Source: Crambe crambe (lineage: Eukaryota > Porifera > Demospongiae > Poecilosclerida > Crambeidae). Taken from it: 64,000 bases of DNA. The position numbers and the translations under genes are program-made. Positions 1 through 64,000 of the stretch are shown piece after piece. How positions within the stretch are numbered: position 1 is the stretch's first letter; each line of letters starts with the position of its first letter. Below the pieces are notes generated by a model. It saw only the letters and a program-made list of their open reading frames with translations, did not search any database and was not told the DNA's origin. The stretch spans positions 1,116,001-1,180,000 of the forward strand of contig OZ004598.1 in the NCBI GenBank assembly GCA_963924555.1, written 5' to 3'.

Positions 1-86
1 TCCTAGCTGATACCTTCAGTTTGGAAAAAAAAAAAAAAAAAGAAAAAAAAATCATATCCTTAAAAGTTCTGGAGTTCTTCGATAGA

Positions 87-896
87 ATGGAAGACGAGTA
101 TGAAGATGTTGATAACATTGACGGGAATAACAGTGAACTACAAGTCTACACTGAACTACAGACATCAAATATGGACACAGTGCAAGTCCATGACAGAGAA
201 GCAGAAAGATGTAGCATCAAGAAAAATTCAGAATCTATTGATATCATCCAAGGAAGGATCAGATGTGTGACCATTGTCCTGTGTGTCTTGGGTGTGTTGG
301 GACTGGTAATGGTCACTGCCATAGCCACAGCTGCTTTGGTACTCACTCTCTCCTCCTCCTCCACACCAAATACGAGCACATGTCAGTGCCAACAAGAGAT
401 TCAAGACCTCCGACATGAAATAGCTGCTAATAGCAGAAAGATAACCAATATGAATGCCACTTTCATGAAGAGAATAGCTAATAACTCAGAGAAGGCCACT
501 AAAAATGGTGAGAGGATTGCAACTATTGTGGAGAGGGTAGCTACTTTTGGGAACGAGACAACTGCCAATGGAGATAGAATTGCTTCTATCAACACGAGTC
601 TTGCACACATTCAGAACTTCGGTAACTGCAATACAACCATAGAGACCACGTGTACAGTCATTGCTACTATTGGAATCTGTGCTACAAGATCTGTTCAATA
701 CCAGCGTCCAGGAGAGACTGTCCTAGACTCTATTTGTTTGCAGATACAACAGACAGCAGGACTAAGCCCTCTGATAGCCACAGCAGAGTTCGTGAACGAT
801 CAAATGAAATGTATTTGTCATCTATCCAACCGTTTTGGGGCAGTGGCAAATGTCGCCTGTGGTCTGCAAGTAACAAGGTGTAGAGTGATGAACTAG
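87..896 (+). CDS. Type II membrane receptor-like protein, 8-Cys ectodomain (array member 1)
   Basis: I do not recognise this family. The frame is open from position 21, but the ATG at 87 is chosen because it aligns with the starts of the closest paralogues (MEDEYEDV). The 269-residue product has an acidic cytoplasmic tail with YEDV (Tyr5) and YTEL (Tyr21), and one membrane span (about residues 61-87). A Ser run, a Cys-Gln-Cys and a helical, sequon-rich stalk follow, then a C-terminal domain with eight cysteines ending CGLQVTRC. There is no signal peptide, so type II orientation is inferred. The second tail tyrosine of the paralogues is His here (VQVH). Single exon. The ectodomain is the most divergent of the MEDEY subgroup. 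A receptor role is inference from architecture and array context. Confidence 0.8.
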   Translation: MEDEYEDVDNIDGNNSELQVYTELQTSNMDTVQVHDREAERCSIKKNSESIDIIQGRIRCVTIVLCVLGVLGLVMVTAIATAALVLTLSSSSTPNTSTCQCQQEIQDLRHEIAANSRKITNMNATFMKRIANNSEKATKNGERIATIVERVATFGNETTANGDRIASINTSLAHIQNFGNCNTTIETTCTVIATIGICATRSVQYQRPGETVLDSICLQIQQTAGLSPLIATAEFVNDQMKCICHLSNRFGAVANVACGLQVTRCRVMN

Positions 897-1318
897 TTCA
901 TAACTGTTATACTGCATAGTATCATCATGCATAGATGTACACACACTCATTCCTTTCGTTTACAGTTGCTAGCTGTTTACATGTACCCACTTATACATTA
1001 CTTTGAATCAGCAGATTGAAATCATCATTTAAAGGGGGCTAATAATTATCTGCTTGTGGCAAGTATTTTCTAGCTAATGAGCTAAAGTGAGTGAAAAGGG
1101 ACCTCCAGGGACCAATGTATTGATGTTTACTATGTAGTGTTGTTATTATAGTTCTGCAGTTTTTGGAATAGCTAATGGTTTGTGTTTATGAAGACGAAAA
1201 GGTCATAACACAAAATCCCCAATATTTTTTACTGCAGCCTCACATCGCTACATTTACATCCATTATCGAGCATTGGTTATCCCTACATTTTAAAAAGTGT
1301 TCTCTCCCTTATTATAAT

Positions 1319-2246
1319 ATGACTGCAACTCTCATGGATTCATGGAGAGGATAGCTAATAATTCAGAGAAGGCTGTTAACGATGGTGAAAATTGCTTCAT
1401 GTAGGGATTGTTATAATTATTCTATTGATATTACATTCACATCAAATCAAGTTAGTCAAGTAAAATGTTTTCAAATGAATTACATGTGAATGTTGTCTTC
1501 CCTTCATAACATTAATGCTTCAGTAGATGTTTAACTTGTCATAATTAGCGAGTACCTGCAGAAACTCTGGTACACACCTTCAGTTATTCTACTGATTGTA
1601 ATGTGCAAACAAAATTTAATTATGCGAATTTTTTGATTTTAACTTTTACCCTTCACATTATGGTGCTTATTCTTCCTTTTCACATGCATTAATTTGTAGT
1701 GAGTCTGACTATCCATCTAACACCATGCCACCAGTCCACCAAGGTACCGCAGAAACTCTGCACTTGAATGTGTGTGTGCAGTGAGTAGTTAGCAATCCGG
1801 GCTTGTACCATGGGATCGAGTCCTACCAGGGGTACAAGTTGAAATCAAACTGAATTAAGTTTCTCAAAATACACGTTTAAAGTTAGTGTAGATGCACGTC
1901 AAGAGGATTGCAATTATTATGGAGAGGGTAGCTATTTTTGGGAACGAGACAGCTGCCATCTATCAACACAAGTCTTGCATACATTCAGAACTTCGGTGAC
2001 TGTAATATAACCACAGAGACCATGTGTACAGCCTTGGCTGCTACTGGATTCTGCGATACAAATTTAGTTCGATACCAGCATCCAGGAGAGACTGTCCTAG
2101 AACAAAACCCTCTGATAGCCACAGCAGAGCTCGTGAACAATGAAATGAGATGTGTTTGTCATGTACTCAACAGTTTTGGGGCACGGGAAAATGACGTCGT
2201 GTGTGGTCTGCAAGTAACAAGGTGTGGAGTGATAACTAGTTCATAA
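1319..2246 (+). pseudogene. Decayed array-family copy, interrupted by about 500 bp
   Basis: Positions 1319-1399 match the stalk-coding part of array members (NAT sequon, then ANNSEKA). The match resumes at 1902 and runs through the 8-Cys domain to a stop ending at 2246. The roughly 500 bp between (1400-1901) do not match and look inserted. No tail or membrane-span sequence precedes the relic. A 20-base gap in the stalk changes frame relative to the paralogues. A second gap removes the fourth conserved cysteine (VLEQNPL where paralogues have VLDF, Cys, then NPL). The distal domain (GFC, CVCH, CGLQVTRC) is still readable, which suggests recent decay or a donor role in gene conversion; the latter is speculation. 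Confidence 0.75.
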
Positions 2247-2262
2247 ACTGTTAGTGTCATCA

Positions 2263-3060
2263 TTCATACCAAAAGTCTTTGATCCTTATTCAATTGATAT
2301 AACTGTTGTATATTTGGTGAGAAAAGTGCATGCATACCATCTATATAGTGGTGTAAATACATCACCTTGTGCAGGTGAAATGTTGGATCCATAGAACGGT
2401 CTACAGAATCCTACAGCAGCTAACAGTGGCCATTGTGCATGTATCTTCCTTTGCACTCCATCACGTGCTTGTAGTAATTAGTGGATCAACTTAATTATGA
2501 TAAGTGAGCGCGAAAAAATTTCTCTTCTAAATAAATAGGTAAGTAGCAATGTACTGCAGCCTCGGATGAAAAATCAATCCCTACATTTATATCCACTGCC
2601 TATAGCTAGCTAATGATCCTGATGACGTGTCACGAAGGAACCACACACTCAGACATAAGTGGGAAAAATCAATGTTCTTTTACTTTTTTCTTATGATACC
2701 AACACTGTTTGAGCCCACAATGGAAATGAGGTCTATGTGAGCCTCCGAATTTCCACATCGTAAGTAGCCATCAATGAAATCTGACATCATGAGCATGAAC
2801 AGCTCAGCTACATGTATGCACCACTGCTTACAAATCAAATACCTGTGATTGATGAGCCTACTAGCTATTATTGAGTGAACATAAACAGCTCAGCTACATG
2901 CATGTATGCATTGGGGTGTCTACTGGAATGGACTACTGGACTGACCTTTCACCTTAAACTCGTCAATAGAGATAGTTTAGCTCACTACTAAAGTTTTCAA
3001 TGACAAGTTTATATAATAGCTGTAACATAGCTAGCTAATTATTTTGATCCTAGCTAATAC
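2263..3060 (+). repeat. Duplicated array spacer, copy A
   Basis: This spacer before member 2 matches 5640-6340 before member 4 over most of its length (shared GATAAGTGAGCGCGAAAAAA, ACTACTGGACTGACCTTTCA and more). Parts recur at 8415-8510 and 9190-9260. It marks the borders of the duplication unit that built the array. Confidence 0.8.
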
Positions 3061-3139
3061 TTTCAGTTAGGAAAAAACAACAAAAAACAAGCTACTATTC
3101 CCTAATTTCTAAAAGTTCTAGCTGGAGTTCTTCAATAGA

Positions 3140-3970
3140 ATGGAAGATGAGTATGAAGATGTTAGTAACATTGATGGAAATAACAGTGAACTACAAGTCT
3201 ACACTGAACTACAGACATCAAATATGGACACAGTGCAAGTCTACAACACATCAAAGAGAGAAGCAGAAAGATGTAGCATCAAGAAAAATCCAGAATCTAC
3301 TGATCTCATCCAAGGAAGGATCAGACGTGTGACCATTGTCCTGTGTGTCTTGGGTGTGTTGGGACTGGTAGTGGTCACTGCCATAGCCACAGCTGCTTTG
3401 GTACGCACTCTCTCCTCCTCCTCCTCCTCCTCCACACTAAATACGAGCACATGTCAGTGCCAACAAGAGATTCAAGACCTCCGACATGAAATAGCTGCCA
3501 ATAGCAGAAAGATAACCGATATGAATGCCACTTTCATGGAGAGAATAGCTAATAACTCAGAGAAGGCCACTAAAAATGGTGAGAGGATTGCGGTTATTGT
3601 GGAGAGGGTAGCTACTTTTGGGAACGAGACAACTGCCAATGGAGATAGAATTGCTGCTATCAACACGAGTCTTGCACACATTCAGAACTTCGGTGACTGC
3701 AATACAACCATAGAGACCATGTGTACAGCCTTGGCTGCTATTGGATTCTGCGTTACAAGTTTTGTTCAATACCAGCATCCAGGAGAGACTGTCCTAGACT
3801 TTAATTGCTTGAGGATACAAGAGACACCAGAACTAAACCCTCTGATAGCCACAGCAGTGCTCGTGAACAATGAACTGGGATGTGTTTGTCATGTACCCAA
3901 CAGTTTTGGGGCACGGGCACATGACGTCGTGTGTGGTCTGCAAGTAACAAGGTGTAGAGCAATGAACTAG
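3140..3970 (+). CDS. Type II membrane receptor-like protein, 8-Cys ectodomain (array member 2)
   Basis: A 276-residue single-exon member that serves as the reference copy. Tail residues 1-63 carry YEDV (Tyr5), YTEL (Tyr21) and YNTS (Tyr35). A basic stop-transfer stretch (GRIRR) precedes the membrane span at about 64-88. Ser and Thr residues follow to 104, then a helical stalk at 105-183. Sequons start at N101, N129, N138, N162, N175 and N188. The C-terminal domain (about 184-276) has Cys187, 195, 204, 223, 248, 250, 265 and 272, enough for four disulfides. The start ATG at 3140 is shared with member 4. The first 126 residues differ from member 4 at one position, the last 125 at 17. No database family is recognised. 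Confidence 0.85.
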   Translation: MEDEYEDVSNIDGNNSELQVYTELQTSNMDTVQVYNTSKREAERCSIKKNPESTDLIQGRIRRVTIVLCVLGVLGLVVVTAIATAALVRTLSSSSSSSTLNTSTCQCQQEIQDLRHEIAANSRKITDMNATFMERIANNSEKATKNGERIAVIVERVATFGNETTANGDRIAAINTSLAHIQNFGDCNTTIETMCTALAAIGFCVTSFVQYQHPGETVLDFNCLRIQETPELNPLIATAVLVNNELGCVCHVPNSFGARAHDVVCGLQVTRCRAMN

Positions 3971-4477
3971 TTTGTAAACTTTATCAAATGATATTTCATA
4001 CATATTATTCTTAATTATTATTCAATTTATAAAAAACTTAGGTCAGCAGACAACATTTGGCAAACAAAGTACATGCATAGTGATACATCACCTTGTGCTG
4101 GTGAAATGTCAGATCCACTGAACAGATCTACAGCATTGCACTTTTATTCATTCATGTTAGAAATCACTGCATTGATATGTATAGCTGCTCACCTGAAGGA
4201 ACTTAACTACTCTATTGTCATCTGGATATCTTATATACCTGACATGTACAACACTAACATATTTAGCACTTGTACACTAATTTATTGCATTCAAAAAGAT
4301 TCTAATCATGCTTTATTGAATATAGGAACATTGATCAGGAAAAAAAGACCTATATTTGCATGAGGCTAGCTAAAGCATGAAAAGGGACCAGCTCTCTTTA
4401 ACACAAGACATTTCTGTGAAATGAAGGGATAACCATTGCTCGAAAAAGTAAGGAAACAAGGGTAGGGATGAAGGATG

Positions 4478-4597
4478 CACTGTAAAAACAAAAGTGTTTA
4501 CTGCACACCATTTTGTCCCAATACACACACTGTTTTTGTTTTTGGTGTGTGTATTGGGACAATTTAGTGTGCAGTACACACTTTCGTTTTTACAGTG
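4478..4597. mobile_element. 120-bp palindromic MITE (filled site)
   Basis: Near-perfect foldback with ends CACTGTAAAAAC / TTTTTACAGTG around a short centre near 4533. The same flanking sequence without the element occurs at 11436-11510 (GAAGGATGGAAATGGG), so this is a clean insertion that duplicated TG. No coding capacity. Confidence 0.8.
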
Positions 4598-4730
4598 TGG
4601 AAATGGGATCAATCTTTGTTGTATTGTGTTAGTAATGTTTTGGGACAATACGGTTTGTTTTTTCAGATCTACAAGTCAGCTCTTTTAGATAGAATCGGCA
4701 TATTAAGAATAAGTTCTAGATCTATTTGAT

Positions 4731-5353
4731 ATGGCAGAAGAGTATGAGATCATTCAATTGAAGGCTATACAAGTAGTGAATGATCGTGGATCTAAAGGGC
4801 ATCACAAGGAACTGCAAGTATATCCAGCAGGGAAAGGGGACAGGTTTACCAAACAAGCAGCTTGAAGGCAAGAAGTAGTGCTCAAGATCAACATTCTGGT
4901 ACATCCAAAGAGTACGACAACAAACCATAAGTCTACGAAAAACTGCAGACATCCAGCAGGGAAATGGAGCATGTTTATCAGAAAAGTAGCTTGAAGACAG
5001 AAGGCAGTGCTCAAGATCAAGACTATATTACCATAGATAATTATGAATCTAAAAGGTATGACAATGAACCACAAGCACAAGTCAGTGGGGAAACTGATCA
5101 AATTTACCTCACACCAAACACTGCTTGTGACTTGAAAGCGAATGAAAGTGTTCCAGATAAGGATCAAAGGATCGGACCTATGACCATTGTCCTGTGTGTC
5201 TTGGGTGCCTTGGGACTGGTAGTGGTCACTACCATAGCCACAGCTGCTTTGGTACTCACTCTCTCCTCCTCCTCCTCCACCACACCTAATATGACTGCGC
5301 ATCAGGTCAGAAATCGTACTACCATCTCCATGTTGACGATCTTTACCATATAA
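4731..5353 (+). pseudogene. Truncated array-family copy (tail and membrane span only)
   Basis: The ATG at 4731 opens MAEEYEII, matching the EYE start motif of the family, but the frame is soon lost. Recognisable tail modules continue in other frames: VYEKLQTSSREMEHVYQ and, further on, IYLTP. The membrane span (TIVLCVLGALGLVVVT) is intact in the frame open at 4964-5353, followed by the Ser run. The match then stops in unrelated sequence with no stalk and no 8-Cys domain. Its tail is of the longer, member-6 type rather than the MEDEY type. It is most likely a 3'-deleted, frameshifted copy. Confidence 0.75.
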
Positions 5354-5639
5354 TTTACTTTAGCGTTCTCCTGTAGTAGCGGCAAGCCTTGATTGCAGAG
5401 ATTAGTGTACAGGCATTATGTGCTTCAGATGAGCTGTATACAGGATTTTGCGAGCTTTTTGCAACGTTGAATTATTAACGTACTTTCTGAGTATGCGCAG
5501 TTTTAAGGTTACCAAGCCAATTGTTGAAGATTCAGTTGTCATGCATATCTTCACTGTAAGCTTTTGTGTGGTATGGCTCGCAGGATACCATATCTGCCGC
5601 AGATAGGTTGTGGAGTGATGATTCTATGGCCTAAGTAGC

Positions 5640-6340
5640 ATAGCAACTGATTCAATACTTATTCAATTGATATAACTGTTGTATATTTGGTGAGAAAAGT
5701 GCATGCATACCATCTATATAGTGGTGTAAATACATCACCTTGTGCAGGTGAAATGTTAGATCCATAGAACGGTCTACAGAATCCTACAGCAGCTAACAGT
5801 GGCTATTGCACTCCATCACGTGCTTGTAGTAATTAGTGGATCAACTTAATTATGATAAGTGAGCGCGAAAAAATTTCTTCTAATGGCATAATGTGTGATC
5901 CTGATGACGTGTCATGAAGGAACCACACACTCAGACATGAGTGGGAAAAATCAGCTGTGGCTGTGTTCTTTACTTTTTTTTCATGATACCAGCACTATAT
6001 TTCACAATGGAAATGAGGTCGATGTGAGCCTCTGAATTTCCACATCGTAAGTAGCCCTGAATGAAATCTGACACCATGAGCATGAACAGCTCAGCTACAT
6101 ATAGTGCACCACTGCTTACAAATCAAATACCTGTGATTGATGAGCCTACTATTATTGAGTGAATATAAACAGCTCAGCTATACATGTATGCACTGAGGTG
6201 TCTGGATTGGACTACTGGAATGGCTACTGGAATGGACTACTGGACTGACCTTTCACCTTAAACTTGTCAGTAGAGATAGTTTAGCTCACTACTAAAGTTT
6301 TCAATGATAAGTTTATAAAATAGCTGTAACATAGCTAGCT
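5640..6340 (+). repeat. Duplicated array spacer, copy B
   Basis: Homologous to 2263-3060 with small indels. It ends exactly where a CAGTGTTTCC-type element (6341-6784) has inserted between the spacer and the leader of member 4. Confidence 0.8.
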
Positions 6341-6784
6341 CAGTGTTTCCTCTAGGGTCAAATTCAAACAGGGTGGCAAAGCCAATCAGCTGCATGGCAG
6401 CTGCAGGGGGAGGGGGATGTGCCCCCTCCCGGCAGAAGCAAGAAAAGAGATGAATCTTTTGTGGTCTCAGTTAGCTCATTTGATGTGAATAACAAGTCAA
6501 GTGTATTAAATTTGTAGCTTTCTTTTTCTTCTTTCATTTAGAAATTGATTTAGCCAGGCTGGATCGAATCCACTTCCCCTGTGGTGGACCAGAATCTGGG
6601 TCAGAGCTGAACTAGTAGTAGGGCTACTAGTGCTAGTTTCTGATAGTTGTGGTAGTGTTAAGTGATTGTGGTATGTAACTTTATGTATGTGGTTAAAGTG
6701 GCATCTACTGCTGTGCTAATTAGCCAGACTACAAACCACAGTGATTAATTCCTGGAACTACTATTGCCAAACAGGGAAACACTG
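6341..6784. mobile_element. hAT-like non-autonomous element, 444 bp
   Basis: Ends CAGTGTTTCC and GGGAAACACTG are inverted repeats of the hAT type. Both sides are flanked by CTAGCT. The matching spacer before member 2 lacks it. No transposase frame. It sits between the spacer and the start of array member 4. Confidence 0.7.
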
Positions 6785-6800
6785 CTAGCTATCCTAGCTA

Positions 6801-6820
6801 ATACTTTCAGTTAGGAAAAA
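6801..6820 (+). promoter_or_regulatory. Conserved leader block of MEDEY-type array members
   Basis: The block ATACTTTCAGTTAGGAAAAA recurs 60-80 bp upstream of the ATG of members 1 (about 10-30), 2 (3058-3077), 4 (here) and 5 (10298-10317), with one or two changes. It contains a pyrimidine run and CAG, so it may be the acceptor of a 5'-UTR intron; a promoter element is the alternative. Conservation alone may reflect recent duplication. Confidence 0.35.
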
Positions 6821-6880
6821 ATAACAAAAAATAAGCCTTCATAGCTATTCCCTAAGTTCTAGCTGGAGTTCTTCGATAGA

Positions 6881-7711
6881 ATGGAAGATGAGTATGAAGA
6901 TGTTAGTAACATTGATGGAAATAACAGTGAACTACAAGTCTACACTGAACTACAGACATCAAATATGGACACAGTGCAAGTCTACGACACATCAAAGAGA
7001 GAAGCAGAAAGATGTAGCATCAAGAAAAATCCAGAATCTACTGATCTCATCCAAGGAAGGATCAGACGTGTGACCATTGTCCTGTGTGTCTTGGGTGTGT
7101 TGGGACTGGTAGTGGTCACTGCCATAGCCACAGCTGCTTTGGTACGCACTCTCTCCTCCTCCTCCTCCTCCTCCACACTAAATACGAGCACATGTCAGTG
7201 CCAACAAGAGATTCAAGACCTCCGACATGAAATAGCTGCCAATAGCAGAAAGATAACCAATATGAATGCCACTTTCATGGAGAGAATAGCTAATAACTCA
7301 GAGAAGGCAACTAAAAATGGCGAGAGGATTGCAATTATTATGGAGAGGGTAGCTACTTTTGGAAACGAGACAACTGCCAATGGAGATAGAATTGCTTCTA
7401 TCAATATGAGTCTTGCACACATTCAGAACTTCGGTGACTGCAATACGACCATAGAGACCATGTGTACAGTCATGGCTGCTACTGGATTCTGTGCTACACC
7501 TGTGATTCGATACCAGCATCCAGGAGAGACTGTCCTAGACTTTATTTGTTTGAGGATACAAGAAACACCAGAACTAAACCCTCTGATAGCCACAGCAGAC
7601 CTCGTGAACAATGAACTGGGATGTGTTTGTCATGTACCCAACAGTTTTGGGTCACAGATACATGACGTCGTGTGTGGTCTGCAAGTAACAAGGTGTAGAG
7701 CAATGAACTAG
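6881..7711 (+). CDS. Type II membrane receptor-like protein, 8-Cys ectodomain (array member 4)
   Basis: A 276-residue single-exon protein collinear with member 2. It has tail tyrosines 5 (YEDV), 21 (YTEL) and 35 (YDTS), a span at about 64-88, a stalk and all eight cysteines. It lies in a duplicated block with member 2: the two starts are 3741 bp apart, of which 444 bp is a DNA element inserted upstream of this copy. The tail, span and proximal stalk are almost identical to member 2. The ectodomain differs at 17 of the last 125 residues, eight of them within residues 197-210. The strong half-to-half contrast suggests conversion of the 5' half, selection on the 3' half, or both. Confidence 0.85.
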   Translation: MEDEYEDVSNIDGNNSELQVYTELQTSNMDTVQVYDTSKREAERCSIKKNPESTDLIQGRIRRVTIVLCVLGVLGLVVVTAIATAALVRTLSSSSSSSTLNTSTCQCQQEIQDLRHEIAANSRKITNMNATFMERIANNSEKATKNGERIAIIMERVATFGNETTANGDRIASINMSLAHIQNFGDCNTTIETMCTVMAATGFCATPVIRYQHPGETVLDFICLRIQETPELNPLIATADLVNNELGCVCHVPNSFGSQIHDVVCGLQVTRCRAMN

Positions 7712-8026
7712 TTCATACACTTTATCAAATGACATTTCATAATATATTTACATATTATTCTTCAATTTATAAAAAAACTTAGGTCAGCAGAGCAAACAAA
7801 GTACATGCATACCTATCACCTTGTTCTGGTGAAATGTCAGATCCACAGAACAGTGTATGGGTGATCTACAGCACCTATCAGTGGCCATTGCACTTTTATT
7901 CATTCATGTTAGAAATCACTGCATTGAGATTTATAGCTGCTCACCTGAAGGAACTTAACTACTCTATTGTCATCTGGATGTCATACCTTACATGTACAAC
8001 ACTAGCATATGCACTAATTTATTGTA

Positions 8027-8314
8027 TGAAAGGAAAAAAATTTATGCTAAATAAAAAGCCCATGTAGGGTTAGCCTGTACTTTAACAGTTTCTGTCAACA
8101 AAAATCAAAATAATGCTGCCTTCAATAATAATCCCTACATCACTGCCTAAACCAAGCAGAACACTTTTATACTGACATGAACAATTAAAGCAGCTTGGTG
8201 GGAGGCAGTGATGTAGGGATTATTATTGAAGGCAGCTTTTTGTCAACAGAAACTGTTAAAGCACAGGCTAACCCTACATGGGCTTTTTATTTAGCATAAA
8301 TTTTTTTCCTTTCA
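8027..8314. repeat. Foldback (inverted repeat) element, about 288 bp
   Basis: Left arm from TGAAAGGAAAAAAATTTATG pairs with the right arm ending CATAAATTTTTTTCCTTTCA, with small bulges and a loop around 8150-8185. No coding frame. The left arm overlaps the 3' end of the spacer shared with member 2. Confidence 0.75.
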
Positions 8315-8929
8315 CTTGTTAATCCTTGGCACACATGCATGAGTGAGGATTACGGTAGTCCATTACCACTTAATAAGTGAAGTAGTTTGTCTTGAGATCG
8401 AAACTAAAGTACCAACACGAACTTAAACTGTTTGAGCCCACAATGGAAATGAGGTCTATGTGAGCCTCCGAATTTCCACATCATAAGTAGCCCTGAATGA
8501 AATCTGACACCATTATTGCTTGATCAAACACAATCCATCTGATCAATAAAAAGTTGACTCTTCATGGTAAACTTTAGATTGTGAAGGTTGCAGTGATGGA
8601 GTTAAAGATGACGAAGGGGTTACATTTTGAGCATGCTGATTGTCATATGGTTGCTAAATTGTTGCCTATCCTCCACAACATCTTCCCTCTCATGTCCATC
8701 AAAATATACACCCTTACTGAAATGGTGGTAAGTGAAGCCGATGTTGAGATTGCAACACCCCATTCCATTGCGGATTATGATTAGATGAGGCTCATTCCTC
8801 TTGTATCCATGTCCCCTGATATATTCCCATGCAGAAAGAATGTTTACCCCTAACTCCTCAGTCGTAATAAATTACATGGATCTATAAAGTCATCCCTATC
8901 ACCACATTAGAATAAGTTTTAAATGGGCT

Positions 8930-9037
8930 GTGAATGATTGTGGATCTAAAGAGTATCACAATGAACTGCAAGCCAATACTGAACTGCAGTCATCCAGCAA
9001 GGAAAAGGAACAGGTTTACCAAACAAATACCAATGTA
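8930..9037 (+). pseudogene. Relic of an array-family cytoplasmic tail
   Basis: Translation in one frame reads VNDCGSKEYHNELQ and then NTELQSSSKEKEQVYQT. This matches the YTELQ / QVYxT tail module of members 3 and 6, with Tyr replaced by Asn in the first motif. Upstream bases also resemble the leader of the truncated copy at 4731. No membrane span or ectodomain follows; after about 9040 the sequence passes into repeats shared with other inter-gene spacers. It is a dead fragment of a seventh or later duplication unit. Confidence 0.6.
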
Positions 9038-9099
9038 TGATTGATGAGCCTACTAATTGAGTAAGCAGCTACATGTATGCACCACTGCTTACAAATCAA

Positions 9100-10190
9100 G
9101 CCATTCCAGTAGTCCAATCCAGTGAATTCAGACACCCCTAGTAATTTTTGTTTAACACTAGAAGTGCTAGTCTCGTATACATGCCACAGACCCGGGTGTC
9201 TGAATTCACTGGACTGGATTACTGGAATGGACTACTGGACTGACCTTTCACCTTAAACTTGATACATTGTTGCAACTTAAAATTACTGGGCAGTAATTAT
9301 TGCTGGTGGCTACACTAGTATATTTGTTTAACACACACTAGAAGTCAGACCCTGGTACATGTGAAACTATAGAAGTTTATATCAAAGCACTAATTAATTA
9401 CTACTAGCTAGTAATTAGTAATTGTAGTAATTACTGGTAGCTACATTAGTAATTTGTGCATATCATCTTTCATGCCTCTGAATGACACTTGTTGTCTTGC
9501 ACAAAAAATGGTAAGGCCCAGTCAGACACCCAGATCATGAGGGTAGATTTAGCATATTCGAAAGGGACCAATTCTGATATGTAGCCTATCCTATGGCCAT
9601 GGATGAAGGGAGTTGTGTCCCTAGGGAGTCCTGACGCCATCCAACTAGTAGCAAATTTGGCTAGCTCTTAGCTACAAGCAGCAAACATATCTTCATCTAG
9701 TAGATTCCATGGACCAATGCATGTTGTCTGAATATTGACTTTGAGCATGCTTTTGAAGTTGTGAAGTTCCCCTATACATCAGCCACTGGTGACTGGACTA
9801 CTGGGGAGGGAGGAAGTGGAATGGAGGGGAGCGACTTTATTTTATGCTAAACCTTCATCTAGTAGATAGCTCCATTTTTTGTGCAAGATAACAAGTGTCA
9901 TCAGCCTCGTTCCCAGGCCTATTTTTAAAATAGGCCTGGGAACGAGGCTATTCTAGTGCTAGACAAATTACTAGTGTAGCTGAAGCAATTACTGCAATTA
10001 ACTAGCTAGTAATCCCTTAGTGTAGACATTTATCCCTTCTATAATCTCGCATGACTACCACTTCCAGTGTTAAACAAAATTACTAGTGTAACTTGGTTAA
10101 CTTCCAGTATTCTAAGTGGCTATGATGTCACAAACTAATTTTGTGGTCAAGTTTAAGTCAGTCCAGTAGTCCAGTCCAGTGAATTCAGAC
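9100..10190. repeat. Spacer with repeated inverted CCAGTAGTCCAGTCCAGTG blocks
   Basis: The block pairing CCAGTAGTCC with GTGAATTCAGACACCC occurs at about 9105-9140, inverted at 9190-9240, and again at 10158-10190. It corresponds to the ACTGGAATGGACTACTGGAC motif in the array spacers at about 2930 and 6215. Short fragments of TAGCTAGC repeats fill the rest. No gene seen. Confidence 0.6.
9903..9949. repeat. Perfect short palindrome with GCCTCGTTCCCAGGCC
   Basis: Two arms of AGCCTCGTTCCCAGGCCTAT face each other across a few T/A bases. Related single arms occur near 40440 and 46336, so this looks like a dispersed repeat family end or a tiny MITE. Confidence 0.7.
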
Positions 10191-10375
10191 ACCCAATTAC
10201 TAGTGTACTCACCAGTAACTACCTCCTTTTGACAGTTATTTTTAATTTTAGCACATTACTAAAGTTTTTAAAAACACTTAATGACACATTTAGTCAATAC
10301 TTTCAGTTTGGAAAAAACAACAACAAAAACAAACAAGCTTTCATATCCTTAAAAGTTCTGGAGTTCTTCAATAGA

Positions 10376-11156
10376 ATGGAAGAAGAGTACGAAGACGTTA
10401 ATATTGATGGGAATAACAGTGAACTACAAGTCTACACTGAACTACAGACATCAAATATGGACACAGTGCAAGTCTACAACACATCAAAGAGAGAAGCAGA
10501 AAGATGTAGCATCAAGAAAATCCAGAAACTACTGATCTCGGATCAGACGCGTGACTATTGTCCTGTGTGTCTTGGGTGTGTTGGGACTGGTAGTGGTCAC
10601 TGCCATAGCTGCTTTGGTACTCACTCTCTCCTCCTCCTCCTCCTCCACACCAAATATGAGCTGTCAGTGCCAACAAAAGATTCAAGACCTCCGACATGAA
10701 ATAGCTGCTAATAGCAGAAAGATAACTGATATGAATGCCACTTTCATGGAGAGAATAGCTAATAACTCAGAGAAGGCAACTAAAAATGGTGAGAGGATTG
10801 CAATTATTACTTTTGGGAATGAGATAGCTGCCAATGGAGATAGAATTGCTTCTATCAACACAAGTCTTGCACACATTCAGAACTTCAGTGACTGCAATAC
10901 AACCGTAGAGGCCATGTGTACAGTCTTGGCTGCTATTGGATTCTGCAGTACATACTTCATTCAATACCAGCGTCCAGGAGAGACTGTCCTAGACTTTAAT
11001 TGTTTGAGGACACGAGAACTAAACCCTCTGATAGCCACAGCAGAGCTCGTGAACAATGAACTGGGATGTATTTGTCATGTACCCAGCAGTTTTGGGACAC
11101 GGGCAAATGACGTCGTGTGTGGTCTGCAAGTAACAAGGTGTAGAGCAATGAACTAG
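10376..11156 (+). pseudogene. Frameshifted array-family copy (member 5)
   Basis: The ATG at 10376 starts MEEEYEDV, with YTEL and YNTS motifs as in members 2 and 4. Relative to them, one A is missing after the SIKK codons and ten bases are missing just before the membrane span. The combined 11-base loss puts the tail out of frame with the span, stalk and 8-Cys domain, which stay open to the stop at 11156. Everything from the span onward is intact, including all eight cysteines, with a distinct hypervariable segment (CSTYFIQY). There is no ATG just upstream of the span in its frame (the frame begins at a GTG). It is a recent pseudogene, a polymorphic null or an assembly error. Confidence 0.75.
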
Positions 11157-11486
11157 TTCATAAACTTTATCAAATGGCATTCCATATTATGTACATCAAA
11201 TTTATAATTGGTAAAACTCAGATAATATTTGGCGAACAGTGTATACCTATAATAATAGCTACATCACCTTGTCAGATTCAGTGTATGGGTGATCTTTTAT
11301 TGTTTGTACAAATCACTGCATTGAGATATATAGTTGTTCACCTGAAGGAACTTAGTTCTCTATTGTCATCTGGATATCAGTACTATGTATACAAGTAAGG
11401 GAAAATATTTCCGTGAAATGAAGAAAAAAAAAGCCATTGCTCGAAAAAGTAAGGAAACAAGGGTAGGGATGAAGGATGGAAATGGG

Positions 11487-11590
11487 ATCAATCTTTGTTC
11501 TGTATATCCAGCCAACAATCCCTACATATACATCGGGTAGCTTCAGATTATACAGGGATTGTTGGCTGGATATACAGAACAAAGATTGGT
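11487..11590. repeat. Foldback element, about 104 bp
   Basis: ATCAATCTTTGTTCTGTATA to the left and its inverse ending AAAGATTGGT to the right, with arms of about 40 bp around CATATACATCGGGTAGC. It lies directly beside the empty site of the 4478 MITE. Confidence 0.75.
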
Positions 11591-11716
11591 CATAACATTA
11601 ATGCTTCAGTAATTTTATGCCATCAATGGATAAGCTTCAGATATACTCTCTTATTTGTATGTTTAATTTGTCATATAACAAATGTGCAAAAAGGAAGTGC
11701 AAAAACCAGATACAGT

Positions 11717-11912
11717 GCAAAAAGGAAGGCAGCCAGATATATACTTTGAAGGTCACCTTTAACCACAGGGTGCATTTCTTAAACATGTACAGCACTTCCT
11801 GTTTTGATAGACCTGCAAAAAGGAAGGCAGCCAGATATATACTTTGAAGGTCACCTTTAACCACAGGGTGCATTTCTTAAACATGTACAGCACTTCCTGT
11901 TTTGATAGACCT
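11717..11912 (+). repeat. 98-bp direct tandem duplication upstream of member 6
   Basis: Two identical-looking copies (11717-11814 and 11815-11912) begin GCAAAAAGGAAGGCAGCCAG and end TTTTGATAGACCT. Each carries an ATG; the second (11883) is in frame with member 6, the first is followed by a stop. The duplication may therefore have made an upstream reading frame in the leader. Confidence 0.85.
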
Positions 11913-11969
11913 GCAGCAGATGAGTCATTGATACCACATGCCATCACACCAATAAAAGCCCATCTACCA

Positions 11970-13145
11970 ATGGCAGCTCAGTATGAAGATATACTTTCAA
12001 GAGAAATGGCTCAAAAGCAACTGAGAGGAATGCTGGAAGTGGACAATTGTAGACCAGAAAGACAAAAACACGAATTCTACACTGAACTGCAGTCATCCAG
12101 CAGGATAACTGAGCAGGTTTATCAAGTCCCAAATGCTGGCTGCTTCAAAGTAGAAGATAGTGCTTCAGGTCGAGATTCTGATAATGAATCACAAGTCTAT
12201 ACTAAGCTGCAGCCATCCAGCAGAGAAAAGGAGCAAGTTTACCACACACCAAATCCAAGCAGCTCAAAAGAGGATGGCAGTTCTCCAGGTCAAGATTCTA
12301 GCAGTGTCACTAGCCATAAATCTGAAGAGCAGAGGAAAAAATCCACTGAACTGCAGCAATCCAGCTGGGAAACCAAGCAAGTTTATCAGACACCAAAAAC
12401 CAGCAGCAGTTGGAAAGATAATGGTATTCCAAGCACTCCAGATCATATCAAAGTGTCTAGTGATCTTATCCAGGGAAGGATCAGACCTGTGACCATTGTC
12501 CTGTGTGTCTTGGGTGTGTTGGGACTAGTAGTGGTCACTGCCATAGCCACAACTGCTTTGGTACTCTCTCTCTCCTCCTCCTCCTCCTTCTCCACACTAA
12601 ATACGAGCACATGTCAATGCCAACAGGAGATTCAAGAACTCCGACACGAAATGGCAATCAGATTAGCTGTTTATGACAGGAGGATAGCCAATTATACTGA
12701 AATGACCACTTTACTGAAGAAGGTAACTGAAACAGCTGTTAATAACACTGACAATATCAGTGGTATCAGGAAATCAATAAATATATTTGCAAACAGGATA
12801 CTTGCCAGTGAAGAGAGAATAACTTCAGTTGCTAACCGCACGCAAATCCAAAACTTGAATCATCAGAGCTGCAATACATCAATAGAAGTCAATTGTACTG
12901 TTACGGTTGGTACTGGCTTCTGTTCAACAAGTCTCATTGAATACCAGAGACCAGGAGAGTTCGTGCTAGACTTCATTTGCTTGAAAGTGATGCAGTCACC
13001 AGACGTAAATCCACTGATAGCCACAGCCGAACTCATTAATAATGAGATTGTATGCTTCTGTCACGTGCCCAACTTCTTAGGACACCAACAACAAAATGAC
13101 TACACATGTGGTTTGCAAGTGACAAGATGTAGAGTGGCCAGCTAA
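11970..13145 (+). CDS. Type II receptor-like protein with multi-tyrosine tail (array member 6)
   Basis: The 391-residue product starts at the ATG at 11970 (MAAQYEDIL), which aligns with the EYE start of the family. An in-frame ATG at 11883 would add 29 residues but lies in a 98-bp duplicated leader. The tail is about 170 residues long and built of repeated modules pairing a YTxLQ motif with a VYxxP motif: Tyr37 (YTEL), Tyr51 (YQVP), Tyr77 (YTKL), Tyr91 (YHTP), Ser125 (STEL, tyrosine lost) and Tyr139 (YQTP). The span is at about 173-199, then a stalk with several sequons and the 8-Cys domain ending CGLQVTRC. Spacer residues are Ser- and Lys-rich. YxxP resembles Crk-type SH2 docking sites; this is inference. 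Single exon. Confidence 0.8.
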   Translation: MAAQYEDILSREMAQKQLRGMLEVDNCRPERQKHEFYTELQSSSRITEQVYQVPNAGCFKVEDSASGRDSDNESQVYTKLQPSSREKEQVYHTPNPSSSKEDGSSPGQDSSSVTSHKSEEQRKKSTELQQSSWETKQVYQTPKTSSSWKDNGIPSTPDHIKVSSDLIQGRIRPVTIVLCVLGVLGLVVVTAIATTALVLSLSSSSSFSTLNTSTCQCQQEIQELRHEMAIRLAVYDRRIANYTEMTTLLKKVTETAVNNTDNISGIRKSINIFANRILASEERITSVANRTQIQNLNHQSCNTSIEVNCTVTVGTGFCSTSLIEYQRPGEFVLDFICLKVMQSPDVNPLIATAELINNEIVCFCHVPNFLGHQQQNDYTCGLQVTRCRVAS

Positions 13146-13483
13146 CTGAACCCATCCACAATGACATGCATAAAACTAAACATAGCGAGAATTAATTTTC
13201 ATAAGGAAACATTTTAAGTGTATATAACATGTAGCAAGAAATTTTTGTGGGTAAAATCTTCATGGATTATATCAATTCTCTCAATTTGACCCACAATCAA
13301 CTATATGTATAGGACAATGGCTTAGTAACCATAAACCATACTGTAAAGATGACTTAATGGCACATAAGGATAACTATATTTCACAAGCATCAACAGCTGC
13401 ATGGGGATTATCAAGACTTATCAAAAAACAACAACAACACACACAAGAATAAGTACAGAAACTGACTGTATAATGTCACGCTA

Positions 13484-13756
13484 ATGGCTACCCAGGAGGT
13501 ATATGACCTCCCTCTAGTTAAGAACAGTGCTGCTAAGGCTACCCAGGAGGTGTATGACCTTAAGAACAGTGCTGCTGAGGCGGTATATGACCTTCCTCTA
13601 GTTAAGAACAGTGCTGCCATGGAGGTATATGACCTCCCTCTAGTTAAGAACAGTGCTGCTAAGGCTACCCAGGAGGTGTATGACCTTAAGAACAGTGCTG
13701 CTGAGGCTACCCAGGAGGTATATGACCTTCCTCTAGTTAAGAACAGTGCTGCTAAG
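13484..13756 (+). repeat. Coding minisatellite: six YDL(P) units of member 7
   Basis: Units of 51, 42, 39, 45, 42 and 51 bp each encode VYDL plus KNSAA. All lengths are multiples of three. Short units lack the codons for PLV; variants in the unit start include GCTACCCAGGAGG or none. In-frame-only length variation argues that the tail is translated. Confidence 0.85.
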
Positions 13757-14582
13757 AATACATCAGCTGAATGCATAGCAGTTGCCAGTGATGAAAATGC
13801 TTATACCACACTGGCACAGTCTACCAGAGAGTTGAGCACAGAGTATACCAAATCAACAAGTGCCAAAGGAGCAAACTGGAGCAAGTACCAGAGTAAGTAC
13901 TAGTGTGTTAAACAAGGATAATTCCACAGCAAGCATGGGTGTGTTGAAGGATAACAGTGTACCTGATGGTGTCCAACAGAGCCAGTGTCGTATCAAAGGC
14001 AATACCTACTGTCATGTGACCTGTCATGTGATTTGTTGTGTAATAGGCATGCTGTGGATGCTAGCAGTCACAGCTTTGGCCACAGCTGCTTTGGTTGTAT
14101 CCCTCACTAACACAAACACAGATCTACTTTTCCAGTGTCAAGTGAAGAGTCAAGGAACTGAGACTAATGATACAGGGGGAACTGTAACAGATGCTGGTGG
14201 AATAATGATGACAAGTGCAGAGAGAATCTACTCTTCTGTGTCTCGAAGATTGAACTGCCTGGAAGCGATTCTTACTAAAGTCAGAAGTTCCTTACAGATA
14301 CGAAATTGCTCCACATCAATAGAAAATATATGTACTGTGGACCGTCAAGTTCGATTCTGCACAACAAGTTTTATTCAATTCCAGCGACTGGGAGAGTTGG
14401 TGCTGGACTTTATCTGCTTAAGAGTGGAAGAGACACCAGAACAAAACCCTCTGATAGCCACAGCAGAGATCATTAATAACTTCATTGCATGTATTTGTCA
14501 TGTGCCTGACATTTTAAGGCAGGAGCAGCAGCATGACGTCAAATGTGGCTTGCAAATGACAAGATGTAAAGTGGTGAATTGA
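13484..14582 (+). CDS. Type II receptor-like protein with YDL(P) repeat tail (array member 7)
   Basis: The ATG at 13484 opens a tail made of six repeats with YDLP at Tyr7, 35, 49 and 80 and YDLK at Tyr24 and 66, then YTTL at Tyr107. The span, stalk and complete 8-Cys domain lie in another frame, open to the stop at 14582. A GTAAGT donor at 13893 and a TTCCACAG acceptor ending at 13929 would remove 37 nt and join the frames exactly, giving 353 residues. That is shorter than any other intron I can place here (shortest 55 nt), so a plain frameshift is the alternative. The stalk is short and lacks the heptad-like repeats of members 2 and 4. The DNA repeats are all multiples of three. Confidence 0.65.
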
Positions 14583-15130
14583 CTGAGGACAATCAATCAT
14601 ACTCATCACTGTGAAAGTGGAAGCGAATGGCTATATATGTACTGAGGTCATCATCTTTATTTTTGCTTGCTGCATGCCTTGATATATTTCGTACAGTGCA
14701 ATTGTTGTGGATTCCATGGCTTGGAATAATGAAATTTTACCCACAAAAAATTCACCCCACAAAGATTTCCCACTGCACACCATGCTGGCCTTGGGCAGTG
14801 CATGACTAATATGAGAAAGGGGGAAACCATTCTGAAACTAAAGTTAGAAGGAAATATGTAGGATGTGAATTAGTGGTGTTAATGGAGTCTTGGAGCTGAC
14901 TCACTGGCTGCAAAGTGTAAGTGATGAATTGTACCCCTTGACAAGGGATGGGGGGATTCTAAGTCACCTTAATTGGAAATGAAGTACCAGAAAATGGAAC
15001 TAACAAAGAGTACCTTAGAATCAAGATTACTACCAATTAGCCCTGGCAGGTTATGTATACACTCCATATTAGTGGCTTTAATGTTTTGACTGGTACCCAA
15101 CCCAGGAAACCACGTGCTTCCATGTATCTT

Positions 15131-15138
15131 TATAAAAG
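15131..15138 (+). promoter_or_regulatory. TATA box of array member 8
   Basis: TATAAAAG lies 82 bp before the end of the 5' leader of the gene starting at 15220, a sensible distance for a short untranslated leader in a single-exon gene. Confidence 0.5.
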
Positions 15139-15219
15139 CCAAGCAATAACTGATACTACTGTATCTATAGAGAGTAGCAACAAACCTACTGCATTAGAAA
15201 TAGATTAATAACTTCAAGT

Positions 15220-16017
15220 ATGAATGACATAGAGGCACAAGAGTATGAAGTTCCGACCTGGTCTATTCCTATAGATCAAGATGATAGTGATATAGACTAC
15301 CACCAAGTGGAGAGGCCTTTAGGACATGGTGAAGCTGATAACAATGATGAACCCAATGTCTATACCACACTCCAACCTAGCACGCAACTACCTGTGCAAG
15401 TATACAGCAATGAAGGATGTAATATTATTCCAAAGAAGAATATGAGTGGGACGAACAATATGGACTCTTTTCCAACAAAATCCGGTGGGAAAACTTTGCG
15501 TATCGTCCTGTGTGTGTTGGGTACGCTTGGAGCAATATTACTTACAGTACTGGTTGCCACACTAGCCATCATTGCCCTGGCAGTTGCAATTCCAGAATCA
15601 AGTACCAGTACTACTGATGCAAACATGAGTCCTGATATGACTCAAAACCTCAACTCAAGCCAAGAACTCAGCTCCTTGATGAAGGCTGTGAAAGACTTAA
15701 ACTCAAGACTAGAAGGGACGGTACAATTACGTAACTGCAACACATCCATAGAAGCAACCTGTCTTGTTCCCGCACGTCTTATAAGTCAGTGTACCACCAA
15801 TGAGGTTGAGTATCGGAGAAAGGGGGAGCTCGTGACAGACTTCAATTGCTTGATAGAAAGAAGTGGAGGAGAAACAAATACTGTAGTTGTAACAGCCGAG
15901 ATGAGAGAGAATGCCATCAGATGCAACTGTGCTTATTCGAGTATCCTTAATGGAAATAACGCTTTACGTTCCTCGATCCGCTGCAGACTACAGATAACCA
16001 GGTGTGAAATGAATTAA
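15220..16017 (+). CDS. Divergent type II receptor-like protein, 8-Cys ectodomain (array member 8)
   Basis: A 265-residue single-exon protein starting at the ATG at 15220. Its tail has YEVP (Tyr9), YHQV (Tyr27), YTTL (Tyr48) and VYSN (Tyr62). The span is at about 95-124. The stalk is short (about 125-170). The 8-Cys domain has Cys173, 181, 191, 210, 235, 237, 255 and 262. Overall sequence has diverged, but the CNTSIE start, the C-x-C pair and the C-terminal ITRC are kept, so this distant member defines what is essential in the domain. A TATA box lies 82-89 bp upstream. It is the last array member before the chromatin-gene region. Function unknown. Confidence 0.8.
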   Translation: MNDIEAQEYEVPTWSIPIDQDDSDIDYHQVERPLGHGEADNNDEPNVYTTLQPSTQLPVQVYSNEGCNIIPKKNMSGTNNMDSFPTKSGGKTLRIVLCVLGTLGAILLTVLVATLAIIALAVAIPESSTSTTDANMSPDMTQNLNSSQELSSLMKAVKDLNSRLEGTVQLRNCNTSIEATCLVPARLISQCTTNEVEYRRKGELVTDFNCLIERSGGETNTVVVTAEMRENAIRCNCAYSSILNGNNALRSSIRCRLQITRCEMN

Positions 16018-16863
16018 CTAACATACAGAATAGTCATCTCAAATGAATGTCCAATGGTTGAGTATACATACATGCAAACATACATACATACACACATCAA
16101 TACTTAATGTCTTTGCTTCAAGTGTTTTTATGTGCTTCCTCTCTCCGAATATGAACCAGATGTTTGTTGTCAGAGAGAGAGAGCTGACTTAATTGTGGCA
16201 CGCCACTTCATGTAAGCACATCCTCTGAATATGTGTATTTCACATGTGACCTAGACCTTCGATTTTGTAGTAGAGAAAAATATACGGTAGGGGTTGGAGC
16301 CGTATCCAAAGTAGCTTAACCTGTACCCAGCTCTCCATAATTAGCTACTAGGGAAATGCAAAGCATTGTGGGGCGAGCGCGCATGTTCAGTTTACCCAAG
16401 GGGTCATCATGGAAATAAACTACAATGTTAGGATGGATGTATGTACGATATATATAAATAATTATAGTACATATTTATACATTTGCATATGAGGGTGAAA
16501 GGTCATCGTCACTAGGTAACTTGTGTGGTCAGATTAGTAAATGCCTAACTTTGAAGATAAGATAGATACATTTATACTTTTGGCTATAAAATGTTTTGCA
16601 TAGGAGGGGGTGGGTTCCTCTCCCACACCCTCACTTCATTGTGACTGTATAAAATCCCTGTCTCCTGGGAAGAACCTAGCAGTATTCCTTAGATTGAACC
16701 ATACATTATGCAGTATTCAGAATCTTATGAAGCAGTATTGAACCTTATCTTATGCAGTATTCACTATCTTATGAAGCAGTATACTTTACCTTGAACATTC
16801 ACTAGATTACAGAATCTTGTGAGACCCAAGATTACAGAACCAGTATTCTTTAGATTACAGTAC
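16018..16863. other. Gene-free stretch between the receptor array and the last HELLS exon
   Basis: I searched this stretch on the minus strand for the missing HELLS exons and found none. It holds ATACATAC repeats (16060-16100), a CA/TG-poor AT-rich middle and a locally repeated CTTATGAAGCAGTAT / TTAGATTACAG pattern (16680-16860) right at the donor of the last visible HELLS exon. Confidence 0.6.
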
Positions 16864-24050
<7,187 letters not shown>

Positions 24051-24209
24051 TTTTCGTCTTCTCCACGCAGCTGAAGATTACCCGCCAATATGGAGCGAAT
24101 AACGCATGCGTAATTAATTTTCTTATATCGCACGTGCGAGCTATCGGGGGGGGGGGGGGGGGGCGCCCTGATGATCTGGCTTATGAAATCTAGGGGGCGT
24201 TTCGAAGAC
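24051..24209. promoter_or_regulatory. Divergent promoter between HELLS-like and Rab-like genes
   Basis: Only 159 bp separate the two start codons. The stretch holds CCAAT at 24084 on the plus strand, an NRF1-like CGCATGCG (24103-24110), a perfect 12-bp palindrome TCGCACGTGCGA with an E-box core (24128-24139) and an 18-G run (24146-24163). There is no clear TATA box. These are typical of housekeeping bidirectional promoters; the factor assignments are by motif likeness only. Confidence 0.6.
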
Positions 24210-27200
24210 ATGGCTGCAGAGACGAACAAGGTAGTGTTGGTTGGAGACTATGCTGTAGGAAAAACTACGATCTTTACTCGCTTCAAGACAGGGAAAGCTG
24301 AGGATGTGGCCCTCAATACCAGGAAGGAGTGTGAATGCACCAAAACATTGACTGTTGATGGCAAAGAAACCAGTGTAAGTCTCTAGTGAGAGAAGGCTAA
24401 GGAATTAGTAGTGTGCTCTGGAAATTATTTGCAGTCAGGATTTCAATTCATTGTGTTGATATGTGTGTATGTTTAGTGGTTGCTTTCTCTGTGTATTGAT
24501 TAATCTTGTCCCCAGGCTGTCCTCTTGCCCTCCAGCTCTTTTATGAGAGCTAATGTTTAGCCCTGATGGACATTATTCACAACTTTCAGTCATGGAAAAA
24601 TTGCAGTTAGCCCTTTAAAGTGTGACAGGCCAGACTTCAGAAGGAAAGCTGTTTAGAGTTACAGTTGGTTTTGTGTTTTGCTTAATGGGATGTGATTTTA
24701 CTGTGTAGTCAGCTTTCTCTCTGTAATTATGCATTTTGTATGGCTTGCATGCCAATAACTCACTTCCTTTGTCACTCTGGAAGATTATTTCAGAACTTAT
24801 AGAATACAGTCTATAACAGTTTACATTATGGAATTAAGTCACATTATCTAGTACAATATTAAGTGTTGCTTTGTTATTACTACAAATCCCTCAACCAAAC
24901 AAAGCTTCTGTTGTTAATGGAATGGGAGTTAGCTGGTTGCTATGGATTCATCTTCATTTTCACTGCATGCTGGGACAGCAGCTGAAAAACAACACTCAAA
25001 AGGGCCAAATATCAAATCCAATTCCAGGGTTGCCTGTCTACTCTTTGACAGTGCGTATAGAGTCTCTCGAGGATTTGAATTGCTATGATCATTAAGACAG
25101 TAGAAATTAATGACCCTGAAATGTCACTTTCTAGGTGGGACACTTGGAATGTCAACTTTTTTTGGGCGAGATACTTATCTACTTAGTCACATGATGAAGT
25201 GTCTCTGTGTACAATTAACTAACAATTAACTAATGGTGCTTATCATGGTGGTTGAATAGATGCGTGGCTGTTCCTGAATAGATGTGTGACTTTTCCTCAA
25301 TAGATGCAAGTTTTTATTGCAGTCAATTTGTGCTTTACATTTGGACAACCAACTTGCAATTCACTGTAGTATAGCTATAGTGATTCCAACCACAAAACTA
25401 TGTGTTTGTTGAACCATCTCTGTCAGCCCCTTGGGGAATTATCCTCAATGGGTACCCCATTAACCTCGTTCAGCTGCATTAAACCAGTTCTATATATTCT
25501 GTGGACTGTCTAAGAGTCCCATGTTCCCATGGCCAGGATTATTGAAGCTAGCCAGTTAATTACCTAGAGCAAGTTATTCGATCATGGCTGCCAATTTCAT
25601 TCAGTACAAGCTTGGAGGGATGCCAGATTTACTACATGTTTACTAATAATCCACGTGGTTATTAGGGAGGGGGATATTCAGATAGGTATTTTCTTGTCAT
25701 CTGGCAAGTTATAGTACACTTTATGTGAAAACTGACTGACAGAGGTTCTTACTGATAACGTGTCCATACACTCAAGTCTATACCCATTTAAAAAAGACCC
25801 CAAATTATAAGAGTGCTTACTGAGCACTAGTAAGATGTACTTATAGGGCATCTCTATATATGAAGCCGTACAAGTACTCATTGTTAACACAACCAGCACA
25901 CCATTACTATACTTAGATTATGCAGAGTACATGCATGCATACCGTATAGCGGGTATATTTCGAGGGGTGAAAGTTTCGTGGATTTTGCGATTTCTCTTTC
26001 GTCCACGAATATTTAACCACGCGAATCACTTTGGCAAATCCAGACTCAGACTAATCACTAGAGTTGCGTCTAGTTCATGTGCCTGTGACTCTACAACGGA
26101 TAGACTCATCTCGCTGAAGAAAAATAGATTGCTGGCTTCGAGGCAGCAGAACATCTATCATCGCTATGCCACGGCTAACTACAGCACTCCAGATAATATT
26201 GTTTTAAAAACTTAACCTGTCTAGAACGTAGTCTCAAACGAAAGATGGCCTAGACTTGCATGCCATCGAAGCTTCAGCTAGCTAGATATAGCTAGCTCAT
26301 AGCTCTGTGTGTATGCAGTGCGCACATGGCCGCTGGCCATTTTTTTTTTCTGAACCGCGAATGATTTCCCCGCGAAATAAGACAAAAAGGTCTAATCACA
26401 AAACTTTCGTCCCTCGAAATATACCCGCTATACGGTATATGGTTACAGTGTGTGACACTCTACATTTAATCAAATTGTCCTATTTCCTATTTCTGAATTT
26501 ACACCTACCAAAAAAATTGAGGTGCAAATAAAATCCAGGTATTACCCATAAGAAGATCATTTGCAAGCCTATCTTTTTCTTTGCTGACTTGGTCTAATGT
26601 ATGCAGTGGTGTAGCCTCCAGGTTCAACCTGACCACTTTTCCTGATCACATAGTTGTTAATTATGTGGATACTCAGTAGACAAATTAGCTGAATTGTACA
26701 TAACCACACATCATGTTATGTAGCTAATGAAGCGTGAAATCAACAAGTCAGTTTCAGATCACATGATATAAGTAAAGAGCATACCACATGTTCATAGCCA
26801 GCTAGAATAGTATGATGGCAACAAAACTAGTAGCAATATTTTAGCAAAGGATACACGTCAATCTGTGTTTTGCATATTATTATAATTATGGTTAATATTT
26901 ACATTTACCCTCATTAGTGCGTGTGTAATTTCACTCGTAGGGTCGTCAATTTGCACGCATGCGCTTTCATCTCAATTCAAAACCAATGGAATTCAACACA
27001 CATGTGTGCAAATCGACGACCTTTTTTGTGACAACCGACCTGTAAATCAGTGACATATCACTAACATATAATGCACAAAACTGTGTGGTTAGTCTATAGC
27101 TATCTATGTACACTGTCCCACTTCAACCTGACCACTTAAATTTTCACACCACTGATGATTACTTCATTACTCACAGATCACCCTCTATGACACAGCAGGA

Positions 27201-27632
27201 ATGGAAAGATTTGAAGGTACGATCCCTCCAACATATTTCCGCAGTGCCAAAGTCGTGGTTTTCGTTTACTCCATAAGCAGCTCAGATTCTATTAACAGTA
27301 TCGTCAACTGGGCGGACAGCGTCAGCCCCCAACGTCTGGAGTACGTAGGTCATATGGGAGAAATCATCAGAGTCCTGGTGGGGAATAAAGTGGATTTGGA
27401 AGATGATCGTGATGTCCCCACTTCAAGGGGGGAAGAAACGGCTAGTAACTATGACATCGATGAGAATCTTTTCTTCGAAATTTCAGCCAAGACTGGGAAG
27501 GGATTCGATGAGATGTTTGAAGCCATCGTGAGAGAGATTATAAAGAAAAGTAAAGGAAAAGAACAAACGGCAAGAATATCCATGCCACCTCCTAAAAAGA
27601 CTAGTGGAACTTCTGGTTGTAAATGCAATTAG
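24210..27632 (+). CDS. Rab-like small GTPase with altered switch II
   Basis: Two exons (24210-24374 and 27177-27632) join in phase 0 to give 206 residues. Start 24210 (MAAETNK) is chosen because it places the P-loop near the N-terminus as in Rab proteins; in-frame ATGs at 24171 and 24183 exist. G boxes are GDYAVGKT (12-19), DTAG (60-63), NKVD (125-128) and SAK (158-160). The C-terminus CKCN offers cysteines for prenylation, so membrane association is likely. The residue after DTAG is Met, where Rab and Ras proteins have the catalytic Gln, so slow GTP hydrolysis is expected by family knowledge. The sequence is too divergent to name a Rab subfamily. It shares a divergent promoter with HELLS. 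Confidence 0.85.
24375..27176 (+). other. Large intron of the Rab-like gene
   Basis: A 2802-bp phase-0 intron (GTAAGT ... TCACAG). It holds the MITE at 25939-26438 and otherwise AT-rich sequence without recognisable genes. Confidence 0.8.
25939..26438. mobile_element. 500-bp MITE with 38-bp terminal inverted repeats
   Basis: Ends ATACCGTATAGCGGGTATAT (25939 on) and its inverse ending at 26438 match over 38 bp with two differences. Interior non-coding and partly GC-richer than the intron around it. Possibly a 2-bp AT/TA target duplication. Superfamily not assignable without the transposase. Confidence 0.75.
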
Positions 27633-28460
27633 CATGTTATTTTTTGCTGTGATGTTGAATTCTTCTATCATTTTTAATATGCTCTTTATCTTCGAAAATG
27701 GTTATGATCATGTTAAGACAGCTTATGAATCTTAAAATTATTACATTCTGGTGAAATGTATAGCTAATAGTCAGTATATGGAAGTCACTGCAGAAGAAAC
27801 CATGGAAAGAGTTGGCATAGCTACTAGCTAGCTGTAACCCATTCAAATTAATGTAACCAGTTCAAATTATTTCCTATGATATGATAAAACCTCTGAATAA
27901 TGAACGTGTACACTTGGGACCCATCTTTTTGTCCAGGTTGTCCTCTTTTGGATACCAAAGTATTTTTAAGATTAATAGTGTCCTTCGTTGAGAGGTTTCA
28001 GAGCGTATCAAAGGTTCCATCATACTCTAGACTGTCACTGTTCATTTAGCTAATTGAGGTCCATGCAGGCACATGACCTATATCAAGTCTTAAAGTGAGT
28101 ACAACTTTCACCATACCTTATGACAATCACTTTGCCCATACACAAGATCAACTATGTGGTAGCAGTGTAAAAACACTATGACCTTGCTGGCCATTATGAG
28201 CATTAGGAATTCATCAGGTTGTGAATGGGAAATACATGTAACACATTATCTGTCAACTGATTTAATGCCTCTGAATCTGAGTTTATGGCATATGGTGAAC
28301 AGAAGTGTGCTGACATGCACTGCAGCTGTCATGGGAGACTAAGGAAGTATATAAGAAAATGATTCTTGCTCAAAAGGCAACTCATAAAGGTCAACTCACT
28401 AGCTAGCTTGAAGCCAACCAGCATCCAGTTCAATATCTATTAGCTATTCCAAATTGAGTC
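27633..28460. other. Intergenic, Rab-like gene to CAP cluster
   Basis: No gene seen. Contains 3' flank of the GTPase gene, AT-rich sequence and the TATA box of CAP gene 1 near its right end. Confidence 0.5.
28348..28355 (+). promoter_or_regulatory. TATA box of CAP gene 1
   Basis: TATATAAG lies 105 bp upstream of the ATG at 28461, in a stretch with no competing ATG in the same frame. Confidence 0.5.
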
Positions 28461-29938
28461 ATGAAGGTATCCTGCAGTAGTTTGGGAATGCTAGTCATTG
28501 TAGGGGTGGTGGTGGTCTTCGCTGGTCTTTGTGAGGCACAGATGTCCGAGGAAGAACAAGTGGAAATACTGAGGGCACATAACACCTACAGAGGTCAGGT
28601 TGATCCTGTTGCCATCAACATGGAACAAATGGTGAGAGTCATAGCTAGCTAGCTAAAGTATCGGAGTGAGAATGATCTCGGTGATTAGATGAGAATGATT
28701 ATGTCCATACTCTATAGGACCTTAGCTATAACTATGCATGGTGTCATGAACTAGCTACCTAGCTACATGAATTTTCTGCTAAATTCTTTTCTCAGGAGTG
28801 GAATGAGGAGCTTGCATACATGGCACAGTTCTGGGCTGGCAACTGTGAATTCGAGCTGAATGAGAACCGTCACACTCAGTCCAGCACCTTCACTTATGTT
28901 GGACAGTCCATGTCCTCCACAAGTAGCTACAGCGTCAACTACACCATCTTGGTCAGGCAGTGGTTTGAGATTGGACGCAGCCGATACAACTATTACACTA
29001 AGTACTGCACAGATGAGGATGGCAACGAGGACGAGGATGGGGAGGCCTGTGCTGCATATACTCAGGTCAGTCAAACATTCTGCAGTGGAGCCTGAAATAG
29101 GTATTAGCTATGTCTGCCCAACTAAAGGAATGCACTAAAAGTAGAATCTCCTGTATAGCTCATTATTTTATATATTTGTCTCTGAAGAGGTAGCTAGCTA
29201 ATCCTTTACCCTATGATAAGAGGAGGATTTTTAATAGTTAAAATTGTGCATTAAAACTTTGAGCTATATATTCTCCCAGCAAACTTTTTAGCTAATTCTC
29301 ACTAAGTCCTAATACTTTAGCTTGTGTGGGCAAATTCTTATGCTGTTGGATGTGGAGCAATTCGCTGTCAAGAATTGAGAGGGGCTGAAGATGAAGAGAA
29401 CGCTCTCTTTCTGGTCTGCAACTATGGCCCAGGGTAGGACAAAAATTAGCTAGCTACATAAGAAAAAATCAGCCTATAGCTAGCTAGCTAGCTAGCTGCT
29501 ATTTTACAGTCAGAGTTAGCTATACCTATGACCAGCCAGCCTAGAGTGAAGTCTTATAGCTAGCTACCTCCTATATTGGCTAGCTACCTAGCTAGCTATA
29601 TACAATTAAAACCAAACTCTCATGACCTGTACCATAATCTTAAAGCTGTTGCTGATAATTATTACAGGGGGAACACATATCCTGGACAGGCTCCTTATGA
29701 GACAGGAACAGAGTCTTGTGCCAGCTGTCCTTCAAACAAACCTTACTGTGTGAATAATCTCTGTGGTGAGTAACTATATTATGTCAAAAACCTTACCAGC
29801 CATAATAACTATAGTGTTTCTAGCTACTGAGTCAAGTCTTTTCTTTTCTCTGCAGCTGAATCTGGTGCCAAACGTTTTGCAACATACTCCACATCTGGAC
29901 TCCTTATTGTAGCAGTGATGTCTCTGTCGTTGTGGTGA
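28461..29938 (+). CDS. CAP/SCP-domain protein, membrane-anchored (CAP gene 1)
   Basis: Five exons (28461-28631, 28796-29065, 29321-29433, 29668-29765 and 29856-29938; intron phases 0, 0, 2, 1) encode 244 residues. A signal peptide (about 1-26, ending CEA) precedes the CAP domain: AHNTYRG, LAYMAQFWAGNC, YTQLVW, VGCGA and CNYGPGG. The Cys-rich tail SCASCPSNKPYCVNNLC resembles that of GLIPR/CRISP proteins. The last exon ends in a hydrophobic stretch with no cytoplasmic residues, suggesting a GPI anchor. The usual GHYTQ is AAYTQ and the usual GEN is GQS, so the metal-binding cavity is probably lost. CAP proteins are secreted or surface proteins with sterol-binding, defence or venom roles; the role here is unknown. 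TATA box at 28348. Confidence 0.9.
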
Positions 29939-30722
29939 CTGCATGTCTTGTGAGCATGGCAAGAGTTTACAGTTCTACTATTATATTCATCCAAAACACC
30001 ATAACTGTAGATAATAATATTATTATGATGATTATTTTATTTTTGTGTTGTTTGTTGCTGTAACATGTCCAAATCATCTTTAAATGTACTTAGCTAGCTA
30101 GCTACTTAAGGTTAGCTGCAGAATCTCTAGAATTATGGGACCACATTCATCATAACTAGCCACTTGATATAAGGCAACACGATTAACTAAACTTTCTTTT
30201 TATCGCTATAAGATTTTCAGATTTCCATGAGGAAGGCTCAGGGGGAGGTCAATATTCAACAGCTATTCATTAGGTATCAAACTTATGTTTGCTGAGCTCT
30301 GTCATCTGAAATACCTCATCAAAATTTGCTGAGTAATGAGGAAAGTGATGATAAAAGATTGTTTGGCCTAAGCAATAAGCTATGTACAACTACGCTACCT
30401 ACCTCCCTGGGAGTCAGCTGCTTGCCACATTGAGGTAATATAGCTAATTACACAGATTGTCTGTAGGGGTAACTGTTAGAGGTCATTGTTCTCAACTCCC
30501 TATGATATGTAAATAAACATCAGACCAGGTGCTCCATGTATGAAAACATTGTAGGTACATTGATGTCATAATTTTATCTTTGTCATCATTATGAAGCCCT
30601 ATACCTGAGCTGTAACTAGCTAGCTCTATATACCTGAGCTGTAGCCAGCTATAGTGAACATGTGCTTACTTAAAGAATGAAGTTCTGAATATTTCAGCTT
30701 GGATAATCCATTCTCCTGAGTC
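29939..30722. other. Intergenic spacer in the CAP cluster
   Basis: 3' flank of CAP gene 1 with AT-rich and AGCT-repeat sequence. No gene or element recognised. Confidence 0.5.
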
Positions 30723-32401
30723 ATGGCTCCATCTTTAGTTCAGTATATTGCTCTCTGGATGCTAGGATTTTCACTCACCACAGCTACTCTCACCAGCAAA
30801 CAGAAAGAAGAAATTCTGAATGCTCACAACTACTACAGAGGACATGTTGATCCCATAGCAACTAACATGTTAAAGATGGTAAGAAATCAATTTCAGAGTG
30901 GCTTGAGTAGCTGGCTGGCTGCTAATACAAAATAAAATTTTTTGAAAATGATAGAATGGTTTTTCTATAATTAGCTAAGCCTATCATAGCTAGCTATACT
31001 CCTAAGGGATAAAAAATTGATTTTGTGTATAATTATAGTTTTGTTAGATGATTTTGTATACTCTTCAGTCTTGGGAATGCTAGCTAATATTATTAAAACA
31101 TGCATGATGGAATGGTTTTTATTTGGTAGTTATAGCTATTGTTAGAATGACTTTTGCTATGCTTTTAATCAAGGAATGGGATGATGATTTGGCTTACATT
31201 GCTCAGTTCTGGGCAGCCAATTGCCACTACAGCCTGAATAAATATCGAAGCCACCAGTCCTCTGAATTTGACTATGTTGGTGAAACCATTGCCAATACCA
31301 CCAACTCTTATGTCAATTATACACATTTGGTCTACGAATGGTTCCAGAAGGGCAAGAGATATAATTACTATCAAGGCTATTGTCGCAGTTCTGATGGTAC
31401 AGTAGACACATATGGTCATGGGTGCATACCCTACAGGCAGGTAAGTTAGTAGATTGTAGCTGGCTACATAGCAATATCCTTTTCAATATTGAAGGTGCAT
31501 AGTTAAGTATTGCTCAAAAGCACTGAGGATTTCAGCTAAGTAGAGTAGCTAAAAAGCTCAGTAGCTAGCCAGGGTTAGCTAGCTATGAGCAGGAAAATGG
31601 TGGTGGCTGGGGGAGAGAAGGAGGAGGAGGAGGAGGGGGTTGCTGAAGAAATATGGAGTAGCTATAACTAGCTATATACAAATATACCATTCATGCATGG
31701 CCACTCAAACTGTAGCTGAACTAGTTGGAGGTGGTATTCAATTTGTTAGCAATAGTTCCACTAACTTCTCCTGAATAAAGTAGCTAACTATCAAAGCTAG
31801 CTAGCTATATGAATTAGCAATGTCTCAAATTATTCAGCTTGTGTGGGCAGACACATACAAAATCGGTTGTGGAGCAGTAAGATGCGAGACCCTTTACAAT
31901 AACAAAGGAAGCTTTGCTAAGAGTGCACTGCTGTTTGTCTGCAACTATGGACCAGGGTACGTTACAGCTAATAGCTGGGCTATTATTAGATTGTGAGATG
32001 GAAAACTTCAAAGATAGGTTCAGTGTAGAGACAAGACTTATAATTACTGATGCTACTTTAGTTACTATTGCTAATAGTGTTAATTGACTTATCCATAGAG
32101 GAGACTTCATAGGTATAGCACCTTATGAGTCAGGGAAACATGTCTGCTCATCATGTCCTTCAAGTACACCTTATTGTGTCAAAAAACTCTGCTGTAAGTC
32201 AACCAGCTACATATTGAAATATTTTCACTGGTATTGTTAGAGTTTGGCTTTTTGCAATTACATGGCTAGTAGCTAACTATGTCATGGAAATAAGGGTTTG
32301 CTTTGATTTATGCAGCTCGATACTCTGGTGATCAAGAATCAGCTGCTAAGGACAGTCCTCTGCTATTGCTACTTCAATTTTTCATCTTCATGCTGCTGTA
32401 A
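30723..32401 (+). CDS. CAP/SCP-domain protein with a frame-breaking base (CAP gene 2)
   Basis: The exon plan matches CAP gene 1: 30723-30878, 31174-31440, 31838-31956, 32099-32194 and 32316-32401. A signal peptide ends near TTATLT. The domain shows AHNYYRGHVDP, LAYIAQFWAANC, YRQLVW, IGCGA and CNYGPG. The Glu of the GEN motif is kept (VGET), but the His of GHYTQ is not (IPYRQ). The last exon ends in a Leu/Phe-rich anchor. In exon 4 there is one extra T (CCTTTC at about 32157-32162) relative to the paralogues, which shifts the Cys-rich tail out of frame and out of phase with the last exon. It is either a young pseudogene or a sequence error; all other features look functional. Confidence 0.8.
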
Positions 32402-32476
32402 ACCATGTTTTCCACAAAATTTTATATTGCTGTAATTTTTTTTTGTCAAATTTGACTCTCCTGTGAACTAGCCTGG

Positions 32477-32536
32477 CGTCGCGGCGACCCTGTACCGATA
32501 GAAACTAACTTGGATTGGTACAGAGTCGTCGCGACG
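32477..32536. repeat. Short inverted repeat upstream of CAP gene 3
   Basis: GTCGCGGCGACCCTGTACC is inverted as GGTACAGAGTCGTCGCGAC about 20 bp away, with two mismatches. GC-rich in an AT-rich setting, about 160 bp before the start of the two-domain CAP gene. It may be a small element or a regulatory palindrome. Confidence 0.6.
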
Positions 32537-32693
32537 GCAGACACTATACCAGCGCACTTACTTATGGCCATATGCATGAAGTTACCCTTTACCAAACCTT
32601 ACGCGCGAAATTCGAAAAATGCTTGCGCAACAAAGATACGGCCCTAGGCCACAAGGTCGATTTTGAACAAGACTGTTCAGTCACTCTTTCAAT

Positions 32694-35600
32694 ATGTCAT
32701 CTCATTTTCTCTTCAAAATTCTGTACCTGATATCTCTGTTATGGGTTTTGCAAGAATCAGTAGAAGCAGTAAAGCTTGGTAGAATAGTCCCATTCGATCG
32801 AAGTGAAATGGCAGAGATACTGATTACCCATAATAGATTAAGGAGTTCAGTGGAACCAGAAGCCAGCGATATGCAACCACTGGTAAGACTCCTCCCTTTT
32901 CTCTATTAACTATAGCAAGCTATTTTGTTTGATAAAGATATGGAATCATGTGCTGGCTGAGAAAGCCCGGACATCTGCTATGTCCTGCCAACAAAATGCC
33001 GATCCTAACAGAGCAAATGGTACTAAATTCTACGCTGTTGGAAAGAATTCAGCAATCATTGGAAGTGCAAGAGGAAATAATACTAGATTAATCAAAGGGT
33101 GGTATACTCAAGGACTACATTATGATTATGACAAGAATGAGTGCACTTCAACTGGAATATGTTCATTTTACAGACAGGTATGTGAAAATCACTAGCTAGT
33201 TTGTAGTGCATTCTTTAGTAAAGAAGCTATCCTTCATATAATACACTTATACTATACAAATATTCAGCTTGTGTGGTCTGATAGCACTGATATCGGTTGT
33301 GGAGCAGCTGTGTGTCCTCGGATCCCAGGTTTTCCTATCTCTAATTCATACTTCTTCGTGTGCTATTATGGACCAGAGTAAGACAGACCAGTAGCTACAG
33401 TGTATTGTGACACTAAGCACCAAGAGGAACAATACGCTAGTCACTCAGTCACCTAAAATAGCTAGTGAAGTGGTGTCTTCACATGGTGCACTAGTGAATA
33501 CAAATAACAAAGATGAAATGCTAATTTATTACAAAATAGCTAGCTGGAGTGAATCAAAATTATGGTAGTTAGGTAGTTAGTTACTTACCTATTATCATGT
33601 TGTACTATTATGACCCAGTAATGATCTTTGTACTCTTTAGAAAAATTTCTGATATGAGACCATATAGTCGTGGAAAACCTTGCTCAAATTGTAGATATGT
33701 AAGGAGTGCTTGCTTCAACAATCTGTGTGTGCCAAGCAGCTGGTATTCGTCTTTTTTCTTTGGTATGTTCAATTTTTCATGACAACTTGAATGCATGCAT
33801 GTATGCTTACCCCCCCCCCCCCCCCCTAAAAAAACAACAACAAAAAAACAACAACAACTTTACATTAGTTATAATGATTATTATGCATATTATAATTATA
33901 GGGTCCACGACTCCTACTACTCCTACCACGGCTATTGTGCCCATGGAACGTAGCATACCGATCATGCTTTCTCCACGTCACATTAACAAGATTCTGACAG
34001 TACACAATAAAATAAGGAGTGTAGTGAGACCAGAAGCCAGCAATATGCAGTCACTGGTAAGAATAACACTACTTTTAGCTAGCTGGCTAGCCACTGTACC
34101 ACTTTCTTCTTCCTTTGCACCTCCTTCCATGCCAATAACTATTATTTCCTGACTCCTTATAGTTAGTTAAAACTATAATTTCACTTCAGAAATGGAGTAA
34201 TGTCTTAGCTGACAATGCCCAGTACTTTGCTCAGTCATGCCAACCGGAATCCAATCCGAGAAGAGCCCATAACACTAAATTCAATACTGTGGGAGAGAAC
34301 TGGTCAATGCATGGAAACAGAAGTTATTATAATTACACCAGAGTGATTATGCTGGAGTGGTATGCTCAACGAGCACACTACAACTATGAATACAATCAGT
34401 GCAGTACGCTTGGAACTTGCTCAGCTTACAAACAGGTATAGTACAAACAATCAAGGTTTCAAAGGGATCAAAGGTTATATTAATTTCATGTTAATTAATA
34501 TGGTGCATAACATGAATGAAACTACTGCCAACCAGTCCATGGTTAGGCAAAGCCTGTAGAAAGATATTCGGTAGCTAGCTAGCTACGAAGGTGGTAGTTG
34601 TAGCCATTACGTACATGCATGCATTACATTGTGTGTTATTCATGTTCAGCTCGTGTGGGCTGATAGCAGTGAAATTGGTTGTGGAGCAGCTCTGTGTTCT
34701 CACGTTCGACCGTCACCTCATCCTGTCACTCATTCAATCTTCTTTGTATGCTACTATGGAACAGAGTGAGAAACCCACAGCAGTCAAGTAGTTAGCTACA
34801 GTATACAGTGTACAGTGGAACCTCCAATAAAGAACCCTCCAAGAAGAGGATAAACCTCCTAACAAAGGACACCCCTTTTTAGCCCCCTTTCCCATTAACC
34901 TTTGAGAAAAGGACAACCTAGGACTGATCCCAAAGTGTCCTTTACTCAGAGGTTTCACTAGACCATATAGCTAGTCTAAGTCTGAAGGTTTGTAATGAAA
35001 GAAGAGTTTCTTTGGATGTTATAGTTCTTCCATTTAGAGTGAATTTAGCTACTACAATGATTCATAAACTTACATTTGTGTTATTGTATAGACAAGTACC
35101 TGGTATGAGACCATATCGTAATGGCATGGCTTGTTCAGAATGCAGGAATCCAAGAGATGAATGTGTTAACAATTTGTGCATATCTGGTAAGTTGGCGGTG
35201 TAGCTAGCATGAGGAGGTGTGGCTGACCCTTTACCAACCGCAAGGGAAGGGGACAGTGATGTATAGCTACTGCACAAGTTGAAGGGAGCAGCATCCATGA
35301 TTTGTAGGTTATCTTTTTCCTGATTGTGCTAATGAGTGTTAATCAAAATCCATCATGCAGTAGTGCATTGGCACTGTCACCAGACCCTTTCCTTCCCTCA
35401 CAATTGGTAAAGGGTTGGCCACGCCAGACTAGTGGGGAGCCTGGAGTATTATCCCCCTCCCAATATTAACATCTATCCCTCCACACAGATAATTGAATTA
35501 TGATTTTATAATAGGCAGTCAGAGTCAAACTACCAAGCCCATCACCAAACGTCGGAAGAGCATTACATATTCACCACCCCACACCGCTATGAGGTCTACT

Positions 35601-35732
35601 GTCAAGTTCCCAATTTTCATTCTGGAAGACATTCACCCTCCCTCTTTGTCCAGTGCTAAAACTGTCAGCCTATTTTTAGGAATGACATTTTGTGTTGCAT
35701 CACTAGCTCTCTGTATCATAGTAGCTAGCTAG
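32694..35732 (+). CDS. Two-domain CAP protein (CAP gene 3)
   Basis: Nine exons fit one frame: 32694-32882, 32938-33177, 33268-33377, 33641-33762, 33902-34056, 34190-34435, 34650-34765, 35092-35186 and 35515-35732, giving 496 residues. After a signal peptide come two complete CAP domains (THNRLR ... LVWSDS ... CGAAVC and VHNKIR ... LVWADS ... CGAALC), each with its own Cys-rich end (CSNC ... NNLC and CSEC ... NNLC). The junction replaces what is a terminal anchor exon in CAP gene 1 with a Thr/Pro linker (GSTTPTTPTT), and phases fit (1 to 1). The last exon ends in a hydrophobic anchor. Domain 1 has VGKN, domain 2 VGEN; both lack the GHYTQ His. If the join is wrong, there are two adjacent genes, but the second has no signal peptide of its own. 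Confidence 0.8.
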
Positions 35733-36442
35733 CTAGCTAACAAGCAAGTTATTGGCTACTACATAATCACTCAGCATGCGCAGTGAGATTCTGTTCCGTG
35801 AAATAGGATCCCGGAACCGTTCTGTTCTGTTTCGTTCCGTAGAATAGTGATCCAGTACCATGTATACTCGTGGCATGTTTGACTTAAATCAATGCCATGA
35901 GTGACTCAAGGCATGGATGACTTAATTCAATGCCATGAGTAACTCAAGGGATTTTAGTGACTGCATTGTTGTTTGGCCACAACACGTATAGAATCAAAAC
36001 CTTCATGAATATCATTACAGCTCATTGGGAGTAGTCATCGATGTGCAATTTTGAGCCCCCCCCCCCACTTTTTTGGGTCCTCAGCCACCCCTGTGATTGC
36101 TATGTTTGGTGGCTTATCCCAGCAATCAAGACAGTTGGAATTATTCCTGGATTTATGAAGACACTAGCAGCTATAGGTAGATTAGCTATTATTTCCTTCA
36201 TTGCTGAAGCCATCTTAGCAGTGAAGATATTTAGTAGCTAGATAGTTAGCTAGATAGTTTTTAATTATTTTTTATCACTGAATTATATCTTCACTGCAAG
36301 TGCAAGGGTTCAAATTGGGGGTGTATAGTCTTCCCCGGTAGTCTGGCATAGGGGCGACCCTTACCAACCCAAGGGAAGGGAAAGGATCTGGGGACATTAG
36401 CATCAGCGACTTAAACCACATACCAGACACATTGTTTTCAAT
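35733..36442. other. Convergent spacer between CAP genes 3 and 4
   Basis: 3' ends of both genes face each other. It contains (AGCT)n, a CCGTTCTGTTC-rich patch near 35810, a run of C at 36057-36066 and a degenerate copy of the GACCCTTTACC motif near 36356. No gene seen. Confidence 0.5.
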
Positions 36443-38434
36443 TCATGCATCTACTGTATAAAGTAATCCAATATTGAAAAATAAAAGCATCAAATATATC
36501 TGCTGCTCATGGTTGCCATGGGCTGCATCTCTGATTGGGTCAGAAGTAGAGGGGGAAGATTCACCTTCAGAGACTTCACCGGCGTTTCCAGGTAACGAAC
36601 CACTTCCGGATAATGAGCCACTCCCACTTAACAAGCCACTTCCTGTAGTAGATTCAGTGGCTGCAAATAGAGTGAGATTAGCTTGATATTATAGCAAAGA
36701 GTTTATACATACTAACCACATAAATTATTGACGCAAGAATTCTGTCCCATAAGACATTCTGAACACGCCATCCCTTTCTTGTATGGCCTCATATTAGGGA
36801 TGTTGCCCCTGTTGATATCAAATAGATTAGCCAGATAACAACATGTTACCTTTAAGGTTAATATGGTTTTTAATTATTACAAAAAGCAGCTGCCTAATTA
36901 CGTATAAGAGTACAGTATATCCTGACAGTCTATTAGCTTCCTAACTCTGAGGATGAGATCAAAGGTGAACTTTTTGTGTCAATCTTGTTCCCCAAACAGG
37001 CTGAGTGTGAGACTTCAGCTCACTTATGTATGTCCCAGTACAAGTACCTAAAGTGAGAAAATTAATCACCTCAATGTGACATCAAAGTCTGTTTATTTCT
37101 CACGAAAGAAGTGTGTTTCAGTACCTGGATTTTGGCTACTTGAAACAGCAACAAAATTAATTTGCAGGATCTCCTGTCTCAGACTTAGGAAGCTAGACTA
37201 GATCTGTTTTACTTTAACATTGCAGCCTGTAGCTATGTGACCTTATAAAGTTAAAATCTGCATGCAGATTGCTATAGCTACAAGCTGAGCACACATTTCA
37301 TTTAGTATCTGAATTGAGTCACATCTACCTCAAGCATGATAGCAACATACGTAGCAATGTTTTATTAACGCTTACTTACTCTGGCGCATAGTAGCATATG
37401 AATAAAACCGAGTTGGGGACAGGAAAGCCATTGACTCTTGGGCAGATAACAGCTCCACAGCCAACAAAGGTGGTATTGGCCCACACCAGCTAATATGAAG
37501 TGAAAATAATTGTTAGATGAAATTTCTTTGTTCATTGTCAATAATGAAAAATGATTAGCTACAAGTAAGCTGTGATAATGAAAGGAGACTCTATCCAATT
37601 CAAGGATAGTCGGTATCGCAATGCAGCATGAAGTATTCACAGATTACTTTGTTCACATGTCTGAAATACCTGAGTGTAGAATGAGCATATCCCAGCTGAG
37701 GTGCACGAGTTTGTTTCAAAATTGAAGCTCTCACGTTGACTGAACCATCCAGTGATCAACTGTACATAGTTAGGGGTTGTGGTGCCAGTCACTGACCAGT
37801 TCTCCCCTACAGTGTTGAAACTAGACACTTGAGAAGCCCTGTTAGGATTGGATTCTTGTTGACAACCCAGGGCAAAGGACTGGGCTGCTGAAGCTAAGTC
37901 CTCGTTCCAGGCCTGTTTATATTTAATGATCAAAGATATCAATATCTTGCTGGCTGTACAAAGGCTACAACACCTACCCACCAGATTATTCTTAAATTAT
38001 TGATTGTAATAAACCAAGGCACCTGGATCCAGGGGAGTGGGCTCAAGCCTCCCTCCTCTAAATTAATGAGATCATGCAGAGTTGATGCAAATTTGACTTG
38101 TGCTTTGCAATGGCTATGGCAGTATGGCTATGACTTGACTGTACATCCAGCGAGTTTACTAGATCTGGAGGTATAGGCCATAGCTAGGCTACATGCTACA
38201 GTTATCCATTGAATTATAGTTAGCTAAAGCTAATAAACTCACTAATGGTTGCATATTGCTAGCATTAAGTTCTGCAGAGCCTCTGTGTTCATTATGAGCA
38301 GTCACAATTCTGTCAATATCCTCTCCAGAAAGTGTAATTACATCTGCAGGTGTAACTGACCACTGAAGGTTTAAGAGCAGAAGTAAAAGGAAACCAAAGC
38401 TCACTGGATTCAAGTTAACTCCGATGTACTCCAT
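36443..38434 (-). CDS. CAP/SCP-domain protein with Ser/Gly linker and hydrophobic tail (CAP gene 4)
   Basis: Five exons (38434-38243, 37912-37670, 37489-37380, 36808-36717 and 36660-36443), with the same phases as CAP gene 1, encode 284 residues. Signal peptide about 1-30. CAP marks are AHNEHRG, SAAQSFALGC, VGENW, YTQLVWA, VGCGA and CYYAP. The Cys-rich end is CSECLMGQNSCVNNLC. The last exon encodes a GSG-repeat linker, an acidic Ser/Pro stretch and a C-terminal hydrophobic segment, consistent with a surface anchor on a stalk. It is inverted relative to the other CAP genes and closest to the domains of CAP gene 3 (shared NPNRA region). The GHYTQ His is replaced (SFYTQ). Confidence 0.88.
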
Positions 38435-39988
38435 ATTTGCTGTAATTACTGGCTAAATCTATCTTTTTAATATCACCTAGAACCAAAGATGCTGATTAAC
38501 AGCTAAGGATGAAAATTGGTTCAATCAACACCAGCCATTTGAAGATGTGGCTCTAGCAACAATAATAATGTGTAGCAGCTATATGCGTGCGCGCGCGCAT
38601 AGCTGAAGGACTGTTCTACGCATGCTCAAAAGGCAGGGAGGCGTATACCCTTTACCTACTGAGTCTGGTCTTCTCCATGTTCTCTCCCTTGATAGAGTTT
38701 CTTCCTTACACATTTGGGTTTTCTTTACGCCTGGGAACCTCTGCCTGTGTGTCTCTAATGGCCAATTAACTCCCTGTACGGATGAGCAAGTCATATACTA
38801 ATGCATGCCATGGGGAGCTGGAGAGAGATGAGATGATATGACTAATCAACTCATCCAACTGTCTTTCAAACAGGTACACAGAGTGACTTTCTCTACTTGT
38901 TGTCTCTCCATCTCCCGCCTTTATTTGTATACCTCTATGTATATTATCAGTTCATGATCGTAGTAGTACAGTGTTGGCCTGGCATAGCGCATGCAGCAGA
39001 TAGTTTGTCTACCCTTTACCCAATCAGGGTAGTGCAGTGATAGAGCTAGTGGGCTGTGGACATGTAATAGTCTCTAGGGATTTATTGCATGTAGCAGAGG
39101 CATTGTCCTTAGGCATTGACCCCATGAAGTTTTCCTTAATAGTTACAGCAAAATAGCTAATAATTTTTTCAGTACCTACAAATGTCTACCCTCCCACCAT
39201 CCTATCTTCCCCCTATATCTTCCTCTGAGGCCCTATGAAATTATGCAGGCAGATCATGAGAAAATGAAAATGCAGTTATGGCCTAATAGGGTTTTTAGCA
39301 ACAAACAACCTATAGACTCGATGTAGTAGCAGGAGATATTGTTCATATGTAGTAGTAGCAGGAGATATTTAGCTTAAAATCACAGGACAATAAGAAAGTT
39401 GAATGGCCTTACATATGTACGTATCCTCCCATGTTTGATCGAATTTTCCATACCTCCACTAGTCAAGTCTCCAAATTGCTGTAAGAGAGCGGGGATGGCA
39501 CTGGGCTCCAGGAAGCTGAGCAAGCAGTTCCTCCATGCTACCTCCATGCTGTTCTGCAGTGAAGGACATGATGTTCAGTGTCTCACATCACTCCAGATGA
39601 TTTAGAGATATTATTGCACTACAAAAGCTTCAAGATAAAGGTGAAGGGTCGACTACTGATACTGATAATGCCTGAGTTAGCATATCAGAGATAGTCCAAT
39701 GAATTTTACAATGAAAATTTCTCAATTTATGATCAGGGTTTTTTAGGGGGCATTCCCCCCCCCAGCAGCCCCTCCCCCAAATTTCAGTAATTGAATGCTA
39801 ATGGTAATGCTCCAATTTTAACCATGAAAATTTCCTATTTTTAGGCTATGTACATAGCTGATCAGTGAAAAGTCCAATCAGCAGCTATTTGTGTTCTAGA
39901 CAGATACACAATAATATCAATAATAGGCAGCTGTTTGTGTCCTAGAATTATACCAAAGCACGTACACCAGAGTTGCTTTTTTTAATTT

Positions 39989-40068
39989 AGGCCATGACAC
40001 TGTAAAAATAAAACAACCCATTTTTAGTTGCAAATTGGAACTCAGATAACCTATTGTTTTACACAGTG
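39989..40068. mobile_element. Small CACTGTAAAAA-ended MITE-like element
   Basis: Starts CACTGTAAAAATAAAACAA and ends TTGTTTTACACAGTG, imperfect inverted repeats of about 19 bp, 80 bp long. The ends resemble the 120-bp MITE at 4478. Confidence 0.45.
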
Positions 40069-42221
40069 CTTTTTATAGCTATTATTAGCTGTTGATTATA
40101 TTGAACCATTGATATTGGAATCACCTAGATATAAGGTATTACAATTAACAAACAGCATACACTATGTTTAAAAAATCCTTAATTTGAATCAATGATGATG
40201 GAACCCTCAAATTGATGAACATGTTCTTCAATTGGCACCTATGGGGTGAGGTTGTAAGTAGTGAGGCAAATAATCATGCAGATCACCAAAGTACCTCTGT
40301 CCTTTCCCATGCATTCTCAACCATGGCCCACTATTTTGAGAACACCTTTTACACTCCCTAAATGATAGAAATTTTATTATCTTAACTCCACTCCCTTTCA
40401 CAATTAAACGAGTCACAATTAAGCCTACATGCATCGTCCAGGGAACGAGGCTACGTCCATGTGTACATGTGTGCAGTATAATTATGATGTCATCAGATAT
40501 GTACAACAGACAATAATTAACTGAAATTTTAAATGGTGCACACCTACTCATAGCTGAAAAAATTACACTTGAAGAGTTCGTAGGTAACTTCAGAAAATTA
40601 ACAGTTTCATTGGTTCTTAAAACCTATGCATTGTGCACATGCAGATAGTGTATGATATCATCACAATCATATGCAATGGACTGAAATTCTAAATGTTGCA
40701 CACCGACTTTTCAGATCTAGCTTATATGTTTTATGCCCTAGTAAATCAGGGAGGACATTTTCTTGGAAGAGTCTTGTGGATAACTAATCTAGCTGTAATA
40801 ATTATGAAACAAGCAAAGAACTAATTATCTAGATAAAGTGTGTGCCCAGTACACGGTTATCGCTTGACGATTGGCGACCAGTGTTTCAAGATTTCCTAAA
40901 ACCACAGTACTAGCTAGGTACATACGTGAGGTTGAGGCCACCTGCACTGACCAGATCTCAAATTGCCGACCCTCTACTATATTTCCTTACTGAGGTAAAG
41001 GGTCAGCTATGCTATAGACTAGATTGACTCGAAAATGATTGATCCATAAACCCCTTATTATTAAACCACAAAATCCACGATACGTAAATGTACCCCACAG
41101 AAATTTTGTGTTGTACAGTTGGTTAGTTTGATTCCCTATTTTTCTAGCCCATAAGAGTATAGAGAAGAGAACCATTGCAGAGGTGAGTGTTTTATGCTGT
41201 TTTTCATTTTCATAGTTTTATGCTGTTTTTCATCTTCATAGTTTGCTAATTCTTCTTTTAGTGAGAAAGTATTACTTGCCTCATATCCAGGCCTTGGGGA
41301 GAGGAGGCATGAGAGTATGTATGCACATGGACGTCTGGGCTTAAGGTCATGGATTCTGCATTTTTTGGTTGCAAAGAGTTCCATTTAATGTACACTCAGT
41401 CTCAGACACTATAAATTTAAATTTATAACCAGTGCATGATCCTTTCCGGGAACCAGCAAGGTAATAATTATCTGGAATAGTCTTTATTTTTATCTTGTTT
41501 TATTTTTCAGGAAGATATTGACTATGGCAGATCCTGTAGGAGCACTTTCTCAGGTATGGTGATTCTAGGCATTGTTCATGTCGTGTACAATGCATGTGAG
41601 ACAAGATGAGGGGTGTACGTAACACTGTGTGCCAGCCCATTACCTGAAGAACCAAAGCTAGTATGCACATGATGGGCTGGCCAACAAGTCAGTAGTCCTT
41701 GGCTTAGTTATTTTGGTACCATTGTGAGTGAGTGATGTAGTATTGATGGGTGTGGATAGAATATTATTTGAGAAACGGTGTTTAAAGGCTTAGGAAGAAT
41801 GGAGTGGATTGATAACCTGATCACACAACAAGTTGGCACCTAGTGTTGTCAGGGGCGGATCTAGCCCTTGAAATTGACAGTCTTCCACACCATGTACCAG
41901 TGGTAAATCAGTTGCGCGCGGGGAAATTTATCTGACCACGCCCACACATTTACTCAGCCACGCCCATTTCGAAGTTGATTGATGAAGAATTCTGATGGCC
42001 CAGCTATCTAATGTTGTAAAGCTTCAGCTGTAGTCTGTAGCTGTAGCCTGTAGCTAGCTGCTAGCAATAGGCAGAAACCTAATCAAATGCGGAGTGTAAA
42101 TCAGTCTGCGCACGCGCTGACGATCTTTACCTAATAACAAAAATATCGACCGTCTTCTGGAACACGGAAGAAGACTGGCTAAATCCGCCCCTGGTTGTGT
42201 AAAATTTTTCACAACTGGAAA

Positions 42222-42545
42222 TTATCTAGAGATAAAGAACAGATTCATAACCTCTTGAGTCTTCATCAAGTCACAAGTTGGTGCCCATTTTCATAGTTCG
42301 CTTTTTTGGTGTTTTGTGACTTCATATTCATAGTTCTTTATCTAGATAAAGAACATCGTGTATAGATTCATAACCCCTTGAGTCTTCATCAAATAAGACG
42401 GTACCTATTATAGTGTTTTCATAGTTCTCAGCGTCAAAACATTAGCTGTTTTGATGCTTTGTAACTTCAAATTCATAGTTCTTTATCTGGAGATAAAGAG
42501 CATTGTTAATCCCTTGAGTCTTGACCAGATAACAAGTTGGCGCCT
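42222..42545 (+). repeat. Degenerate tandem repeat (three units)
   Basis: Three diverged units of 130-140 bp share TAGAGATAAAGAACA / TTCATAACCCCTTGAGTCTT / CATCAAATAAGACGG-like segments followed by TTCATAGTTCTTTATCT. Non-coding. Confidence 0.6.
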
Positions 42546-43954
42546 TAATGTCCCTAATGTTTTTTCAGTATCAAGAACTTTTGCTGTTTGGTACTCATAT
42601 TTGGATTACTGGGTCTTATCTGAGAGAGAATTACCTCCTTCTCCTCTCAAATCCATGCATGTTCTGCCCTAGACCTTAGCATATTAGAGAGGGAGGGGGG
42701 GGGGGGAGCTAACTAATTAGTGTATTATGCCTCCCTTACCTAATTGCCCAATTGTAATGCCTGCTAATTGCCTGCATTGCATTGCATTGCATTGCATTGT
42801 ACATGCAATTGGATGCCCACCTAAGGGATGTCCACAATTGGTGGCATAATTTTAATAGTCTGAGGTGAACATTGGGAATTATTCTAGCATAATAGTTGGT
42901 TGTCATTATTAAGGGATATATGGGAGCAAAAATGTCTGGAATTCGGAAAAGCATAATGAGTGAATTTTTCAAGTACATCCCCCAAAAAATCCTGATCATA
43001 AATACCTTAAATGGTAGGCATGGACCTAGTATTCATTGTAGCTGCTAAATTAATAACTTGAAATCACAAAAATGCTAAATTTTGTACCCTTAAAAAAATA
43101 ATAGTTATCTTAAGGTAGCTAACTGCTTTGAATGCTAGGACACAAACATATAATTGGTATACATATCTGTGAGTGTATTTCAAGCAGTTTGAACTTTGAA
43201 CTAGTTGAACTAGCTAAACCTGTAAACCGAGTCCCATCTCCATTTAGATATTCTTCATGACCTAAATTTTAACTCTGGTGTACATGTAATCCTTGCTGAT
43301 TAAGAACACCTTTTATATGGTACCTCCACCCCCTTTCACTTGCAATTTTTCTGCCCTTCCCACATATCCCAATTTTGACAAGTTCACGGAGGGTTCTATC
43401 ACCATTTATGTTGGGTTCTAGTCACGGTGATTATTCACAGTGACCTAAATACAAACAGTAGTTCTCTAGCTGCGTTTCACCCTCTGTACCATTGGTTAAC
43501 AGTCTAGCACGTCAAGGTCGATTTTCATGTGTAGCTTTTGCTGCAAAACCTGTGCATCAAATGTGCTACAACTCCACAAAGTGGTATGGCTGTACATCAA
43601 GTAGACATAGTGTAGGTATGGTATGGCTAAAGTGGGCATTGTAGGGCTAAAGTGGTCAGAAACCTTGGCTACGGACCTGCTCAATAATGTCCCTTATGCT
43701 TCCTGCCCTAATAATCAGGGAGGACATTTTCTTATGAATTATTACTAAATCTGCATTTTATAAAAACAAAAAACAAAAAACAAAACAAAACAAATAAAGC
43801 AATTATTATCTAGATAAAGTGTGTGCAATGTTTATGACCCTTTTCCCAACCATCATAATCACACAACAAAGACACCTGCTACCCTTAAAAAAACAAAATA
43901 AAAACAAACAAAAAAAAAAGAAACAACAACAACAACAGCACTGTGATGCACATT

Positions 43955-45304
43955 TCAATAAGTGTCATTAAGAATTGCATAGTTATTAGTATTAACAGGT
44001 TCAGTCTGATCCTTTTGTTTTTGTACAACTATATCCCTAAAATTATCTTGATGAGTGAAACCATACCATGGTATGGGGATCAAAGTGAAGCCAGTGTATA
44101 CTATAAGGATATACATACATACTCTCATTGTTGCAAGGCCATGAAAAAAGTAGATCTCGACATTTAATCGTCCAAAGTTCAATCCAGGTAATAGAGCCAC
44201 AACTATTACAACTATTGCAGCAGCTAGTAGTTGTAATGCAAGTAAGCAACATTGTCCAATAGGAGCTTTTGTGCAATAAAGTGCAATACGAAAGTACACA
44301 GTAATAGCAACAGATATAAAGTTGACAGCACCAAATGCAATACCAAGAGCACCAGGATTAGGAGTATACAAATAGCAGAAAACATCGATATCAGGACTTT
44401 TCCCATTTCCCTGGTCTACTGTACAGCCTATTGCAGTCCCATTATCCACTCTGAAGCATCTGAAGGATTTATCTAGCACATTAATATCATTGCAAGTTGT
44501 GGTCTTTCTGTAAATCGAATATTCCACAAGTAAAATTAGGAACCAAACTGTGATAAGAAAGCTTGCATTTATGAAATAGAGATATGTGCATTGCGTTAGG
44601 CATCTGTGACTTTTAGAGGCTTTATCTTTCTTATTATGACTGCAGCAGGAGTAATTACAACGATTGCAACCAACTACCTTTGTGTTTGATAACTCTTTAC
44701 CAGCAAATAAGTACACTTCTGTTTCTTCATCGTCAAGGTTGATTGCTACTTCGTTTTTTGGCTGTCGCTCAGGTGTTTCTTTATTAGTCACTTCTTGCTG
44801 TTCCTCAGATGTTTCTTCATTAGTCGCTTCTTGCTGTTCCTCAGGTGTTTCTTCATTAGTCGCTACCTCCTGTTGCTCAGATGTTTCTTCACTAGTTGCT
44901 ACTTCTTGTTGCTCAGGTGTTTCTTCATAATTTTTGTTATTCTCAGAAGCTTTTATAGTAATCAGCTGTGGGAAGAATAGATTCAAAAATTTATGCGGAA
45001 TTTTGCAGTAATTTTTGATATATTTCTCATTATCTTCTGATACTGTTACATAGGGACACCATTCAGAAAGAAATTTGCCAAGTTCACTGCAAAAATTACG
45101 GAGTTTTATACAACGATCACTGTGAGATTGTCCTTCACAGGTACATTTCTCTTTCTCGCATTTATAGCAGTATTTATGTTTGTAACCTGAAACAACAATC
45201 AGCACTATGTAAAAAACAACAGCGAAAAAAAAAGCACAAGCAATTATTCCAGCTTCAAAACCTTGGTATTGTCCTTGATTCTCAAACACCAATTGATTTC
45301 CCAT
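43955..45304 (-). CDS. Five-span membrane protein with 12-residue Glu-rich repeats
   Basis: A single open exon of 449 residues; the ATG at 45304 (MGNQLVF) is the first in frame. Predicted spans: 17-40, 241-265, 319-343, 351-374 and 384-410. Between spans 1 and 2 lies a Cys-rich stretch (CYKCEKEKCTCEG), then five copies of a 12-residue unit of the type EETxEQQEVATN (about 127-181), then a second Cys-rich stretch (CNRCNYSCC). Between spans 2 and 3 there are four cysteines and a sequon. The cytoplasmic or luminal end carries YAILNDTY. I do not recognise the family. A 5' non-coding exon may be missing. Neighbours give no clue. It could belong with the seven-span protein at 55656 as a lineage-specific membrane family, but I see no direct similarity. 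Confidence 0.75.
   Translation of the reverse strand: MGNQLVFENQGQYQGFEAGIIACAFFFAVVFYIVLIVVSGYKHKYCYKCEKEKCTCEGQSHSDRCIKLRNFCSELGKFLSEWCPYVTVSEDNEKYIKNYCKIPHKFLNLFFPQLITIKASENNKNYEETPEQQEVATSEETSEQQEVATNEETPEEQQEATNEETSEEQQEVTNKETPERQPKNEVAINLDDEETEVYLFAGKELSNTKVVGCNRCNYSCCSHNKKDKASKSHRCLTQCTYLYFINASFLITVWFLILLVEYSIYRKTTTCNDINVLDKSFRCFRVDNGTAIGCTVDQGNGKSPDIDVFCYLYTPNPGALGIAFGAVNFISVAITVYFRIALYCTKAPIGQCCLLALQLLAAAIVVIVVALLPGLNFGRLNVEIYFFHGLATMRVCMYILIVYTGFTLIPIPWYGFTHQDNFRDIVVQKQKDQTEPVNTNNYAILNDTY
44762..44926 (-). repeat. Coding 36-bp minisatellite in the five-span protein
   Basis: About five units of 36-39 bp encode EETxEQQEVATN variants (residues 127-181 of the gene at 43955-45304). Thr/Ser and Pro/Ser alternate between units. 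The frame is kept throughout. Confidence 0.85.
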
Positions 45305-46684
45305 CTTCTTCACTGAATCTGTCAGACTGAATTTGAGTCTTAGAAGTGGGTTTTTAATAGCCTAAATTCTCATGATTTATTTATCACTTCCTGTATGAAT
45401 CTCATTATGGGATAGCCATTGGATATTCACTGCACAAATCTAAGTATAGTATGTAATGAGTTTATTTCCATCCTTCTTCAGACTTAGGCACTCCATATTG
45501 CGCTGGAGCATGTTCATTGAGCATATGCACAAGATCAGGTAAAGGGTTTGATATCTAACTGTGGAGTAGCTTCATTGTGCCTCGCATACATAATTCCACC
45601 CCTGTAGGTCCCTCTTCTGAGCCAGTTACCATCACCATGCCCCTGGTAGAACCTGGAGTGTGACCATAATCCCTCCTAGCTGGTTGACATCATCAAGTCT
45701 GGTAAACTACAAATTGAGAGCAGTGTGTAGTACATAATAGAACCTCTTTGATGTGGATTCTCTCATACAATAATTATGAAGACACTTTTCAGTGTTATAA
45801 CCACACTGATTAATGATCACCCTTGGTAACCATGGCATTTTTTCAAGTAGTGTCCATACTGAGAGGATCCACTTTATTTCTTGTTTGGTTTTTTTGTTGT
45901 TGTTTTATTTCGTTTCGTTTTTCCCCTTCCCCCACCATACAATTAAACTTGCTACAATAGTGGTTATCGAGTGATCCATTATAGCAGTATCATTTGATTC
46001 AGGTATGAACTGTTTCTGTGTGTGGGAGGAGCTACCTGGATTGGAACAGTCTACTGCTGGGTGTGGGCGTGGCCAGTAGCAGGTATAGTGTCATCAGTGA
46101 TAGTGAAGTACACTGTCTATACCAGGTAAAGGGTCATCATTATAGAACATACTAAGAGGTAAAGGGTCATCACTATCATATGATACACATTGTAAATGTA
46201 CGTATACAGTGTACCTGCTTTATTGACCCTTTACCGGTTTGATCTACCAGAATAAACTACCAGCTGAACCAGCACTGTTTAGTTAACCTGCATGCACTCT
46301 GTCGACCCTTTATCAAATTACTTATGGATATACTAGCCTCGTCCCCCGGCTCTAATGAAAATAGAGCCTCAGCTGCCTGGTATCAATTGTTTGCATATGT
46401 GTGTAGTATACAGGCAATAACCTGAAAGTTTTTTTCTTTATTGTTTTTGTCCAGTTTTTCCATGCCATTCGCTATTGCAGTAACAAGACTGTCTTTAGGG
46501 TGGTTTGTGCTCAGATTATTTTTTCAATGAATAAACATCCATTTATGGACAGTGTATGACGAATATACGGAAGCCTCAGAATTCCAAGGCTAATGGAAAC
46601 AACTGATACCAGGCTCTCTTTTAGACAGGTCACAAAAGAGTGCCTGAAGCCAAGGCTAATGGATATACCTAAAATTTTGATTCC
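45305..46684. other. Spacer rich in GGTAAAGGGTC motifs
   Basis: No gene seen. Contains three exact 11-base GGTAAAGGGTC motifs (46125-46135, 46158-46168 and, inverted, 46225-46235) plus near matches at 45539 and 46304, and a diverged GCCTCGT... repeat end near 46336. Confidence 0.55.
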
Positions 46685-47059
46685 TTATTATTTATTGAAC
46701 CCCATGATATTGCAAAAAGATTGAAAGAGGATGTCGAGAAGAGTCTGGCTCCTAAAGAAGAAACCATAGTCGAGGTGAGTATGTACATACTGAAATCTTA
46801 TGCTATTCAGTATGTGTGCATGAAGCTGTGATAATTTCCTTCCATTCCCATAGCATAGCTCTCATGTATACATACTTTTTTCTCTTTGTACACAGGTTAA
46901 TTGAATTGACTGTGATTCAGAACCAGTACTATCATGCCATTCTGGAATGTAATTTCACCTTCCTCTCCAAGGAGTCTACCTCTAACGTGGCTGTCCCCTC
47001 CCTCCTTAATGTCATGCTGGAACTGCGCAAGTGTTGCAACCACCCTTACCTCATTCAAG
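46685..47059 (+). pseudogene. Fragment of a CHD6-9-type SNF2 helicase gene, broken
   Basis: Two exon-like pieces keep the helicase signature of the CHD6/7/8/9 group: [19 protein letters not shown] (ending at 46774 at a GTGAGT donor), then after a 121-bp intron [31 protein letters not shown] and a GTAATG donor after 47059. The first piece has lost one A just before RLKED. The second has an extra AATT after its acceptor, so IVE-VELT is no longer in frame. No other CHD exon is recognisable nearby. It is an intron-bearing genomic fragment, not a processed copy. Confidence 0.75.
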
Positions 47060-47906
47060 GTAATGTCTATGTGTCTGTGTGCCTATTTTTATTAGGACAC
47101 CATTCTAAATTAGGCATACAAAAGTATAGTTGAAATAGGCTTTCAAAAAAATTGAAACTACAAGGTGAAGTGAAAAGTACTGTTTATACACATCATGTCA
47201 GAAATGCTAAAAATCAGTGACAAAATCAATTCTCATGTTGTACACTTCTATGTATCATGTGGCTATCATGTGATCAGGTGCTGATCCCTTGCATAGTAAG
47301 CATATATGGATGATATAACAATGTAGTGTGCAGTGACCTTAAATGCCAAGGGCATTTGGCGCCTATTTTCCCTCTCCGTGCAAAAAAAATCAGGTGCCCT
47401 AGGGCTGATTGACTAGCTGCTAGTAGATACAAACGTCCAATATTATCAGATTTGTGACTCCAGCCTTAAAATGCAGCAAGCTACATATTTGTAGTAGTAC
47501 CTTTTTGCCTTCTCATTACAAAGCAAACAACAAAAGCTTAAGAAACCTGATTCTTAGTTACAAGTGCACACAGGACTTGTTTGTCTCTTCTACTTGGCGT
47601 GCAATTTAAATATAGACCACACACATACCACGCTAATTCCCACAGTAACTCTTGTGGTCTATGAGAGAAAATGGATAAGCATGGGCTCTCTCTCGCTCTT
47701 TGCCTATTATTCTACTCCCCAATTATTCTTTTCGTAGCTTAATGGCATGAAAGGGCCATGGTTATAGTAGTGACTGTCGCCTGTTTATTTGGCCTATTAT
47801 GTTGTTATTCCAGTGAAGCCCTTTATTATGCCTATCAGTGTCCTAATCTAATATCAATGCTAAATTAATGTTGAAATTAATTTTGTGTGCAGGAACCTAC
47901 TTACAT

Positions 47907-48355
47907 ACAAGTGAATGCAAAAAATTTCTTCGAAATAAAAATGTGAAGTAGGGATGCTATTATAACTGCAGCTTCATTATGAAAACCAAGTACTGCAGCA
48001 TCGAAGCAGTATGGCCCAAAAATCTAGCTGGAATATGTATTATAACTGCATGCAAGAGAGTGAACTTAGTGAAGTGACCCTTACCCATCATCAAGTACGA
48101 GATACTATTCCTACTTCACTCCCTTGGCCCTTGATCATGGGAGTGAAGTAGGAATAGTATCTTGTACTTGATGATGGGTAAGGGTCACTTCACTAAGTTC
48201 ACTCTCTTGCATGCAGTTATAATACATATTCCAGCTAGATTTTTGGGCCATACTGCTTCGATGCTGCAGTACTTGATTTTCATAATGAAGCTGCAGTTAT
48301 AATAGCATCCCTACTTCACATTTTTATTTCGAAGAAATTTTTTGCATTCACTTGT
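47907..48355. mobile_element. 449-bp long-arm foldback element
   Basis: Two arms of about 215 bp, nearly identical and inverted, start ACAAGTGAATGCAAAAAATT and end CATTCACTTGT, meeting at a short loop near 48120-48142. No coding frame. A diverged piece of the right arm lies at 48770-48850. Very high arm identity suggests youth or arm-to-arm conversion. Confidence 0.85.
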
Positions 48356-50141
48356 TTGCATTCTTTTTCTTTGTGATTATGAAAATTGATAGACACTAAA
48401 GGCTTCCTTGATTGAACTAAATTTATTTAATGATCAGTATTTCATTCTGTTCAGGGAGGAGAGTTTGAAGGATGATTATCTGCAGTGTAATGGAGTACTG
48501 AAAGGAGTGAACATTTTAAAAAGTGAACAGCATTAGCTAATTGTTACATATTATGTGATCACTGAAATAATTATTGAGATGGTACGTATGTCTTGCTTGG
48601 GAGTATGGGGAGTTTATGCATTTGGTGTAGTGATCATAATAGTGGATGCCATCAAATGGCCACATCCTGTGCAGGTGTTATATGAGGAGAACTGCTATTA
48701 ATTGCCCCACCCCTTTTATGAGGTAATATCGCGAAGATTTTTTTCATACGAGGCTGCAGCACATTATAGATAGCCCAGCTAGATTTTAGGCTATCCCTAC
48801 TTAACCTTTTTATTTGAAGAAATTTTTTACGCTCACTTGTTTCTATCCTTTTTCTTAGTGCTTGAAGTTGAATGAGGGAGGCTACAGTACAGTACTATAC
48901 AAAGCCAGCTCTACATAAACCTCTTTTGTAGGTACATACAGTGTCTCTGGTTGAAGAATTTGTTTAGCTATTTAAGTTTTGTTGATATAAAACTTTACAG
49001 CAACAGCAATGTAAATGACATGTACACGGCATGGTGAAGTGAGCTTACTACACTACAGCCAAGTACTGGCTATAATGCTACTATAGGATGAGCATCTGTA
49101 CTGTAATTCAGCAAGGAGTGACTGGAACATCATCAGATAATGAATGAAGACCTTGGCTATAGCTAAACTTAAGCTTACGTGGCTCCGCCCATAAGCCCCG
49201 CCCCCTTCAAAATGGCGTAGAAAGATTAGCAGTGTTCCGAGTGCTATCGAATAGTGAAGTAGAGCCTTAGTCAAAACTAATAGCAAAAGATCAGCCTCTA
49301 GGTGCCGCTCTAATAGATGGCCAAAGCAGAATTTTGATGACTAGAGTAAGCAATCGATTTCCGGCCACTATGGATATTCGGACGCCTCCCTGAAAAACAG
49401 GGTACAGGCAAGCTTCAAAATTTTTATATGAGCATGGGCCTCTATCCAAGTTGTACTTCACCCTGCACTGTTGTAGCCGTGCTCCTTGAAACGGGGACGC
49501 TACAGCACAAAGAACGGTGCCGCCTGACAATACGTTTTAACGGACTTTTCGATCTACTCCCGTACAAGAAGAGAGAAAAGCTATGAAATGATGGACAATC
49601 CAACCCTCGCTGCACACGTAGGTAGCTTTGTCTTACAACTGCTAAATGCCAAATACTTACATTCTACACAGTCATAGTTTTTGCGTGGCAGCTTGACAAC
49701 CATCTGCAAGCTCAGTCAATCATTAATCGGCCACACTCCAGGCAATCTAACCTCTTGTAATACAACCGGTAGCCTGTATTAAGCTATAAAATAGCACAAC
49801 AAGATGCATTGTAGTTCATAGCAGCATAGCAGCTGCACACAAACCACGCCCCCTAAAGTTTGCGCATGTGCATTATTATTGAAAGCCACGTGACGTGCAG
49901 CTAATTACTTGAATCATAGAATCTATCATCTATGCCTGAATTCCTCGAAGCTTTGATAAGGTAAAGCCTCTATTTAGATGTTTCTCTCATCCTTTTAACT
50001 TGTGTTCACTCTTACAGATACTAAAAACTCCGCCAACACTTCATGGCATCCAGAGTGAGCAGTCATCATCATAAGGCATGTTGAAGTTGAAATTATGCTG
50101 CAGATCATTTTTAGTTAATTCACCCTAGCACATGTTACAAA
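48356..50141. other. Gene-poor spacer with GC-richer patch
   Basis: Holds the diverged foldback arm at 48770-48850. From 49190 to 49560 the sequence is GC-richer (CTCCGCCCATAAGCCCCGCC and on) with no recognisable product; it may be part of an old element. No gene seen. Confidence 0.45.
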
Positions 50142-51365
50142 TCTTAGAAGCCGAAGAAGCAATATGGAGAGCACTTTCTGCTAAAGATGAAACCTAGGTA
50201 AGTATTACTGCACAGTAAACATTGTTGCAAGCTATAAACAGGCAGAAAATTCAGCTATATGTTGCCTCTGTTGCTTGGCTAGTTTCATCACGTCATAGTG
50301 TTTCTTGCTAGAATTTTCGTTCCTAGCAGTGGACACTTCAGATTCTAGCTGGATCCTGTGTAGTATTGCTTGTATAATATACAGTAGCAATTTTGTGGAT
50401 GTAAGTATTGCAAAATGCAAATGTCACACCCATTCATCCTGTCTTTCATTTAGTTCATGTTCTTCATCACTCTCTATATTATCTCCTATCAATTCTTCGT
50501 TCTGTTTCTGAAGTCCATCAATGTTTACAGCTCCATCACTGCTTCAGGATGATTGAGACTGTTGTCATAGCTATTTAAACAGTTGACACACTTGCATCCT
50601 GGTCCACATTTGTATGCTTGTCAATTTTCAGCCACACCCATTGAAAACAAAATCCTGAACTCTTGCCATGTTTTCAGGAACGTCTAAGACACTTTGGACT
50701 TTTCCATCCAACCATTTCCAGCTATATAGGTAAATGTATGTGTGTCAGTGAGCTAGAAATCGAATCTTAATTATATTTCTCAAACAGCTAACTTACCTGA
50801 AAGATCAATGTCGTTGGAAGTTGCATGATGCCACATCTCTAATACCACAGGGAGCGATTCCAGTGGAGCTTTAGAGCTTCGGTAGAGGGCATGGTCATGT
50901 CTGCTCACTCCCACACTGTTCTCCTGATGATAGTGCAAGTCATGGAGAGACTCTGATTTCATTGAATAAAAGAGGGTGATTGGTGAAGATTGGATAAATA
51001 TACTCTAAAATATCCACAGCCAACAAGTCGGAGGGAAGGGGAGGCAGGATCTGCTGTCACTTGTCCTAGTGAACCACACAGTGTTTCATTATTGATGAAG
51101 GAGAAAAATGATAGAATGTAGAGAGAAAACTGGTATTCCCGATCCCATGAAAAAGGAGTACAGACATTAAGTGTGGTAGTAGCTCTTCTGTGATAGTGTT
51201 CAAAGAGAGATAAGGGCATTCTGATTCAGGAACCTATAGCATCTTTAGGATGAAAATCTTACTCCCAGGAAACATAATAGTATCAAACGTATGTGATACA
51301 CATCTGTACCTATCAAGAGAGAATATCAACTTTATCTGGGGTTGGCCTGGGGTATTAAAAGATTG
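50142..51365 (+). repeat. Segmental duplication, copy 1 (empty site)
   Basis: Nearly identical to 61729-64000 in the same orientation, apart from the 1066-bp insertion in copy 2 and a few small indels. The minus strand carries relic-like coding pieces, including CGPGCKCVNCLN and SDEEHELNERQDEW in different frames, so the unit probably holds a decayed gene or transposon fragment. Homology may extend past 51365, beyond which the second copy leaves the window. Confidence 0.85.
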
Positions 51366-52173
51366 GTGGTGCTGTATGTCAGTTTTTTACAGTTCTGAAT
51401 ACAATAAATTGTTTCTGTTCGTAGCTACCTGCTTGGTTGGGCAGCCGTCAAGGATGGAAATTTTTAATGTTAGCTAAGGGTTTTCCTTTTGATTTGCTTC
51501 ATGGAAGCCTGGCAGAGGTATCCGTGTCTGAAAGTGTCCCATGATGATTAATAGTCAATCAATATTTTTAAGTGTGTATCTGAATGATCACTGCTTACAG
51601 AGTGACATGGTCCATGGGCAAGGGTTGTCATTGCTATAGTGTGTGTATAGCTATAGTAAAAGATTTGGATGGACTACTGCTAGCTAATAGCTAATACCAA
51701 CACACCATTCTTATTCAGTAGGCCATTATATTCAATGAACAGTATAGCTTCAAGCTATGAGTAGCATTCAAAGGCTCTATAAAGCAAAGGCTGTATTACA
51801 GGCCACTTATAATAGGAGGAGCTCTACATACCTTCGAAGTAGTGGCAGGAAGTGTGAAATACAAATGTCACAGCCCACAACACGATTGATTATCACAATA
51901 TCAAAGACCACAAAAATGTAGCAGCTGCTTCGCGCGTGCAGCTGCATTTGCTATTAAAATTATAGTGGAGTTAGTACCGTGCAAGGTGCAGCTACAGGCA
52001 GCTTTATGCCTTCTGTAAAGGGAAAATCTCGGCACTACAACTAAAGGAAGTGAATTTGACCACAAACACTCTCTCCGGATACTTCCGTAAACTGGTGAGT
52101 GATAAAAGTGCGTGTCTGTGCAATTAAAGTTGTATTAGCCCTATGGGCCTCGCCAACGCTGGCGATTAGACTG

Positions 52174-52584
52174 TCTGATTATAAAGAAAAAGAACGAAAA
52201 GTCAATTTTAGAACTCGTTTTTTTCTTATGTTGGCGAATGAATTTTTGGCTTTTGAACATTCTCCTCTCTTCTTTGTAGATATAATAATTCACTGTAGCC
52301 TTCTGAGAACCTGTAGAGTAAGGGTAGAAGAGAAAGAAGAGTTTTTAGTTTATACTGTCCTATGGACTTTGACCTGCCATCCCTACTTAGAGAGTGCTAC
52401 CGCACTCTCTGATTATAAAGAAAAAGAACGAAAGGTCAATTTTAGAACTCGTTTTTTTCTTATGTTAGCGAATGAATTTTTGGCTTTTGAACATTCTCCT
52501 CTCTTCTTTGTAGATATAATAATTCACTGTAGCCTTCTGAGAACCTGTAGAGTAAGGGTAGAAAAGAAAGAAGAGTTTTTAGTG
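52174..52584 (+). repeat. Tandem duplication, period 234 bp
   Basis: Copies begin TCTGATTATAAAGAAAAAGA at 52174 and 52408 and match for about 175 bp with a few substitutions. The frame stays open through both (VNFRTRFFLMLANEFLAF repeated). The motif AGTGCTACCGCACTCTCTGA borders the second copy on both sides (52391 and 52580). No ATG at a sensible place, so coding is doubtful. Confidence 0.8.
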
Positions 52585-53559
52585 CTACCGCACTCTCTGA
52601 TAATTCCTCCCCCCCCCCCCCCCCCCCCCCCTTGCCACACATACGTACACAATTAACCCTATTCACGTGTGGACTGAGACTGAGCCAACTATGGCTAACG
52701 TCTTCTCTTTTTTCTTTCACACTACACCATACACCCTTAATAGCCCCTTGAGGCCTATATAGTAGATCTCCCTCCCTCCCCTCTTACAAGAGTCCTAGTG
52801 CCATTGATGCTAGATCTTATTATTGATTCCTGTTGGAGCAGTGGCAAAGGAAGATGATTTACTTTAGGGGGGGGGGGGGGGGGGGGGGGCCAAGATACAT
52901 TGCATTTAAGAAGGTGCATGGTCAACTTGACTATCGTTGCACTTAATTTTGGGAGGCCATGTTCCCCCCACTCCCATTCCATTCATATACCAGTCTATCC
53001 TATCTGCTACATGGATTATCATGTACAAAGGAAAAGTCTGTTCCACACCACCTTTTGTCTGCTATTCAATGATAATGCTCTGTATTATTCATAACCCCTC
53101 ATATCTTGACTCAACAAGTCATGCATGGTATACATATGTACAGATATGATTATATAAACATTGCTTGGATACTGGGGTCAAAGTTCAGTCATTCTGTTTT
53201 CACCAGGCTGACACAAAGGTATGTGTACAGGAAAACAGTATCTACATAATTATGTAAGATGCTTTACGATCGAGAGTAAATTGGAATGTATGAAACTGAA
53301 ATGAAATAATTACTTTTGAGAAGTGGCATATGTGCCGGGTATTATAGGATGGTGCACCCTATCCTGATTATAACCAGTGCTTGGTGTCAAATGGTGTGAA
53401 AACCCTCCCACCAGGCCTGCCGAGACATGGAAAATTAATTATTAGCATTCCTAATTAATGTGGTGGATCATGGAGGGCGAGTGACTCTAGACTGCCACAC
53501 ACAAGAGAGAGAGAGAGTAATTTAGCACACTTGCTAGCAGCTGCTTGCCCAATGGTGCC

Positions 53560-54115
53560 AACATGCTCTTGGCTGCGCCTGCACCTTGGACCTGCAATCT
53601 CAGCTTACTTCCATTATGCATGACTCCAGATTAGCTAGCCCCACCTCCGATTAACAGTCCCTTTTTTAAAATGTTTTGCTTACCCATCCATTATGCTAAA
53701 CAAGCATACTAGTAATGGAGAACTTAGCATGCATAATGAGTACGTAAAAGTCATGGTCAGTGTAGCACCACTCTGGCCTAGGGAGAGCTACATTCTAACC
53801 ATCAAGCCAACAATTTAATATTTGCCTTTACTGACATCTGATATCATACTATCAACAGGTAAGCGAGGATGGGCAAAGTTGGAGTGTCTAAAGGGTTACT
53901 GGTCTATGGCTGGAAGAATATCACCGCAAAGAAAACAGGGACATAGAGAATACTATTGTAAGTTACACTGTGTAGGCATAGTTGCTTATCTTCCCTAATA
54001 TACTGTTTGGCCACTTCACTGGTTTATGGGGAGTCGCATATATGGCTTCCTTGTTATTATTATTTTGGAGTTTGAGTTTCACTTGCCAGGAAGCCTCATA
54101 TGGAGTAAAAACTTT
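53560..54115 (+). repeat. Block duplicated at 60.0-61.0 kb, copy 1
   Basis: CAGATTAGCTAGCCCC, AAAATGTTTTGCTTACCCAT, TGGTCAGTGTAGCACCACTC and GGAAGCCTCATATGGAGTAA recur in the same order at 60219-60970. The left end (GGCTGCGCCTGCACC) recurs inverted near 60050. This region lies upstream of the seven-span gene. Confidence 0.75.
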
Positions 54116-54299
54116 TAATCAAGAAAAGCTAATGTAGCTAGCTATGTGTTATAATCACTACAGTGCATGCATGAACACTGAAAAGTAGTGATTTCATATA
54201 GTAATAACTGTATTATTATAACATAGTTTCAAAATGGCATTAGTACGCATGAATTCCTTATCCCATAGATTAATACACATTCTTTAGATAAGGGACCAC

Positions 54300-54620
54300 G
54301 AAAAATGTGGAGGATTATTCCTCATGAGTATACTGTCCATTGCAGGTTGGTTGTCAGAAGGTTTGGGAGTGTGTAACTGGACTGACTGGACTAATAACTC
54401 TAGGCCTGTCGAGGAATAATCCTCCACATTTTAGCAGACCATTATCTATAGATAAATGTGTGGGCTGTCTCATACTCATGAGGAATACTCCTCCACATTT
54501 TAGTGGACCATTATCTATAGAAGAATGTGTGGGCTGTCTCATACTCATGAGGAATACTCCTCCACATTTAGTGGACCATTATCTAATACTCATGAGGAAT
54601 GTCTAATCCTCCACATTCTC
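54300..54620 (+). repeat. Minisatellite with CCTCCACATTTTAG units
   Basis: Three direct units of about 75 bp (AATACTCCTCCACATTTTAG, GGACCATTATCTATAGA, TGTGTGGGCTGTCTCATACT) with a shortened fourth. An inverted partial unit lies at 54300-54332. Non-coding. Confidence 0.75.
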
Positions 54621-55655
54621 TGGATGTGTTGATGCAACTCACATCTAAACCACCTAGAAGGAATTGGCTTATCCCCAAAAAATAACTCTTGTTTACCCCA
54701 CATCACTACACCGTACAGTGTTAGATCAGCATGTGGTACACCCTTGAGTGTGATAAAAGTGGTCAGGTAAATCTATATGCCCCCATACCTAAGACTCCAC
54801 CCATGCATGAGGGGTTAACTCTGCTGCATTTTTTTCAGCTGCCTAGTTCAGCTATCAGAGCTTGAACTTATTAACAATGGGTGTGATTAAAGTGTGGTTA
54901 TATTTTAGGGGGTGTGGAGTGTGGGTGTGGCTTTCCCCCTGAAGTTGCAGGGAAAAAGTTGGGACCTATAATATTATGCTGTTCTGCTGTGTCTGTATAC
55001 CTTGCAGGCTTCATCAACTGTTCCTCCAATGAGCTCTGGAAGAAGTACTGTTTGAGACGGAGCAACCCAGTTTACATCCTATGGACTTGAGGAGCTAATA
55101 ACCAATTCAATCATGTTACAACAATTATAACCTGATGAAAAATAATATTATTATCTGCTATAGAAGTTTTGAATAATTGGTAACTACAATTGAAAGAATA
55201 GCAATAGTACAGCTAGCCTAACAATAATTGCCAAAATTAATAATGGGTGGAAATTGAATTCATGGCATGGTATGAGCTATAGCAAAAAAAAAAAAAAAAA
55301 AAAAAAAAAGCTATTAATGTGAAAATGGGTGGATCTGAGTGGGGACAGTCTTCATTATAATTGTGCTATAAGAATTGGCATTCATTACTCAGCAAGGAGT
55401 ATGTACTAGCTACTACTGTCATTTTGGTGCTTAGAGTAGCTACTGACAGGAAGTTGCATTTTATCCACCCCTAAGCCCCACCCTTTGCTTGAACTTAAAG
55501 AGGTTGGAATTTTTCTGAACTAGCTAGAGCAATAATAATTATTATCAATAAGATAATAACCATCAGCTAACTAACTAGCTATAGCTATATCAACTTTGGA
55601 ACTATAGCTAGCCATCTTTTTCTATGGTTTTCTTTCTCTTCTAAAATTTAATAGA

Positions 55656-58600
55656 ATGGTAATAATGTTGGCTGCAACCTGTATTGCTGCACTATTTGTC
55701 ATTTTTGTTCCAACCACTACTTCAGATGCATCCACTGGAGACTTCAGCAGATGTGCTAATGATCTAGGTTCTCTCGAACAAGCACTATTTAAGACTGGGA
55801 GCAACTTATTTGAGCTCAATCGAATCTTCTTTCCACCCAGTTTACTTCCTACGAGATTTGTCAGAGTGGAATACTCCTTTATGGATCCAAGCAATAACCA
55901 AGACTGCAATGTTACATACATATGGGCAGTTGGTGAAGTTCTGTTCTTGCAACCTCCAAGTTTGTTCAAGATAAATTCTCTGTTCTTCTATTATCCGAAT
56001 AATGAGCTAACTACACTTCATTTACAACTGCCTATTGAGTGTATCCCTCTCATTAATGGGACAGATGGACAGTGTACATGCAGGAATGATTCTCATATGC
56101 TGGATATTTTAACACAACAGGTGAGGGGCCATGCAGTCTAGTCAACTCTCCCCATAAAAATACTCTCAGCACAATTATGATTCTACCTGGCTCAGTACTC
56201 TGGACTGGAATATGGACTCAATTCTAGACTCATTTTCATGTATAGCAGTGTGTTGTGCAATGAGGTAAATAGTCTCGCTAGCCCCATAACTTGATACCGA
56301 GTGGTATGAAGAATCTGGGGAGTGTCGGTAAACGAATCATAGGACTGAAGTCATGCAAGCTGCATTAATGGACCATACAGTTTTAGCTCTCTGAAGCGAG
56401 ACCATCGGGATATGTTGGCTTGTATTGATCAGGCAAATGCCTGACCCACATATGTGTTGGGGCTAGTAACAACACAGGAGAGCCCATAGCAGCTATCTTG
56501 TAGCCCCCCAATGTAACTCCTGCTCTAGCAATGAGAGAAGCTTATGACTGTTCTGGTAGTGGTTGTACATTATGTGTTGGCAAGAAGTTGTGGGAGCAGG
56601 TACCATAGCTCCATCACTGGTGCTTTACATATCTTATTATATTCATGTGCTGGTGATGTAGCTAATACACTAGTGTCAGGGGCTATAGGATCGAGACTAA
56701 TAGCACCTAGCTTTGACCCTCTCCACATGGAAGGTGGGACCATGGTTGGCATGGAGGGGGACAGAGGGAGATCCATACAAGAATGATACAAGAAGTAGAA
56801 TAAAGAAGCATGCTCTGCTGGCACCTGAAAATGTGTCAAGGGCTGCTGTAGAATCACCCTGCCCAGTCCTGGCTTGCTACCATAGCTAGAACCTTGAAAA
56901 CAAGTCTAGAATTGAGTCCATATTCCAGTCCATTTGTATACGTCCCAAGCTGCGCATGCGCAGCAGATAGCATAGATTATATGATACGCGCGTTAAAAAT
57001 AATGATCCTTACCAAATTGGGAGCAGACACTTATTACAGTGGGACATTGAACTCTATGAGCTCTTAGTTTAGCAGATGCAGCCGGAGTGGGTAAAAGGTC
57101 TGACTACAGTGAGGGAATCACAGTTAAAGTACATCTTGCATGCATAATAATTATGTGAATCTGATGGTTTTATAACCAGTTAGCTACGCTGAAAGCGAGC
57201 CAAATAGGGTCTGACTAAAACACAGACAGGACCACTGTCATAGTTTACTTTAGTTGCTTGGAAATTCATCACAGTGATCCTATAGGAAATTCTGTTACTT
57301 GCCTATGTACTTTATTGATACAATTTCATTTGTAGCCATTAGCTATAGGATAAATCAACAGATCATGTCACACTCTGTTTCCTGATAATTATACTATGTC
57401 CTATCAGGATGGAGTCTTAGGTCAGGTTGGGGATACACCTGATCACTTTTTCAGTCCTTCAGTCAGATTAGTTTGCTATAGGAAAAGGGAGGTAGCATAT
57501 TCAGTCATTAATTTTCTTTGTGGTCATCTATGTAATAGCATTTGTAAATTCCAACACCAAAATAGCTAGAGTGTTGTTTTGCATAGTCACGATCGCTTTA
57601 ATCACTTGATGGTTGCCAAAGATACCTGTAGCTATAGCTAATTACTGTTTTTGAATTGTTTGCTTCGTCCCCTGAAACAATATGTGGCATAATTATTATG
57701 TATAAAAAGACATCAACGATAATTGACAACAGCACTAGCTACATGGAAAAGGGATGCCAGATTTTCCTTTGATACTGGCTCCATTGATCTAAGCCCTTCC
57801 TACGAGGCTCAACTGCATGTGATGTACAATAATTATTATAATTATGCATGCCCTAGAATTACAATGCACGAGAAAAACTGCATTCAGCTAACTACTCTGT
57901 TTATATTAAAATTTTACAGCTGAATATCTATGCAAGATTCACAGCTCAAGACAATGTTCAGAGAACCAATACATTTGCACGAGCCATTTGTGCAGGAGAA
58001 CTTTACGACAAATACTACAGTGGTAAAGACAAAGACATCAACTATATTATTGCTGCTGCCACCATTATGGGACCAATCCTTTTGTTTATGGTTGCAATGG
58101 CTTACATTATTTTTCGCATTAGTTTAAAGTATATTGAAGAGAATAAGGCCTCATCTGTTCTTCATAGTACAAAGCGTAAAAATCTGGTGGCTCTTGGTTT
58201 GCTCAGTATCTACATTACCATTTACATTTTTATATTGGATGTAATAGCTGCTAACATTGTACGCACTTCCAGTCACGAATATGCAAGAGAGCTATCTCCA
58301 AGGAACATTTCGTTCAATTTAGGTGTCACTTACTTCACATTGGTTTGTGATCTTCTAGCTCTTGGTGCAGTTATTGTTGTGTTTATCCTCATCATTATCA
58401 AAAAGATTGAGTCTGTTGAAGGTATCTTTCTCTCTCTCCTAACAGCAACTTCCGTATGTATTATCACTCACCTTGGGTACATAATGCTGGCCTGGATCAC
58501 TCAGCCTTCGAGGAGCACCACAACTCTTCTCCTCTACTACTTCCTATTTTTCTACATGTATTTAATGTTTCGGAAGACTTACAAGTTAGGACTACGATTT

Positions 58601-59200
58601 AAGAAGTCCTTTAGTAACTACTCTCCTGAGACTGAGTCAGGAAAAAGAATCAAAAAATTATTTAGTACACCTACTAATAAGCCCTCTGAGACTACTAATG
58701 ATCCTGAGCCCATGGAGATGCAAAATCGTGAGACAAATGGCAATGCTCATCCCACTGACTCCAGAGCAGGAAGTGATAGCACCCCTGCAGGAAAGCAAAA
58801 AGGAATTGATGTGTGTCTTTTCTTTTTTATAGGAGTCCTTGGGGTATTTTTTCTTGGACTAGCTGTGGTTTTTGTTATGATGATTTACTTAATGCCACTT
58901 GCATCTGAAGATCTCTTCAGCTACCTCTTCAACGTAATCCAATTCATGATAGTTGTGGTGTCTACACAATATGCATACAAGTTGGTAGTTGGAAAAGAGT
59001 TCTGTTTTAAGAAGATTGTAAAGCATATTAAGGATATTGCTATTAAGAAAAAGGTGCATGAAGCGCCTAGTAATGAAGGCATTTCTAAAGAAATTGGAAA
59101 ATTTGTGGCAGAGAAACTGCTTATTCCACAAGTAAAGAAGAATATGAAAGAAGAAAGTACATCTCAGCCAACCATGTCCAGTCCACATCAACCGAATTGA
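55656..59200 (+). CDS. Seven-span membrane protein with short Cys-bearing ectodomain
   Basis: Two exons (55656-56120 and 57920-59200) join in phase 0, removing a 1799-bp GTGAGG-CAG intron, to give 581 residues. A signal peptide (about 1-23) is followed by about 170 extracellular residues with at least five cysteines (SRC, QDC, IEC, QCTC) and sequons (NVT, NGT, NDS). Seven spans follow at about 196-219, 243-267, 288-314, 325-348, 355-373, 451-480 and 487-511. The loop between spans 5 and 6 is long, polar and Pro/Thr-rich, and the C-tail is basic. The topology is GPCR-like, but I see no DRY, NPxxY or other GPCR signature, and I do not recognise the family. A decayed copy of its first exon lies near 60500. 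Confidence 0.75.
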
Positions 59201-59505
59201 ACTTTAGTGTGTAGCTATTAACTATAAGTGTTGATTATCCCTTAGCTAGCTATATGGTTTGTTGTTTTTTGGTTTTTTATTTGCGTTTTTGTTTTTTTTC
59301 TTTGCTTTTTTTAAGCTTGTATGTAGCTAGTGCTTTCATATTAAACTTTTATACCCTTATTAAATTTCACTTATATATTTTTGAAATCATAAACCTGCTA
59401 AATATCCTAGGGTGGAGGGAAGAAGCATAATATGGGAAGTTTTGTCCTCAACAGACCCAACTTCCACCCCGCTGAGCAGTCACGTGCACCATGGAGGATT
59501 GTGCA

Positions 59506-59655
<150 letters not shown>

Positions 59656-60062
59656 TAAGTCAGAGTCAAGCTACAACCAGTTAATTTACACTACATACCA
59701 CAAACTTATACATTATGACTGACATGAGAATCCTTGAGAACAACAGTCTAGTTCAAGAGGTGTATCCTACGATGACACAGTCCGGACTCCTGTGCGAGTG
59801 GTCCCACCCTATTCATAGCTAGCCATAGGTCGGGACACTAATGGGACCGAAACCTATGGTTGGTGATGATCGAATTGGGTTCTCCCCTGATGACTGGATA
59901 AGAGGCTCTCAAAGAAAATGAGTTCTCAAAGAAAAACCAAATAACTCAGTAGAATCCATACCAATGGTCCTAAAGGGTTAATTGTTTTGATTAAGCTTCC
60001 AATAGGAGTCATGCATAGCTAATGGAAGTAAGCTGAGATTGCAGGTCCAAGGTGCAGGCGCA

Positions 60063-60101
<39 letters not shown>

Positions 60102-60494
60102 GCGTGTGTGTTAGAATCATAAGAAAAATAAAAGGAGAAAAACAAAGTATAAATTTGGTAAGACCTTTGTCCATTGCTTTATCATACATAGGTAGATGTC
60201 ACCTAGACCAGCAGATTAGCTAGCCCCTCCCATTAGCAGTCCCTTTTTAAAAATGTTTTGCTTACCCATCCATTATGCTACTAGTAGCTAATGGTGAACT
60301 TACAATGTCATGCATAATAAGTAAAATTCATGGTCAGTGCAGCACCACTCTAAAAGGCCTAGGGAGAGCTACATTCACTGGTTTATGTGGGAGTTGCATG
60401 TATGGCTTCCTTGTTATTATTTTTAAAAATTTTGGAGATCGAGTTTGTTTTACTTAGCTATAGCTAAATATTACCAAAGTTTCAAGTAATACTA

Positions 60495-60540
60495 CAACCT
60501 GTATTGCTTCACTACTTATTTTAACCACTGCTTCATAGGT
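60495..60540 (+). pseudogene. Remnant of the first exon of the seven-span gene
   Basis: About 45 bases (ACAACCTGTATTGCTTCACT onward) match the signal-peptide codons of the gene at 55656 (position 55674 on), with a gap and substitutions. Flanking sequence on the left (60219-60440) matches 53640-54060, so this is part of a decayed duplicate of the upstream region of that gene. No further exon is present. Confidence 0.5.
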
Positions 60541-61728
60541 ACTGTATAACTTTGTCACTGTGTCTGATGGCCTTTACTTGTATGCATGTTGTTAGCATAA
60601 TATTATTCTGTGGCTTAATAGTTTACATGACATGGGTAGAGATAAAAATTTGAGTGTAGTGTGCCACGTAAATGTCATAGGCAAAACTATGGCATACGTA
60701 CATACATAGGTGTGCTGTAAAAAATTCAAATTGGTGGTGGTGGGGGGGGGAGACAATTGTGATGGTTATGTATAGTTAAAAGAGTTCCAATGTTCAACAA
60801 CGAAAATTAATCACATGAAATTTAACAAAATAATATAAAAGCTAATTACAAGTAAGTTGTATCAATGAAAATAAATAACATGAAAATTGTAAACCTAAAT
60901 TATTATCTAACGGAAATTTCCAATTTACAGTAACTGGAAGCCTCATATGGAGTAAAAAATTTAATCCACATAAACTAAATTTAGAACACAGCTCTGTACA
61001 TTCACAATACAAAATCAGATCTTCTAAACCTCATAATGCATCACAGGGATACTAAGTGCCTAACAGTAGGTTTACTAAGTGCCCCGGGCACTTAGTAAAC
61101 CTACGGTTAGGCACTTAATACCCTGTGGTGGGCAGCAATTAGAAATATTGTTATGAATCCATAGTAACCAACCAACCCCGCCTGGTGGGTGTGTGTTAGA
61201 AGACTTGTCAAAAAATGGTGAAAGCTAGTTTCTCGCCTCCTGACACTAGTGAGTACCAACTAAAGCCTAGAAAAGAGTAACAAGGTACCGAAGGCAGCGT
61301 AGAAAGCTTAGTTAGTTCATATTTTCAAGCGTATAAGCTAGAAAGCCTACCTTAGTTCTGGTGATTTTCAGTGCACGAAGCTTTCATGGCTGACTAGCTA
61401 AACTTTAGCGATTCATTTGAAGCCTTTCTAAGTTCCAAAACTATGTTGTTATGTTCTAAATAAGTTAGGCAACTTGACCAACGGGATCTAAGTTATTTAG
61501 AGACCCTCGGGCCCTTGGTAGCGCCCTCGCTGCGCTCGGGTCGCTACAGCCCAGGGCCCTCGGGTCTCTAAATAAAGTCCCGTTTACACAAGGGTTTTAA
61601 TCCGGATTCAATCCGATTCAGTCTAATCGCCAGTGGACGTAATTAATTACCACGTATTAGCGATGACGTCATAAATTGTAGTCGAAAAACAGAAATTGTG
61701 CGGGTGTTTTGTATGGACTGTAACTGCC

Positions 61729-64000
61729 TCTTAGAAGCCGAAGAAGCAATATGGAGAGCACTTTCTGCTAAAGATGAAACCTAGGTAAGTATTACTGCAC
61801 AGTAAACATTGTTGCAAGCTATAAACAGGCAGAAAATTCAGCTATATGTTGCCTCTGTTGCTTGGCTAGTTTCATCACGTCATAGTGTTTCTTGCTAGAA
61901 TTTTCGTTCCTAGCAGTGGACACTTCAGATTCTAGCTGGATCCTGTGTAGCATTGCTTGTATAATATACAGTAGCAATTTTGTGGATGTAAGTATTGCAA
62001 AATGCAAATGTCACACCCATTCATCCTGTCTTTCATTTAGTTCATGTTCTTCATCACTCTCTATATTATCTCCTATCAATTCTTCGTTCTGTTTCTGAAG
62101 TCCATCAATGTTTACAGCTCCATCACTGCTTCAGGATGATTGAGACTGTTGTCATAGCTATTTAAACAGTTGACACACTTGCATCCTGGTCCACATTTGT
62201 ATGCTTGTCAATTTTCAGCCACACCAATTGAAACAAAATCCTGAACTCTTGCCATGTTTTCAGGAACGTCTAAGACACTTTGGACTTTTCCATCCAACCA
62301 TTTCCAGCTATATAGGTAAATGTATGTGTGTCAGTGAGCTAGAAATCGAATCTTAATTACATTTCTCAAACAGCTAACTTACCTGGAAGATCAATGTCGT
62401 TGGAAGTTGCATGATGCCACATCTCTAATACCACAGGGAGCGATTCCAGTAGAGCTTCGGTTGAGGGCATGGTCATGTTTGCTCACTCCCACACTGTTCT
62501 CCTGATGATAGTGCAAGTCATGGAGAGACTCTGATTTCATTGAATAAAAGAGGGTGATCAGTGAAGATTGGATAAATGTGACCCAATTTGAGAAAAGGGA
62601 CCACTTCACGCAGAATTTCAAAATGGAGTTATTAGTACCACGCTATAGCCCATTGCCTTAGAAGTTCATTGATACTACGCTTGAAGCTAGATCTTAAACC
62701 ACCGCGGAGCTATAAGCGCTAGAAGTGCATCGCCTGAGAGAAAGATTCAGTAAGCGTTTTGCAATAAACGCGTCTAAACATTGAACTTCCGGTCAATACC
62801 CAATTCTCCGTAAATCTCTACGCGAGTCCGTATAATACGATGACATCATTCAATTTTTCTTACCTCGTGTAGCAGCTGGGCAGAGTAGAAGTAGACTTAG
62901 CTTTACTGCGTTCTTGTCTTTGAGCGTTTTGGTTATCTAAGATATGCAAGACATGGGACAAGCTCTAAACAATGATCAGGTAAAGTTTGGGTAGATAGCT
63001 GTTTGTAAATGCATAGTGTACAGTAGTTTTAAAATACTGGTAAGTTTTATTATCCTATCTCTGTTTTAAGCTTTATTAGTTGGTTCGTGTGGAAGCAGTG
63101 TTTATCTGGGTTAGAATCTAGACACTGGTGGGATCAGGGCTGTCTTTCATTGTCAACAGGCCTGGAGTTGAAGGAGACAGATGAACTTCATTCAGCACCT
63201 CCAGATCGGAATTTTCTGACCTATGAAGTTGGATGGCTTCTACCACAGCCTCTTCCTATCTGTAGCTAGCTAAATATGTGTAGCTAAGTTGTGTATTCAG
63301 TAGAAATCATCGATATGAAAATTCATTATTATGTGGGGATTTTCCCTTATTTCCGCGCACTATGCTCTTACGTCCTCCGTAATTGAACATTAAAATTTGC
63401 GCACGTAGGATCTGAAATAAGTTCCGGGTGAGGTAGCTCACTTCAACTCGAGCGCTTGCCTACTTCAAAGCCTTCCCACTTCCTAAAATTTGGCAGGAAG
63501 TTAGACAAAGGACTGAAGATACTGTGGAGGCAATGAAAAAGAAGTGAATAAAAAAATTAATTTTACCTAAGGCAACTTTAAACGCGCATATCTCAAAATT
63601 AAATCCTGCGTGAAGTGGTCCCTTTTCAAAAATTATATCACAAATATACTCTAAAATATCCTAAGCCAACAAGTCGGAGGGAAGGGGAGGCAGGATCTGC
63701 TCTAGTGAACCACACAGTGTTTCATTATTGATGAAGGAGAAAAATAATAGAATGTAGAGAGAAAACTGGTATTCCCGATCCCATGAAAAAGGAGTACAGA
63801 CATTAAGTGTGGTAGTAGCTCTTCTGTGATAGTGTTCAAAGAGAGATAAGGGCATTCTGATTCAGGAACCTATAGCATCTTTAGGATGAAAATCTTACTC
63901 CCAGGAAACATAATAGTATCAAACGTATGTGATACACATCTGTACCTATCAAGAGAGAATATCAACGTTATCTGGGGTTGGCCTGGGGTATTAAAAGATT
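61729..64000 (+). repeat. Segmental duplication, copy 2 (runs off the window)
   Basis: Matches 50142-51365 from TCTTAGAAGCCGAAGAAGCA to the window end, interrupted only by the 62577-63642 insertion. Few substitutions, so the duplication is young. Confidence 0.85.
62577..63642. mobile_element. 1066-bp insertion with inverted ends (filled site)
   Basis: Begins TGTGACCCAATTTGAG and ends in its approximate inverse ATATCACA. The subterminal AAAAGGGACCACTTCACGCA is inverted near 63605-63627. The paralogous position at 50995 lacks it (GGATAAATATACTC), so borders are exact, with an AA dinucleotide duplicated. The interior is GC-richer in parts. It has no transposase, but has an exon-like ATG piece at 62945-62982 followed by GTAAAG. 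A non-autonomous DNA transposon is the best guess. Confidence 0.8.

Follow-up and report, generated by a model that had tools for sequence, protein, structure and literature searches.

Type II C-type-lectin-like receptors of the Dectin-1, CLEC-2 and Ly49 kind are encoded by clustered genes and combine a short tyrosine-motif tail, a signal-anchor span, a stalk and a C-terminal disulfide-bonded domain. Tetherin (BST2) is likewise a type II protein, coiled-coil and disulfide-linked, and is not known to have a terminal cysteine-rich domain. The allorecognition genes fuhc and fester of Botryllus and Alr of Hydractinia encode surface proteins that are known, or have been proposed, to vary and to mark self and non-self, and the receptors that serve self/non-self recognition in sponges are, to our knowledge, not settled. 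Sponges are described as discriminating self from non-self with high specificity, and their aggregation factors as surface proteins with a proposed or known variable part in this discrimination (PMC5450542); the same source reports that aggregation-factor adhesion genes were not significantly enriched in an Amphimedon graft study. SRCR receptors are reported to be expanded in Amphimedon queenslandica (PMC10855680), and the hemITAM tail tyrosines of tetherin are reported to signal on clustering (PMC4161388).

The window analysed here, a stretch of 64,000 nucleotides from the sponge Crambe crambe, contains a tandem gene array that resembles the type II C-type-lectin-like receptors in its tail, single span, stalk, terminal domain and gene clustering. 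Unlike those receptors, the sponge genes are intron-poor, and their proteins have a cysteine spacing of their own. A sequence-only reading of the window had drawn a parallel with type II lectin-like immune receptors, and this parallel holds for the plan, while Pfam gave no C-type lectin domain in six window proteins, two upstream proteins and 11 domains. The Ly49 N-terminal region matched the sponge proteins below the cut-off (E 0.23 and 0.54). Sponge SRCR receptors share with the array the tandem expansion of cysteine-rich extracellular domains, and group B SRCR domains also have eight cysteines, but the Crambe proteins carry one domain that ends a type II protein, and Pfam, even with E allowed up to 1, gave no SRCR family for any of the scanned proteins and domains. 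Compared by description only, the array resembles tetherin in its type II proteins with a helical stalk and tail tyrosine motifs, although the sponge proteins end in a cysteine-rich domain. The likeness to sponge aggregation factors and to the Botryllus and Hydractinia proteins is also one of description only. No described sponge family of this plan was found among the literature entries listed and the opening parts of their abstracts.

Members of the array and the shared plan

Ten copies had been proposed in the window, and all of them were located at or near the proposed positions, as intact, broken and partial members. They are listed below by window position.

87..896, + strand: intact copy, type II protein of 269 residues (ORF)
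about 1950..2237, + strand: 3' fragment with the stalk end and the domain, fourth cysteine deleted (tblastn matches, translation)
3140..3970, + strand: intact copy of 276 residues, the reference (ORF)
3140..3334, + strand: cytoplasmic tail of the 3140 copy, with YEDV-x12-YTEL and VYNT; RIRR precedes the span (translation)
3335..3418, + strand: single hydrophobic span of the 3140 copy, a signal anchor (ORF reading, conserved in the alignment)
3449..3697, + strand: CxC and helical stalk of the 3140 copy with N-glycosylation sequons (periodicity p 0.0065; six sequons after the span)
3698..3955, + strand: eight-cysteine domain of the 3140 copy, Cys187 to Cys272, spacing 7, 8, 18, 24, 1, 14, 6 (alignments, spacing table)
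4731..5353, + strand: 5' fragment with a broken-frame tail and the span, without the domain (translations)
6881..7711, + strand: intact copy of 276 residues, tail and span DNA nearly identical to that of 3140 (ORF, binned identity)
about 8930..9035, + strand: tail-only fragment (translation)
10376..11156, + strand: copy broken by a tail frameshift; open from 10536 onwards through span, stalk and domain (ORFs)
11883..13145, + strand: intact copy with a long tyrosine-motif tail (ORF)
13484..14582, + strand: copy in two ORFs, 13484-13903 and 13935-14582 (ORFs, repeats, joined frame)
15220..16017, + strand: most diverged window copy, 265 residues, 8 of 8 cysteines retained (ORF, alignments, spacing)

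All window copies lie on the + strand. The similarity is not due to chance: the matches of the 3140 protein to the other window copies are 34 to 93% identical, and the listed window matches have E < 1e-5 in all cases except one. The intact window copies are single open frames. If the 37 nt at 13893-13929 (GTAAGT...CACAG) are an intron, they would join the two ORFs of the 13484 copy into one frame of 353 residues. Depending on whether these ORFs form one gene or a broken one, 4 or 5 of the 10 window copies are disrupted or incomplete. The tail of the 13484 copy consists in part of repeated VYDLP/K units. The 11883 copy encodes 420 residues from 11883 or 391 residues from the likelier start at 11970, and a 98-bp segment in its 5' part is duplicated.

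The array reaches about 20 kb beyond the window start, upstream to about C21:1,096,483, and includes a broken copy at C21:1114444-1115086. The family density is at least about 17 copies and fragments within about 36 kb; copy counts are lower bounds because the genome search scored the best candidates only. On another contig, the eight-cysteine domain also occurs in two remote relatives, at C6:308664-309749 and C6:916182-916859. Domain fragments are present on C1 and at C6:366502-366796, and a family fragment is present on C9. Against the array profile alone, the relative at C6:916k scored a borderline 21.1 bits (maximum of 19.5 in 500 shuffles with the cysteines fixed); it is placed in the family because it matches the relative at C6:308k with E 3e-15. 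Its open frame has no tyrosine-motif tail downstream of the first ATG. Shared ancestry of the tail and span with type II genes at C6:6386-6393 kb is not claimed, the match reaching E 0.9 only.

The architecture is well supported by the ORFs and the alignment, which bear out one common plan of a tyrosine-motif tail, a single span, CxC and a helical stalk, and a C-terminal eight-cysteine domain. Basic residues precede the span. The predicted type II topology, together with the stalk and the tail, is that of type II C-type-lectin-like receptors, as judged from the ORFs, the alignment, and the motif and periodicity statistics. Helical periodicity was detected in four of the six stalks tested (p 0.001-0.0065), all four from close relatives; the stalks of 11883 and C6:308k failed the test, at p 0.06 and p 0.27.

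The tyrosine motifs claimed for the tails exceed those of shuffled sequences. Motifs of the form Yxx[ILVMP] hold 37 of the 55 tyrosines in nine tails, against a mean of 12.5 and a maximum of 24 in shuffles (0 of 2000 as high), an excess that the test overstates because the class was picked after the tails were seen and the tails are related and internally repeated. YxxL/I is present in the tails, with YTEL, YAEL, YTKL, YTTL and YEDI among the motifs. A classical ITIM has S, I, V or L at position -2, and a full ITAM has two YxxL/I motifs 6-12 residues apart. In YEDV-x12-YTEL, the first half has V, and position -2 of that YTEL is Q. We take the tail YxxL/V motifs to resemble hemITAM or ITAM halves and the YxxP motifs to resemble Crk-type sites.

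The eight-cysteine domain

The domain is about 90 residues long. All 13 full-length domains tabulated carry eight cysteines and share the constant pieces C-x7-C, C-x-C and C-x6-C; the table leaves aside the 1950 copy with its deletion, the broken one at C21:1114444-1115086, and the C1, C6:366k and C9 fragments. Among the 13 are the 15220 copy and two relatives with about 22% identity to 3140, and the spacing table and alignments agree with the claim that the cysteines are kept even in the most diverged window member. The tree of the 13 domains is poorly resolved, with 9 of 10 inner branches open.

The domain had been described as without a match to a known family, and nothing significant was found in Pfam or in PDB sequences. 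The Pfam scan of 11 domains gave no hit up to E 1 for 10 of them and one match to DUF2161 at E 0.039. Among PDB sequences, a single match at E 1.5 fell outside the domain, and the profile gave three at E 0.6-0.9. The family proteins gave nothing over the Pfam cut-off; the matches of full-length proteins below it (Spectrin, Ly49, DUF1068, TarH, CorA, MBR1, UL45 and others) lie mostly over the tail, span or stalk and were set aside, as was Cap15_CD_rec in the C6:308k protein (E 0.0024, below the cut-off). Protein searches returned 5, 1 and 1 proteins, none shown to come from another species, in collections that hold few animal genomes and cannot show restriction to sponges. A prokaryotic or viral origin was rejected, as 12 GTDB and 8 IMG/VR pattern hits included no relative by tblastn.

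The domain may, though we doubt it, belong to a known fold (SRCR, lectin-like or another) that sequence divergence has masked, and this would be compatible with any of the readings weighed below. The domain is known here from sequence alone, and short disulfide-rich domains quickly lose sequence similarity. Additionally, UL45, which is described as C-type lectin-like, matches two full-length proteins below the cut-off (E 0.013 and E 0.0048), though both matches cover the span and stalk, and the latter involves a truncated copy. The Pfam and PDB results given above argue against a hidden fold. If the fold is new, the repertoire of animal recognition domains would gain a member close to the base of the tree.

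Rates of change and readings of the array

The reading that we tentatively favour, at a little under an even chance, is that of a tandem family of type II receptors that is still changing and has an undescribed domain; the receptors would be oligomeric, signal by phosphotyrosine and serve in recognition. The CxC and stalk would form disulfide-linked oligomers, with the domains held off the membrane. The domains would bind a variable ligand, either microbial or on the cells of another individual. Binding would cluster the receptor, after which the tail tyrosines would be phosphorylated and SH2 proteins recruited. Duplication and loss of copies, conversion of the 5' half, and faster change in the domain would renew specificities and leave the signalling half unchanged. 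The array is a concrete candidate for the receptors of sponge self/non-self recognition: it is compact and intron-poor, its tails carry tyrosine motifs, and its uncharacterised domain is where change is concentrated.

The rates of change bear on this reading and on a less likely rival, in which the array is partly decaying and drifting, with a few constrained genes and a redundant fringe under relaxed selection, so that its variation has no recognition role. For seven copies, omega was 0.96 in the tail and span, 0.55 in the stalk and 1.40 in the domain, under a tree model that inter-copy conversion breaks; with intact ORFs only, it was 0.60 in the stalk and 1.33 and 1.42 in the domain. The domain differed from the stalk (2 delta lnL about 7.9, or about 4.9 with the four intact copies), but its omega was not significantly above 1 (2 delta lnL about 2.5 with the seven copies and 1.9 and 2.3 with the intact sets). 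Domain omega exceeded 1 in 9 of 28 pairs, each of which has gene 87 or the broken 10536 copy as a member, and was 0.25-0.33 in the seven pairs with 11883. Positive selection was dropped as a firm claim, and the earlier term "fast-evolving" is fair, the domain changing faster than the stalk. Drift would fit a domain omega compatible with 1, an excess confined to these genes, and the share of broken or partial window copies; it would also fit the tail and span, where an omega near 1 means that relaxed constraint may account for part of the pattern. Against it, the seven-copy stalk omega is below 1 (2 delta lnL about 5.3-5.6; about 2.6 and not significant in the four-copy set), and the eight cysteines are retained throughout the tabulated domains. 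A further point comes from P0003, a 93% identical version of gene 87 on a 1,078,142-bp ENA contig. Compared at the protein level, the two differ at 16 of the 91 residues of the domain but at just 1 of the other 177, where there is also one indel (Fisher p 1.5e-7), and relaxation should instead spread the changes. P0003 may be a near-allelic version of gene 87 or a paralogue, or may carry converted stretches.

Recognition by receptors also has to be weighed against a fairly unlikely reading in which the proteins are membrane-anchored ligands or adhesion proteins, with other cells bearing the receptor for their domain and with tail motifs that serve trafficking. Membrane-bound ligands share the type II form, the oligomerising stalk and the small C-terminal domain, YxxL/V can be endocytic, and the tests run here do not separate ligand from receptor; however, the long tails of 11883 and 13484, in which YxxP/YxxL units are repeated, are more like signalling scaffolds. 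Among recognition roles, we regard it as improbable that the array belongs to a locus for self/non-self recognition (allorecognition) in the sponge, with haplotypes differing in receptor number and versions, and a new-fold domain that would read conspecific or symbiont surfaces and signal via phosphotyrosine. High polymorphism of the recognition domain would be expected of allorecognition determinants. The contrast between P0003 and gene 87 fits this; against it, P0001, P0002, P0004 and P0005, listed on a contig equal in length to that of P0003, are identical to the copies of this genome at every compared residue, the first residue excluded. Also improbable would be gamete or larval-settlement recognition proteins in place of immune or allorecognition receptors; reproductive proteins also typically have fast-changing surface domains, and the analyses run gave no specific point against or for this role.

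Between 3140 and 6881, there are zero synonymous differences in the 93 codons of the tail and span, with dS of 0.08-0.09 in the stalk and domain, the pattern that partial conversion would leave.

Extent and gene content of the array

The sequence-only reading had described a tandem family of ten intact, broken or partial copies, and all ten were found at 87-16017 on the plus strand. The window corresponds to positions 1116001-1180000 of contig C21 in a genome of 143,139,886 bases in 119 contigs, of which C119 (19,532 bases) carries a COX1 match with seven in-frame TGA codons. The array extends beyond the window on the upstream side, where the following members lie.

Upstream members of the array (contig C21)
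1,096,483: partial copy without the domain
1,103,766-1,104,896: copy of 377 aa; the portion matching the reference copy 3140 is 29% identical
1,107,259: fragment
1,108,086-1,109,072: copy of 329 aa
1,110,127-1,110,795: copy of 223 aa, without most of the stalk
1,112,786-1,113,619: copy with a frame open from the tail onward, 5' part uncertain
1,114,444-1,115,086: broken copy

Taken together, the window and the upstream region hold about 17 copies or fragments over approximately 36 kb, and eight of these are single uninterrupted frames. The array is flanked downstream by one further feature.

Window ~16855-20837, minus strand: Snf2-type helicase-like exons, beginning near 16.86 kb

As read, these exons resemble those of an Snf2-family helicase. 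The inverted repeat between copies at 8027-8314 (78-nt arms, 96% complementary, 132 nt apart) is like a small transposable element, and the interspersed repeat at 1579-1903 has matches on many contigs, among the matches listed.

Two gene models deserve comment. The pair 13484-13903 and 13935-14582 appears broken and would form one 353-aa frame if 13893-13929 were an intron. This intron is a prediction, with a very small size for an intron (37 nt), and chance alone would keep the frame open across the join one time in three. The true start of the 11883 gene is more likely 11970 than 11883. A 98-bp exact tandem duplication at 11716-11911 reaches into the start of this ORF.

Common plan and the eight-cysteine domain

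The copies share one plan, which begins with a tyrosine-motif tail. Young copies carry YEDV and YTEL, the tail of 11883 has YEDI, YTEL, YQVP, YTKL, YHTP and YQTP, and that of 13484 carries YDLP four times and YDLK twice, arranged as tandem units. Across nine tails (gene 87, a near-copy of 3140, and two genes at C6:6389k were listed but left out of the count), Yxx[ILVMP] holds 37 of 55 tyrosines; in 2000 shuffles the count averaged 12.5 and reached 24 at most. This test overstates the case, since its motif class was picked after the tails had been seen and it draws on related, repetitive tails. The VYDLP/K units of the cytoplasmic tail are encoded at 13484-13760 by tandem repeats with copies 42, 51 and 84 nt apart, which may give rise to length differences in the signalling motifs. 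The span is a single hydrophobic stretch preceded by RIRR-like residues. The stalk opens with CxC, followed by helical periodicity in four of the six stalks tested. Each of the eight full-length members in which sequons were counted has 3-8 of them C-terminal to the span. Such a protein, as a candidate receptor, would form an oligomer, bind a ligand and be phosphorylated.

The ectodomain ends in the conserved eight-cysteine domain, spaced C-x7-C-x8-C-x18-C-x24-C-x-C-x14-C-x6-C in 3140. All eight cysteines are present in 13/13 domains tabulated; the table is one of full-length domains, and neither the fragments nor the broken C21:1,114,444 copy entered it. The sequence-only reading could not match the domain to a known family, and there was likewise no significant Pfam or PDB sequence match. 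In Pfam, ten of 11 domains were without any match up to E 1 and the remaining one reached E 0.039; a PDB sequence search with the family gave nothing significant, and no relatives were found in GTDB genomes or IMG/VR. The overall plan is one already known from type II immune receptors, and a described relative of the domain was not found in these four collections.

Relatives in the genome and in protein databases

Members outside contig C21
C6:308664-309749: remote relative with span, stalk-like stretch, eight cysteines and long tyrosine-motif tail
C6:916182-916859: remote relative with span, stalk-like stretch and eight cysteines
C1: domain fragment, 79% identity over 58 residues
C9: truncated copy, one sequon after the span

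The relative at C6:308664-309749 matched the array profile at E 6e-8 for 25,000 proteins, and its domain alone scored 38.2 bits, where shuffles that left the cysteines in place reached 12.3 at most (497/500 scored). The one at C6:916182-916859 scored 21.1 bits (shuffle maximum 19.5) and is tied to the former by a match at E 3e-15; as read from the sequence, its open frame has no tyrosine-motif tail downstream of the first ATG. Single-protein searches between a C6 copy and the array gave E 1.3e-4 and 0.023. Two more tail-span frames adjoin the first relative (3661-4752 in C6:305001-313000) at 1244-2530 and 5066-5812 on the minus strand, with ectodomains that are different or missing and no more than weak Pfam matches below cut-off; together they may make up a second type II surface-gene cluster. 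A tandem pair of type II genes elsewhere on C6 (at 2600-3946 and 5307-6542 on the minus strand of 6386001-6393000) has YxxP tails, span and stalk. Their plan is that of the array family, with a different ectodomain whose COLFI matches, at E 6e-5 and 1e-5, fall short of the cut-off.

Searches of a 5.8-billion-protein database returned seven proteins, six of them identical to genome frames at every residue compared (the first excluded). P0003, a 93% identical version of gene 87, was the sole exception. One of these searches, which did yield P0003, lacked copies 3140, 6881, 11883 and 13935; their absence from the haplotype, the gene prediction or the sensitivity of the search may be the reason. 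According to the genome paper (PMC12166358), a second Crambe crambe haplotype is deposited as contigs. P0006, the protein of 15220-16017, has three member sequences, the longest contig being 2,101 bases, and is perhaps sponge DNA in a metagenome.

Uneven rates of change

The regions of the protein change at uneven rates. In Nei-Gojobori counts (28 pairs from eight copies), omega exceeded 1 in nine pairs for the domain, six for tail plus span (one with dS 0) and one for the stalk. Each of the nine domain pairs includes either gene 87 or 10536, a broken copy, and the seven pairs with 11883 have domain omega of 0.25-0.33. Codon models gave 0.96 for tail plus span (six copies), 0.55 for the stalk and 1.40 for the domain (seven copies each); with intact ORFs only, the values were 0.60 for the stalk (four copies) and 1.33 (five) and 1.42 (four) for the domain. 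Domain and stalk differed with 2 delta lnL of ~7.9 (~4.9 in the four-copy set), both figures being derived from printed, partly grid-based likelihoods, and the domain showed no significant excess over 1 (~2.5; intact sets 1.9 and 2.3). The suggestion of a fast-evolving family is reasonable: the domain changes faster than the stalk, but its omega is not significantly above 1.

Conversion may also shape these patterns. Over 93 codons of tail plus span, 3140 and 6881 differ by one non-synonymous and zero synonymous changes, and there are five synonymous differences in the stalk and five in the domain, a pattern that fits conversion of the 5' half. Gene 87 and P0003 differ at 16/91 domain residues and 1/177 elsewhere, plus one indel. 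In the alignment, some residue states of P0003 match other copies, and therefore conversion may contribute to its differences.
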